This document shows, in pieces, positions 1 to 64,000 of a DNA stretch of 64,000 nt. Origin of the DNA: Turbatrix aceti (taxonomy: Eukaryota; Nematoda; Chromadorea; Rhabditida; Panagrolaimidae); contig OZ017767.1 in NCBI GenBank assembly GCA_963969345.1, positions 1,116,001 through 1,180,000 of the forward strand. The letters are read 5' to 3'. The notes under the pieces were generated by a model. That model was given only the letters and a program-made list of their open reading frames with translations, was not told the origin of the DNA and ran no database searches. How positions within the stretch are numbered: position 1 is the first letter of the stretch; the number at the start of each line of letters is the position of its first letter. The position numbers and the translations under genes are program-made.

Positions 1-1035
1 TTCTGCGTTACGATAGCCGTTTTATTTTTTGTTCTTTGACATCCTTGAGGTCGATATACCTCAGAAAAGTGAAATCGTGCATATTTGACTTCCCTCGACC
101 AAACCGAAGCGAGCACCTGAAAGCACTGAATATAAAATCGTGAATAACTCGAAAACTAATAGTCGCCGACCTAGGTAAAGTTGGGTGGGTCTCCAAGCTA
201 TAGGTATGGGCAACTCGGTATCAGCCCCAGAATTCATCTGTACACAACAGGTATGGAGAAAAAACCTGAAATGCGTTTTCAAAATAGGCAACTTTAGCGC
301 CTTCTAGCATATTTCTCCGATAATTTATCAACTCAGCCCAAGGACGATTAGTTAGCTCAGTCTTAGCCTGTTTACACTGAAAAGTGCCAAAACGAACGAG
401 AATGCATGAACATGTGAAAAATGCCGGCGAATACACAACACTTTATAAAAACTCAAAAAATTTTCGCGTCGAGACCTATTGACGCGCTGTGCCGTGTTAT
501 CAAAAAATTCAATGTAATTAAACGAAATATACTCACAGTTATCAAAAAATTTAACGTAATCAAACGAAATATTCAAAATACGTACATCAAGTGAACATTA
601 TATCATCATCCATGAGAAATTTGCTCGTTTAATTTTGTTTTTAATCAAAAAATTAAAAACAAAATGCTATAAAAATGTTGCTGGGTACATTGTTATAAAC
701 GTTTTTTTTAAACGTCATACCATTTTTTTTCGTTGTCTACCACCCCCCATGTACGCCCATCATTGCATACATCAATAAATATTTTTGGTTCAGCACGCAC
801 AATAACCTACTGCAACTAACAGAAATGAACTTCCACCTGCCAATAACGCAAGTTGCAAAGGTCATGCACAGAAAATATTTTTGACAGCTGATTGGTTGTT
901 GCATGTTGGTTAATGCCATTCTTGGCATTTTTACTTGTCCTAAAAGACCTTAAAGTTTGCATAAGATGCATGAATTACAGTTTTTTTTTATATTTAATTG
1001 ATAGTTGTTGCTAAAATACATCTTAAGATAGAACA
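1..1035. other. Non-coding flank, A/T rich
   Basis: No convincing gene is seen. The short open frames on the minus strand have no family features or splice logic. Two imperfect direct copies of a ~33-bp unit (core TAATYAAACGAAATAT) lie at about 499-531 and 540-572. A perfect hairpin with 14-bp arms lies at 632-645 and 652-665. Confidence 0.5.
632..665. repeat. Perfect inverted repeat, 14-bp arms
   Basis: ATTTTGTTTTTAAT is followed by a 6-base loop and its exact reverse complement. The arms are pure A/T apart from one G/C pair. It could be a chance hairpin in A/T-rich DNA. Confidence 0.6.
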
Positions 1036-1365
1036 ATGCAGGAGTTTAACTACTCCGTGATTACCTTTGACGATCTCTATCATCCGACGCTGAGCGTCGT
1101 GTATTGCTACTACATGAATACCGTATACTTAATTACGACGTTAATATTTGTGCGTCTGGTGATTTTGATATTGAAACACTCGACAATTGCTATGATTCCG
1201 TGAGAAATACATTTTTAGAGTTTATCAAGTTCTATAACATGAGATACTATTTTTCAGGTTCAAATATTACCTGCTCTGCAATTGCTCGTGGTCGTATCTC
1301 AACATGACACACTTTGTTTTCTGGAAACCCGTGATCCTAATTCCTGTTACGGCCTGTTACGGTAT

Positions 1366-1766
1366 ACGGGGCGCTTGGCGTCCCGCCGGCCAAGCACCCG
1401 CGAGTGCGTGCGCCATCCCCGACGCCCGAACCGACGACACAGAAAGAACCCCGCACTGATCATCGACTACGCTACGTGCCTTCAGAGGAACCCCGGCGAA
1501 AGGAAGCGCGCTGGTCCCGTCGTGGCGACTGATGTGAGTCAGTCTTATCTCCCTGCTCGTGCGTGACTGGTTGGCCACGACGAGCTCTCTCTCTCCCTCT
1601 GTGTTGTTGTTGATTTTACTAAAACTCGTGTTGTGCCGAGATCTACGTGATTCGGCGAGGCTCAGTTGGGCTTCTGTATTTGTGCTACGAACCAGGAATA
1701 AAGCTACATCACGATTCGGAGCGACTACGGCGGAAGGGTTCAGGACTGCGGCGAGAAGCCTCGGCA
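1366..1766 (+). repeat. 5' LTR of Gypsy-type element
   Basis: Bases 1366-1761 match 4784-5179 over 396 bp with five differences (1637, 1677, 1693, 1738 and 1743), all in the last 125 bp. The inner end reads CCTCGGCA and stops at 1766. This mirrors the start of the 3' LTR (TGCCGA at 4779), giving a TGCCGA/TCGGCA terminal inverted repeat. The first ~5 bases expected at the outer end (TGCCG) are absent here. A poly(A) signal AATAAA lies at 1697-1702. Confidence 0.85.
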
Positions 1767-1770
1767 GCAA

Positions 1771-1788
1771 TTGGTGACGAGAGAACCA
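1771..1788 (+). other. Likely primer-binding site
   Basis: TTGGTGACGAGAGAACC starts five bases after the 5' LTR end. A TGG-type start just inside the LTR is the usual place for a tRNA primer-binding site. The matching tRNA was not identified. Confidence 0.5.
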
Positions 1789-1815
1789 CGCCCGTTATTG
1801 GAAGTCAGACAGAAC

Positions 1816-4800
1816 ATGAACGACACCACATCGGGCCAGCCGACGGCAGATGACGATGATGTGTTCGCATCGCCGGGACAAGTCAACGTGCAAGCGACCG
1901 GAGAAGAATCGCCCCGCCACTCGACAGTGGCCGAAAGAAGTCACAGCACCGGCTCAATTGAGCGGTTGATGACGCCAAGAAACCGGAAGACGGTGAAACT
2001 ACCTAAGCTGGAAAAGGATGGCGACTTTGAAATGTGGATCTACAGATACGAAAGCAGCATCCACAATCTTCGAATCATCGACGCGAGGGAACAACAGCAA
2101 GTGATTATCGAAAACTTGTCCGACGATGTCCTGAACGTACTCATCAGTCGACTATATCCCACCAAGCTACAAGAAGTATCAGCACAGAAAGTGATTGACA
2201 CGCTCGCGGCGGTTTTTCGCCAATCCAGGAGCCGTCTGGCTACCCGGATGGCACTACTGGACCGCAGGCAGGGATCCACAGAATCGCGCAGCACGTTTCT
2301 GGCAGATGTTTTCCAGTTATCAAGACATTGCGACTACAAAAGCAAGAGGAACTTCCGAGAAGAAGATATCATCCTGACAGTTGTCAGAGGAATGGCGGAC
2401 AACGACCTGCGGGACTTCCTGATGCTTCCGTCCAACGAGATCGAAACGACGGATGATCTGCTACGTCTAATGAAAATATACGACGCCAAGACCGAAGTCA
2501 TGAACCGAGCACGAAATCCAACATCGCATCATGAAGATCGAACGACGGCAGTGTGTCGGGTGGCGGACAGACAGAAGCAATTCAAGGGCCCCCGAGGGTT
2601 CAATGCAGCGCGCAACGCCAGCGACAGCCGACAAGATGGACGTCTGGCGTGCTACAATTGTGGCGAAATTGGTCATTTTGCGAGAGAATGTCGAACGAAG
2701 CGCGCTGACCCCAAGCAGAACACAAACGCGATCCTATCAATCATCGGAGCCGTCGAGGAAATTCCTCCCTATATGATCCAGCTGAGAATGAATGGAAGAA
2801 GGATTGAATTCATGCATGACTCCGGAGCAGTGTGCACAATTGTGACCAAGACGACCTGGGAGGCTATGGGATCCCCCAAACTGGTGAAATCGGAAAGGCA
2901 GCTCCGGAACTTTGAAGGATCGCCAATTGGGATCCTTGGAGAAATCAAAGTCAACGTCGATTGGGCCGGAAAGAAAGAAATGGCAAAGGTGGTGGTGGCC
3001 AGGACCGGAAGCTGCAACCTACTCGGCAGGGATCTGATGGAGCAGTTCAGTATCGGCAAGCCGACGAGTGGATCCAAGGTGCAATGGGTGAATGCGATCC
3101 GGGGTGGACAGCAACTGGCAAAGATCATCGATGAAGTGAGCGACTGTCAGGTACGATCACCGTTCGACTTGAAGCGGGTGGCGGCGGAAACACAAATGGA
3201 CGAATCCCTCAAAGCCGTACTCCACTACACGCAGACCAGTTGGCCTGACAGCAAAATGATCCCCGACTTGGTGAAACCATATCAACAAGAAAAAGGAAAA
3301 ATATGGAGCGATGGACTGTGTTTATGGATGGATAACCGGCTCATCATCCCAGAAGCGCTGAGGAGCGAGGCGCGTTGCCTGCTACATCAAGCCCATGTTG
3401 GACGGGATCAGATGCACATGTTGGCGCGGGATCAATTTTGGTACCCGGGTCTGGCAACGGATATCGAAAAGATCGCAAAGGGATGCGAGGCCTGCAACCG
3501 AAACCGTGCAAACCCGACAGTTCAACTCCACCCGTGGAAGAAACCCGAATCATTTTTTGAGAGGGTTCATATCGACTTCGCTGGCCCGTTCCACAAATCC
3601 ATGTGGCTGATCCTGGTGGACGCTTGGTCCAATTGGATTGAGGTAGTCAAAACACGGTCCACGTCGACGAAGGAAACGATTGCGGCTTTGAGAGAAATCA
3701 TCAGCCGCCATGGCCTCCCCAACACGTTGGTGTCGGATAACGGAACAGGATTTGTCAGCCGAGAGTTCGAGACGTTTTGTGAGATCCGGGGAATCAAACA
3801 CCTCAAATCGGCGCCATATCATCCAAGCTCAAATGGAGTAGCAGAACGAGCAGTGAGGACTTTCAAGGAGGGCGTCACGAAGAGAATGAATGCGGGGGAC
3901 TCGCTGGATGAGGCGGTCATGACCACGCTATATCTCCATCGCACCACTAAGCTCAAGGACGACGACGAAACGCCGGCCAAGAAAGTGTATGGAAGGGAGC
4001 TGCGCACTATCTTCACGATCAATGCGGTGGCGAGGGATCGACACTTTCAGCCAAACCAGTTGGTTTGGGTCAAGATGTTCAAGCCTGGAAAGGAATTCTG
4101 GGAGAGGGGTCGGGTACTTGAGCCAGTTGGCCAAGTCATGTACCGGGTGCAAGCAGGAGGAGACATGCATGTGCGGCACCGGGACCAGCTCAAAGGGGCC
4201 GAAGAGGAATTGGCGGATAAAAAAATGAAGGAACCGTGGGTTTCAGGATCGGTTAACATGCTGCAGAATCTGCGGGTATCGCTGTCACCGGGCGACGACT
4301 CCACGGACAACCATCGGCGAGTCAGGCCCCAGCCCAAAAGCGTGATCATTCGAGTTCAGCCGAAGACGACTCCCCCAGATCGGTCGGCCCCCGCATCGTT
4401 GCATCCTGACTCTGACTCCTCGGACGAGCGCCAGCGGTCCCGTCCTCAGCCAAAGAGTGTCGTGGTCAAGGTCTTTCCCAAGGTACCAATCCCCGACCGC
4501 CTGGTTTCAATGTCCACCGAGGAGCTGAAGCGGGAGCAGGCCGAGATCAAGAAGGAGCAGATCAAGCTGTCCGACGACGTGGACTACCTCCTCAAGGGCA
4601 CGGTTCAACAGATTGCGGAAACTCAAGAAAACCTGCGAATGAGTCGTCGTTTTTATGGTCCGGCGATCAAGGAGCTCACGGAGACGATGGAATTCGTCAC
4701 GCTCGCTCTCAAGAAGCTGACCGGCCTGAATGAGGAATACTGCGCCATTTGGCAGCTTCGGTCAGCTGGGAAGGGGAGTGCCGACGGGGCGCTTGGCGTC

Positions 4801-4950
4801 CCGCCGGCCAAGCACCCGCGAGTGCGTGCGCCATCCCCGACGCCCGAACCGACGACACAGAAAGAACCCCGCACTGATCATCGACTACGCTACGTGCCTT
4901 CAGAGGAACCCCGGCGAAAGGAAGCGCGCTGGTCCCGTCGTGGCGACTGA
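1816..4950 (+). CDS. Gag-protease-integrase polyprotein (no RT/RNase H)
   Basis: This is a 1,044-residue retroelement polyprotein starting at the first ATG; the frame is open back to the primer-binding site. Residues ~55-240 resemble Gag capsid. A CCHC zinc knuckle (CYNCGEIGHFAREC) lies at ~279-292. An aspartic protease follows, with DSG at ~335-337 and LLGRD at ~402-406. From about residue 415 the sequence shifts within ~30 residues to the pre-integrase region. An HHCC zinc motif (H-x3-H ... CEAC) and an integrase core follow, with Asp in VHIDFAGPF, Asp in LVSDNGTGF and Glu in NGVAERAVRTF, so the D,D-35-E triad looks preserved. The tail is proline-rich and then coiled-coil-like (EELKREQAEIKKEQ), and its last ~55 codons lie in the 3' LTR. 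No YxDD motif is present. The frame is uninterrupted, which suggests recent activity. Confidence 0.85.
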   Translation: MNDTTSGQPTADDDDVFASPGQVNVQATGEESPRHSTVAERSHSTGSIERLMTPRNRKTVKLPKLEKDGDFEMWIYRYESSIHNLRIIDAREQQQVIIENLSDDVLNVLISRLYPTKLQEVSAQKVIDTLAAVFRQSRSRLATRMALLDRRQGSTESRSTFLADVFQLSRHCDYKSKRNFREEDIILTVVRGMADNDLRDFLMLPSNEIETTDDLLRLMKIYDAKTEVMNRARNPTSHHEDRTTAVCRVADRQKQFKGPRGFNAARNASDSRQDGRLACYNCGEIGHFARECRTKRADPKQNTNAILSIIGAVEEIPPYMIQLRMNGRRIEFMHDSGAVCTIVTKTTWEAMGSPKLVKSERQLRNFEGSPIGILGEIKVNVDWAGKKEMAKVVVARTGSCNLLGRDLMEQFSIGKPTSGSKVQWVNAIRGGQQLAKIIDEVSDCQVRSPFDLKRVAAETQMDESLKAVLHYTQTSWPDSKMIPDLVKPYQQEKGKIWSDGLCLWMDNRLIIPEALRSEARCLLHQAHVGRDQMHMLARDQFWYPGLATDIEKIAKGCEACNRNRANPTVQLHPWKKPESFFERVHIDFAGPFHKSMWLILVDAWSNWIEVVKTRSTSTKETIAALREIISRHGLPNTLVSDNGTGFVSREFETFCEIRGIKHLKSAPYHPSSNGVAERAVRTFKEGVTKRMNAGDSLDEAVMTTLYLHRTTKLKDDDETPAKKVYGRELRTIFTINAVARDRHFQPNQLVWVKMFKPGKEFWERGRVLEPVGQVMYRVQAGGDMHVRHRDQLKGAEEELADKKMKEPWVSGSVNMLQNLRVSLSPGDDSTDNHRRVRPQPKSVIIRVQPKTTPPDRSAPASLHPDSDSSDERQRSRPQPKSVVVKVFPKVPIPDRLVSMSTEELKREQAEIKKEQIKLSDDVDYLLKGTVQQIAETQENLRMSRRFYGPAIKELTETMEFVTLALKKLTGLNEEYCAIWQLRSAGKGSADGALGVPPAKHPRVRAPSPTPEPTTQKEPRTDHRLRYVPSEEPRRKEARWSRRGD
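4768..4778 (+). other. Polypurine tract
   Basis: GGGAAGGGGAG lies directly before TGCCGACGGGG, the start of the 3' LTR. This is the expected position of a plus-strand primer, here within the coding region. Confidence 0.6.
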
Positions 4951-5179
4951 TGTGAGTCAGTCTTATCTCCCTGCTCGTGCGTGACTGGTTGGCCACGACG
5001 AGCTCTCTCTCTCCCTCTGTGTTGTTGTTGATTTTACTAAAACTCGTGTTGTGCTGAGATCTACGTGATTCGGCGAGGCTCAGTTGGGCTTCTGCATTTG
5101 TGCTACGAACAAGGAATAAAGCTACATCACGATTCGGAGCGACTACGGCGGAAGGTTTCAAGACTGCGGCGAGAAGCCT
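4779..5179 (+). repeat. 3' LTR of Gypsy-type element
   Basis: It starts with TGCCGACGGGG after the purine tract. It contains the last ~55 codons of the polyprotein (stop at 4948-4950) and ends at GAAGCCT (5179), where the 5' LTR continues with CGGCA. The last five bases of the LTR are therefore missing at the junction with receptor sequence. Confidence 0.85.
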
Positions 5180-5995
5180 GGGTCCTTACTCTTCAGTCTT
5201 CGGCATCAAAAACGAATATTCGTTCCGCGCCATGTTTGTTTTTGGCTTCTTCCTTGCGTACACCAACGTTGCCATGGCTCTCTACCGGGTTTCCCAAATG
5301 TGCACGGAAACAGCTCTTGCCAATTTTACGAGTCGGACGAGAAATGTAGTGATTTTGCACGTTTTGGGTGTCAGCTTGGTGTTGGGTATTTGCTACGTGC
5401 CTTGCTTCTTGATTAGTTTGGAATCACCGACTCCCTTGCAAGATCTGGAACCGTTCGTTCCTTTCATCCGGTATTTTTTTGAACACTACCAGGTCTCCGG
5501 GTACGATCGTAATAAGTTGGTAATCGTCACCTCGCTGTACACATCCGTAGAAATACCTCTAGGAATAATTCTCATCATAGCAGTTGCTGTCATCTCGTAT
5601 ACGATACATGCTCTTCTTGAATGTCGAAAGTATCTCACGAAAACTACCTTTAAAATACAGGTAAGTTTTCAGATGTTTGTTTGACGCAATCAATCATACT
5701 TCAGTTCAAACTCTTCAAATTGCTCATGTATCAAATTGGCTTTGCCGTACTGTTTCTGCTCGTGCCGTTTGCGACCATGATTGTATTTCTTGTGCTCGGC
5801 TACAACTGGGGATCGACATTGTGCTTCTTCTTATTCATGGCCATCACCTGTCACGCGCCCGTCGAGTTTATTTTCATTTGTTGCTTCATAGTGCCGTACA
5901 GAAAAAACTTCTGGGCACTTAAAAGTGATTTGACATTTTCAAAAGCGCCTACCTCTGTAATATTGATATCGACACACAGTATGAATAATGTATAA

Positions 5996-6507
5996 TACAA
6001 GTTTGTCGTAACTGACTATTTACATGGTAACAAAAACAACGTTCCACGGGAGCGAAAATATCGCTGAACTCAAATTTTCTGTCTTCAGACGTCGAAAACG
6101 ATTCGGAGTTTGGTCATGATTTTCATGACTGTACAACTTTTACGACGAAAACGAACGCATACAACAAAATAGTTTTTTACGCGGTTAATGACATATTTGA
6201 CAATTTTCTCGGCATTTTACGATTAAAACAGGTATATTTGAAATCCTCTCGTCTTTACGGATGAAATACCACCACGCCCGCCTAAAAATACAGATTTGTG
6301 GATTCACGTAGACTTACGTTTATCACCTGACAGAACAAACAGAACGAAGAAAAGAAAAAGACAAACAAACGATGTTTCCGGAGCAACAGAGCGGAAAAAA
6401 CAACTCAAAAATTACAAAAAAAAAACATTCATAATGAACGTAAACTTTCTAAAACGGTCTTACAACGAAAGAACAAAACGCCAAACACGTTCGCCAACGA
6501 ATCATGT
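5996..6507. other. Intergenic, nothing recognised
   Basis: A/T-rich sequence between the interrupted receptor and the MITE. One 77-codon open frame (6296-6529) is lysine/arginine-rich, runs into the MITE and has no family signature, so it was not called. Confidence 0.5.
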
Positions 6508-6857
6508 AACGGAAACAGTGTTCCGCTGACTCCGTCAGAGTCGACTCTTTGACTCTGACTCTGACTCTGAGAGTCGAGAGTCAGAGTCGAGAGTCGATTT
6601 TTACAAAATGACCTTTTGACTCTTTGGAGTCGACTCTTTGATGAAAATTTTTTGGAAAAAATACACTTTTATAGCCATTTTTGGTGCTAAATTTTTGATT
6701 TTGTAAAGTAAAAACTCGTTAAAGATGAAAGCACGCAGTTTTAGGCGTTTATTGATACATTTTCTATGAACCTATTTTAACTCGGAGTCAAAGAGTCGAT
6801 TCTGGGAGTCGGAGTCGAAAGAGTCGATTTTGGCCAGAGCGGAACACTGAACGGAAA
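6508..6857. mobile_element. hAT-type MITE with 8-bp target duplication
   Basis: The element at 6516-6849 (334 bp) has perfect 12-bp terminal inverted repeats, CAGTGTTCCGCT at the left and AGCGGAACACTG at the right. It is flanked by an exact 8-bp duplication, AACGGAAA (6508-6515 and 6850-6857). The 8-bp duplication and CAGNG-type termini are hallmarks of the hAT superfamily. It has no coding capacity. Both ends are packed with GACTC/GAGTC units, in opposite orientation in the two halves, which may be subterminal transposase sites. Confidence 0.85.
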
Positions 6858-6860
6858 CAA

Positions 6861-6872
6861 TCTTTCCTGCAG
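6861..6872 (+). promoter_or_regulatory. Splice acceptor 5' of mrpl-35
   Basis: TCTTTCCTGCAG ends 21 bases before the ATG at 6894. No donor exon was found nearby, so it may be a spliced-leader acceptor. Confidence 0.4.
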
Positions 6873-6893
6873 ACTAAATCAGTATCCAGTGTC

Positions 6894-7421
6894 ATGCTTT
6901 CGAATTTGGCTCCCAAGCTTCCGTTAATCAAGGCAACATTGCCTTCGTTGGTTGTAGGCAAGCGTGGAATTGCTCGTATTCCGCACTACGAACACCACAT
7001 TCGCTTCGATCCAGCGGTCGGACGCAAGCGTTCGGCCCAGGACGTTCTGGACCGGTTTAAGCGCCTGAACAACGGTATGTTTTGCTTGATTTTGCTCTTT
7101 GTTTATTGAATATTTTCAGGCATGTGGATTCACGCTCACCCAGGCCGAAACAAGCTACGCTATGCGAAATCCGAAATCTTCAACAAAACTGCTGATTATT
7201 ACGAAACGTGTACGAAGGAGGAGTGTGCCATGCTGGACAAGATGATCACTCCATTCTGGCTTCGTCCTCGGCACTTTCCGGATGACCCATTTGAGCCCTA
7301 CCACGCCCGGCACGAAATCAATTCTCCGCGCGTGGATCATCGGGGCCGCTTCACTCGCGAACGCTCCAAGGTGCTCATGGACGACACTACTGCTCGTAAA
7401 TACTTTGCCGATTCTTCTTAG
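6894..7421 (+). CDS. mrpl-35: Mitochondrial large-subunit ribosomal protein bL35m
   Basis: Two exons, 6894-7074 and 7120-7421, with a 45-bp GT-AG intron. The product is 160 residues. The N-terminus is basic and hydroxylated ([16 protein letters not shown]), as expected for a mitochondrial targeting peptide. The second half matches animal MRPL35: [16 protein letters not shown] corresponds to the conserved W-x-R-x-G-x-KKxxWKKS stretch, [15 protein letters not shown] to LDKM(T)xxFWKRRNWY, and [13 protein letters not shown] to the DPYQKYHxRTNL terminus. It is a structural protein of the mitochondrial 54S/39S subunit. ykt-6 follows on the same strand, 337 bp downstream. That is long for a nematode operon spacer, but the short distance and the acceptor just before ykt-6 leave co-transcription possible. 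Confidence 0.88.
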
Positions 7422-7741
7422 GATACTGCCAGTTCTCTTTCTTTGTTTGTTTACGGTAATTCGCCTCGCAACGCATAAAGTTGTTATTTATTAGTTTTGA
7501 ATGCTCCCGAGACGAAAATTCAAACTCACTATATTTCGAGATTTTATGAAGGTGATGTTTATTTGTCATCATTTTTCGCGTATTCATATATTTTTGTTTG
7601 CTTTGCCATTCCTCATTCTTGTCAAGCCAAATTCGAGGATGCTAATGTATGTTCGAATCAGTTGATAGCTTATCGGAGAAATTTGTTTCAAGGCCGATTT
7701 TATTATCACGCTTTTGGAAGCTTTTTCTGTTTTCAAAAATA

Positions 7742-7752
7742 CTTTTTTGCAG
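7742..7752 (+). promoter_or_regulatory. Splice acceptor just 5' of ykt-6
   Basis: CTTTTTTGCAG ends six bases before the ATG at 7759. With no upstream exon recognised, it is a good candidate for a trans-splice (spliced-leader) acceptor. Confidence 0.45.
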
Positions 7753-7758
7753 GACAGA

Positions 7759-8438
7759 ATGAAGCTTTACTCCATTGGATTGTTTCATAAGCAAAGGGAA
7801 GGAGTGCAGAAGTTGAGCGACGCGTACAACCTACAGGACTTTGGTTTTTTTCAACGTACTTCCGTCAAGGTTTGTTTTTTTTTTAAAGTTTGATGTGTAT
7901 TCATTTTTTTAGGATTTTATGGCCTTCACCTATCGCCTGATCGTCGAGCGTGCGGCTCTGCCAAGCCGGAACTCGATCAAGGAACAGGGCTACTGGATTC
8001 ACTGCTACGTCAGGCAAGACGGACTGACTGGCGCCTGTGTCTCGGATGCCGACTACGAAGCTCGTGTGGCTTTCAGCCTGCTTTCTAAGATACTCGAGGA
8101 CTTTTCCCGGACGGTGCCCAATTGGGTCAGTTTACCTGAAAATATTTGGACGTTGATCAGTTTTTTATTTTTAGGCTCATCTCTCAAAGCCCGCTGAATA
8201 CGCCAAACTGCCCGAGTTTCTGTCAAACTGGCAGAATCCCGCGCAAGCCGATTCTATTTCCCGCGTCCAAAACGAGGTCGAGGAAACCAAGGTCGTCCTC
8301 CACAGCACCATCCAGTCTGTGCTGGAGCGAGGCGAAAAGCTCGATGATCTCATCCGTGCCAGCGAGAATTTATCCGAGCAAAGCAAGTTGTTTTACACGC
8401 AGGCTCGAAGGATGAACAAGTGTTGCAACTGGGTCTGA
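7759..8438 (+). CDS. ykt-6: YKT6 v-SNARE (longin, prenylated)
   Basis: Three exons: 7759-7869, 7913-8125 and 8175-8438, all GT-AG and in frame, giving 196 residues. The N-terminal longin domain starts MKLYSIGLFHK and contains FGFFQRTSVKDFMAFTYRLI, close to animal YKT6 (FFQRSSVQEFMTF). The SNARE motif (~residues 130-185) includes ISRVQNEVEETKVVL and LERGEKLDDLI, with an Arg at the layer position of R-SNAREs. The C-terminus KCCNWV provides the tandem cysteines normally palmitoylated and farnesylated. YKT6 acts in ER-Golgi, endosomal and autophagosome fusion and cycles between cytosol and membrane. The CaaX box here is CNWV rather than the CAIM known from human YKT6, an unusual a2 tryptophan. 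A poly(A) signal AATAAA follows about 14 bp after the stop. Confidence 0.93.
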
Positions 8439-8459
8439 TCTGGGAATTCAAATAAAGCA

Positions 8460-8815
8460 AAGAACCATGTTATCAAAACTTTGTGATATTCGACTAAAAT
8501 ACGCAGCAATGCTTAAATTTTATCAAAACTTGGAAAATACTTTATAAAGCAGTTATAAAGCCATTTGATCAGTTTTAACTTTACAAAAATTAAAAACGAG
8601 CAGTAGAAAAACAAGCAGTAGAGCTTTCAATATTACAAATGCAACATCCGTACATTGAGAGATTGAAAAGCAAGCACAGTTTCATCGTTTACAAAATAAT
8701 TTTTGATAATTTTGAATTGAAGTCATTTCCCGCTTTCCTGAAACAGTTTTTATCATTTTTTGCGTGATCAAAAATGTCAATTATATTAGAGGACGTATCT
8801 TTTTCATCAGTTGCT
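8460..8815. other. Intergenic, nothing recognised
   Basis: A/T-rich spacer after ykt-6 with no open frame of note. CAGTT-type words recur here (for example near 8567, 8572 and 8742). Confidence 0.5.
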
Positions 8816-9218
8816 TACCACAATACCCTAAATCATGATACCGTACACCTAAACCCAAGTGCAGGGTATCTTTGATGGCATCAGTCCCGGCACGCTTCGC
8901 ACCCCTGCATTTCCCAGCTTTGAAACGGGCAATCCGTGTTGAACGACTTCAATCCGAGGCCAATAGTGTCAAACACAGAACAAAACCCGTTCCCAAGCCT
9001 GCCACGACTTCGGGGTCTTCTGACACTTGATTTACCAAATTGAAAAATTCCACTTTATTCTTCTAAGCGGCGGCACGCGACCGACTGGGGTTGCTTTGAT
9101 CTCCGCTTCACGCCCCGCGCCGAACCGCGCACGCACTCCCATTGCAGTGACCGCGCATGCACTCCGCACATGTAACGTACGACGGCGACCTTAGACACCC
9201 CAACAACAAAAGTTACTC
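8816..9218. repeat. Dispersed repeat, copy 1
   Basis: About 400 bp that recurs at 11488-11925 in the same orientation with only a few substitutions. It starts TACCACAATACCCTAAAT and has a GC-rich right half. Compared with copy 2 it lacks ~25 bp near 9180-9205. The minus strand contains AATAAA in the middle, so a solo LTR is possible, but no TG..CA ends or target duplication were confirmed. Confidence 0.8.
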
Positions 9219-10618
9219 CAGTATACAAGCTAGTGGTGGAACACTTTGCCTATGCACCTGTTTTTCATTTTGTTAGAACAAGAACGTGTCTAAAAGTTGA
9301 TTTTCGTTAGAACGAGAATGTGTTTTGTTAAAAGAAAGTGAAAAAATGCAGCTAACAGAAACTAAATAAATAAAAAAATGGTACGCTTGAAAAATTCATC
9401 AGAAATGTTGCAAAAAAACAAAAATAATTAATTCAAGGACAAACATTACAATTTTTATGGAATCAAAAACAAACAATATTTAGCCTTTTTGTCCTTTTGT
9501 ATCTATTTTCATTGACAGTGAGTATTTTTTTATATAAAAAATTGAGATGAGTAAAACTTGTGGCAGGTGTTCGTAATTCACTCATATCCGGTTGCCATGA
9601 GTAGATTTTACAAAAAAAGCATGCCATTGTGATTAAAATGAACAGTGATTTTTTTGCAAAGACAAAAAAAGAGGCGTGATGCAAAGGAAAAAATCATCAA
9701 CGATTGAAACAGTGTAATTACAGAAAGGCACATGCGCAGAAAAAAGGAAGAGAAAGGCCGACGGAAAGAAAAAAGGGAAGGCTGACGATGGCTGCAATGA
9801 CACGGCGATGAGGTGAACCTCATTTTCCCATCGGCATTCCATTGTTTTCATCCTTGGTTTTTTTTATTATATATTCTTTTTGATCGAGTCCACAGTTTTC
9901 AATGCTTTTTGCCTGTCTGAAAGAAAATTTTCAGAAAGTGTAAAAAAAGTGTGTTTTCTTGAATAAAATTGTTTTGGAACTTTTAAAACCCCCGCATGAG
10001 TCGTTCTATAATTTTTGCCGTTCTTTTATTACTAAACAGTTGGTTTGTAACAACACAATTTTTTTTCTCTTTTTGAGTTACACATGTTTTATACGTAGGG
10101 AGGGACAGTTTATATTTATTCAAAGTCCCAAACAAATAAGTATTCAGCTTTTTTTATAATCTCCCATACAGTTTTTTTCGGTTTTTGATTTTTTTGCAAT
10201 GGCAAACAAAATTCTTGTTCCAGTGTCTAAATATAAAGTAAAATTCGTGGGAGCCAATTTATCATTCTGTCTGATCCGCGGCAGAATAAAAAGAAAAAAG
10301 TAAAAAAAAATTCATTGGATCAAAAACGCCCCGATTTGTTGTCTTTTGTTTCCTTTTTTTGCAACACACCGCCGATTCTAACCTGGGAAACTCTGCTGAC
10401 ATGAGTTGATTCATGGAAAGCATTACTCTGTTTTTCTATAAATTACAAATAAAGTAAGTGAGCCAGCTAGGTCAGGCAGCATTCAAATCATGTTCAAACC
10501 GTGTTGCGCTGGGCCAAGACAGGGTCAACAGGAGAGCCCGCAGTAGCCGTCTAGTTGCCTAAGTATGCCTCCAGGAAGCTATCTGTCAGTCATCCGATCT
10601 CCCGTTTGTTAGTCATGA
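9219..10618. other. Intergenic, nothing recognised
   Basis: Very A/T-rich with T and A homopolymers. The short open frames at 9463-9851 (minus) and 9959-10159 are phenylalanine/serine-rich translations of T-runs and were not called. Confidence 0.5.
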
Positions 10619-10825
10619 GTCGTCGGCGATCCGACTACCGGACGACCTGCACGCACAGACACTGCGCATGATGCCAGCTTGTCACATAAGCGTGAAATGC
10701 CGGATTATGCTGAGCACGCTTCGCGCTTAGCGTTGAGTGTTGCTAAATTGGACAAACACGACCACGACAATGATTCGGTCGCCGATAAGGACTCCATTTT
10801 TGAACGACTTTCCCATACTGGTTAG
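10619..10825 (+). CDS. Possible orphan exon or small ORF
   Basis: A frame open for 68 codons in a locally balanced-GC block inside A/T-rich DNA. An ATG at 10697 would give a 42-residue peptide (starting MPDYAEHASRL, ending ERLSHTG) that is charged and not low-complexity. The sequence before the stop reads CTG|GTTAGT, a possible splice donor, so this could be an exon of a larger or decayed gene. I recognise no family and no partner exon was found. Confidence 0.22.
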   Translation, partial: VVGDPTTGRPARTDTAHDASLSHKREMPDYAEHASRLALSVAKLDKHDHDNDSVADKDSIFERLSHTG

Positions 10826-11487
10826 TCGAAACTAATTGGACACTATTTTTTGGTTTGTGTTGCAAAATAGTTTAAAAAGCAATGGCCAGTTTTTGAGTTT
10901 TGTTTCAATTTTTTTAACAACAGTTAATATGTTATATTTAAAATTATTTTTATAAATTTTTTTCGACTTGTTGAATACCTTTTTGGATTTATTAAATCCG
11001 TTGTGCTACTTCAGTTTACATATCTTGACAAAATATAATATTCATTCAATTGATAGAAAAATGGGTTCGATTTGCGTAGAAATTCATACAGTTAATTGTC
11101 TGGATTTTTATGATTTGGTACATTTTGTATTCAAACTTCATAATTTTATATACATATAATATTTTAAGTTTTACAATTTGAATTACAAAATTGATATCAG
11201 TTTTTTGCCCATGATAACATTTGACATTTTTTTTGTTATTTTAAAATGTTCCTCGATGCTCCTTTGACATGTTTGCAATTGTTTTTGGGTCTGGAACCAC
11301 AGAACCTCGTACAGTTAATTACATTGGGAATCAGTGTGGTTAGGTAACCCGACCCGACCCGGAACCGGACCCGAAATTCTCGGGAACCCAAATTTTCGGA
11401 TTGCCGACAACACTGTTGGGAACACATTTTATTATTGAAACATTGTCATTATATTTTTTTGCCCGGAAAACATTTTTATCACTTTTT
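10826..11487. other. Intergenic, nothing recognised
   Basis: A/T-rich. A short C/G-rich patch at 11340-11400 contains repeated CCCGACCCG/CCGGACCCG words, with no gene. Confidence 0.5.
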
Positions 11488-11925
11488 TACCACAATACCC
11501 TAAATTATGATACCGTACACCTAAGCCCAAGTGTAGAGTATCTTTGATGGCATCAGTCCCGGCACGCTTCGCACCCCTGCATTTCCCAGCTTTGAAACGG
11601 GCAATCCGTGTTGAACGACTTCAATCCGAGGCCAATAGTGTCAAACACAGAACAAAACCCGTTCCCAAGCCTGCCACGACTTCGGGGTCTTCTGACACTT
11701 GATTTACCAAATTGAAAAATTCCACTTTATTCTTCTAAGCGGCGGCACGCGACCGACTGGGGTTGCTTTGATCTCCGCTTCACGCCCCGCGCCGAACCGC
11801 GCACGCACTCCCATTGCAGTGACCGCGCATGCACTCCGCGCATGTAACGTACGCCGCGCGGCGACGGCGACTTCGGACGCCCCAAACAAAGCCGCCTTAG
11901 CCGAAGCGCGAAAGTTTACTCCCGG
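11488..11925. repeat. Dispersed repeat, copy 2
   Basis: Second, slightly longer copy of the 8816-9218 repeat. The extra bases lie in the GC-rich right part (GCCGCGCGGCG near 11850 and a further stretch near 11890-11915). The 180-codon open frame through it (11699-12241) is arginine/alanine-rich translation of the repeat followed by F-rich T-runs, and is not a credible gene. Confidence 0.8.
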
Positions 11926-13100
11926 GCTCGGTTGTCATTCAAAAGTTAAAACAATGCAAAGGAACAAAGTCGGAGAGTTAGGCCGGGTAGGCGGGTGGCT
12001 TGGATACAGGGGAGTCATTTATGCCTTCATTAGCAGTAGTGTGCATCGTTGCTCTGGGAGTATTGCCACTTATCATGATGCCGATGCCGATGTTGGCGGT
12101 TTGCAACTTTCTTGTATGCAGTTACTAACCTTCTTTTTTTCTTGTTTTCAAATCTTTGGTATTCGCGAAAGCTTACAAGACTCTTTCCAGTTTTTTTGTT
12201 GTTTTAAATTTTGCTTTTGTTTTTTTTTGAACAAAAAATAGAATCGCAAGCGCGGTTAAAAAATATTATTCAGATTTTTTTGAAAAATGCATCGACCCTT
12301 CAAAAAAGCAGTTATCACCTCGGATAACAATAAAAACTGTCAGATTCCATCAGAAGCCATCACAATAGTTTCTCTAAATCTCATGTTCCGTTTATGCCAC
12401 CCACACCCAATTCATCAAATTCGATGCTGATTGTGATCTCGATTGATGGTCTACGGTTCACCATGCTTTTTAATAGAATAAGCTGCTTCTCACCTGGTCT
12501 GTCCAATGACCACCGTATCGTATCGTTCACATCTTTTTTGAATACAATTAAATTCAGACAGGGCATGCAGCCCCCCTCTTCCATCCATTGTCACGATGAT
12601 TGTGTCTTCGCGCATTTAACGATGTCACTTGATGTTCAGATGAGATTCAGTGACAGTCATTAAACGTCCATTTACACTAACTGTCGAACAAAAAAAACCT
12701 TGGCTTTTAGCTCCTGCAATATTTTTTTTTCAATATTCGAAAAAGACTAAAGAAATTACGATACCTCCTTTTCGCAGTCTGGCATTTGCCATGTTTTTGA
12801 TAAATTCAGCCTGATTTGATGGCATCTCATAAAAATAACATTTTTTTATGCGTACATACGCCCTAATGGTGTTATGATAGAGTGTAGCGGTGCAGGTGTT
12901 TGTCTTTTCTCCATTTTCTCGAACAATTTTTCTTTCTTTTCATCGGCTTGGTTGGCAAGCATCTTCTCATCGCCAGATCGAAGGGGGAGCGAAGGAGGTC
13001 GGTGTCGGGTCGGGTCGCGCGCTGCCACCGATCGCTACCACCAGCACCGTTGGTTTTTGTGTCTCCACCCCTACTTTTTTTTTGTTCATCGTGGAATTTC
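11926..13100. other. Intergenic / upstream region of the Notch-ligand gene
   Basis: No supported gene. The segment 12380-12665 is less A/T-rich and open in one frame on each strand, without a recognisable product. A GC-rich block at 12965-13045 (GGGTCGGGTCGCGCGC) probably belongs to the promoter or 5' UTR of the downstream gene. Confidence 0.4.
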
Positions 13101-13130
13101 GTAGGGTTGATTTTGCGTGATCAACCCTAC
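13101..13130. repeat. Perfect 10-bp stem-loop upstream of the DSL gene
   Basis: GTAGGGTTGA, a 10-base loop, then TCAACCCTAC. It lies 107 bp before the ATG at 13237 and may fall in the 5' UTR or promoter. Confidence 0.6.
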
Positions 13131-13236
13131 CAGTCAAGTACTGCAGTTATTTTTTTTAAATATTTTCGTACCGCGAAATATTTATTATTTCCAGTCATCT
13201 ACAAAATTACCAATTCCAGGTGAAAGGCTGTACAGT

Positions 13237-16200
13237 ATGGTGAGACGACAGAGGCACCCCAGCTCAACCACTTTTGCAGCAATAATTTTATTTTTAACAC
13301 TAATAAATCTCACCCAATCTACTGTATGTTTCTCAAACTTCGATTTTCTCAGTTAAAAAACAAACAAAAATTTCAGGAACAAAGCGGCTTCCTCGAATTT
13401 ACCCTGTCCAATGTCTACAATCGAAACCCATCCATCCAGTGCACGGACGCGTCCTGTCCCATCAAGGTCTGCCTGAAGCACTTCCAGCACGTCTTCAACG
13501 GGTACGAGCCCTGCGTTTATGGCACAGCTCTCGTCGACTACAGCGCAGTCAAGACTGGGCGTTTTGAGTTTTCGGAGCGAGTTCCGGTAAGTTTGATATC
13601 TTTTTCGATGCAGTCAAAATCAGTTAGTTGAACAAAAAAAAAATTAAGCGCATTTATGGAGGCTTTGTTCGGCGTTGTCTAAAAAAGAGGAGGAATGAGT
13701 CGTTGTTGTTCTACAGGCGGTAGTGTCACGCTTACCCGCGCTGCAGGGGGCCTGGATTATTGGATTTTTTGATTTTGGGTTGAATTTTACAAAAAAAGTC
13801 GATATTTGCTGCAAACGACAGAGTGCAGTTAAAAACAAACCAAAGACGCTAGTTAGCGTGCCAAAAAGAACCCCCGATCTAATTATGCAGTCATTTGCTA
13901 ATCCGATTAGCCACCTACACAGAGGTGCATTTTTGCAACTTTCTTTTTGCAATGTATTGCGTGCAGGAAAAATCAGTTCATTCCCACTAAACTCTATTTT
14001 CATTTTCAGGCCGATGCCCTCCTCGTCGTTTCCTTCACAACTGTAAACAACGGTAAGTAACACTTTTTTTACAAAAAAAATCTAATCAAATGTGTGCAGG
14101 TAAAAATTAGCATACTAAGGGGGTTATGCAATGCAATTGGCGTCGGCTCAAAGCAGATCGCCGGGTTGCATCGCTTTCTGAATAACTAAACAGGCGGCAG
14201 GGTAGCTTTGTCGGCTTAAAAGTTGCTTGAACAAATAATAATTTCCATTTATTGCGTATTGTCTTGCATTAATTTTTGCCGTGCAATACACATTTTCAGT
14301 AAATAATCAATTTTTTTCTTATCAATTTGGCACGCGTCGTTTATTATCGCTACCTTATTTTTGCTTGCTTTTTCAACTCGCATGACTATCAAAAGGTCAC
14401 CAATTTATGATAACACGCGCAAGAAAAAATTTACAACCGGGTGTAAACGTTTTCATATTTTACACAAAAAACAGTTATAATTTTGGCAAATCTCACCCTT
14501 TTTTTAGGCTACCTCCCCGAACCCGTCCAAATCACACTCGACTCCACCCGTGCTCCCGCCTTCAAGTTTTTCAAATTCTCGACCACCCGCGAAGTTGTCG
14601 GCTTCGTGGACGCATCCGTCACCGTCAGCTACAAAGTCGAGTGTTCACCAAACCACTTTGGCGCCTCGTGTGATGTCATCTGCCTTCCCCCGAGTGATGG
14701 CAGCTACACGTGCGGACCAGCTGGCGAAAAGATCTGCAGCGAAGGCTTTGCCGGGCCCTCGTGTCGGGATCGTAAAAAGTGTGCCGCTGAATGTGTCAAT
14801 GGCCTATGCGATGGCAATGGGATTTGCCGGTGTCAAGATGGCTACGACGGAGATATGTGCGATAAGGTATGTTTTTTAAAACTCAAGTCGCGAAAACGCA
14901 GTTTATTTTTTTTAGTGCATTACGCTACCTGGCTGCCAAGGAACCTGCACGAAGCCGTACGAGTGCATTTGCCCACCGGGGTTTGGCGGAAAATTCTGCG
15001 ATCGAGGTAAGTGACCCCGCGGGTACCCAGCACTGCGGGTGGTCGATTTCAAGTTGCCTTGAGACATCCCTGCAGGCAGACCACCCATTAGACGGCCATC
15101 AAGTTACCTTCTTTTTGTCATTCTGACCTGTTTGTTTCAGATTTGAACGAATGTCGTCGAAACGATACCTGCAAAAATGGCGGCACGTGTGACATCGCGT
15201 CCAACGGCAGTCTAACCTGCACCTGTCCTCCTGGCTTTGGTGGAGAGTTTTGCGAAGTGCAAAAAACTTCTTGCGCCGAGGATCCATGCCACAACGCTGG
15301 AGAGTGCAGATCACTGCCTGGAAATGTGGATTTTGTCTGTGAGTGTCCGACAGGATTCACAGGCAGGTTCTGCCAGCTGAAAGGCTCCACCTGCGTGGAC
15401 AAGCCCTGCCTCAACGGCGGGACGTGCAAAACTGTCGACGGGGACAAGTTCAAGTGCGTTTGTCCGCCCAACTGGACCGGCAGGAACTGTGATATCAAAA
15501 TCACGCTTTGCACGCCAAAAAGTTGCGCTAATGGTTGGTTTTTTTTCCCGAAGATTATATGATCAGTTATTTTTTTTCCAGGAGCAAAATGCGTCGACAA
15601 CTTTTCCACCGACATTGGCTTCAAATGCGAGTGCCCTCCCGGCTTTTACGGCAACCACTGCGATAAAAAACTTCTCGATCGCTTCGGTCGCTTCAACGAT
15701 CCCTGCCACTCGGTCACGTGCCTCAACGGTGGATCGTGCCGTCAGACCTTCGACTCGTTCGGCGCAGGAGCCACCTGTTCATGCGCTCCGGGTTTCACCG
15801 GACCTTTCTGCGAGGAATCAACTCTTTCCTGCCGCCTGGAAGACTGCCAGCACGGAGGCGTCTGCGAGCCCGGAGCCAAGCACTGCTCCTGCCCTCGGGG
15901 CTTTTTCGGCAGCCATTGCCAACTCTTGAACGAAAGAGTCTTCATGCATGACCTCGAAGGCTCCTACGACCCCAGACCAGTCCCCCTGGGTCACTACGTC
16001 CTGATTATCTTCATCGCAGTTGGCTTGTCGACACTTTTCGCCGGACTTTTGGTTTTCTGTTGCCGGATTAAGTCGCCTTGCAGCCGGGAATGCCAAAATA
16101 CCCAAGATAGCCCCAAGATTTCCCTTTTCTCAACCCATCAAAACACTTTGAAAGCCTCATTTGATGAAAAATCCAACCACCTGGAAGGTGAAAAGTGCTT

Positions 16201-16501
16201 CTGTCAGTCCGCACCTGCCGCCTCACCGTCCATCAAGCCCTGCATTGCCTGCAAAGGCCGCTATGTGGCTCCACCCCGCAGACAGCCCCCTCGACCGCAG
16301 CTCATCTTCCAGGCAATCGACAACGCGTACGTCGAAGCTCCCGAACGACCCCAGACGCCGGTCAGACTCGTCGAGGCGGCGGCCAGAGTCTCTACGCACA
16401 CCCTCGCCACTCTCGCCCAACCCAGAGCAGGGAGTGTCGTCACTCAAAGCGATGCTTACGATCACGTCGAGTATCAGCATATTTCTAATTCTTCTGCGTG
16501 A
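13237..16501 (+). CDS. Delta/LAG-2-type Notch ligand (DSL protein)
   Basis: Seven exons: 13237-13323, 13377-13586, 14010-14052, 14508-14866, 14916-15006, 15141-15533 and 15582-16501. All junctions are GT-AG and in frame, giving 700 residues. Order: signal peptide (1-~28, hydrophobic core [13 protein letters not shown]), MNNL-like N-terminal domain ([12 protein letters not shown] ... CLKHF), DSL domain (~165-210, six cysteines, [17 protein letters not shown] to GFAGPSC), about eight EGF repeats, one TM segment ([19 protein letters not shown] at ~520), then a ~160-residue cytoplasmic tail rich in Pro, Ser and Arg. This is the layout of Delta/APX-1/LAG-2 proteins, which activate Notch on neighbouring cells. 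An acceptor TTCCAG 17 bases before the ATG supports this start. Eight EGF repeats are more than in short nematode ligands, so orthology to a particular worm gene is open. Confidence 0.92.
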
Positions 16502-17677
16502 AACATTGTTGCATGGCATGTGGCAGTTTTTTTTTCCATGCGTTGGTGTTGTGTAGCCTCTTCCTCATCTCAGACGACGTTTCCGGTGCCTACGGGTGAT
16601 TTTTTGTAGATATTTGTCGGATTTTTTATTTTTGTTTTTTTGTTACTAACTTTTTGTTCGAAGAATTTACCTTGTTGTGGGTTGTTTAGTTTTTGTTGAA
16701 AAAAATAATAATAAATAATTGTTAAATGAACGTGTCATTTATTTGATTTATTTTTTTATATAAAAAACACACAACAGTATCGACAGTTTACAACGTAGTC
16801 GACGTAAGGCGGCTTTATTTTCAGTCATACATTTTTGAACCCCAAGTCAACGCAAGACTACGCGAAGCTCGAAAATCGGTGCAAACAGTTCAAAAAATGA
16901 GGTGTTCTATGATCAAAAAGACACGGACGACAGCCGCATGTGGCCAACGAGACCGTCTGCGTCTCACATGTCTGACACTTTTCTCCATTGTTTATCTCTC
17001 TTTCCTGTTCTTTTTCTTTTCTCTTTCTGATCACTAACCTCCAGTCCCCTTCCCGTGAGCCCTACTTTCACTTTTTTTGCACGAATTGGACCCTACAGCT
17101 TCTTTGATTGTCAGCAGGTAATGCATGTGAAGGGAGAACAAGTTTTTTCGTGATCTGAAAATAACTGATATTTTTTCTTTAGAATACACCGGCAAAAAGT
17201 ATCTTCGACGTTTACGAACAGTGAACCCGAAAAAATGTAATTCTTCATTTCATTTTTTTTAATTCTAAATTTCATGCATACAGTGATGTTTTTATTGTTT
17301 GTGATTAAGATTAAGTTTATTGTTTGTGTTTAAGACAAACACAAATATTTTTATCAACGTTGAATAATTTCAAAAAATTCTGCAGAAATGGAAATCTATT
17401 TTAATCAGTTTTATTTTTTGTTTACTTTAACCAAAAAAATGTGTTTTATGAGACATTTACTTGCTGAGAATTAGAGAACATTTACAAAATTTCTCAAAAA
17501 ATATAACACGATCGTTTCAACAAATTTTTAATTGTCTATTCTTTTATGCCTGTACCAACTTGAAATCATCAGTTTAAAGCCCATTTATTCGGCAAGTCAG
17601 GAAATCCAGTACAAATCTCATTTCTTATCCTACAAAAAGCAAAACAATATATGTATGTATGTGTACAGCACCAATTT
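16502..17677. other. Intergenic between convergent genes
   Basis: 3' flanks of the DSL gene and the alcohol dehydrogenase. AATAA signals for the DSL gene lie near 16705-16715. A pyrimidine-rich stretch (TCTCTTTC) lies at 16990-17030. No gene seen. Confidence 0.5.
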
Positions 17678-18791
17678 TTACTTCCAAAGGTCCAAAACAA
17701 TGCGTCCCGTGATGGCGCCCTTCTTCATGCGCTCGTAAATAGATTCCAAGTTGTCGATTGTTTCAATGGCAATTGGCATCTCGATAAGTCCCCGTGCAAA
17801 GAAATCCAGAGCCTCATCCGTGTCCTGACGGTTGCCAACACACGAGCCCTTGATCGTGATTTTTCGGAGCACGGCCCAAAAAACATCTGCATTCAGTCTT
17901 GCGTTTTTGGGCAGACTGACGAGGACAACAGTGCCGCAGGTTCTGACGTACTCCGTAGCCTGCAGGATGGGTTTTTCGGCAGTTGCGAGGTTGATGACAG
18001 AATGCGGACCTCCGTGGGTCAATTTTTGGATTTCAGAAACAATGTCTTCGGTCTTGCTGACGTCGACGTAAAACTCAGCGCCAAGTTCTTTGCAGTGGAT
18101 GCCTTTTTCTTCTCCAATGTCGATGGCGAGGACACGGAAGCCCATGGCCCGGGCGTACTGGATGCAGATCGACCCGAGACCACCCCCGGCGCCGTTGATG
18201 GCTACGATGTTGCCTGCTTGGGCGTTGGCTACCTTCAGGGCTTTGTAGACCGTTACTCCCTAAAACAAAACATTGTTGCAATTTTTTATGTCAACAAAAA
18301 CTTACAGCGCAGCACATGGGAGCGGCCTTGGCCAGATCGACTCCCTCAGGGATCCTAGCAGCTTCGGTGCCCTTGACCAGGGCGTACTGCTGAAAGGTGC
18401 CGTTGATGCTCAGTCCAGAGTACGAAGCGTGGAGGCAGTTTGACTCGTCGCCCTTCTTGCAGTGCTCGCAGGCCAAGCAGGTGTGGTTCATCCACTTGAT
18501 GCCAACGACGTCCCCAACATGGACGTTTTTGACCGAGTTTCCGATCTTGACAGCGTAGCCGACGCCTTCGTGGCCCCCAACTCTGGGTAGCTGAGGCACG
18601 ATGGGCAGGTCTCCGAGCCAAATGTGCAGATCACTGTGGCAGACGCCAGAATAGATGATTTTGACGAGGACTTCTTCGGTTCCAGGTTCGGGGACTGGGA
18701 TCTCGCGGACCGTGATAGGGCCTCCAACAGTATCGAAGACGGCAGCCTTCTGCGTAGCGGGAATAGGTTCTCCAGGAGTGTAAGTAGCCAT
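17678..18791 (-). CDS. Zinc-dependent alcohol (sorbitol-type) dehydrogenase
   Basis: Two exons on the minus strand, 18306-18791 and 17678-18259, with a 46-bp intron; 355 residues. The product is a medium-chain dehydrogenase that oxidises alcohols with NAD+. The catalytic zinc ligands are visible in GVCHSDLHIWLGDLP (Cys) and GGHEGVGY (His-Glu). The structural-zinc lobe is CLACEHCKKGDESNC. The Rossmann fold motif is GAGGGLGSICIQYARAMG. The best match I know is C. elegans SODH-1/SODH-2, including GVTVYKAL, GGPH and the C-terminal RIVLDLWK. The start at 18791 (MATYTPGEP) fits the family; an upstream in-frame ATG at 18815 would add eight residues. It is convergent with the DSL gene. Cytosolic location is inferred, as no signal peptide is present. 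Confidence 0.92.
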
Positions 18792-18815
18792 TGTAGGACA
18801 AAAAATATTATTCAA

Positions 18816-20420
18816 ATATTGAGCTAAGTGATCTTCGTTACCGAGGATGATTGACTGACTGACTGAGTGAGTGCGAGTAATGAGTGCTTTTCTCCAGTTG
18901 CTCTCCGTGAACCCTGATGGGCGGGGTCAGAGCTACCTCAGTTTGTACCTTGTGCTTGTGTGTTCGTTGTTTGGTCTTCGTCGGGTTTTTTGAAAATTGC
19001 AAAATTTAATTTGAGTCCTTTGGACTTAAAAATCTTGCCCAAAGCTTTCAGTGTTTTTTTTGTATTTTTTTGTAAACACTAAATATTTTAAAAAACACGA
19101 ATTTGACACATTGAATTTTTTATAAAAACTTTTATTGCATTCTTTTTAGATAAAAAATCAGCAATTTGACAAAAGTTAAATCAAAAGTAAACAATACAAA
19201 AATAAACCCCTGATCAAAAAAACACCTGTAACTTTATCCGTTAAAAGATGTTCATGGCCGACGCAATCAGTTTTTTAATACTCCAAAAAGAACCGAAATA
19301 CGCAAAATAGCTGAAAGACAATTCAAATTCAAACACGAACAAAAAATCTAAAAGTTTTTTGAAATTTTCTATACTCGTACAGTTTATAATAGTTTTTCGA
19401 TGTAACAATAACAAGGAATACTTCAGTTAGTTTTAACACCATTGGTTACCATTTTATGTATTGAATTGAATTTTTTGAATGTTGTTACCGAAAGTTTTTT
19501 GTGCATCAGGGTAGATATCAGTTTTTCAAAATATAGTAAGGTACAGCATTTTTGTCACGAAGTCAGTTTTAATTGTTTAATTGTTTTTTAATTGGCATTT
19601 TTGTGCTCCAGTAAGTAATAAACTAGATGCTGAACGGGTAAAGATTACTTTTGACAAACCATATACTATATATGCATCTGGGCAGTGATTAAAATATTTG
19701 ATTGAATAGATTTAAAAAACATACATGTTCCGTTGCAGCCTCGTTTTCAGTTATCAATTGATAAGTTTAAAAATAACACAAACGAACGCTGATCTCTATT
19801 AAACCAGACCTTTCAAAGTGAAACTTCGCAGTTATTACGTACAACAAAAAGTTTTGTTATTGTTTTAATCAGTTTTTTTGTGTAGCAAATCGTGGTTCTG
19901 TGATACCGGAGAACAAATCAATATTATCTTTATTATTTCGATGAAAGTCATTCTCCTTTTACATCAGCAAGTCACATCAATCAGGAAACCGGGGTACATT
20001 CGGCACAGTTGGTATTTGGAATAATAATTATTATTATTATTATTTCACCATTATAATAATTTATAAATTATAATAATTTATTAATACTACAAATTATGCA
20101 ACACCGAGAGTTACACCTTCTTGATGTTTGATAAATACTTGTTTTAGCACCGTACGTACAGTTTTGCTACTGATTTTGACTCCTTGATTGAATAATATAT
20201 TTTTTTGCTGATGTGAGTAATAAAAATCTGTTGATATTGTTTCACTCTTACATAAACCTTAAAAAAATAAATGAATTTAAACGGAGTAAATAAATACAGT
20301 TATGTGCCAGCAAGCCGAAAAATAGGCCAAAAAAAGTATCATTTACAAAAGAGTTCTGAATCCTGATCATTACCACACCGCGATTGGACTATAATTATAT
20401 AAAAAAACTGCAAAAAATGT
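18816..20420. other. Intergenic, nothing recognised
   Basis: Promoter side of the ADH gene, then long A/T-rich DNA. It contains an (ATT)n run at about 20026-20044 followed by TAATAATTTATAAATTATAATAATTTATTAAT. CAGTT words recur. No gene seen. Confidence 0.5.
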
Positions 20421-20429
20421 TAGCATTTT

Positions 20430-20520
20430 TTTATTTTATTTCGTTTTTTTATTTTTCTTATTTTATTTTTTTTATAATTTCATTTTTTTATATGAAAAAT
20501 AAAACGAAATAAAATTTGGC
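20430..20520. repeat. Inverted repeat, ~22-bp arms
   Basis: ATTTTATTTCGTTTTTT near 20432 is mirrored by AAAATAAAACGAAATAAAAT near 20495-20516, with ~40 bases of T-rich loop. A small decayed MITE or chance hairpin is possible. Confidence 0.5.
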
Positions 20521-23500
20521 ACTGACACCTGCTTTATCATGGGTGCACACTGCGACCGCACAAAAACGTCTGATTTTAAAAATAACCATAGAATCAAATC
20601 AGTCTTTAAAACACAAAATCTAATCTATTTTTCATTCCATGCCGATTTTTTATCACTACTTTATTTATCTGATTCGTCTGGCAACATTGATGTCGATAGA
20701 TTTCTAGTATCCCGATATTCCCATCTATCACGGGATAATTTCCCTGGGAATTCTAAAAAAAACTGTCATTTTACGCGGAAAAGTGTTTTTTCTTTCCAAT
20801 CCGAGATGTTTTTTATTACGTACTAAAACATATGCGTGTTGGATATCATTTTTAAATGAACGTATTCTTTTTTTAACTTACAAAAAATAATATCCCATGT
20901 GATTTCCATGGGACTCTCAGATATAAAAATCTGCCAAGAATAATAAAAAAATCCCGTGGGATAATTTCCTTGTTTTTAATTCCCATGGGAGTTTCGCCAT
21001 CCTGGACGTTACCTTTATAAATGGCCAATGTGACTTTATCAAAAACGAAATCGGAGTCATAAATAGATTTTGGGTGCATGTGTATGTGTTTGTTTCATTG
21101 TTATGGAAAACAAACTGATGATAATATTTATTTTTGTTATCAAGTAAGTTGCACACTATACCACCCATCCAGCGCGTGCGCATTTTCGTGGCGGGAAAAT
21201 CGGTGCGTACCTTGTGCCATACGGCCACAAATACAGCATCATCGCGGTCATGTTCATCTAAGTATGTAACCCGGTTAATTTACGATGTGCTGGGTGAGCA
21301 TAGCCACCCCCACCCCCCTTGCCTCCCCCAACGCCACCGGCGATGACGAGGACGTCTTTTGTTCTCCCAGCCGAGACGACTTGGCGCGGCCCGTGCCATG
21401 TCATTCTACTGATGAGTGGGTCATCTTCACGGAAGGCGGAAGCTATTATTTTTCTCACAAATTGAAAAAAAAGAAGGCGGGTGAAAAAAACAAGTAGGTC
21501 TTGTTCTAATTGATTTTTTGTTTTTGAGGTCTAAATTGTATGACAAGGGCATGTTTTGTCATGTTGCCACGTCAACCAACTATTTAGTTTTTCTTGGATA
21601 TTGGTAGATTTTGGGGAGTTTTCTTTGTACAATTTTTTATGACTGCTACCTTTTAAAAGTCTCAAGTTTTCCGAGTTTTCTAATCACCTGCTTCACATTT
21701 TAATGTAAAGCTTCACATTTTATATTTAAAAATATTTTTTTCAATGCATAAAATTTCCATCCAGTTATACTTAAATGAAAATAAAATATTCGATAAATTC
21801 TTTTGTGAATAAAATTCATCTGGTTTGCAAACCAACACGAATGCAAACGTTCGTTTATCCCTGATTCCAATTTTCTTCTTTTCGATTTTTAAAAATCGAG
21901 CTTTTTTCAATATCTTCTATCAAAATTTTTGATTTACTTAGAAAATGTAAAAACGCTTACACAATTCAATTAATCTTATAAAAATCACAAAACAAAAATT
22001 CAGGAACAGAAATGTTAGAAACCTCCAAAAATTTGTATTTAAAATTAATTCAAAGTGTTTTTTTTTCATCATTACAAATGTTTTTCAGCAATTTTTTGGT
22101 CACGCAGGCCCCTCTTTTTTCAATGCATAATTTATGTTGTTGTTTTTTTGATAGTATTTTGTATGCATCTTTACGGTCTGGTTATAATGGTTTTCGAACG
22201 AACGACACACGTTTAGTCGTCGAAAAATTGCATGAATTCGAAGAGGAAGTTTTCCTGTTTTTTTGGCGGATCAAAAATCTAATTTAATTTTTGTAATACA
22301 ATTTTTGTTCGAAAATTTCCTAAACAAAAGAAGTGTCACAATTTTGTTATATTTTTATTTCAAGATTTGATTTGTTTTTTCTCTGCACATTGTCACACGC
22401 GTGACTTCGTTTTTACTCTCTCTGGGTAGACTTTGGACTCAGATTGGCGTGATCGAATTTTATAGATGTTAAATTCGATTTTCTTGGAAAAACAAAAGGA
22501 ACGCTTTGTTTTGTCTGTTCTGATTGAGGTTGTTGACTGAGTGAGTGTCTGTAGAAACAATCTGTGTGCTGCCGACTGAAAATGTTTTTTTGGAAACTTT
22601 TGAAGCGTGGTTCCAAAATTTTGAACCGCCGCTGTTGCAACAAGTTTGTTTAAAAAAAAATAATGTAACCGTGATGCAAAAACTTTAAAATTTAAATTAT
22701 GAAATTTGATTCAAAAATGTGTTGAATGCGTTTTGTAACCTATTACTTGGTGAATCCAAATAAAAAAGGTTTCCTATTTTTGAACAATCTTTTCCGCCTC
22801 AAGGGAACATAACAGTTTTTTTTTCCTTTTACTTTTTAAAATGTATTTGCTATAAAAAAATTACAAATGATCAATATTTAAAAATAAAAAAAAATTGGGG
22901 CCGCCCCCCCCCCCCCAAATGCACGTGCTGTTCTATTTTCTCCTTGTTTCTATAAAAAAAGACGAAATACGGCACATTTGTCAAGTTGATATGTATCCCA
23001 GTTTTAATCGCTTTTGTAGCTAAGCCCTGCGGTTGTCGAACCTGAGCACAGAGCAAACAAGCCAGAGATGTTAGACGTGCCATTAATTTTTTTGGCATGC
23101 TCGCATCAAGCAACGTCCATTTAATTTGCCCCTCTATGTCAGGCAATAGGTAAACGCGGAAAGCAAAAAATTTTCACAGAGATTGAAGGCAATTTGTTTA
23201 ATTTTCATTTGAATTCTGGCTTAATTTGAATTATTACAAATACATATATTTTTTGTAAAAAAATAAAAGCTTTGCATTGAAATTTTCTCCTCAAGTTTAA
23301 ACTTAAAAAAAAAATTGTTTTTATCTTTAAGCCAGAATAAAGCTCCAGTTTTTTCATTCAGTAAACAGCTCCTGAGATTTTTTTTGCAACGAGCAAAAAA
23401 CGCTGTAACCCGAAACTTATTCCAAAACACAAAACACAGGGTTTCTAATCACATAAGTTTGCAGGGACATTTTTAAATAATAATTTTTGTGGACTAAATA

Positions 23501-23870
23501 TTATTTTCATTATTAGAAATATGAGTATGCAAATCAAGATTTACTTTTTGAATTCATGGATAAAAATTGTGGTATAGTCAAATTCATAAGTTTTGACTAA
23601 ATCAAAATTTTTATCCAAAATTTGATTTACTTGAAATTTACCATGCTTTTTCTAAAAATTGTTTTTTTATTGAGGTTATAGATTAACTTTTTAGTTAGTA
23701 TTGCAAAGTAATTACGTTTGTGTCAGTTTTGTTTTGAAGCAAAAATGATTTACTTATTTCGTTATTAATCTATTGCATAAAATGCAGTTTAATCTCGTGC
23801 TTAATTACTCGTCACAAAAATTAGAGAGAAGAGATGCACGAAAAGGGGGCCGTCACTCGTGGCTACCTTC
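20521..23870. other. Gene-poor region with minor repeats
   Basis: No supported gene. Diverged direct repeats of GGGATAATTTCC with nearby CCCATGGGA palindromes lie at 20715-20755 and 20955-20995. GGCGGGAAA (E2F-like) lies at about 21191. A run of about 14 C bases lies at 22904-22917. Short open frames such as 22012-22287 are translations of T-rich DNA. Confidence 0.45.
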
Positions 23871-23877
23871 TTCGCCA

Positions 23878-23912
23878 GATCGCAGTGATATTATTTTTTG
23901 ATCACTGCGATC
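23878..23912. repeat. Perfect 12-bp stem-loop
   Basis: GATCGCAGTGAT, an 11-base loop, then ATCACTGCGATC. It is isolated in intergenic DNA with no known role. Confidence 0.65.
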
Positions 23913-25520
23913 AACATTGAAATAAAATGCTTTTTGTATTTCTCTGAAAATTTTTATTATGAGAAAGCGACAGTTTTCTCCCAAAAACCTCAAAATCAAA
24001 TGTCCGTATTTTGATCCGTATTTTGGCTTAATAGTTTAATTTTTCGACGCAGCGAGGTTTAGTTTTTCCAAAATATTACTATATCACAAATCCTTTTCCG
24101 GAACAAAAATCAACTTCCTGATATGAGCAGAGTACTGCACGGTCTTTGCACTGTTTTTGCCATCCTGAGTCCAACGCACTTCAGAATTCCAAATAAAAAA
24201 CATAAAAAGTAAATTTGAAGGGCAGCTGCCACGGAAGTGTTAGTTAAAAAAACGTAATCCCTCTTACTTTAATAGTTTACTTTTCGCAAAGTCGTCTTTG
24301 CCCTGTCTGATTGTCGCCTGCCTGTCACTCGTAAATTCCAAAAAATGTTTCACGCGGATTCCGCCAAAATAAGCCCCAGAAAAGCTTCTTACGTGTTAGC
24401 ACCAACGCTTTTTTCCAGCCTTTGTAATAAATTGTCAACTTCAGGGGTTATTTTTTTTCTGCCGTCGGCAAATATTTTTTTCATCGTGCATTTGTCTTAG
24501 GTCACTCAGAAGGCGTCGCACATTCATTCTTCCACTCATCGAGGCCCTTTCGTTTTTATTACATGCACAACATTAGTCTTGGTTTGTTTTTAACGAACCG
24601 TAACGACACCACTAAGCAAACCACTCTCGTGGATTCCTTCTTTGCCTTCCGTTCATTTGGAACGCCTATATTTCACTTGCCCAAGATTGAGTAGGTTGTA
24701 CGTGTTTGTTTTCGTTCATTTGTGCGTGCAAATTGCGTCTGCGGGGTGGGTAAGTGATGGAGTGGGTTTCGCCTCAATTTATGTTAGGGGCATCAGTCAT
24801 TGTTGAAAGAGGCTTTCTTGTTAATTTTTTTTACAATTTTTTTGTGTTTTACATTATAAATACAAATGTACCATACATACGAATCATTACAGTGTACTCT
24901 AGAAATTTTATATAATTTCCACAATTTTTTAATAATTCATTTTTAAAAAACAACAATTTTTTTATATTTGAAAAAAAGTTCTACACAACATTAGACAGTT
25001 TAAAAATTTTTTTAAATGATTAATGTTTAACAGCAATTTTTTTTAAGAATATTAGTCGCCTCAAAAAAACCCCAATTTTTTTCACCAGTAAATATTCTAG
25101 ATACAATGGCAGTTTTTGTTTTAACATCGAAGCCAACTTTTTTTCCCAAATGAAACTACAAACAGTGTAGCGCGTGGTAAAAAAAAATAAAAAAAATAAA
25201 ACCATGTGAAAGGCAAACTTTGCCAGAAAAAAAAATTTGATCTTCGTGCGCACCCAAGAAAATACTTTGAACTAAGATAATAGCAAGGGGAAAGTATGTA
25301 CACGAAAAAAATAATGTAAGGTATTTATTACAAGCTTTTCCAGTTTTTTTGTGCATAAATAAATTTTTTTCAGTGCAGCCAAATTTTTTTTTATTTCTAA
25401 ACTCCCCCCATTTTTGTTTTTCGAATCAGTTAATTCGAGTACAGTTTACATTGTTGTTTGTGCTGGAGCGATCGGTTAAAATATGTATTTTGCTCTAGAA
25501 CCACAACCACCCCTCAAATC
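23913..25520. other. Intergenic / upstream of GPCR gene
   Basis: 24100-24780 is less A/T-rich than its surroundings but has no convincing ORF. 24830-25440 is A/T homopolymer-rich. An acceptor-like TTTTGCTCTAG ends at 25499, 21 bases before the GPCR start. Confidence 0.4.
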
Positions 25521-27428
25521 ATGGTGCTTGACGACGACCACGTCTGCGGCGACAGCGAAGCCTACACTCTTGCTCGCTTCCTCTTCGTCTTCCTCAGCTC
25601 CGGCGCCGCGTTCGCCGGCTTTATAGGCAATGCGCTTCTACTGAAACTTTTTGTCACGAAGCACTCCTCCAAGACCCCAACCACGCTGTACCCCGGCATG
25701 CTGGCGGTCCTCGATGGGCTCATCTGCGGCATGTACATTCTGCTCTTCGGCGCGGATGCCGTCATCGGCTTTCTCCACCTCAAGGGACTCTTTGTCATCT
25801 ACCACCTCTACTTCGTCCCCGCATTCTTCGTCGCACGCGTCACCCAACTCGCAATACCGTACATGCTCATCTTTGCGACTCTCGAGAGATACGTTTGGAT
25901 CAGTGGAAAAAGGTGAGTGAACAGCGGTGGGACAAAGGATGAATAATGGGTCAACATAAAAAAAACAGGGCAAAAATGCATTAAGGTCGTAAAACAAGGG
26001 GCATTTTAGAGTCAATTGGGTTGTTTGTAAGAGCAGTGATTAATGGCTCATAAACGTCATGCGGGTTTGTATGTACGTTAGCAAGCTTCGGGAGAATGAA
26101 AAATAGTTTTTAGGGGCGGTTTTGGGCTTTGAAGATTCAGACTTGAAGTTTCAGACAGATAAAATAAAGTAGTTACATTACATTTTTTTGTAATACAAAT
26201 GACAAAAAATGCAACTAATAAAAAACACTAATGGTTTTTCTCTAATAGCTATTTTTTACGTTTAAGTGAACTTTAAAAAAAATTACAAAAAAAATTGACA
26301 AACACAAGTCCAACTTGACAGACAGTTTTTTTTACCATTGTTTGCAAATGATAACACAGTTAGTATGTACAACTATAGTTTTTTATGTAAAAAAACTTAC
26401 TTTTTTAGTAGAAAAAAACTTTTATGATCAGTTTATTTTTAAATTACATTTTTTCTATTACACAAACTAAAAATAATATCATCTCGTTTTTAAAACGCTA
26501 TACGCAGCATACCGCAGTTAAAAAATTCCCAAAACCTTTTTCCTTCCAGCCAATGCAACTTTCTCCAAAAAATGTGCAGCAACCGCGGCCGTCTGATCAC
26601 GCTCTCCATCACCTTGGCAGTCTGCATCGGGGCGAGACTCCCGATTTTCTGGGCGATTACTGTCTACGACTACCCGACTTGCGATGACTTTTTCCGCAGC
26701 CAGGCCGCAGATTCCGCGCTATGGGTCCGCGAATCGCACTTTTACTACGTGTACGACTTTCACCTGTTGTCCATCACGCAGACCGTCATCCCCTTTTTCG
26801 TTTTGTTGTTTACGAACGCGGTCATCGTTCACAGATTGACCCGGAGCAGGGATCAGGAAGTGGGAACAGTGCTACCTGTCGGGCCGCCAATCGGGGAGGT
26901 CTATCCAAACCATCACACCGGGGTTACGGTAGTTTGCAACGGGGAAGGTGAGAAAAAAGTTGCCCTGGCCGTAATGTGCTTGGGAGACGACGACTGTAAG
27001 TTAAAAAAAATAAAATTTTCCTGAATATCAGTTATTTTCCAGCCAAACCCCCATCACCCCCACCTCCGACAACCCCGGCCCCGCCCCCCAAAAAAATCAG
27101 TCACCATACGACGTCCCCAGCCGTCAAATCTGCAATCTCGACCATGGTTGCCATCGTCGCGTCGTATCTGGTGTCCAATACTCTTCACCTGATTTTGACA
27201 GCTCTCGAACGCTCAAATTCGGACATTCTCCGCCATCCGGACGATCCCAAACTCGCTTCCGCCTTTCACACCGCTTTTTCGGACATTGTATCGTTCGTTT
27301 ACATGTTTACGAGTGCCATACGCATTGCTATTTATTACGTTTGTAATCCCACGATTCGAAGAAATATTCAAGAGTTTTTTACCTCCGATTCTCCAAAAAA
27401 GATGCCAAATAGCGCTGTTAGTGTTTGA
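25521..27428 (+). CDS. Rhodopsin-family GPCR, peptide-receptor-like
   Basis: Three exons: 25521-25912, 26550-26995 and 27043-27428, all GT-AG with matching phases; 407 residues. Seven hydrophobic segments are visible. TM1 contains GFIGNALLLKLF with the GN of class A receptors. After TM3 comes LERYVWI in place of a DRY-type motif. TM5 is TVIPFFVLLFTNAVIVHRL. The third loop is long and carries a PPSPPPPTTPAPPP run. TM7 ends IYYVCNPTIRRNIQEFF, matching NPxxR after TM7. The pattern resembles nematode FMRFamide-type peptide receptors (FRPR/DMSR groups), but I cannot assign a ligand. The first intron is long (637 bp) and T-rich. Two alternative upstream in-frame codons exist, but the ATG after the acceptor at 25499 is preferred. 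Confidence 0.8.
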
Positions 27429-27714
27429 ATTTATAATAATAAATGTTATTTCAATTGATTGCGAAAATTTACGAAAATTTAAAATTTAACGTGTTTCTTC
27501 AAATCACCCGTTATTTCAGTTTTAAAAAAAAATGTTTCCAAAACAAAATTTGTCTAGATTGCAAAAATATATATCACATAAAAACTTTTAAGTAAACGGT
27601 CAGTGAAAACAAATTTTATTTACAACCGGCAAAGATCAACACGCCAGACACAGAAATAACAAACGAAGGATTAGGAGAGGCAAAAAAAATCTCGTCGATC
27701 CTCCAACAACTCGA

Positions 27715-28239
27715 TCATCGAACAGTCGGGATGACGCGTACACGGTGGTGGGGAGGCGGCTCGAAGGGTAGGGAATCTTTGGCACGACGGAGCTGTTTGG
27801 GCACGTCGAGGCGAACACGGCTGCGAAAAGAGCAGAAACCAGACCACCCACGGCAGGCGCGAAGGGCAATGACCCGGAGTGGAGGGGGCGAAAAAACCTA
27901 AACGCAGTAAATTTTGATATTTATCAAAAAGTAAAAAATAAAAAACAGTTTTCAGTATGACAGTTTTCAAAGAATGTAAAAAAACTTTCGCTTCAAGAAT
28001 CGTCACTTAGACTAAAGAAACTTCCAGTTTACAACTAACAATACAAATTCAACAACAGTTTCATGCAAAACACCCCAAAACCCCCAGAATTAGCCTACCT
28101 CGACGACAGTTGCTCGAAACGGTCCAAAAGTGCCAGTGCCACCAAACGAATCACCCGCAGCAGCCGTAAACTGATTATGCTTAGTGATGGATGCCGACAA
28201 GTTGTTTTCCACCGTAACGGTCGCTTCCCCCCGATTCAT
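27715..28239 (-). CDS. Orphan protein, two exons
   Basis: Exon 1, 28099-28239, encodes MNRGEATVTVENNLSASITK... and ends GAG|gtaggc. Exon 2, 27715-27897, follows a TTTAG acceptor. The joined frame stays open for 107 residues and ends HRVRVIPTVR. The first half is polar and glycine/threonine-rich, the second basic with PPP runs. No domain is recognised. Support comes from local GC content above the surroundings, matching splice phase and AATAAA near 27612 on the minus strand. It is divergent from the zinc-ribbon gene starting at 28612, with a shared ~370-bp upstream region. Other frames of exon 2 are also open, so the exon 2 frame is uncertain. Confidence 0.35.
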
Positions 28240-28611
28240 GGTGGGAGAGTTGCGCGAGCTGTTCCAGGACGAATGATAAAGCAGATAAAAACGGATAAGC
28301 AGTCAGAGAAGAGAACAAAGACGAAAAGAGGCAAAAAGAGCTCGAAAATGCGTGCTAAAAAGAAAAACGCGAGATTGCAATGCAAATTTTGGAAAAGTTC
28401 ACATGAAGAAAAATCGATATTTATACGAAATTTGCAGTTGTGTAAGTTTTTTGTTTTTAGTCGAGCAAAAAAACAGCAGCAACGCGTGTGGTCCGACTAT
28501 TTCGATTGTGAGAGCGGTTTACGTGTTATTGTTTTCTGTTGTCTTCTTTTCACTTCTTTTTTTTCATCGGGTCGATCGATTTTTTTCTTTTTCGTTTGAT
28601 AACAAAGAAAG
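28240..28611. promoter_or_regulatory. Shared upstream region of a divergent gene pair
   Basis: 372 bp between the minus-strand orphan (start 28239) and the plus-strand gene (start 28612). It is the likely bidirectional promoter. The open frame through it (28063-28599) is lysine-rich and not credible. Confidence 0.35.
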
Positions 28612-29986
28612 ATGCCCACCACCCACGGCGCAGCCGCAGTCGCCATGGCCGACGCGAATCCTTCGATGACTTCAAAGTTTTCTACTTCTCACAAACCGAT
28701 GGCGATCCATCCAATGGTCGCACACGAAGACGGCGTCTATCACTGCGCGCCTGCGGTCGTTCAGGGAATCCTGAACAACGAGAAGCACCAGATGGAGCAG
28801 ATTGTGGGCGCTTCACGCTTTTCTCATGTGAGTTTTGCTTTTTTTAACCGACTTGATCGTAAATCAGTTTAGCTGGATTTTTTCGAAGCAAACACGTCAT
28901 TTCACTACAAACTTTCTCGTCTTGGATTCTCAACTGAAGAACCGGTGTGCGTGGGCGGCGTTGGTCGGGCGGTCGGATTCAACGAGCTCTACGATGAGGA
29001 TTTTCAATTTCTGGTGAGTTTTTTGTTGATTTTGTCGCAAAAATAGTATTTTTTGTCATCGTAATTTTTTTTGCTCGAAACTTTCATAACACAGTTTTTT
29101 TGTCTAAAAATTGTGTTAACCTTAATTTTTTAAATTGGTTTTTGGCTAAGGAGCTACCGAATTAATCAGTTTTTTTTCTAATTTTTTAACTCAGTGAATG
29201 AGTTGGCAGTTTTTTTCAACTTTCCAGCCTAAAAATCCCAATTTCCAAAAAAAATTTTTTTTCTAGTTCCGCCCGGGAAAACGCCTTCTCCTGCACGAAC
29301 TGAAGCCCGTCGCTCCCCTCAACATGACCCCCAACACTGCTCCTGAACCCTCCCACACCCCGGTTGCTCCGATGACCCACCCCCAGGGAAACATGTCTTC
29401 CGGCCCTCACCCCCACTTCTCACCTCCCCCACCGGACCCCCGTCACCCGGGTGGCGTGAACGACTCCACCAACGCTTACTACTTCGGTCATCCGGCCCCG
29501 CCCTTCTCCGCAGCATCCCGCCACCGGGGCTTTTTCTACTCAACCCCGCCGCCCCAGGATATGGTATTCCCGACCGGATCCTACGGTTACTCTTCCCAGC
29601 AGCAGTCCATGCACCACACGCCCTGTGCCGGCGGCGATGGACTCGGTCCCATGAGGCAGGCCACCGCGAATCGTCGTCGTCAGCGGAATAATATGAAAAT
29701 CGATCGCGCGTACAACGTCAAGCCCAAAAAGCTGCCTCCGCCCATGAACGTGGCTCCGACAGTAATCGATTCGGGCAACGGCACGATCGGTCGCTGCGGG
29801 ACGCTCAAGGTCAATCCCTTCTACACGGCGTGCAACGGACGGGTCACGATGATCGTCGAGGAAGGCGGACGGCAGTTTCTCAAGTGCGACACGTGTGATA
29901 CCCGGCGTCGATACCGAGAAAATCATCCTGCCGACGAAGCTCTCATTTCTGGGGCACAGCAGCCTGCTTCGCCGGATTCGTTGTAA
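28612..29986 (+). CDS. Orphan protein with C-terminal zinc-ribbon-like motif
   Basis: Three exons: 28612-28827, 28873-29013 and 29267-29986, in frame and GT-AG; 358 residues. Residues ~40-130 form a compact region (GVYHCAPAVVQGIL ... GFNELYDEDFQFLFRPGKR). Residues ~135-230 are Pro/His/Ser-rich and probably disordered. A basic patch ANRRRQRNNMK follows. The C-terminal ~70 residues contain four cysteines, C-x11-C-x17-C-x2-C, ending KCDTCDTRRRYR, which looks like a zinc ribbon. I recognise no family. A nuclear nucleic-acid-binding role is an inference from the zinc ribbon and basic patch only. AATAAA signals follow at about 30033 and 30052. In the third intron an earlier acceptor (29227) would run into a stop, which supports the chosen one. 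Confidence 0.65.
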
Positions 29987-30589
29987 ATACTAGTTGGATT
30001 TTTTAATGGTTAGGCTAGATTGATTTGCGGAGAATAAAATTTGTTGTTTGAAATAAAGTTTTTTTGTATTCACCAATTCACATGGGCAGTGAATTTTTTG
30101 TTTGGTGTGTGAAAAAGATGCAAAATTCAAAGTTGTAAAATTCAAATCAGTGTCATTAAACCATTTTTGATCATGATAATCCTATTAGGGGAGCGGTTTA
30201 CGTTCTTTTTTCCGCGCCTATCATATTTTTTTTAGGGCGACAGGCTTTTTGCTGCGCTTGGTGAACAATTCTGATTTTTCGTCATTTTTTTGGGACTAAA
30301 AAGTTGATGTTCTTTAAACAGATCGTGGGAACGTTGTGTGGGCCGAAAACATAATTCAAGGAATCAAAAGTGCATCTATGGGAAGGAAGTCTGTTACGAG
30401 TCAGAATGGCTGTTTGAGAAATTCATAAAAATCAGTTTTTTTAATTCTCCACGTATGTCAACAAAAAATTTTGTTTGCTCCGCCCCGTAGTTTCAAGCGA
30501 TTATCTGCATGTTTGTAAACCCATATGTTTTACCAAAAAACCACATTTTATACACAGAAGTCACTCATCTTCCGCCGTTCGTTGCAACA
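29987..30589. other. Intergenic, nothing recognised
   Basis: 3' flank of the zinc-ribbon gene and A/T-rich upstream sequence of the mini-peptide gene. Confidence 0.5.
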
Positions 30590-30736
30590 ATGAACTTCTT
30601 GCTCAGTCAGCTTCTTGTCTTCGTTTGCGTCATGCTGCTTCTCAATACAGTTCAAGGACAGTTCGCATGCTTTGATCCCAGTAAATGTAGAGGCCCTGAC
30701 TGTAAATGTATTGATTACGTCTGCCTATGTTATTAG
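30590..30736 (+). CDS. Secreted six-cysteine mini-peptide
   Basis: A single-exon ORF of 48 residues. Residues 1-~23 form a signal peptide (MNFLLSQLLVFVCVMLLL, cut probable after VQG). The mature part is ~25 residues with six cysteines: CFDPSKC, then CKC, then CLC. The spacing is compatible with a three-disulfide knot. No dibasic processing site follows the signal. I do not recognise the family; antimicrobial or signalling roles are possible but unsupported. An AATAAA signal lies about 100 bp downstream at 30839. Confidence 0.6.
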   Translation: MNFLLSQLLVFVCVMLLLNTVQGQFACFDPSKCRGPDCKCIDYVCLCY

Positions 30737-31177
30737 AAAGCAGCTGTGAGTAAGAGCGATTCAACTTTTTTCCTGGTTTTGATTTTTGTAGTTTGACATC
30801 TGTAGCCCTGTGGCTTCAGTGTTAAAAATTGCTGTGATCAATAAATTTGAATATTTACGTGACTAATGATGCTTTTTAACGTTTTGGATACCGCGAGGCA
30901 AATTATCAGCAGGGCAATCTTCTGCATCGAACGATCGACTGAACCAGTTTTTGCGGCGTTATGAACAATGGGGAAACAACGAAGAAATGTCACAGTACCG
31001 AAGAAAACATTGCTGGCTAACATGGCCATATTTGTGCAAATTTTGAAGCAATAGGTCATGCAAATTAAAATAAACTTTTTTTGTCTCAAATTTAGTTGCC
31101 TACATCAATCAGTCAGTCTTGAGCAGTCATTCTTAGTAAGTTGCGCTTGGTCAGAACTTCACTCCATCCGTTCGGCA

Positions 31178-32585
31178 ATGATTGATCCGAACATGGACCC
31201 CAACGAACTTGTCTTAGCTGGAATTGATATCGATGATATTGAGGAAGAAACATTCCAGGAAGAGCCCGATGCCTCCGAAGTCGGCGAGAACACCGACGCT
31301 CTCAGCAGCTTTGAGGGAATCACGGAGGATGACGATCGCCCATTTCGGATACGATTCAAGGAGAACATGGGCTACTGGTTCGAAAATAGCATGTGGTACC
31401 CTCTCTGGACTTGCTGGGCTGGTCCGCGGAGCTTTATCTGCCGGCACCGTGGCATGATCTGTCTCATTGTTGGCGTCATTGCGTTCCTTGCTCTTCTCGG
31501 CGGGTTTATCGCACTTGCCAAAGTGGTTTATGATGTGAGTTTTTTTAATTTAATTTTTTTTCCAAGACCAAAAATTAAATACATTTTACATACTGTTTTA
31601 GAGCGAACATACAATATCCGAAATCACTTCGTCTGTCGATCTTGAAGCGCGAAATGAAACTACAGAAGAACCCGGAGCAGGATTGCCTTGTTATGCTTGG
31701 GCGAAAGCAATAATTGTACACAATTTTACAACGATATTCAAATGTTCGGACGAAGATATAGTCAATAGCATATCGAAATATGTTGAGGAGTTATCGACTA
31801 ATAAAGAATGCGATTTGAAAGTTGTACTTGATATGCTTTTACATCTGCCTTTCGAAATTTACGATGAACAATGCCCTCAGCATGCGGTGAGTTTTTTTGA
31901 ACTAAATATAATACATGGAAAAGAACAGTTATTTTAGGCTATCAAATCTTATGAACACTGTTTGAATACGGCCGAACTAGAAGTTTTGAAAATTGGTAAA
32001 TGCAAGGACATCGGCAATGAGATAGTCTTATTTAAACGAGTCGCCCAAGCAATGAAATTCTGTGAGGAAAATGTCATTCATCGTTCCGCACTACAAAACG
32101 GTTTTGATAAAGGATTGCTGAGATTAGCAAAAAATTGTAGTACGCCACGTACTACAAAGGTTTCCACGTCGCCGACTTCCGTTTCCAGGCCACCGACGCT
32201 CGGTTCAAAGCCGTCGACTACTGTTTCCACGTTGTCAATTACCGTGTCCAAGCCGTCGACTACCGTTTCCACACCGTCGACTACCTTGTCCAAGCCGTCG
32301 ACTACCGTTTCCACGTCGTCAATTACCGTATCCAAGCCGTCGACTACCGTTTCCACGTCGTCGACTACCGTTTCCACGTCGTCGACTACCGTATTCACGC
32401 CGTCGACTACCGTGTCCACGCCGCCGACTACCGTTTCCAAGCCGTCTACTACCGCGTCCAATAGAGGTACTTCAGCGACGTCATTGCTCCCTACCAAAGC
32501 AAGCACTACCAAGACTCAAAAAGTACAGTTGATGACCGTCCCGAAATCAACAAAAAACACTCGAACGACCACAGCGAAACCGTAA
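31178..32585 (+). CDS. Type II membrane protein with mucin-like Ser/Thr repeat tail
   Basis: Three exons: 31178-31534, 31602-31886 and 31938-32585, in frame and GT-AG; 429 residues. The ~85-residue N-terminus is acidic (DIDDIEEETFQEEPD) and probably cytoplasmic. One TM segment lies at ~95-117 (GMICLIVGVIAFLALLGGFIAL). The outer domain (~120-270) has several cysteines (CYAW, FKCS, ECD, QCP, HCL, GKC, FCEE, NCS). From ~275 the chain is a mucin-like array of about twelve 7-residue units (consensus KPSTTVS/TPSTTVS). No signal peptide is present. The function is unknown; a heavily O-glycosylated cell-surface protein is inferred. An upstream in-frame extension exists, but the ATG at 31178 follows the last stretch of non-conserved sequence. 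Confidence 0.7.
32200..32462 (+). repeat. 21-bp coding minisatellite
   Basis: About twelve tandem copies of a 21-base unit (core CCGTCGACTACCGTTTCCA) encode a Ser/Thr heptad. Copies differ by one to a few bases. Confidence 0.85.
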
Positions 32586-32867
32586 ATTGTTCCCTGACGA
32601 ATCTTCAATTTTTTATCAAACATTGATTTTTGTTTTGTTTTGAAAGTTTTTATAAATGCCCAGACGCATGCAGTAATTTGTCCGAAATTAGGAACAACAT
32701 CACGTTTTGCCACTATAGCTTATAAATATTCCGCCAGGTGATTTTCTGCGAGGTGACGATCAAAAACCAAGTTGCAAGCTTGCACTCATCGGTGCAAATA
32801 AATACAAATATCAAGTGCATCTAGTACATAGTGCCATATCAAGTGTTATCTTATCGTTGTCATCAAT

Positions 32868-34131
32868 ATGGGAGGATATGGGGGAAGTATCGACGAATTC
32901 CGTACAACCACAATTTATTACATATCATTTTCTATGATGACTGCGATTGTCTTTGTACTTCTTCATGGCTTGTCTGTTTTTTTGTTGATTAAGGTAAGGC
33001 GGGATAAAAATATTTCATTTCAATTCATTTAAACAAAATTAATTTATTATTATTAAATAGATTAATAAACAAAATTAACGAAAATCAAAGTTAGTTTTAA
33101 AAAAAATTAAAATTTTAAAACTCAACTCAACAAACGTTGTTTCTCACAATCAGTTTTGTCACAGCTTCATATATGCGGATTGATAAACAAAGTCAACAGA
33201 CTCAACTTCCTAAAATTTTATTTTTTTAGCACCGAAAACTCGTCATCATGCACAGATCAACATTCTGTCTCCTGATTGCCACAGTGCTGTTTTCAACCAT
33301 GGCAATCATCCAGCTGTCATTTATGAACAACAACCTATATCACATTTTGTTTTATCCTGAAAGGTACCAAAACAATAACACGCTGACTGTCCCTAGTCTT
33401 CAAAAATATAATATTCAAATAATGATTTTTTCATACACAAAAGCACTACACAAAGTTGGAATTTCATTGTTGTCGGTCAACCAATTTTGTATCTTCTTTT
33501 TTCCGAGAATTTTCAAATTTCTGTTTGAAACGTTCGTTGCATATTGCATTTGGTCAGTTGTTATTTTCTACGGCGCTGTTGTAGTTGCAAGCACTGGCCT
33601 CACAATTTTTGCGTATTTTAGCGTTGAAACGTCACAAGTGTTTATATTTTATCTTTTAAAAGTTACTCATTACTCGGGAGTAAGTTTTTTTTTAAAGTCA
33701 GATGGAGTCTCGATATTTAAATTTTTTTGCAGATGATATACCTCTTGCCAGCTTACTACTTTTTTGCCTACCCGCCAGTAATACTTTACGCCGCTATCTT
33801 CCTTGAAGTCAAATATCGCTTGACCTGGCGTCTCAAAAGTATCAAAACATTTTTCAAACCAATCGCGCATTGTGAAAAAACGCACGATTTGGCATTCAGA
33901 CTCGAAATTTTTGTCATCAGCACTGTTATTTTAGAATTGTACAAATATTTTAGTTCTGGGGAACAGTCTACCCAGTTGATAGCTTACTACTCGAATAGTC
34001 ACAAAATAGTCATCATGTTCACGCATGGCATGACGCCGGTTGGGCTGGTTTTGTTTAACAATGTTCTGCGTCCGATTTTCTGCAAAAACTTTGCTCTGGT
34101 TAATCAAATTTTTCATCAGATTTTTTTTTAA
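32868..34131 (+). CDS. Nematode seven-TM chemoreceptor (copy A, intact)
   Basis: Three exons: 32868-32993, 33230-33679 and 33733-34131, in frame and GT-AG; 324 residues. Seven hydrophobic segments are present, with TM1 in exon 1, TM2-TM4 in exon 2 and TM5-TM7 in exon 3. Notable motifs are HRKLVIMHRSTFCLL before TM2, FLEVKYRLTWRLKS after TM5 and FTHGMTPVGLVLFNN in TM7. It is a nematode-specific chemoreceptor-like protein; I could not place it in a named Sr family. The paralogue directly downstream has the same intron positions and an exon 2 of exactly the same length (450 bp). A possible TATA (TATAAATA) lies about 150 bp upstream of the ATG. Confidence 0.8.
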
Positions 34132-34294
34132 GGAATATAAGTGCTTTTCTGCCAATACTCTGCATTTTTTGGTAAAAAATATGCAAGCAGGTGATAACTG
34201 AAAGTTTCTTTGCAGGCGGGGAGCAAATTCTAAAAATTTGTCAGTGCTTGGAAACGTTCACCGCAAAAGTGTTAGCCTGTTATTATCAATAAAT

Positions 34295-36604
34295 ATGAGT
34301 GAATATGTCAGAGAATTTCAAACCACCACTATTTATTACGCATCGTTTTCTGTAATAACAGCAAGTGTTTTTGTACTGCTACATGGCTCTGCTATCTTGT
34401 CGCTTATAAAAGTAAGTTATGACAAAAAGATGCTATTTTTATATTTTTAAAAACAACGTTCGAACTTCAAAAAAATTAAATATTTGTTGTTTTTTACCTT
34501 TTTTAATTGTTTTAAGCATCGAAAACTCATTATCATGCACAGATCAACATTCTGTCTACTGATCGCCACAGTGCTGTTTTCAACTATGGCAATAATCCAG
34601 TTATCATTTATGAACAAGAATTTATTTAGCATGTTGTACCCAAATCACAGTGAAAAACAAGATCTTGTAACTCCAGTCGAAGCATTTCAACAGTATCAAC
34701 TCGGAAATACAATTTTTACCTACACAAAAGCGATCCATAAAATTGCAATATCTTTGTTGTCCCTCAACCAATTTTGTATATTCTATTTTCCTAAAATTTT
34801 CAAATTGTTGTTTGAAACAAAATTTGTGTACTTTGCTTACGCCGTTGTGATTTTTTACAGCAGCATTTTAGTGGCAGGCACGGGGGTGACAATTCTTTCC
34901 TATTTCACTGTAGCACCAAAATATGTATTTATACTTTTTTATTTCCACGTTGGTACATACTCTGGGGTAAGTGATTTAAAAAACTTTTTTGTTTTTTAAC
35001 CTTTTTTTTTATTTTTTTCTGTTTTTTTACAGATTAAATTCATCTTGCTTGCATACGGCTCTAGGTCGATTCAGCGTAATGCATTTTTCAGCACAGTGTA
35101 CTTTTCAGCGGAGCAAAATACAGCGCAACAGACATTTCAGCGGAGTAAAAATAAGCGGAAGACGAATTCAGCGTAGATTATTTCAGCGTAAGAAAAGTGA
35201 GCGTCATTGATAACTGAGCGGATAATAATTGAGCGGGTGTTTTTTTCAGCGCTAATTTTGAGAACACAATTAGGGGGGGGGGGCTGAGTGGTCTCGAAGC
35301 GAAATCTCAGATTTTCGTTGCAAGAGTACCGCGTGCGCATTTTTATTTTTATTTTTCATTTTAGATTATAAGTTTCGTTGTAGGAGCATCAGAATTTGAA
35401 TTTTTGACTTTTTGCACCGTTCGATCGTGTTTTCAGGTTTTTTATTTTTTTTAATCGTTTTTTTTTCGCTTTTTGTTGCTTTTTTTTCGGTGTTTCGTGA
35501 TCAATAGGAAGGTGAAGACACGAGAAGGTACCTGCTTTGTACTTTTGAAATGTCATACACGGGTACTGAATCTGCCAAAAACTAAATAAAAGCTTAACAC
35601 TTGCTGTAAACCGGATAAAAAAAATATAAATCTGTGACCACGGATTGGATAAAATCTATATCCGTGCTTTCCATCGCGTTTCGAAGATAAACTTCGGAAA
35701 CAAGCATTTTGGAATTTTGGGATAAAGGATGCATCCAGTTTAAACCAAGTCAGGATTTTATTGTGTTTTTAGTTGATTCGATATACGTGTACAATGTCCA
35801 AAAAGCACAAAGCAGGTGCAGTTCATTGTTTGAACCTTCCTATTAATCACTAAACACCGAAGAAAGCAACAAAAAGCGAAAAAAACGGTAAAAAAGATCG
35901 AAAAACGAGAAAACACGACCAAAAAGGGATGCAAACAGCCTAAAAAGTAAAAAAAACAAATTTTTGGTGTTCCCGCAACGAAAATTATTATCAAAAATCA
36001 AAAATACCAAAATTATCGCTTTGAGACCGCTCAGTGCGCACGCGCGCCCTTCCTGTTGATCACTAGTCCGCTGAATTGCTAACTCCGCTGAATTATCACT
36101 CCGCTGAAAAGTACAGTTGCGCATAGTTTGGGCCCGCTGAGAGTTGCTCCGCTGAATTTTCCTTCGCTGTGTTTTTCTTCGCTGAGTTTTGCACTACGCT
36201 GAGTTTTTCGTTCCGCTGAAAAATACTCCGCGCAAACAGCCGGCCCCGTTGCATACAATTTCATCGCTTATCTGCCAGTAGTGCTGTATATTGCAATTTA
36301 TCTGGAAGTCAAATACCGTGTATCATGGCGTCTGAAAAGCCTCAAAACTTTTTTTGAACCAATACCGCAAGCTGAACGCGAAAGAACTCAGGAAATGGCA
36401 TTCAGACTCGAAATTTTTGTCTTTGGTACAATTTTTTTAGAATGCTTTAGGTATTTCAGTACGGTGACTCGTGACACTCAGGTGATTTCTTACTACACAA
36501 ATAATTATAAGATGGTCATCATGTTCACGCACGGCATGACTCCGGTCGTACTGGTTTTGTTTAACAATACTATACGTCCGATTTTTTTGAGTTATCTAAA
36601 ATAA
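34295..36604 (+). pseudogene. Nematode seven-TM chemoreceptor (copy B), broken by foldback element
   Basis: Paralogue of copy A. Exon 1 is 34295-34411 and exon 2 is 34517-34966. Exon 3 starts at 35033 (IKFILLAY) but is cut at 35056 by a 1.2-kb insertion, and resumes at 36257 (NFIAYLPVVLY) to a stop at 36602-36604. Removing the insertion plus one copy of the 8-bp duplication TTGCATAC restores the receptor frame in TM5 and aligns without gaps to copy A across the junction. No other damage is visible, so the insertion is probably recent relative to the duplication. HRKLIIMHRSTFCLL, FLECFRYFS and FTHGMTPVVLVLFNN are shared with copy A. Read-through or splicing around the insert cannot be excluded. 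Confidence 0.82.
35049..36256. mobile_element. Foldback (long inverted repeat) DNA transposon, hAT-like, non-autonomous
   Basis: The insert at 35057-36248 (1,192 bp) is flanked by an exact 8-bp duplication, TTGCATAC (35049-35056 and 36249-36256), as made by hAT transposases. Left arm (~35057-35530) and right arm (~35835-36248) are imperfect inverted repeats. For example, TTTTTCGCTTTTTGTTGC near 35465 is mirrored near 35863-35882, and CTGAGTGGTCTCGAAGCG near 35283 near 36012-36032. The outer ~170-200 bp of each arm carry about eight or nine CAGCG-type units (TTCAGCGGAG and variants), pointing inward from each end. No transposase is encoded. The very ends match poorly. Confidence 0.82.
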
Positions 36605-38270
36605 GGTTATAAATAATTATATTTATCTTATAATTTTAACCATTTATCAGATGCTCAGTTTATTTTTTTTACATGAATTTTTTTTATGTGTTTGGGCATG
36701 CGTTTCATAAATGTGAATAATTTTTTATTACAGCCTAAACGCAATATGTTATTATTTAATTTACCAGAATAACAGTTATCATAATAGTGCATGCAATACT
36801 GCCATATGTATATCGTATACGGTATAAAACGATGTAATTTTATATATTCATGATTCTCTTCCTGACCAGTTTTCTGAAAGAACTGCAGTTTGAACGAAAA
36901 CATCAGTTCAGGAATTTTTTGATTTCGTCATCTGCCAGTTTGCAAATTTATGCGGTTTTATGGTTTTCAAAAAAAGTCACACAGTTTTAATAAATATTAA
37001 CTTACTTACAAAATTATGATATTTGAAAAAGCTAATAAATATTTCTATTTGTTCGCTTTCCTCAACATTGCACTTTTTGGAATTGATAAATAACTTTGTT
37101 TAGTTCTTTTGTACCTAATATTTATTTGCATGCGTAGACGACAGACAAATGGACTAATATGTAAACCTGTATTTTTGTTTATTGCCAAACGGTAAGATAA
37201 ACAAGGCTAGAACATTCGTTTTATCAGTTGAACGAATTTTGCAAACAAAATTTTAGTTCGATGTCTGGCATGTGTTTTATTGATTAAAATGAAAAAAAAA
37301 ACATTCGACACAAGAATTCCAAAAATAAACAGTTATAAAGTTTACTTTCTTAGCGTAAAAAATGTATGTTCACGTGCGTTATTGGACAAGATTTTTGCAC
37401 TTTGAATTTTAAAAAATGCAGAAACCGGTGATTACTTATTATGGTTTCGCTACAACCCCAAAACTTTTTTAATTGAACAATGTTTTCAACAAAATTAGCC
37501 TTTTAATCAGTTTATTACCATGTATTAAAAAAATAGAAAAGAAATGTCAAGGTAAAAAATTATTTAGTGAGAAATTGTTTATCAAACAACATGCTATCTT
37601 CAGTTTTCTTCATTTATTGGCATTATGAAAACTGAATTAAAAAAGATGATAGCAAAAGACGTCATTTTTCCCCAGTGTTTTTCTAAAAACAGACAAGTTT
37701 AACGACGTGAAACCAAAAAATAATAATAACCCGTTAGAAACCTAGAAACAATGATATGACGCAAATCGAACCAGTCTCAGCGACACGAATATTATTACTA
37801 CATGACTTGGTTGACATGAAACAAACAAACCTACCCAATCAGATCTTTGTTGTTTCCTTGTTGTCAGTCGTCGGTCGTCAGTCGTAGCGCCCGTCTTCAA
37901 AGTAGCAGTATATTTTTGGTCACTGATCAGCACCAGGCACGCATCTGTAGCCATTTTTTTCTGTCGTTGTCAACAATACGGCGAACAACAAGAAGGCGAA
38001 GACGAAGAGACCGAAGGAAAAAAGAAGGAAGAAAGTATCTAGCATGCATGCGCACAAGACACAGCGCGGCATGATGCTCGTTAAACCTGATTTAGTACAA
38101 CTTTACCTACACAAACGCAGAACTGACTATGTTCTTTCTCTCTTTTTCGTGCGTCATCAAAAAAGTTTGCCGCGCTCGACTCGACAAACTTGACAACTTT
38201 TACCTATTTTTGTCAGCGTTGTTGATTGTTTGACGAATTGCATACGACCCTGAGGGCATCGTTTACAGGG
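36605..38270. other. Intergenic, nothing firm
   Basis: A/T-rich. At 37835-37954 (minus) a short open stretch (MATDACLVLISDQKY...) ends at a GTAGGT donor-like site and could be a first exon, but no partner was found. 37960-38060 is polar and charged in translation, without a signature. Confidence 0.4.
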
Positions 38271-38277
38271 TATATAA
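38271..38277 (+). promoter_or_regulatory. TATA box
   Basis: TATATAA lies 71 bp before the ATG of the glycine-rich peptide gene. Confidence 0.6.
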
Positions 38278-38341
38278 GAAACGATCTAACGGGCGTCTTT
38301 CTCCATCAAACGATCACTTCATCGTTTTCATCACTACAAAC

Positions 38342-38608
38342 ATGGCTCGTGTCTCCAGCATCGCCTACTTCGTTCTCGTCTTCGTCCTGCTCCTCGCTCT
38401 TGCCGACTTTGCCAGTGCTCAATTCGGTTCGTCTTGGACCCTCAATTTTTGATAAATAATAACTTTTAAATTCGTTGCAGGATTCGGCGGACCCTTCGGT
38501 TACGGTGGATACGGTCGCGGCGGATATGGTCGCGGATACGGTGGATACGGCCGTGGATACGGTGGCGGATACGGACGCCGATGGGGATATGGCGGATTCT
38601 ACGGATAA
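38342..38608 (+). CDS. Secreted Gly/Tyr-rich peptide (GYGGYG, NLP/antimicrobial type)
   Basis: Two exons, 38342-38426 and 38481-38608, with a 54-bp intron; 70 residues. A clear signal peptide (residues 1-~26, VLVFVLLLALADFASA) is followed by a 43-residue mature region made of GYGG, YGRG and GRGYGG units ending RRWGYGGFYG. This is the layout of the nematode YGGYG-type neuropeptide-like/antimicrobial peptides (NLP-29 group and caenacins), made in the epidermis and often induced by infection or wounding. Assignment to a given member is not possible. The intron just after the signal peptide separates signal and mature parts. A TATA box and an AATAAA (near 38778) support a compact expressed gene. 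Confidence 0.82.
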
Positions 38609-39886
38609 GCTTCCTCGATCCGAGCTGCCTTTACCTTTCAACCTGTAATCTATACTACCTGTGACCTACTATGCCTGCTACCAACAACCACATCAGCCAC
38701 ACCCTGACCATATGACCTTTCCGTCATGCGCACACCGTGAAGAAAAAAAAATCTTGCATCATTTGTAACCGTAAAAAAAATAAATAAATCAAGAATTCGA
38801 AGTTTTTTTACCGACAGAATCACGGGTTTAAAGGAAGGTGGTTTGCAAAAAGCTTGGGCAAGGACAACAGATAGGTCAGGTAGCGGGAGTGGAATGCGAG
38901 CAGTCGCGTAAACAAGAAAATATTTTTTATTTTCGCCGACGCCGGTGCCCTTTCGTGGAAATAAAGGTCCGTTGATTGAACATTGAAAAAAATAATAACA
39001 TTAAACTCGCTTTCAGGCATGTGAAAAAATATAACACAAAAATTTTTTTAACACGAACAGTTTGTTTTGAATTTTATTTTTTTTTAAATCGCTTTTCGCA
39101 ACATGTTTTACAAAAGCTTCTTTACGATACGATATGACAGAAGATTTTTTACTGCTGCAAAAAGCACAAATAGCAATAAAACTTTATTCAAAAAATTACT
39201 CTAACATTTTTATTCACGCAATTTATGTTTATTCAGTTTTTCAATATAAAAAATAACATTTTTCTTCGATTCTTTTTAAAAATTTAAAAATCGGTGTAAA
39301 AATTTCAACATTTCCACTAAAACTTCAAAGTCTGTGAAAAATTGCCTTTTGGTAAAATAATTCTTTTTGTGTTTTTTAAATAAAAAAATACACTTTGCAA
39401 CTCTGTGTTCATCCTGCCAGGGTCGAACATTTTACACTGTCTCTAATTTTGTAATGAGTAATTGTGCACTAGTAAGAGTAATCAATGAAATAAACTTCAA
39501 TGTTAATGTTCAGTTTTAACCAATTTTTTGTTTTTCTTTTGACAGCAAACTCAAAACATAAAGCGTACCTGTAACAACAGGTTTTTATTATTGATGCATG
39601 CCACACATTGAGAAAGTACACGGAAGTACATAAGACATGTCTGCTGCAGCGGTACCGTCCAATTGAGAATCACAACCAGTGTAAAAACAACTCCGAATGC
39701 AATCGACTCATTTCAATTCCAACTACGGAGTCGGAGTCAAAAATTTGATCCACTCATCAGCTGACTCCGACACCAAAATTAAAAAAAAAAGGAGTCAACT
39801 GACTGAACACGACTCACAAACATCTTAAAATCTGGGATTTTTAATTGACATAAAATCTTCCAGAGGCACAAAACGTTTTATCGTCG
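38609..39886. other. Intergenic with a relic GAGTC-rich patch
   Basis: A/T-rich. At about 39715-39830 there is a patch of GGAGTCGGAGTC, GACTCCGAC, GGAGTCAACTGACTG and GACTCAC words, like the interior of the MITE at 6516-6849, but no matching ends or target duplication were found. Confidence 0.45.
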
Positions 39887-42250
39887 TCAGTTATTCAAAA
39901 AAACAAAAGACATCATGTAAAACGTTTCCTTGTCCATCCGATGCCTCAGATCCGTCACCAGTTTCTTAGCCTCTGCGAAGAGTCGCTCCGAAGCATCCCT
40001 GATCACCGTCAGACACGCGTACCTCTTGTACGTCAGCGCCAGGTGAGGAAAGTCGTGTTGCTGGGATTCCCAGTACGCAGCCACCGACTGGTCCTTGGCG
40101 AGTCTCGGCTGCTCGAGGTACCTGGCGACCTCCTGCTGGATCGGGCACTCACCGCGCACCTCCCTCAGGTAGCGGGCGTTGTCGGCGGCCTGTTCGTACT
40201 TCGTGTAGCCGCTTTCCTGGGGGTCTCCGGACGAAACAAGCGGGACGGCGGGGATGAAGTCGTCCTGGATCCATTTGACGTACTGTGGAAGACAGGTGTC
40301 TGTCAGGTAGGTCGACTTGAATCTCGGATCGACCAGTGTCGTAAGCACAAAGCACTTTTCACGTTCGATAATTTTGAGGGTGGATTTCAAGTCTTTGGAA
40401 AAATTCGCGGTCGTCAGTTTTTCAACTTCCGAATCCAAATTTTTCTTTTCGTCCAAAACCATGATACCAACTCGGAGCGCAGGGATAACAGCCGACGGTG
40501 AGCCTCCAGGTGAGCCCGAGTACACAAAATCCGTGACGTCAGACAGGCTTTTGAGAATTCCAAGCAGTGACCCGAGAATCGTCATCTCAGTTTTGGTGAG
40601 TTCAGGAACCTGAATTTTCGGCGTGTTCAGACATATGAAATAGGTCAAAAGTTGTCTCAGTGTTCTCCAATGAATTTCAACTCCATCTTCCAGAATGTGC
40701 CACGGAATGGAAGATTCATCGTAAAATTTGGCATTCGAGGTTGACGAGTTTCGGTCCTTTCGGAAAAATTTTTTGATGCGATTGATGACTTCTTCGTCCA
40801 TAAACGATTTCAGGCGGCCAGTCATTATCTGAAAAAATGGAATTCATCAAAATTTTTAAATAAAAAAAATTTTGTTACGCACATCAAATTTATCAACATT
40901 TTTGAAAAAAAATTCGTTGCACAAAATTAGAAAAAAATAAAGCTTTATATTCTTGCGCTAACCACCAGTTTTTTTTGTAATTAAAATTTCTTTCAAAATC
41001 AACTTTTTTGATACAAAAAACTCGTATCTAAATTCGTTACAACAAATACTAAGAAGTATCAGTTAAAAACCCACAAAAACTTACATTTTGCAAAACTTGA
41101 TCAAAGTAGGCCACCGTTTGGACGCCAAAAACCGTAACCTGTCCATTGGCATCGCCGCTTCCATCGACCAAGCTTCCATCTACATTTTCGGTCGCTTGAG
41201 TCGCCATCGGTTTCCAAACAACGTTCACCAGTTTCGAAGCGTCCAATTTGAACCTCGAAATCAGAGATCCAACAGCCTCGGTCACAAATCCAGAATCAGG
41301 GACATTCTTGACCAGAAATACTCCCAGAACGAATCTTTCGACCTCAAAATTGCTTTTCACAATTTTGACGCTGATTGTGACGAGGTGACGGTCGACCGAC
41401 GGCGATGACCACTGGTCAACGGCCATCGAAAAGTACGAAGCCTCAGCAACCTTTTCAGTAATCTTAGACTCGAGTTCGGCGGCCACTCGGGGTAGAACAG
41501 TCTCGGAAAAGTGATGGGAGCTGGGAATGGGGTAGTCAGGCTCCATGAACTGAATCATTTCCTGGAACGAGGGTTCTTCGACGATGGAAAACGGATGCAG
41601 GCCTTTGACGACGAAATTGAAGATTGCGTTGTCGTGCGAAGACGGCTGTTCGTCGGATAAGGGTGGCATGACTAAAAAAAGGAATGTGACCAGTTATGAT
41701 TAAAATTTTGAATTTAAAATATACGATTTGTTTTTTATGCGCAAATCAAGAGAAAGACAGTGACAAAAAAATAGAACAACAAAAATTAAAAGACAAAACA
41801 ATTTTAAAAATGTCAAAAAAACTACAAAAAGCACTCGAAATATCAAAATTTACCGTAATAACAATATTCGTTGCGAGACCTCTCAAACGCGCACGCGCAT
41901 TGATAAACAACCAATTCAAAAAAGCCGAGCAGTTATCAAAAATCAAAGAACCAACCTTTTTTCGGTCCAAAAAAAGCCTTCTTGGCCGGAGAAGGCTCAG
42001 ACAGAGGCAGAAGCTGAGGCTGTTGGATGAAAGCGAGGAGGTCGTTGGCCGAGAAGACGGCCTCTTTGGCTCTCTTTTTCTCGTCGATGGCCCTGAGCCA
42101 CTCGGGATGTGCGTGGGCGAGGTGCCGTCTCAGATCTGTGGTTGTGTTGATGGTCCGCGAATAAGTCTTGGACCAGCCGCACTTTTCGTCCCGACAGAAT
42201 CTCTCCATTCCATTTTTGACAAAATATTCGTCGTACGCGCTGGATTTCAT
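39887..42250 (-). CDS. BED zinc finger / hAT transposase-derived protein
   Basis: Three minus-strand exons: 41956-42250, 41085-41671 and 39887-40828, GT-AG with consistent phases; 607 residues. Residues ~1-60 contain a BED-type finger (YFVKNGMERFCRDEKCGWSK ... LRRHLAHAHPEW, C-x4-C ... H-x3-H). The middle has the hAT core start, FSMAVDQWSSPSVDRHLVTI, with the first catalytic Asp. The C-terminus (~540-607, VAAYWESQQHDFPHLALTYKRY ... ASERLFAEAKKLVTDLR) is the hAT dimerisation domain. The expected second Asp motif (TDNAxNM) appears replaced by VVWKPMATQATEN, and the CxxH region between exons 2 and 3 is not seen. No terminal repeats or 8-bp duplication were found around the gene. It may be a domesticated DNA-binding gene, a decayed transposase, or a model missing an exon. 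An acceptor-like TTTTAG lies 11 bases before the ATG. Confidence 0.7.
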
Positions 42251-43472
42251 CCTGAACGGGCCTAAAATCAAGTTCGATTTTTAGACCTACGAAGCAGTAA
42301 AATGTCAAAACCAACCAAAAGTAAACGAGTCGGAGGCGAAAAGGAATAAAAATCGATTGTAGTGTTGTTCGCCAGCGAACGAACACTGCAAACGAACACG
42401 AAGGAAGGAAGAAAAGAAGAAAAATTGACGCGTGCGCGCGTTTGTTTGTTTGTCTGCCAGCTACACGGACGAACAGCCACGCATAGCGTTCGTACGCGAA
42501 AATGATTACGATTCGAGCGCGTTTGTTTCGTTCGTCGTGCAAAAAACAAAACAAACATCGGTGCGAACAAAAATTTGTCCACTAACAGGGCAAAAACGTG
42601 AAAAAAAAGTATTATACTGAACAGTACTGCAATCAACCAGTTTTTAAAATATAAAATGAAACAAAATTCTGATTCAAAAAATAGATCAAAAATTTAGTTA
42701 TTCGAATTCTGCTTTTTTCTAGAACAGCATCAAAACAGTTTTTAAAAAATAAAAAAAATTTAAAAAAGAGTTGCAACTTGCAATACATTTCAATCAATTT
42801 AATTTTGATAGGCTGAAATATATTTGTTTTACGTACAAATAATTTTTTTATAATTGTCATCAGATAAAGCATAACACTTTTCACTTTTAACTTTTTTTAA
42901 ATTTATGTTTGAAAACACGGAACTCAAAATTCTTTTATTTTTTTGAAAAATGTCAAAATGCTGCGAAATTTTACCCCCAGTTATAAAAGACAAACAAAAA
43001 AGTAGTTTATAAAAAATGAATTTCGCAGCGATTTAGTTTTTGTTCTTTAAAAAACGATGGATAAATATATAAATAATTTTCGTTCCCAAAACCGTAAAAA
43101 ATATTTATTTAGACTATCGAAAAAGAGTAAATGTTTGATTGATTAATGTAAAAACATGTTTCGTCAGTTTATTGAACATCCGAATAACCAACACCGGTGA
43201 TTACGTCGCGCAGCTTTGTATCCATTTTTTTCAATGCATCAATTACAAAACCCCAAAGTCGTCAAATATTTATGATTTTTACAAATAACCAAAATCAAAA
43301 TTAAAAAAAAAAACAGCCGCAGCAACAAATTACAACGTAATCGATCGAATACGAAGGCGAGAAGGAGACAAACAAGAATCGTTCGAAAGTTACACATGGC
43401 ACAAAATCGAAAAATCGAAGATCGGTCGCCGAGAAGAGGGTGGATTCCACACAGTCACCCCTCCCTCTGGGG
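42251..43472. other. Intergenic, nothing recognised
   Basis: 42300-42600, upstream of the BED/hAT gene, is less A/T-rich and may be its promoter. The open frames on the minus strand here have no family features. 42630-43380 is A/T-rich. Confidence 0.45.
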
Positions 43473-46400
43473 TCAATCGCCTTCGTTGGCCACAGTTTTG
43501 AGGTACTTGTCGTGTCGTTTGTACTCGTCTAGTGCCTTATCCGTAGAAGGGTCATGAGGCAGATCTGACTGCTTGCGCGAGAGCATGCTCTCCCGATCCA
43601 GGTCCGACATCGTCTGAAATGAATCAAAAGCACTAAAAATGTGTGTCCGGTCGAAAATGGGACAAAAAAAACCCACGAGTTGGGCAGTTCTGCGCATGAC
43701 GACGTCGTAGTTGACGTCGCCGCCGCCGCCGAGGTAGTTTTCGTCGAGCGAGAGGCCCTCAAAGAGGCCGCCCGCGTCGATGCCGCTGAACTCCTCCCGG
43801 ACCTGGACGAAGGCGGGATTCTGGCGCGCAATCTGCTCGAGACGACTCCACTTTTGCTTCTTCGACTCGATCGTGTCCTTTTCTTGCTCCCGTTGTTTGT
43901 TGTAATTCGTGCTACACGTGTCGAAGAGACGCTGGTTTTCTTCCATAAAAAGTTTCATCGCGTTGTAAATTAGGCCCGTGATTGTTCTGAAAAGTTGAAC
44001 AGCTTATAAAATGATTACCATAAATCCAGTTTTAAACAAAAAAATTTAATGAACATGCCAAACGTGCCAATATTTTTTAGTTAAAAAATCAAAAAAAAAT
44101 CAAGAAAGCAAATTAACATTTAAAATTATCAAAGATGTATGAAAAACATCTTGCCAGTTAAAAAACATACATTTTTATTCCACAAAACCATTTTACTGTA
44201 AAAAAAACTTGATAAATTTTAAAATTGAGGGATTACCATTCAATGGAACGTACAGTTTAAAATACGTCCCTTGTTCCCAATCAAAAAATTCAAACGTGTA
44301 AGTCTTATAAAAATAATATAAGTATAAAACTGAGCCCCGAGAAAAACCATCGTAAAAATTTTAACAAAACTGCAGTACATTTAGTACTTCAAACAAAATA
44401 GAACAAAATCTTTGTATTTTTTGCTCATATTTGCAGTTTACAACCGTAAAAGACCACCGTTTCACAGTTAAAATTGGAAAAGAACGTATTCCCAAGATCA
44501 CCCGCTTTTTTTTAAACCCAAACTCACTTGTTCCAGTGATTTTTAGAATTTCGATAGAGAGCAGGATAGACGATGGGTAAAATAGTCTGAGCATTTTCGT
44601 TGATATGATTCATGATGTATTCATTGTTCCAGAAATAGAGTGCCCGTTCAGCGACTTGAAAATGGGGCGAAGAAATGCACCTCGCAATTTGGTGGAAGAG
44701 CGGCACCATGATTTTCTTGAACTCGGTGGGCTCCATGATGTCGAGGACTTCTTCGAGTTCGTTCAGAAACATGACTTCCTTCGGCGAGTGCACTTTCGGC
44801 CAGAACTTGAGCAGGTTCCGGATGACGGCCTCCGTCAGGGTGGGGTCCTTTTCGAGGAACTGCACGACGCAGTACGCCAGCTGGGGGTGGTAGACGCTCA
44901 GCGAGCGGACCTTGTGCAGCGGCAGCAGCACCCGGAGCAGGAACGTCTTGTGCTCTTCCTTGAGGGGTATCGCGAAGCCGTTGATGATGCTCCCGAGGAT
45001 CTCGAGCAGCTCCGCGATGCCGTTGTGCTTCTCCGTCTCGTAGATGAACGTGTAGAAGATGTCGTTGATCTGTTTTCGGATAAAAGCGCGCAGGCCGAGG
45101 AATTTGCCGTAAATTCGGTGGAGCGTTGTTTTCAGGAAGTCACGTTCTCGGGGGTCTTCGCTGTCAAAAAGGTCCAGAAGCTGAAATGTGAAAAAATTCG
45201 GTTCAGATAGTTTAACAATACAAAAATTAATAATTTTAAGCCACAAACTGTTTTACTCAAAAAAAGTATTTTTATTTATTTACTGTCTTTCTCAAGGATT
45301 AAGCGTTCCATCAGTTTTAAATTATAATATTTTTTTTAAATATGCGCTTAATTCCCCCAAAAAATAAAAAACAGGTATTGCAACATCTGGTACTACTTTA
45401 CATCAAAAAAGTTTACATTGCTTTTCAATTAATCTCAAAAAAAGGCACTTCTGAAAATTATAAAAAAATTTGAGAATTTTATCCAACTTAAACCCGTACA
45501 GTTTAAAACCACCCAAATAACCCCCGAAAACTCCTCACAATACTGAACACTAAATTTCTAATATTTGGGCCAAAAAAAATAAATACAACACAATTTTTGT
45601 GTCTTTAAAAAAATCGCATAAAAAAAATTATTGTTCACATTTCAAAAAACGTCAATGAACAAACAACAGTTGAAAATATCAAAATAAATGTTTTTGGTCT
45701 AAAAACAGAATTCATGAAGCGCTACAATTTATTCAGTTATTTTTCCCAAATGGAAAACTACCGCTGGTCAGTTATTTTTTACACATCTACCCAATTAAAT
45801 TCACGAAGAACTTTTCTCAGTTATTTAATAAACATTTCGTTTATACTTTCGTTTTCAGCTTAACCCCAAAAAAGCACTACTCAAACCACCTTGAATTATT
45901 TTAAAACCACTCAAATAACAAACCTGAGTAACAAACTTCTGATCAACGTATCGCTTTGCAATTCCGGGTTGAAAATCTGGAGACTCGAAAAACCTCAGAA
46001 AAAACTCGTATACCAGCTGAAGATGGGGCCACGCAACTTCCAGCGACGGTTCATCCTCGTCCGGATCGAATTCCGCTCCCGAGGGATTGGAAGAAGGCGA
46101 GAGGACGCGAAAGACGTTCACCGAGAACATGCGAACGATTTCTGGGTAGACTTCTTCGGTGAGGACGCCTCTGTTGCTGGATACGTATTCGATCATTTCG
46201 TTGAGCGCGGATCGCTTGATTTCCTTGTATTTGAGATCGCTCAGGGAATCCCTTGCAAAATCGAATACGACACAGCACTGATGAATCTTATCCAGAAAGA
46301 GTTGTACCGCCTCTTCGGGGGTCGCTTCGGACAACAGAGGCAGTTTGGACAACTCACGATTCTGAGAAATGTTGAAAATCGAGCTCGAAGCCCGTCGATC

Positions 46401-47241
46401 GTGTCTCGGCGAGGCAGGCCCGATGCCGGGAGGCTTCTTAAGCGGGGCAACGGGCGGAGCATCGGCCGGGGTGCTGCCGTCGTCATGGGAGGGCGCGGGC
46501 GTCGACGACGAGACATCCTCCGTCTTTATCGACGGCACTGGATGCGACTGCTGCTTGGGAGCGGGGTCAGCTGGGGCGGCAGTGGTCGAAGCGTGGGAAC
46601 CGTTGGATTTGCCATTCATGGTGCTCGATTGGTCGTGATTCTTGTTGTTTTTTGACGAATCCTCTTTCTTTTCCTACAAAAAAACGTACACAGTAAACTA
46701 ACATCCAAAAAACAAAAAAAATCGGACAGAAATCACATGCAGTTTACACCCCTCAAAATTGAGCCTAAAAATTATGGCCCTATTTTAGGCCAACGTCAAC
46801 CCCAAAATAACATCAAATAATCGTTTTAACCGCCCCAAGTCAGTAAAATAAAATAAAAAAAAGTCAGTTTATACCCCTCAAATTTAGGCCTAAAACGATT
46901 CCGTCATGTTGTAGGCTACCATATAACACAAAAAACATCAATACACAAATACTAAAAAATAACAATTTAGGCACAAAAAATACACTCTCAACATCCCCAT
47001 CAGTTTATTACAAAAATCAGTTAAAACCGCCCTAAAAAGCGCGTAAATAGCATAAAACCTTCCTTTTTACAGCAAAGAATCCCAAATTTGAAGCGTGAGA
47101 ATTCTCAATGTGAAAAATGACATGAAAGGGATACGTTATGCGAAATGCACAGCGCCGAGAAGAAAAAAAATTAGCTAGATTTAACAGAATAGTCAGAAAA
47201 AAGACACTTACTTTTGCGTTCTTCTTCATGCCCTTGAGCAT
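43473..47241 (-). CDS. pptr: Protein phosphatase 2A regulatory subunit B' (B56)
   Basis: Five minus-strand exons: 47212-47241, 45924-46673, 44528-45180, 43677-43986 and 43473-43613, all GT-AG with matching phases; 627 residues. After a Ser/Pro/Ala-rich N-terminus, the B56 HEAT-like core spans ~100-490 with near-invariant stretches: [85 protein letters not shown] and [19 protein letters not shown]. The C-terminus ([19 protein letters not shown]) matches the gamma/delta-type tail. B56 targets PP2A to substrates, including AKT and chromosome cohesion regulators; C. elegans has PPTR-1 and PPTR-2. The first exon ([10 protein letters not shown]) is supported by phase only; a start at the ATG at 46619 is possible. 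Introns are long (256-743 bp would be typical here; the one before exon 4 is 541 bp). Confidence 0.93.
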
Positions 47242-50200
47242 ATTCGAAGAAGAACGCAGCGTAACAGAAGCTCCGGCAAACAGCTTGGCGGAGGATATGG
47301 GCAGCGTGTGGGCAGCCGTAAACCACGCAAGAAACGATGGATCACTCACCACACAAAATCAATGAATGAGTAATGCCACCGATTTTCGATAAATATTATC
47401 TTCAGAGTTTTTAGATAATTGACGCGATGGATGGATGGGTAGTCTGTCGGCGAGGTCAGGACAAAGAATGGGCGAGTCCAGCAAACCGCAACAGCCAGAA
47501 AAAAGGCGCGTTTGTGTGTGTGGCCAGCTAGCGTAGAGCAGTAAGCCACTTCGGTGAAAATATCCGGCTGAAATTCATTAAAAAATCAAAATTGAGCAGG
47601 TTGAACCACGTAGCAGTTAACAAAACGCACGTAACCCAAAATCCCTTCGAGAACCATCAAAAAAGTACGATAAGTCATGTTGTCACTTTTTTAGCGAAAA
47701 AAATTATAAATACGACAGCGAAAAGTAATACTCATTTTTTTGGCCTTTGTGTATATTACTCGTCTACTTTCCGTCTTCAGCCATTCCAAGTAATAACACG
47801 CTAATTTGTTATTACTCGCGAGTTCATGCTACTTTTGCAAACTGACAGGACATCAAAATGTATCGTAAACGACAGGCCACGAGTTTTTGGGGGGAGTCTT
47901 ACGAAAAAGTGACGCAAGACTACATAAAACATGAAATTGATGGGGGTGCAAGGATGATAAAACGTGGTATTGCGGGGGAAGTTTTGTCAAAAATTCTTGT
48001 TGATTTGGTTTTTTATTCAAGATGAAACCAAATGAGTTCACCAGTTTTCTTAAACAACGCAAAACCGTTTTCTAACAGACAAATAATTACGATAACGGCT
48101 GTGATCTTGAGTCTTTCCAGTCTTGACAAAGTCGACAAATGACGTTAAGGAATGTCATTTGGATAAAAATATCTGACTTGACCTTTTAACAACCCCAGGG
48201 GCTCAAAAGAAAAAGTTATATGAAAAAGAAGAGACAACAATGTCAGACATCGTAAAAAACCCGAAAAACGAAAAAAAAACTGAACGTTTCCCCTTTTCGT
48301 GCCGAAACCCAACAAAGAAGAAGAACATAGGTTTCCTCCCAGTTTTTTTTCATCCGCTGTTTGTAGCATTATCACACCACATTTCCTTCGTTTTACGTTC
48401 AATAAGATACGTTCAGTCAAGGCAAGTCAAGTCAAGCAAGCAAGTAATGATGGATGGTTCAAAAAAAATCTAGTATGTATTACCTATTTTTTTTATTGCC
48501 GGGGAAACAAATGAGTGATGGGACGGAAATCAGCAGTTCTTCCTTGCTCTTCGAGGCGAGGAAAGAAATCTTCGCTCTTCCTCACGCGGTGCTCGCAGAG
48601 AGGTGAAGCGAACGTGACAAGGACAACCAACAGCAACGAGGACAAAAAGTTTGTTATCTTGCTTGTTTTTTCACGGCGAACAGTGAAAAAAAAGCAGGAT
48701 AACAAACATAACACATTTCAAAAAAGTATGTACTTTGATTGACATGGTTTTTTTTGAGGTAAAAAATCTGAAAATTCTAACTTTTAAGCACCGTAATAAT
48801 CCAAAAAGTAAATGGGCGGCAACAAAAAATAGAAATTTGAAGGTGATTCTTAGTTTGCATTTCGAACAAATCCAGGTATTGATAGACAAAAAAAAAAAAA
48901 CTTGGCATGAAAACACAAGTTAGACCTCTCGACACGAAAATTCAACAGAGACCACGGTTTTCACGCAGTTAATAATAAACACCAAATAAAAACAGACAAA
49001 AAACAAAAATTTTTGGATTCTCGACAAGAAAATTGAAAGCGGCGGGCGCATTTTGGCACATTTAAGCAATTAAAAAAAATCTCGAAAAATGCCCAAAAAT
49101 TTCGGTATATTGCGTTCTCGACGTGAAAATTCTATGCGACCCGATGAGCTAAAAATAGTAACAAACCTTACAGTTATAAAAATCCCAAAAACACACTCTT
49201 TCTATAGAAACAAATGCAAAAAAAAGCGCAAGAAGAAACAAAAATCGATCCTAGTCGAACCCAGTCCAAATCGATCACGCCATAACCACAACCACAAAAA
49301 AAACCCAACTCTAACCCCAACCCATCTTTTTCCCCTCTTCAACCACCCCGAATACTGAAGATACCGTGAGAAAGCGGAGACCAGAAAATAGCGGTCATGC
49401 GGATGAGAAAGAAGAGCAGCGGGCGACGGCAGAGAGCAGGGAGTTAGCCGGTAACACCCCGTTCCATCCCGCTCCCGTCCCTGTCTTGCGACCGATCGAT
49501 CCATTCAATTTGTCTTCAATCAGGCCGGGGACAAAAGTAAAGGCGGCAGTGCGCATCCTTCCTTGCTCGTTCTCGGACCGCAGAATAAGATTTTGACGAC
49601 GGTTTGCATTCCCGGTCGGTCGCGGGTTGATGGACCTTCATCCACGGTTACCGGTACCGGTTGCGGAGGGAGATGCACGTACACGTGCGGGTGTGCATAT
49701 TTATTTATAAATAAACCTGTCCGCACGCACGCATGAATGCGCATGAACAGGTAGGTTTGCTTTTGGTCATTTTGTCAAAAAATATTAAAGGGCCAAAAAA
49801 ATTAGGAGTCAGAATATATATCAGTTTAAAGAAATCGAAAAGAATACTTCAGTTTACATTTTTTTCAAATTTTTTTTCAGACAACATTTCTTTTTTTACG
49901 ACCAGAAGCATATAATTTTGTTGCAAATAAAAAATTTTATGATTTCAGTTGCATAATTTTAAAAACATCAAAATAACGTTGAAATAAAAAAATATAAAAA
50001 AATCATACGAACAAACAGAGGCATTTCGTCAATTTCTAAAATGTTTCTAATAATTAGAAATAGTCCAAAAATAATAAACAAATGGAACAAATAAATGACG
50101 CGTTCCAAAACAGTTTCAAACGACTTGCAACATAAATATGCAGTTTTCCGACCCCGTCGACCCAGAGCCACCCTACCCCAGCAGAGCAAACAATAGAAAT

Positions 50201-53200
50201 TGTGATTATCTTCTTCTTCGACTTTTTCCTGTTCGACTTATTCCTACACTAGAGGACAAAAAAGAGACAGGAAGTTACTACGTCGTCGCTGGATGGTTCG
50301 TCAACCAGGAACGTGACGGGCGGTCTGGTCCAGAGCAAAGAAAAAAGTCCGGAAAAACGAGGATAACAAATTTTTTTGCGACAAGTCAATCAGCCGCCAG
50401 CCAGAAAGCTGTTGGCAGTAGCGTGCAGGAATGTCGTTTTAAAAAAACTTGCAACAGGTTAATGGATGGGCACGGATGGATAATGAATAGTGGCTGATCA
50501 GAGAACCCATGCAAAAGCTGCAAAATTTAGAGATAAAAAATTTGCCGAATACCAACGAACCAAATTACTGATCCGAACCTATGAGTTAAAAAACTGCAGT
50601 TAAAAAGAGCAATTGTCGTTAAAAAAGTGCTTTGCTAATGCAAAACGATTTCATACAGTGTTCAGTTTTTAAATTGAATTATCTATACTATAAAAAAATT
50701 TATTATACAACTATCTCGCGCTGTATAATAAAATATTTTGTAAATAACCATCTCAATGTCATCAATTTCAAAAAAACGTATTTTTCAAATTTTTAATTAC
50801 CAATTAAAAATAAAAAAAAATTTCCCTGCACTAGGTCATGCTTTAACCGCAAAATTAAAAAAAAAACATTGACAATGTTGATAAAAGAAATTTTCCCTCA
50901 ACAACAATTAAAAAACAGTTTTGTCACGAAATATAAAAAAGTTCAAACATTCAAAACAAACGAACTCCCAGCTCAGTTAAAATTGCAATATTATCAAAGA
51001 TGCAGTTTCCATGTTTGAAAACAATGTTTGATAAAAGTATCACGTCTCCATTGTATACATTTTTCAAAAAAATCTTCAAAACTATTGTGCAACCAAAAAA
51101 AATATATATTTCCTACGCAAGTAATGTTCCACTCAAACCTCCAAACAGTAAAAAAATTACAGAAACAAAATTAGGCATGTAGTATTGAAACTTTTGCACT
51201 CTGGTAACGATAGAACAGTTTTTAAAAAAATACATCAACAAGCCAAAAAAAAGCATGGTTGAACATGATTGATTGCCAGTTTTTAAATATAAATAAATAA
51301 CTGTAATTTTTAATTGTTTTCGATCCGAAAGAAAAAAAACACAACACTGGCTGTACAGTGAAAAAAAGTTATAGCTAAAAAATCATTACCGACACCACTA
51401 ATCAACAGTTTCTCGTCCGTCATCTTTAATCAACCAAAGAAAAAATCGTTGAACAACAACAAAGGCTAACGATAATAGAAAAAATAAAATGAAAACCGTT
51501 TGTAATAAATATCCAGTTTTAAACAAAAAAGAAATTTTTTTAAATTAATTTTTCCAATTGATTCAAATATAATAAAATCATTATTCCAACGGCACAATGA
51601 AATCCATGACCACTGACACCCAAAAAAAAAAAAGCAGCAATAAAAAAAGAGCCTGTTGTCTGTCATCTTTGATCACTCCATCAGGCATAAAGAAGCAAAA
51701 AAATGCATTGAATACCAGCCAGACATTTGAGAAGACACCACAAAGCTGACAACGAGTAAATATGACCTTTTTCATAGCTCAAAAAACAACCGTGATTTCC
51801 CGATCTTTTAAACCCGTGTTTGTGTTTTGTTGACTAAAAACAAGCGTGTCAAGACGGGCCAGATAAATAAATAAAGATTGAAAATCTCTCCGCTCCCGCT
51901 TTCTTCCGTGAACCAACCAACCCAGCTGTTATTTAGGACGTCAAAAAATTTTTCTACTTCGCTCCAGGAAGCCAGGAATTAAGAAAAAAAAGATTATCAA
52001 CCCCCGGATTATCAGGCAATAAATAAAAAAAAATTTAAAATACTAAATACTTTTTATACGAAAGAGTTCGAATACGGATCTAAAACAACGTCAGTTTTTC
52101 CCAAAAAAAAACCCTCCACACCATCGAAAAAAATTCAATTCATTCATTCATTTTCAACTGCGTAAAAGCATGTAGCAGAGAGGAGGCTCTCAACACACAC
52201 GTCACGGCTTTATTTTCACCCCACCCAGCGTCCTCTACGCCCTCTAGTCCTCGTCAAAAGCACCGCATCCGACGCGGAGACAGTCCACATCTCTCTCCCT
52301 CTCTCTGTCTCTCACTTCTGAGTCCAACGCTGCCGTCCGTGTGGTGTTCATTCTCCAAGGAGTAGAAAAAAAGAGGACTGGTGCTTAAATAAACGTGCTA
52401 CTACGTGATGTTGTGGCAAGAAGGGGGTGCGCCCGTCGGACGACGGCACTCCGACTGGCCTGGTGACTAGTTGTCTGCATGTGAGCTAAACGTGTTTAGT
52501 CCCTCGACCGGAAGGGGTTAAAAAAAGGAAATGAAGGGGTAAGACAATTTATGTATGTACAGGTGGTAAAAAACATTTTCAAAGTGTTCAGTTTTGGTTT
52601 GGGTCTCAGGAAGGAAAAAAAAGTTTGGAAATTCCATAAAAATATTAAAAAAGAAAACCAGTATCACAGTTTCGAGAATTTCTTATACAAAAAAACATTC
52701 TGACGATATACGGGCGATGGTTCGCAGTTATTTTTATTCCAGCGTTCTAAAAAATGTTCATCGCCCGTAAACCCGAATTTCTTGCAAAACCTGAACCAGT
52801 GTCACAAATAATATATTTTTAGCAGTAACGCCAATGAAAGTCATTTTTAAGCTCAAAAACATCCTACCCATTAGAATGCGCGGTTCTGGTCAAATATGCG
52901 CAGAAAGAACTTCAACATCAGTCAACATCAGTGAAATGCTAAATTTGAAGCAAGTCCTTTATGGTAAACACACAACAGTTTTTATCCTGCCGTTTTTATA
53001 TAATAAAATAATGATTTCGGAAAAAAATTTGAAACAAACACAAATCTTAATCGATCGTCAAGAAGAATATCCGCAAAAAAAACTAGAAAAAAAAACAGAA
53101 ATCGCCGGCCAGTGAAATTAAAAAACGTATGTCTCCCCGGACTTTGAATCTTTTTTTAACTAAAAAAAACGTCAGTTTAAAAATATGCCATTGACGTCAG

Positions 53201-53245
53201 TGAATTTCAAAAATGATGAAAATATACAAAAAATTACCATTCAAT
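47242..53245. other. Long gene-poor region upstream of the PP2A B56 gene
   Basis: About 6 kb of A/T-rich DNA without a supported gene. Less A/T-rich islands lie at 47450-47545, 48510-48650, 49370-49740, 50140-50480 and 52180-52530 and may be regulatory or 5' UTR exons of the B56 gene. A stem-loop with 10-bp arms (AGTAATAACA/TGTTATTACT) lies at 47789-47816. The open frame at 50138-50497 has no signature. Confidence 0.4.
49648..49715. repeat. Cluster of short palindromes
   Basis: ACCGGTACCGGT at about 49648, GCACGTACACGTGC at about 49674, and the exact 16-bp palindrome TTTATTTATAAATAAA at 49700-49715 lie within 70 bp. Confidence 0.55.
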
Positions 53246-53515
53246 AAGTTTTTTAGACCGACGACGACAACTGGGCAGTCCGACTGTCAGACTGGCGCCC
53301 CACAGAAGACTACGTGGAAGCCAAGCGACCGCTAGGACGACCACGCATGCGCTGGACCGACGACCTCGCCATTGCCTACAACGCTTCTACCAAGGACTTC
53401 GATTTCAGACGGATTGTTTTTCTTTGATGACCCCTCTTCGTACGACCCCACTGATTTGTATAATCCCGTGTGTACGAGTAAGAGATAAATTGATTGATTG
53501 ATTGAAGTTTTTTAG
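53246..53515 (+). mobile_element. 5'-truncated LINE (RTE/Jockey-like 3' end)
   Basis: The insert at 53257-53504 is flanked by an exact 11-bp target duplication AAGTTTTTTAG (53246-53256 and 53505-53515). It encodes the last ~55 residues of a LINE ORF2, including DWRPTEDYVEAKRPLGRPRM and RWTDDLAIAY, the typical GRPxxRWxDD motif near the C-terminus of reverse-transcriptase proteins of non-LTR elements, with a stop at about 53425-53427. A ~75-bp 3' UTR ends in a (TTGA)n tail. Severe 5' truncation plus a short tandem tail is the signature of target-primed reverse transcription. The copy is dead. Confidence 0.85.
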
Positions 53516-55171
53516 GGAAATCCCCGAGTACAAAACTGATCGCACATGAAAATCAGTTTTTTTTTTGCAAAAACCAAAAAAAATAGATCAAACTAGGTTC
53601 ATTGGAGCACAATTACTTAGTATCAATTTACTGTAAATCGCTAATTTCAAAAAAAAACATCAAAATATCCGTCAAACAAAAAATTACATATATACATACA
53701 TACTAACCTTGACAAATGCCATAGCATGCCGTGATACGCGAACAAAGTGTGCAGATGGCAAAATATCGGTATTTGGATTGAATAATTCAAAAAAGATTTC
53801 AACGATTTCAGTGAGCGGCATTCAAATCCAGAAGACAGTTATTCAAAAAACATTGCCTAGAAAAGTGAATTTCAGGGCCGGAAGTAAACAAGATACACAA
53901 ACAATTTATAACAAAATTAACTGCCGCAGCGCAAATGGAATATCAGTTAATATTTATTTTAAAAAACCGGCAAATAAGTAAAATGTACAAAAAAAATTTA
54001 TTGAGTTCCAGCCGGTCGGTTTTTCAAACGTGAACAAAAAAAATAAATCATTGCAAAACAAAATATAAATTATCAATTACTGTCCATCAGTTTTTTTTTT
54101 TGCATTATTGAATGTATTTTTGAAAAAAAAATACGACAATGAGATTTGAACAATTTTCAAAAAAAAATTTCAACGCATGAATAAAAATGAACTAAATACT
54201 GTCACAAAGTTATTGCAAATCACACAAAACGACATATCGTCAGAACAGTGTTACTAAATTTCAGGCCGCAAAGCCACCACAAAGTCAGCCAACAAAAAAA
54301 CATCCGTCGCAAAGTTCACCTCACCCCCATCCACCTCGTTCAAGCTCCGTCTTGTCCTGCAACGAATCAAATCGATAGATCACATCCCATCAGTCCAGTC
54401 CGTCAGTCAGCTGCCAATATCCATCCCGCCAAGCGAACGATCGGCTGGTAAGTCGGAAAAAAAGAGAAAGCGGAGCTCGGCAGTCAGACTGACATTTGTC
54501 TTGGTTTGTCAAAAACCAACAACATGCACAACTTATCCTGCTTCCACCACCGCCTGACACGATTTATCCCTCACCTTTTAGCAGACTAATGGACACAAAA
54601 AATATTACCTAAGGAGTCCATTTCAAGTAAAGATCAGTTTTATAACGACCGAAGAAAAAAACTCGATTAAACATGGCACAAAAGTATTCAATCCGCTGTT
54701 TACCTTTCATTAACTCCCCAGTGAATGCTAGAAGAAGACTTCGACAGTGAATCCAATTAAAAAAGTCATCGAGTGAAATGTGAAACACAAAATACACGCC
54801 GCAATGAAGGATAAAAGAGCTAGGGAGCTTTGTTGTTGTCGCCAAGAAAAGCGCTGTTCACGTTTTTCTGCATCTTCGGCTTCGCGCTCGAAATTTTCGC
54901 GTCGGGAACCTTGAAAACTCAAAAATTGTCTTTTACGTTGGCTTTCACGTTTTTTGAAGTTGTGTGATACCGTTGATCCTCGAACATTGATAAGGGCTTG
55001 TCCGGAAATTCACCATCCCAGTTTTTAACACCTTTCTCAGATTGCGACTGTTTATCTTTGCAATTAGCGATGATAAAACACATACATAATTAGTTAGTTA
55101 ACAAAAAACAATTCAAGAAGTTTGCGATTAAGTCAGGAAAGTTGCCAGTGAAATTTAATTAGTGAACACGT
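53516..55171. other. Intergenic, no firm gene
   Basis: A/T-rich. At about 54731-54990 (minus) a frame is open with a charged stretch (NFEREAEDAEKREQRF) followed by a hydrophobic segment (LALLSFIAACILCF). It might be a last exon, but it has no in-frame ATG and no acceptor I could accept. 54250-54480 is less A/T-rich and has no product. Confidence 0.4.
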
Positions 55172-55567
55172 TTAAAACAAAAAGAACGTTTCCCGGATGA
55201 AGCTTTCGAGATAGTCGATTAAATTTTCGGTTGCATCGATTGATTTTGCGTACCGTGATTCCTCGGTAACGGTACGATTTGCAGTTTTATGAGCCCGTAA
55301 CGTGACTCTGCACAATATAGCCTGGCAGTAAGCGGCGGTTATTTGTCTGGAAGCGATGCTCTCGACTGAATTAGAAAAAACGACGTCGGTGGTCTCGATG
55401 AGGTTGGCAAAGTCGAAGAGTGGCTGGTCGGCTTCGGAATCTTCGATCGTGGCAATGACAGATGTTTTGTAGTCGTTGAAGAAGACAAATGGTTTGAGGT
55501 CGGCGTATACCTCTGCTGGCCAGAGGGCAGTGGACTCGGCATCGGCGGTTGAGCAGACGTCGGCCAT
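55172..55567 (-). CDS. Orphan small acidic protein
   Basis: Single-exon minus-strand ORF of 131 residues. The ATG at 55567 lies five bases after a strong acceptor (TTTTTTTTCAG, 55573-55585), as in trans-spliced or cis-spliced nematode genes. The composition is that of a folded soluble protein (ADLKPFVFFNDYKTSVIATI, FDFANLIETTDVVF, YCQAILCRVTLRAHKTANRT), with no signal peptide or TM segment. It ends SFIRETFFLF. I recognise no family. Local GC content is higher than the flanks, supporting coding. Function is not predictable from the sequence. Confidence 0.6.
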   Translation of the reverse strand: MADVCSTADAESTALWPAEVYADLKPFVFFNDYKTSVIATIEDSEADQPLFDFANLIETTDVVFSNSVESIASRQITAAYCQAILCRVTLRAHKTANRTVTEESRYAKSIDATENLIDYLESFIRETFFLF

Positions 55568-57038
55568 TTTGTCTGAAAAAAATCTATAAATTAATAATCA
55601 AATAAAAAATCAATGACGGAAAATCATTTCGCATAATATTTATAAAAGTTAGCATTTTTTAGATTAGTACCGAATTGATATGCACAATGGCACTTTTTTT
55701 TGAATGTCGTGACAAACAAAATTCCCGAATGAGTTTTATCACAAAACCATAAAAAAACTTCATTTCAGTGAACTAAATAAATAAGTAAAAAAAAATGCTT
55801 TTACGTACACATTTATCACTCAATAAATACGCTCCGATCCCCCCCCGTATTGAGTTATGTTTACATTGGCAATGTTTTAAAAAATTGCAACTAATTATGT
55901 AATTACATATTTTTATTTAATAAACTAATTATTACTCAATTTACAACGGCGCAAAGAAGAATAAATAAAAGTCAGTCAAAAATTATACAACGGAACGAGA
56001 ACGAGTGACTGACCAACAGACTGTCTCTACAATCTTCGCGCCAACTAACTTCATGCCACAAAAGACAAAGGACCAGGCAGAAAGAACGGAGGAAGGCAAG
56101 CTGACAAGAGTGCACACACATAGTGTACCTGTTCACTCAATCAGCCTGGGAAAAATAGCGCCCATGCTTCAATGCAGACCCGGCAATCGCTCGCGCAGCG
56201 GTACTGAGGCCACCAAATACTCACTGCCATTGCTATTCTTTAACCTATTATATTTATTTTTGGTGCTAGTTTGTCGGGTTGTGTACATTTGTTTTGTAAG
56301 TTGTCAATCAAATATTATTTTTGCCAGCATGCCGGCATTTTCTCGCCAAAAGTGGGGGATGTGAGATGTAAGACGTGCGACCTTCTTTGATTTATTTTAG
56401 TTATTTTCTTTTCTGTGTGCAAAGTGGTCGTAAGATCACAATGCTACAGACTGTAGCCTACAGTTATAAATCGGTATGTTGTTTCTTGACAGTTTCGATG
56501 ATAGTTTATTTGATACAACCAAAGAACTTAAATATGCTTCAGTTTATATTATATTAAAGTTGTACCTTTTTGATTCTTCAACGGATTTTTTCAAAAATGC
56601 AGTTAAAAAAATATTTTTTTCGTGGCAGATTATACGAATAAGCAGTATACCAAACAGTTTGACTGTAAAATCGTATGAAAACAATTGAACCAAAAAAGTT
56701 AACTCTGTTGACAAATCATTTTCGTTAGACTTACTAATTTTGGCGTCACTTTTAAATTGCAGTTTATTTTTATTTAATGCAAGCATTTATTTTTTCTACC
56801 GCATACATACATATATTCATTTATCCGGATTGTCAAAGATCATAATCCGAGGAAACACTATCATAGTTCACATAAACAGCACAATTAGTGATTAATCCGC
56901 TGTAAAAAAAAACATTTTGATTTTCATTTGTACCTGTTGCTCACCTTGCGGAAGTCCAATCCGATAACATTTTGAGGAACTCAGTATTATATCGAAAACT
57001 ATGCGAGAATAACTGGCAAAACAATACAAAACACATGG
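55568..57038. other. Intergenic, nothing recognised
   Basis: A/T-rich apart from 55990-56220, which is open in one frame (56005-56364) that starts with GTG, not ATG, and ends in a hydrophobic T-run translation. No gene is called. Confidence 0.45.
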
Positions 57039-57046
57039 TATAAAAA
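57039..57046 (+). promoter_or_regulatory. TATA box of secreted gene 1
   Basis: TATAAAAA lies 52 bp before the ATG at 57098. A similar TATAAA at 58197 precedes the paralogue. Confidence 0.6.
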
Positions 57047-57097
57047 GGATAACTATGCATAACACTCATCCATTGTCAATTGGCACTGTCGACCGTT

Positions 57098-57752
57098 ATG
57101 ATGCGTTTGACAGTTTTTCCATGTATCATTTTTGTTCTGCTTTTGATCAAGAACGCCGACTTTCAAACTGCTGATACGTCTGATGCTTCCGACTTTACAG
57201 AACTGGAACTAGAATCTTCGCAGTGGCTTGTATGTTATAATTTTTATTAAAATACAGGAATACACAGTTAAAATGCCAAATAATTTACTTCTTTTACTTC
57301 AGCAAGAAGCATACAACATCGTCAACAACTACAACCTATTTTCCGACGAAGAAAAATATGTTATCAATCTTGCCAAAATCGACAACTTGACATATTTGGT
57401 GAGCTCCGACGGAAGTTCATTGTACATGGATTTTGAGCTTACGGTAGCTGCTTCAAATTGCGAACGTAATCTGACTTCGTCGGAAGACTATGAAAATGGA
57501 GACGTTTCTATTTCAAACGACCGTCGTAAGCGTGCGTCAAAGTCGTCCAAGAAATCCAGCTCCAAAAACTCCAAAAAAGGCGCCAAAAACAGTAAAGCGT
57601 GCAATCCTTCCAAACCCGCCAGCAAAACGACGACGACTCTTCAAGGCCACATTTATGAGTCCGGTGTTTTCGTCAACATGACGTACAAGGATTCGGCTAA
57701 GGGATTCAAGACTGAAGAGTTTGTTTATGAACTGGAAGGATCAACATCCTAA
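57098..57752 (+). CDS. Secreted protein, cystatin-like fold possible (paralogue 1)
   Basis: Two exons, 57098-57229 and 57303-57752; 193 residues. A signal peptide spans 1-~20 (MRLTVFPCIIFVLLLI). After a short acidic linker, residues ~46-110 (AYNIVNNYNLFSDEEKYVIN, LTYLVSSDGSSLYMDFEL, VAASNC) resemble the helix plus beta-strands of cystatin-type folds, but no QxVxG motif is present. A ~45-residue basic insert follows, with RRKRASKSSKKSSSKNSKKG, a possible furin site (RRKR), then KACNPSK and a C-terminal strand region (GVFVNMTYKDSAKGF). Only two cysteines are in the mature part, probably one disulfide. Function is unknown; protease inhibition is a weak inference. A tandem paralogue follows 510 bp downstream. 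Confidence 0.7.
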
Positions 57753-58262
57753 TTTTTTTGTTATCTTTTAAATTTGTGAACGCCAATAAATTATGCAAAA
57801 CGATTTTCTTCAGATACACAGTTTTTACAAAAAAAAATGGTTAGAAGTAGTTCTGTGTGGTCTAAACACGAGTTATTTATTCCTACAGTTTTTTTTCTCT
57901 TTTGTTATAAATATATTAAATAACACCAAAAATGTAGACTTGTAAACCATGTTTTTTTAAATTAAAAAATTTTTGTATTATTGATTTATTCCATACACGT
58001 TTGTACTATTTACCTGCACATCAAAGTTCCGCACCTGATCCAATTATTTTTTGTTACCAGAACAATTTAATTAAAAAAATACTCATTTGTGTTGCACGCT
58101 CTCATTTGTATCAGATAAACATACATAGTAACTTGCTGATCCTCTCATTTGTCATGCACGTAGACAAATTTGTAATCCCCGTCTGTTGATACTTGATATA
58201 AAACGGATAATGAAAATGTAATCGCACGCAGTTTTCATTGTCACCCGACAATTTTCCCTACC
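57753..58262. other. Spacer between tandem secreted paralogues
   Basis: A/T-rich, with AATAAA for gene 1 near 57785 and a TATA element for gene 2 at 58197-58202. No gene seen. Confidence 0.6.
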
Positions 58263-58892
58263 ATGATGAGGCTGATTGCACTCCTACCATGCCTCATTGT
58301 TATTTTGCTACAGGTAAAAAATGCCGATTTTGCTGCCAGTGCTGATGCGGGATTTACAGCCGTTGATATGGATTCTGCACAGCTACTCGTAAGTACTTTT
58401 ACCTTATGCAGTTTTACATTCTCTTATAAATTTTGAAAACTTTAGTACGAAGCTTACAACATTGTCAACAACTACAATCTTTTCTCTGATGAAGAAAAAT
58501 ACGTCATTAACCTGTCAAAAATCGATAACGTAACATACCTGCTCAATTCTGACGGAAGCGAAATGCACATGGATTTTGAGCTTACGGTGGCTGCTTCGGA
58601 CTGTGCACGTAACCTGACTTCTTCGGAAGCCTATGACTACGGTGAAGTCACAATTACGGATGGTCGTCGTAAGCGTGCTTCCAAATCATCAAAAAAATCG
58701 AGTTCTTCAAGCTCCAAAAAAACGACCAAAAACGCGAAAGCGTGCAATCCGTCAAAGGCAGCGAGCACAACGACAACAACACTGCAGGGACACGTCTATC
58801 AGTCCGGCGTGTTTGTCAACATGACGTACAAGGATTCAGCTAAGGGATTCAAGACAGAATACTTTACCTATGAATATACCTATGGATCTTAA
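58263..58892 (+). CDS. Secreted protein, cystatin-like fold possible (paralogue 2)
   Basis: Two exons, 58263-58388 and 58446-58892; 190 residues. It has the same design as paralogue 1: signal peptide (RLIALLPCLIVILLQV), EAYNIVNNYNLFSDEEKYVI, HMDFELTVAASDC, a basic serine/lysine insert after RRKRASKSSKKSS, then KACNPSK and a conserved C-terminus (SGVFVNMTYKDSAKGFKTE). The intron is at the same place and phase. The insert differs mainly by Ser/Lys/Thr exchanges, while RRKRAS is kept, suggesting that the basic site matters. The 3' UTR sequence CGCCAATAAATTATGCA is shared with paralogue 1, so the duplication included the 3' end. Confidence 0.72.
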
Positions 58893-58934
58893 TTATTTTT
58901 TTTGTGAACGCCAATAAATTATGCAGACTGCTAA

Positions 58935-61029
58935 TTAACCTTTTTTAGCTTTACTAATTTTCAATAAATTCTTACAATAACAATAGGATTCCAAAGGATT
59001 TTCTTTTACACACTTTGCCTGATCTCCGTATGCATTGCTTCGAGGAAACATTGTGGATTCGATGCTAAAATTGCCGGAAGACAAATCTTGGAGCACGTAA
59101 GCTTCGAATGCTCCATCTCCGGGCGATGTTTTCCATGCGATTTTGTACACTGTTTGATTTCCATTTTCACGGAAACCGTACGCATTCACATTTTCGGTAA
59201 TGTTTAGTGTGAGCTTTGAACAAAGAGCAGCAGTTTTGTTATTTGCAGACAATTCTTGGTTCATTCGTTCCACGCAAGCAAGGGCCATTTTGACGGTTAA
59301 CGAATCGTTGCGCAGCACTTTTGTTTTCTGGAAATCACACATGCAATATTCGAAGGGGATTCTGAGTCTGTCACAGGTACGGGGTTCTTTTAAAGGTTCG
59401 AGGAGGTTTTCACCGTGAATTATAGGATTGGGAATTGTTGTGTTAATCGGCTGAAATTTGTAAATAATTTGTCTCCGATGAAAATGTAAAAAAAACAACG
59501 GACATCCGAAATGTTCTCCAGTGTAGCATAAATATCGTAATGTGATATCAGTTTCATAGAATTCGCTCTCAACTGATCCAAAAGTTGATCACTTCTCTTA
59601 TTTTCCGGCACTGAAATCCACAAAAATGGATTTTTATCTTCAACCGTGCCAACATCTGTATTCCGGATTCTTCCAAATCGCATTCCGTGATCGCCCATGA
59701 TAAACAGGTAACTGTTTTGAAAATGTTCTTCATTTTTCTGTAAAAATCTGTAGAAATAATCATCGGCGTGATACAATCCATTTATATCGTTGTGAGACAA
59801 GTACGTGTACCAGGTTAACGAAAATAGAGGTCGATCAGGATACGTGTCAATTAATTTTTGTTGGTAATCCAATAACTGGTGTACATCTTCTCTGCACTGT
59901 CCACTAAACACGTTTTTACTGTAAGCAGGATTAGCTAATGTAATTAATTGAAAAGGCTTGAAAAAATGCTGTGCAAGGGGTTTTGCAAATCCTTTGCAAT
60001 TTGGATAATTAAATACGGTATAAGTCCAATCTTCGGCCATCATTGTAACGTAACCAGCGTCTCTGTATCGATGTATAATGAACTGATCATTGTCAAAAAG
60101 AGTCCGGCAGGAATCAATGACAAAATCACTGTCGTATCCAGTTGAAAAAGGGGAAGGCGGAATTTTGAATGCTGCTTTACCAAGTAAAAACGCGATGGCA
60201 TTAGGACGGCTGTTTTCGGCGACTTTATTGAGGTAGTGCATGGGTTGAGCTTGCAAGTTATTACGGAGGAACGTTTTTGTACGCACCATTGCGCGCTCAA
60301 AATGTGATTTGGAGCTGGAATCGATTACTATGATGTGAACATTTGGCAGTTTTTTTGCAGGCGGGGGAGGTAGCTGGCTTCTAAAATCAAGTTGATTTTT
60401 AAAATTAAAATCTTTTTTAATTTAAATTTTTGTTCAGTTTCTTACTCATTCCGAAAAATAAGTTTGTGTACAAATTGATACGTAGCATTGCCGGAACCTT
60501 TGTTGCACTCAATCTGTATGACGTCACACGGGGGTTTTGTATTATTCACCAGCTTAGTCCAATTAGCAACTATCATTTGAGAACCGCTTTTTGGCAAAAT
60601 ACACCTGTAAGAACAGTTGAGCTTTTTGGTTTCTGGAAGCATGATAACCGTGTTGTTGACAATCGTTGTCAACTTCTTATATGTCGGTTTGCAATCTTTA
60701 ATTGGATTTTTGTTCGGATCAAATATTTTTTCTATTGCAAAATCCCATGGATCAAGTTTAGGAAGTTCACAGTGGTCGAAGAGAAGGGTTATGTTCAAAC
60801 TTGAGACAGTAGACGACGTTGTTGTACTTGGGAATTCTTCATTCATCAAAACTAAAAAAGTATAAATGTTTTACAACGTTAAGTTTTTTAAATCAATTAT
60901 TTTACCTTTACCACTGTAAACGTCATAAATTCCATCATTTTCTGACTCTTCCATAAAATTTGCATACTGCAACATAAAGATGCATAATGATGCCAAAATA
61001 GATCCCAAATGTAATATCGTTAGCTTCAT
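58935..61029 (-). CDS. DUF229 protein (alkaline-phosphatase/sulfatase superfamily), copy 1
   Basis: Four minus-strand exons: 60906-61029, 60446-60851, 59504-60380 and 58935-59450; 640 residues. An N-terminal hydrophobic anchor (residues ~3-23) suggests a signal anchor with the rest lumenal or extracellular, supported by many N-glycosylation sites (NNT, NCS, NAT, NKT). A cysteine-containing stem (CKPTYKKLTTIVNNTVIMLP, NCSYRC) is followed by the catalytic-type domain: PNVHIIVIDSSSKSHFERAM (the usual nucleophile region), MMAEDW, FSLTWYTYLSHNDINGLY and MGDHGMRFG (metal-binding Asp-His). The C-terminal part (PRTCDRLRIPFEYCMC) is cysteine-rich. The family is expanded in nematodes; substrates are not known. 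The donor of the last intron is weak (GAT|gtccgt), but its position matches copy 3. Confidence 0.82.
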
Positions 61030-61137
61030 TTTCAGAATCTGTTTAATTTTTGCCCGAAATCAAACAGTGCGGACAGAAACAGCAGCTTCGATCAAGGTTC
61101 AATGCGACGCGCTATTTTTAATATGTATTCAACGTAT

Positions 61138-61337
61138 NNNNNNNNNNNNNNNNNNNNNNNNNNNNNNNNNNNNNNNNNNNNNNNNNNNNNNNNNNNNNNN
61201 NNNNNNNNNNNNNNNNNNNNNNNNNNNNNNNNNNNNNNNNNNNNNNNNNNNNNNNNNNNNNNNNNNNNNNNNNNNNNNNNNNNNNNNNNNNNNNNNNNNN
61301 NNNNNNNNNNNNNNNNNNNNNNNNNNNNNNNNNNNNN
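61138..61337. other. Assembly gap (200 N)
   Basis: Exactly 200 unknown bases, typical of a placeholder. It removes the 3' part of DUF229 copy 2 and perhaps upstream sequence of copy 1. Comparison with copy 1 predicts at least ~0.96 kb of coding and intron sequence here, so the true gap is larger, or copy 2 is really truncated. Confidence 0.95.
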
Positions 61338-62507
61338 GTCCGCGAAATACATTCTGACGGTACTCACGATTTGCATCCGTGAATAATTGATATGGTTTGA
61401 AATAATGTTGCGCCGGTGGTGTCGTAAATCCCGGGCACCGGGGATCGCAGAATACGGTATGGAGCCAGTCTTCAGCCATCATTGTAACATAGCCTGCCTC
61501 CCGGTATCGATGGGCAATAAATTGGTCGTTGTCTAGGGGCTCGTGGCAAGAATCGTTCACGTAGTCGCCCTTATACCCAACCGAAAACGGGGATTTCTCA
61601 ATAGTCGATGTAGACTTTCCAAAAAGAAATGCAATTGCGTTTGGACGACTGTTTCCGCCGACTTTGTTGAGATAGTTCATCGGTTGAGATTGCAAGTTGC
61701 TGCGAAGGAAAGTTTTGGTACGGAGCATTGATCGTTCAAAGTGCGATTTTGAGACTGAATCGATAACAATGATGTGAACGTTTGGCAGGTGTCCGGGTTG
61801 CTTTGGAGGTAATTGGCTTCTGAATTTATTTCATTCAAACCGATTTTAACAGTGATAAAAAATTGATTAGAAATAAAAAAATCAAAATGTTTGGCAATAT
61901 TTTAGATTTTTCAATAAAAAATGTTTAGTCCGTTCTCTCAAAAAAATTCTTACTCGTTGCGATAAATCAACTTGTGCACAAATCTGTACGTAGAATTGTC
62001 AACAGCGTTGTCGCATGCGACCTGAACAATGTCACAAGCAGGCTTTGTATTGTTCAAAAGCACTGTCCAGTTGGTCATTGTCATTTGATCACCGCTTTTT
62101 GGTATTAGGCATCTGTATGAGCAATTCAACATTTTAGTTTCCGGAAGCATGACCACAGTATTGTTGACTATCGTTGTCAGTTTTTTATAAGAAGGCTTGC
62201 AATTATTATTTGGATTTTTATTCGGATCTAAATACTTAAGAATGATTGAATCCCATGGATCAAGATGGGGAAGTTTACAGTAGTCAAATAAAAGTTCTTC
62301 GAAATTTTTTGCATTCAAGCTGTTTTTATTTATCAAATCTGAAAACATGGATTGTCGTAGAATTGTCAGTTTTAAATTTATCCAACCTTTTCTGTGATAA
62401 CCCTGGTAAAATCTGTCATTTTCTGACTCTTTCGTATAACTTACGTAAAGTAAAATAACGCATGTTGTTCCAAAAATATACAAAAAATGAAATACAGTCA
62501 ACTTCAT
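61338..62507 (-). CDS. DUF229 protein, copy 2 (truncated by the assembly gap)
   Basis: Minus-strand exons 62387-62507, 61954-62338 and 61338-61819 (cut by the N gap). The start (MKLTVFHFLYIFGTTCVILL) is a hydrophobic anchor like copy 1. It shares LDPWD, NCKPSYKKLTTIVNNTVVML, NCSYRC, PNVHIIVIDSVSKSHFERSM, FLFGKS and MMAEDW. The first intron (62339-62386, 48 bp, GT-AG) is at the position of the first intron of copy 1, but it is a multiple of three and has no stop, so unspliced reading also stays open. The catalytic C-terminal half and the GDHG motif are not in the visible sequence. Two upstream in-frame ATGs (62513 and a non-ATG extension) are possible starts; 62507 matches copy 1. Confidence 0.75.
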
Positions 62508-62891
62508 CGGCATGGTCTGTGTGACTTTTACAATTGACAAGGTCAAAGTTTAATAAGGGGGTTTATAAATAGCTTCTATAGGTAACTATAAAACCAGGTG
62601 TATTTATTTTTTAAACATGTGACGTTATCTTTTGTGTCCTTATTATGCTTTCAGTGTTGCGCACCTGGAATTATGATATTATTTGTGATCAAGATGTCTT
62701 TTTAAATAATTTGCACAGATGCACAGAATTGCTATGCTTGTATGTACTCACATGCAAAACAAATCACTTACCATATTCTGGCGTTTAAAAAATTTAGAAG
62801 GGGTACAAAAAACATAAAAATTCATTACTTACACTTATTTATTGAAAACACTTATCGAAAACCCTTATTTATGATTTTTTTCAAATTTTAT
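62508..62891. other. Spacer between DUF229 copies 2 and 3
   Basis: Upstream region of copy 2 and 3' flank of copy 3. It has a TATA-like TTTATAAATAG (minus reading CTATTTATAAA) near 62561. No gene seen. Confidence 0.5.
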
Positions 62892-64000
62892 TTAAGTTCT
62901 CAATAAATCTTTACAATAACAATAAGATTTCCACGGATTTTTGTTCACACATCTGGCTTGATAACCGTATTCGTTGCTTCTTGAAAACTTTGTTGACACA
63001 ATGCTGAACTCGCATGAAGTCGAATCATAGAAAACAAAAGCTTCAAACGCGCCATCTCCCGGAACTGTTTTCCAACTGATTTGATATACTGTTAGGTTGT
63101 CGTTTTCACCAAAGCGGTACCCTTCAACACCTGCTTTGGTATTTAGCGTGAGCATTGAACAAAGAGATCTCGTGACGTTGCTGGAATACAATTCTTCATT
63201 CATTCGATCGACGCACGCTGTAGCCATTTTAACAGCAATAAGCGTATTTTGAGGCAATTTGGTTTTTTTGAAATCACAGATGCAGTATTCTAAGGGGATT
63301 CGGAGTCTGTCGCAAGTTCTGGGGTCTTTTAGGGGCCCAAAGAGGTTTTCTCCGTGGATTAGGGAGTTTGGAATCCGGGGGTTCATTGGCTGAAAGTGAG
63401 CTTCAAATTTGAAAAAATACGACACAAAAAAACTTACATTAACAAGTCCAACCAACGTGGCATAAATATCGTAATGCGATATCAATTTTTCAGAATTTAT
63501 TCTCAACTGATCCATGTGTTCACCCCTTCGTTTATTTTCAGGCACAGAAATCCACAAAAACGGATTATTGTCTTCGACTTCGCCGACAACATTTTGCCGG
63601 ATATCGCCAAATCGCATGCCGTGATCGCCCATAAAAAATAAATAGCTTTTTTGAAAATGCCGTTCATTTTTCTGTAAAAATTTGTAGAAATAATCATCTG
63701 TGTGATAGACATTGTTAGTGTTATCGTGGGACGCGTATGTAAACCATGTCAACGAAAAAATTGGACGATCTGGATACGTGTCAATGAATTTTTTTAGGTA
63801 ATCGATTAAATGATGGACATATTCTTTGCACTGACCGTCGAGTACATTTTGATTATAATCAGATTCTTCTTTCATGATTATTCGAAATGGTTTTAAAAAA
63901 TGATCTGCAAGAGATTTTGAAAATCCCCGACAACTTGGATCGGAAAATACGGTATCGTGCCAGTCTTCGGCCATCATGGTAACATATCCGGCGTCTTGGT
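62892..64000 (-). CDS. DUF229 protein, copy 3 (runs off the window)
   Basis: Two minus-strand exons are visible, 63438-64000 (5' end beyond the window) and 62892-63389. The visible 353 residues include MMAEDW, FSLTWFTYASHDNTNNVY, MGDHGMRFGDI, HYDIYATLVGLVN and PRTCDRLRIPLEYCIC, and the C-terminus SYCYCKDLLRT. Alignment to copy 1 is nearly gapless. The intron 63390-63437 is GT-AG, 48 bp and stop-free, so it could be read as 16 extra residues; copy 1 has an intron at the same position, which supports splicing. The N-terminal anchor and stem region lie outside the window. Confidence 0.82.
   Translation of the reverse strand, partial: QDAGYVTMMAEDWHDTVFSDPSCRGFSKSLADHFLKPFRIIMKEESDYNQNVLDGQCKEYVHHLIDYLKKFIDTYPDRPIFSLTWFTYASHDNTNNVYHTDDYFYKFLQKNERHFQKSYLFFMGDHGMRFGDIRQNVVGEVEDNNPFLWISVPENKRRGEHMDQLRINSEKLISHYDIYATLVGLVNVSFFVSYFFKFEAHFQPMNPRIPNSLIHGENLFGPLKDPRTCDRLRIPLEYCICDFKKTKLPQNTLIAVKMATACVDRMNEELYSSNVTRSLCSMLTLNTKAGVEGYRFGENDNLTVYQISWKTVPGDGAFEAFVFYDSTSCEFSIVSTKFSRSNEYGYQARCVNKNPWKSYCYCKDLLRT

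What the first reader, a model, noticed from the sequence alone, without database searches (positions are those of the whole stretch)
1366..5179. LTR retroelement with intact Gag, protease and integrase but no reverse transcriptase/RNase H
Directly seen: one 1,044-codon frame goes from the protease (DSG, LLGRD) to the pre-integrase zinc domain within about 30 residues, with no YxDD or RNase H motifs, no frameshift and no stop. Known: Ty3/Gypsy order is Gag-PR-RT-RH-IN. Inference: the RT/RH block was removed in frame, near codons 415-445. With nearly identical LTRs, such a copy must have been copied in trans. It keeps its own packaging and integration functions, unlike most non-autonomous LTR elements, which lose coding capacity.
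Basis: partly seen in the sequence, partly recalled or inferred. Interest (0 to 1): 0.75.

Follow-up and report, generated by a model that had tools for sequence, protein, structure and literature searches.

The report
RT-less retrotransposon and its mirror partner
A worm genome carries several young, near-identical copies of a jumping element that lost its copying enzyme but kept its shell, protease and integrase genes, together with two sister copies that kept the copying enzyme but lost the shell gene, and no copy with both was found, so the two kinds may depend on each other to move.

Summary
Window 1816-4950 is one intact 1,044-codon Gag-protease-integrase frame with no RT or RNase H match. 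The searches found 6 close copies with the Gag region, and all 6 share the junction. Against two RT-bearing sisters the loss is exactly 1,398 bp (466 codons), at ATGAA microhomology, never GT..AG. LTR pairs identical within copies, copy-private variants and one target duplication indicate copying by an RT in trans.

New here: both RT+ sisters lack the Gag capsid. L012 has identical LTRs, a target duplication and a 1,276-aa frame with a 702-bp in-frame capsid deletion; the other (C1:2.736 Mb) starts at the same boundary. 0 of 8 such copies have both blocks. L009 (RT-) and L012 (RT+) are identical over 2,228 shared internal bases.

The window copy is irregular: truncated LTR ends, no target duplication, mixed-type LTRs, inside a chemoreceptor exon. 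A full-length helper missing from the assembly is not excluded and is the main rival. Each half has precedents (IAP 1-delta-1, Quinta, BARE2), and one plant protein has a similar RT-less layout; reciprocal loss within one family is the unusual part.

The parts
1366..1769 (+). 5' LTR (404 nt; first 5 nt of the 409-nt LTR missing); its last part carries three variants of the RT+ (L012) type
   Evidence: complete LTR in L010
1771..1783 (+). Primer-binding site TTGGTGACGAGAG; a copied tRNA-like 3' part continuing from it is present in L014
1804..1805 (+). Point in the leader where 105 nt (GT...AG, possibly a spliced-out intron, with an upstream in-frame ATG) are missing relative to L009, L010, L011 and L013
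1816..4950 (+). Single ORF, 1,044 aa, Gag-PR-IN fusion without RT/RH
2020..2304 (+). Gag capsid region (PNMA-type match, below Pfam cut-off)
2647..2694 (+). CCHC zinc knuckle (nucleocapsid)
2776..3042 (+). Aspartyl protease (DSGA, LLGRD), just below Pfam cut-off
3131..3135 (+). Deletion junction ATGAA: 1,398 bp (466 codons, RT + RNase H) absent relative to L012 and the C1:2.736 Mb copy
3346..3510 (+). Integrase H2C2 zinc-binding domain
3568..3825 (+). Integrase core (rve); D-53-D-35-E triad at residues 602, 656, 692 of the frame counted from 1771
4768..4778 (+). Polypurine tract GGGAAGGGGAG
4779..5179 (+). 3' LTR (401 nt; last 8 nt of the 409-nt LTR missing); RT-less type; the ORF stop lies inside it
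1258..1365 (+). Interrupted host exon, left part (Srh-type chemoreceptor; exon start inferred from TTTTCAG)
5180..5684 (+). Interrupted host exon, right part (Srh-type chemoreceptor; right limit is the end of the open frame, the exon end is not determined)

Best explanation
The window element is one copy of a young Ty3/Gypsy-derived, non-autonomous family made by a single in-frame deletion of the RT-RNase H block, most likely a template switch during reverse transcription at a 5-nt repeat (inferred). The family still codes Gag, protease and integrase (shown at sequence level). Its RNA must have been copied by an RT supplied in trans (follows from the absence of RT plus several LTR-regular copies). 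The nearest RT source seen is the reciprocal sister: two copies with uninterrupted protease-RT-RH-integrase frames that lack the Gag capsid. The likely working model is shared particles: Gag from the RT-less RNA, RT from the Gag-less RNA, with or formerly with a full-length parent that is not in this assembly (inferred).
For: No RT/RH by HMM or motif. 6 of 6 close Gag+ copies share the junction: window, L009, L010, L011, L013, L059. The 5 that have LTRs have an uninterrupted 1,044-aa frame; L059's frame is also open. LTR pairs are identical in L009 and L010; in L011 the one difference is an N at a gap, and its private T is in both LTRs; in L013 the 5' LTR has a 57-nt internal deletion and is otherwise the same. 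L010 has the target duplication CAGCC. RT+ sister L012: identical LTRs, target duplication GGGGC, 1,276-aa frame with RVT_1 and RNase H, no capsid model with max_evalue 10; 702 bp missing in frame at a 9-nt repeat. The second RT+ copy, C1:2736438-2740250, is open from ATG to stop, with its 5' end at the same GGCAGTG boundary. L009 and L012 are identical over 2,228 shared internal bases, while their 8 LTR differences lie within 129 nt (LTR positions 255-383; rough chance under uniform placement 5e-9), as expected if RT+ and RT- templates recombine. Three complete relatives (family B) show the order Gag-PR-RT-RH-IN (Pfam run on L062 only).
Against: No expression, particle or mobilisation data. 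Of the 6 RT-less copies only L010 has a verified target duplication; L009 has none, L011 and L013 run into a gap or contig end, L059 has no LTRs, and the window copy has truncated ends and mixed LTRs. Only one Gag-less copy (L012) is structurally regular, so its capsid loss could have happened in its last copying cycle. An older relative at C6:5.690/5.697 Mb keeps parts of both gag and RT. The assembly has 200-N gaps and contig ends at copies of this family, and the searches give lower bounds for repeats, so a full-length helper may be missing. Family B is complete and shares the primer site, so it is another possible RT source.
Confidence: 0.85

Rival explanations
1. Ordinary parasite of a full-length parent: an autonomous Gag-PR-RT-RH-IN member of the same family exists in this species (or existed until recently) and supplied everything; both deletion types are its by-products, like mouse IAP 1-delta-1.
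For: Both deletion types are near-identical outside the deletions, so a complete common parent existed recently. The assembly has gaps and contig ends at family copies. An older tandem relative at C6:5.690/5.697 Mb retains parts of both gag and RT. Known pattern in IAP.
Against: No close copy with both the Gag capsid region and RT among the places found by the gag and RT searches.
Confidence: 0.5
2. Cross-mobilisation by the complete family B (L062, L063, L064), without any role for the Gag-less sister.
For: Family B has three copies with LTRs 100, 100 and 99.8% identical and 5-bp target duplications as I read their flanks; the primer-binding site TTGGTGACGAGAG is the same.
Against: Family B is only about 50-73% identical in protein to this family; LTR ends and polypurine tracts are similar but differ; the variant pattern points to exchange with L012-type sequence; exchange with B was not tested.
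Confidence: 0.12
3. The RT-less copies multiplied as DNA (segmental duplication, gene conversion) or are assembly artefacts, not by reverse transcription.
For: The window copy has no target duplication, truncated ends and mixed LTR types; L059 lacks LTRs; L009 abuts an inverted fragment.
Against: The flanks printed for the LTR-bearing copies differ, the LTR ends are exact in L009 and L010, L010 has a target duplication, and copy-private variants are shared by both LTRs of L011 and of L012.
Confidence: 0.05

Closest known systems
Mouse IAP 1-delta-1 subfamily
   Same: Internal deletion giving a Gag-Pol fusion frame; needs proteins in trans; responsible for most new IAP insertions (PMC7411935, PMC6466679, passages read)
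   Different: The 1.9-kb deletion takes part of gag and pol; a full-length IAP helper copy is described. Here RT+RH is lost, protease and integrase stay, and no complete copy was found
RLG_Quinta / RLG_Cereba and RLG_Sabrina_SA (wheat)
   Same: Non-autonomous partners that contribute Gag, or Gag plus protease, and lack RT (PMC11302176 section 5; PMC9744471 passages)
   Different: They lack integrase as well and rely on an autonomous partner
BARE2 (barley)
   Same: Element that cannot make Gag and is packaged in the particles of another element, like L012 (PMC3735527 passages)
   Different: Its partner BARE1 makes its own Gag and is not an RT-less reciprocal; BARE2 lost its Gag start rather than the capsid block
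Predicted plant protein P0013 (hypothetical protein MLD38_029019, Melastoma candidum, 1,071 aa)
   Same: Gag, protease and integrase models, no RT or RNase H model with max_evalue 1
   Different: Distant (27% over 27% of the query or less: 26% identity, 27% covered); a single annotated protein whose gene model, LTRs and copies were not examined
Bipartite form of foot-and-mouth disease virus that arose in serial passage
   Same: Two complementary defective genomes displacing the complete one (described in PMC5680193, passages read)
   Different: RNA virus in culture; an analogy of principle only

Membership tests
Ty3/Gypsy-type LTR retrotransposon | LTRs, primer-binding site, polypurine tract | tested here: met
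   (LTR ends truncated in the window copy, complete in L010)
Ty3/Gypsy-type LTR retrotransposon | Gag-PR-RT-RH-IN coding order | tested here: not met
   RT/RH absent in the window copy; order met in L062, and in L063 and L064 by motifs. Filed as a derivative, not a complete member
Ty3/Gypsy-type LTR retrotransposon | Target-site duplication of integrase insertion | tested here: not met
   none seen for the window copy; met for sister L010
Trans-mobilised non-autonomous LTR family (IAP 1-delta-1 kind) | Several copies sharing one deletion junction | tested here: met
   6 of 6 close Gag+ copies found
Trans-mobilised non-autonomous LTR family (IAP 1-delta-1 kind) | LTR pairs generated by reverse transcription | tested here: met
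   L009, L010, L011; not met by the window copy, whose LTRs are of mixed type
Trans-mobilised non-autonomous LTR family (IAP 1-delta-1 kind) | Complete helper of the same family in the genome | tested here: not met
   no close copy with gag capsid and RT; assembly gaps and capped searches limit this
Mutually dependent two-part element | Reciprocal open frames in structurally regular copies | tested here: met
   RT-less L010 and Gag-less L012, both with target duplications; one such copy of each
Mutually dependent two-part element | Each needs the other to move | not testable with these tools
   needs particle and mobilisation data

The most novel reading that the evidence does not exclude
A Ty3/Gypsy element has split into an obligate two-part retrotransposon: a Gag-protease-integrase RNA and a protease-RT-RNase H-integrase RNA, each moving only inside particles built by both, with no complete parent left, a transposon counterpart of multipartite viruses.
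Probability: 0.2. Interest if true: 0.85.

Novelty: new variant of a known kind. Interest (0 to 1): 0.6.

Why it matters
In the non-autonomous LTR elements read about here, dependence is on a partner that codes everything, or at least the missing part, itself. In this genome all 8 coding copies found lack one essential block, the losses are reciprocal and in frame, and both kinds left young regular insertions. If no complete parent exists, it would be a natural case of genome splitting in a retrotransposon and would make complementation, co-packaging and their evolutionary stability directly testable in a small animal genome.

Tried and rejected
Splicing as the origin of the RT loss: rejected, because none of the 6 possible placements of the junction gives GT..AG; likewise none of the 10 placements of L012's gag deletion. 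Splicing remains likely for the separate leader gap. A hidden or degenerate RT in the frame: rejected. Domestication of the window copy: not supported; it interrupts a host exon.

Relatives elsewhere: the protein search gave 18 hits, best 33% identity over 33% of the query. By the Pfam columns 10 of 18 list PF00078 (RT) and 6 list PF07727 (a second RT model, named). P0004 lists RNase H models only, with a weak partial RT match on rescan. P0013, a plant protein, lists neither and on rescan shows Gag, protease and integrase without RT or RNase H. So the RT-less layout has at least one other annotated instance, not examined further. Viral contigs gave no relative.

The Srh-type chemoreceptor match (25.5 bits, cut-off 26.3) points to a nematode.

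Literature: nine full-text searches. I noticed no LTR family lacking only RT/RH with a reciprocal Gag-less partner in their listings. The library misses most subscription papers, and most listed papers were not opened. Seven papers were opened: PMC11302176 (outline with abstract, section 5) and, in passages only, PMC7411935, PMC6466679, PMC9744471, PMC3735527, PMC10309623 (55, not used in the argument) and PMC5680193.
Full report
What is there. The frame 1816-4950 between two LTR copies is open and codes Gag, a CCHC knuckle, an aspartyl protease and an integrase with its zinc domain and a D-53-D-35-E triad. No reverse transcriptase or RNase H model is listed with max_evalue 10 and no RT motif that I looked for occurs. 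The capsid and protease matches are below Pfam's cut-offs.

Copies in the genome. LTR, RT, integrase and gag DNA searches give eight close copies with substantial coding sequence. Six have the gag capsid region: window, L009 (C6), L010 (C2), L011 (C1), L013 (C19), L059 (C5). Two have RT: L012 (C4) and the C1:2.736-Mb copy (L018/L015). None of the eight has both. In the six, gag end and integrase start are 80 bases apart, as in the window, and the blocks adjoin, so all share the junction. Dropped from this count: L014 (3' fragment with three LTRs), L016 (an LTR with a short polypurine stretch), the inverted fragment beside L009, the more distant family B, and the older tandem relative at C6:5.690/5.697 Mb (LTR part 79%, gag parts 84-89%, first part of RT 85%), which keeps pieces of both gag and RT. 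The search tool states that repeat counts are lower bounds.

The deletion. Against both RT+ copies it is 1,398 bp, 466 codons, in frame, with ATGAA at both ends; none of its 6 possible placements has GT..AG. It removes RVT_1 and both RNase H matches of L012 (domains within residues 276-630, deletion about 204-669) and leaves the protease and integrase matches. The complete relative L062 aligns on both sides: matches end at its residue 498 and restart at 924.

The mirror image. L012 is bounded by GGGGC on both sides, has identical 409-nt LTRs and a 1,276-aa frame. It lacks 702 bp (234 codons) of gag, from residue 12 of the 1,044-aa frame to about 33 residues before the zinc knuckle, between two copies of CGACGGCAG. 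Pfam finds RT and RNase H and no capsid model with max_evalue 10. The C1:2.736-Mb copy has no 5' LTR; its homology begins at the same GGCAGTG and its frame is open from an upstream ATG to the stop. Its RT block differs from L012's by one residue. The shared boundary suggests common descent or a strand-transfer hot spot; I cannot decide.

Age and exchange. L009 and L012 do not differ over 2,228 internal bases from the zinc-knuckle region to the LTR; in the LTR they differ at 8 of 409 sites, all within 129 nt. Under uniform placement such clustering has a rough chance of 5e-9 (one search gave 3e-8 for a wider stretch and 0 of 2 million simulations). Both ignore differences between sites. This argues for recombination between RT+ and RT- templates, as happens when two RNAs share a particle (inferred). 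Against family B all four coding blocks show a lower proportion of non-synonymous than synonymous differences, with synonymous sites at or near saturation; this concerns the long past, not the deleted forms.

The window copy is unusual. It lacks 5 and 8 terminal LTR bases and has no visible target duplication. Its 5' LTR carries three of the eight L012-type variants and its leader is short as in L012, while its 3' LTR is of the RT-less type with one private change. It looks like a recombinant captured by end joining or altered by gene conversion rather than a plain integrase product (inferred). Its flanks rejoin as one open exon matching the Srh chemoreceptor family across the site (just below Pfam's cut-off). 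The leader gaps in the window (105 nt) and in L012 (109 nt) begin at the same GT and end at two AGs 4 nt apart, which suggests splicing of the leader before reverse transcription (inferred; short repeats could also explain them). An upstream in-frame ATG (MPVETRSQ, compare MPMITRSQ in L062) lies inside the gap; that it is the usual Gag start is inferred.

Mechanism. Shown: loss of RT, several LTR-regular RT-less copies, a regular Gag-less RT+ copy. Following from retroviral biology (recalled): an RT in trans. Inferred: the RT comes from Gag-less sisters or a complete parent, with Gag supplied by the RT-less copies. Keeping protease and integrase may help particle maturation and integration, but at this age open frames need no selection to explain them.

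Comparison. IAP 1-delta-1, Quinta and Sabrina_SA are Gag-bearing RT-deficient partners; BARE2 is a Gag-less partner. P0013, a predicted plant protein, has the same kind of Gag-protease-integrase layout. Each half is therefore a known kind. I found no report of both halves within one family without a complete copy (nine searches named under Tried and rejected).

Limits. No reads, RNA or other strains were available; 200-N gaps and contig ends touch family copies. The complete family B, with the same primer site, is another possible helper.

Noticed in passing
L014 (C2:9344500-9347800): Tandem LTRs followed by an inverted LTR, joined through a copied tRNA-like 3' part that continues the primer site: it looks like a fossil of an aberrant reverse-transcription product. 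The 29-base tRNA-like core occurs at 12 other places in the genome (13 in all; presumably tRNA genes, not verified).
   Followed up: partly
L059 (C5:4905000-4911500): RT-less copy without LTRs but with an open frame, near-identical to the others; its 3' end (window 4766) nearly coincides with the end of the inverted fragment beside L009 (window 4765).
   Followed up: partly
C17:1-1295 versus L013 (C19): A separate contig begins with the flank of the L013 insertion and stops 5 bases short of its LTR; C19 itself ends exactly at the LTR end. Possibly allelic or a graph break.
   Followed up: partly
L062, L063, L064: Single-ORF Ty3/Gypsy-type elements with near-identical 582-bp LTRs and 5-bp target duplications: a young, apparently complete second family.
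   Followed up: partly
window 39887-40843 (-): hAT-type transposase C-terminal dimerisation domain.
   Followed up: no
window 61138-61337: 200-base run of N near a DUF229 gene at 59420-60421.
   Followed up: no
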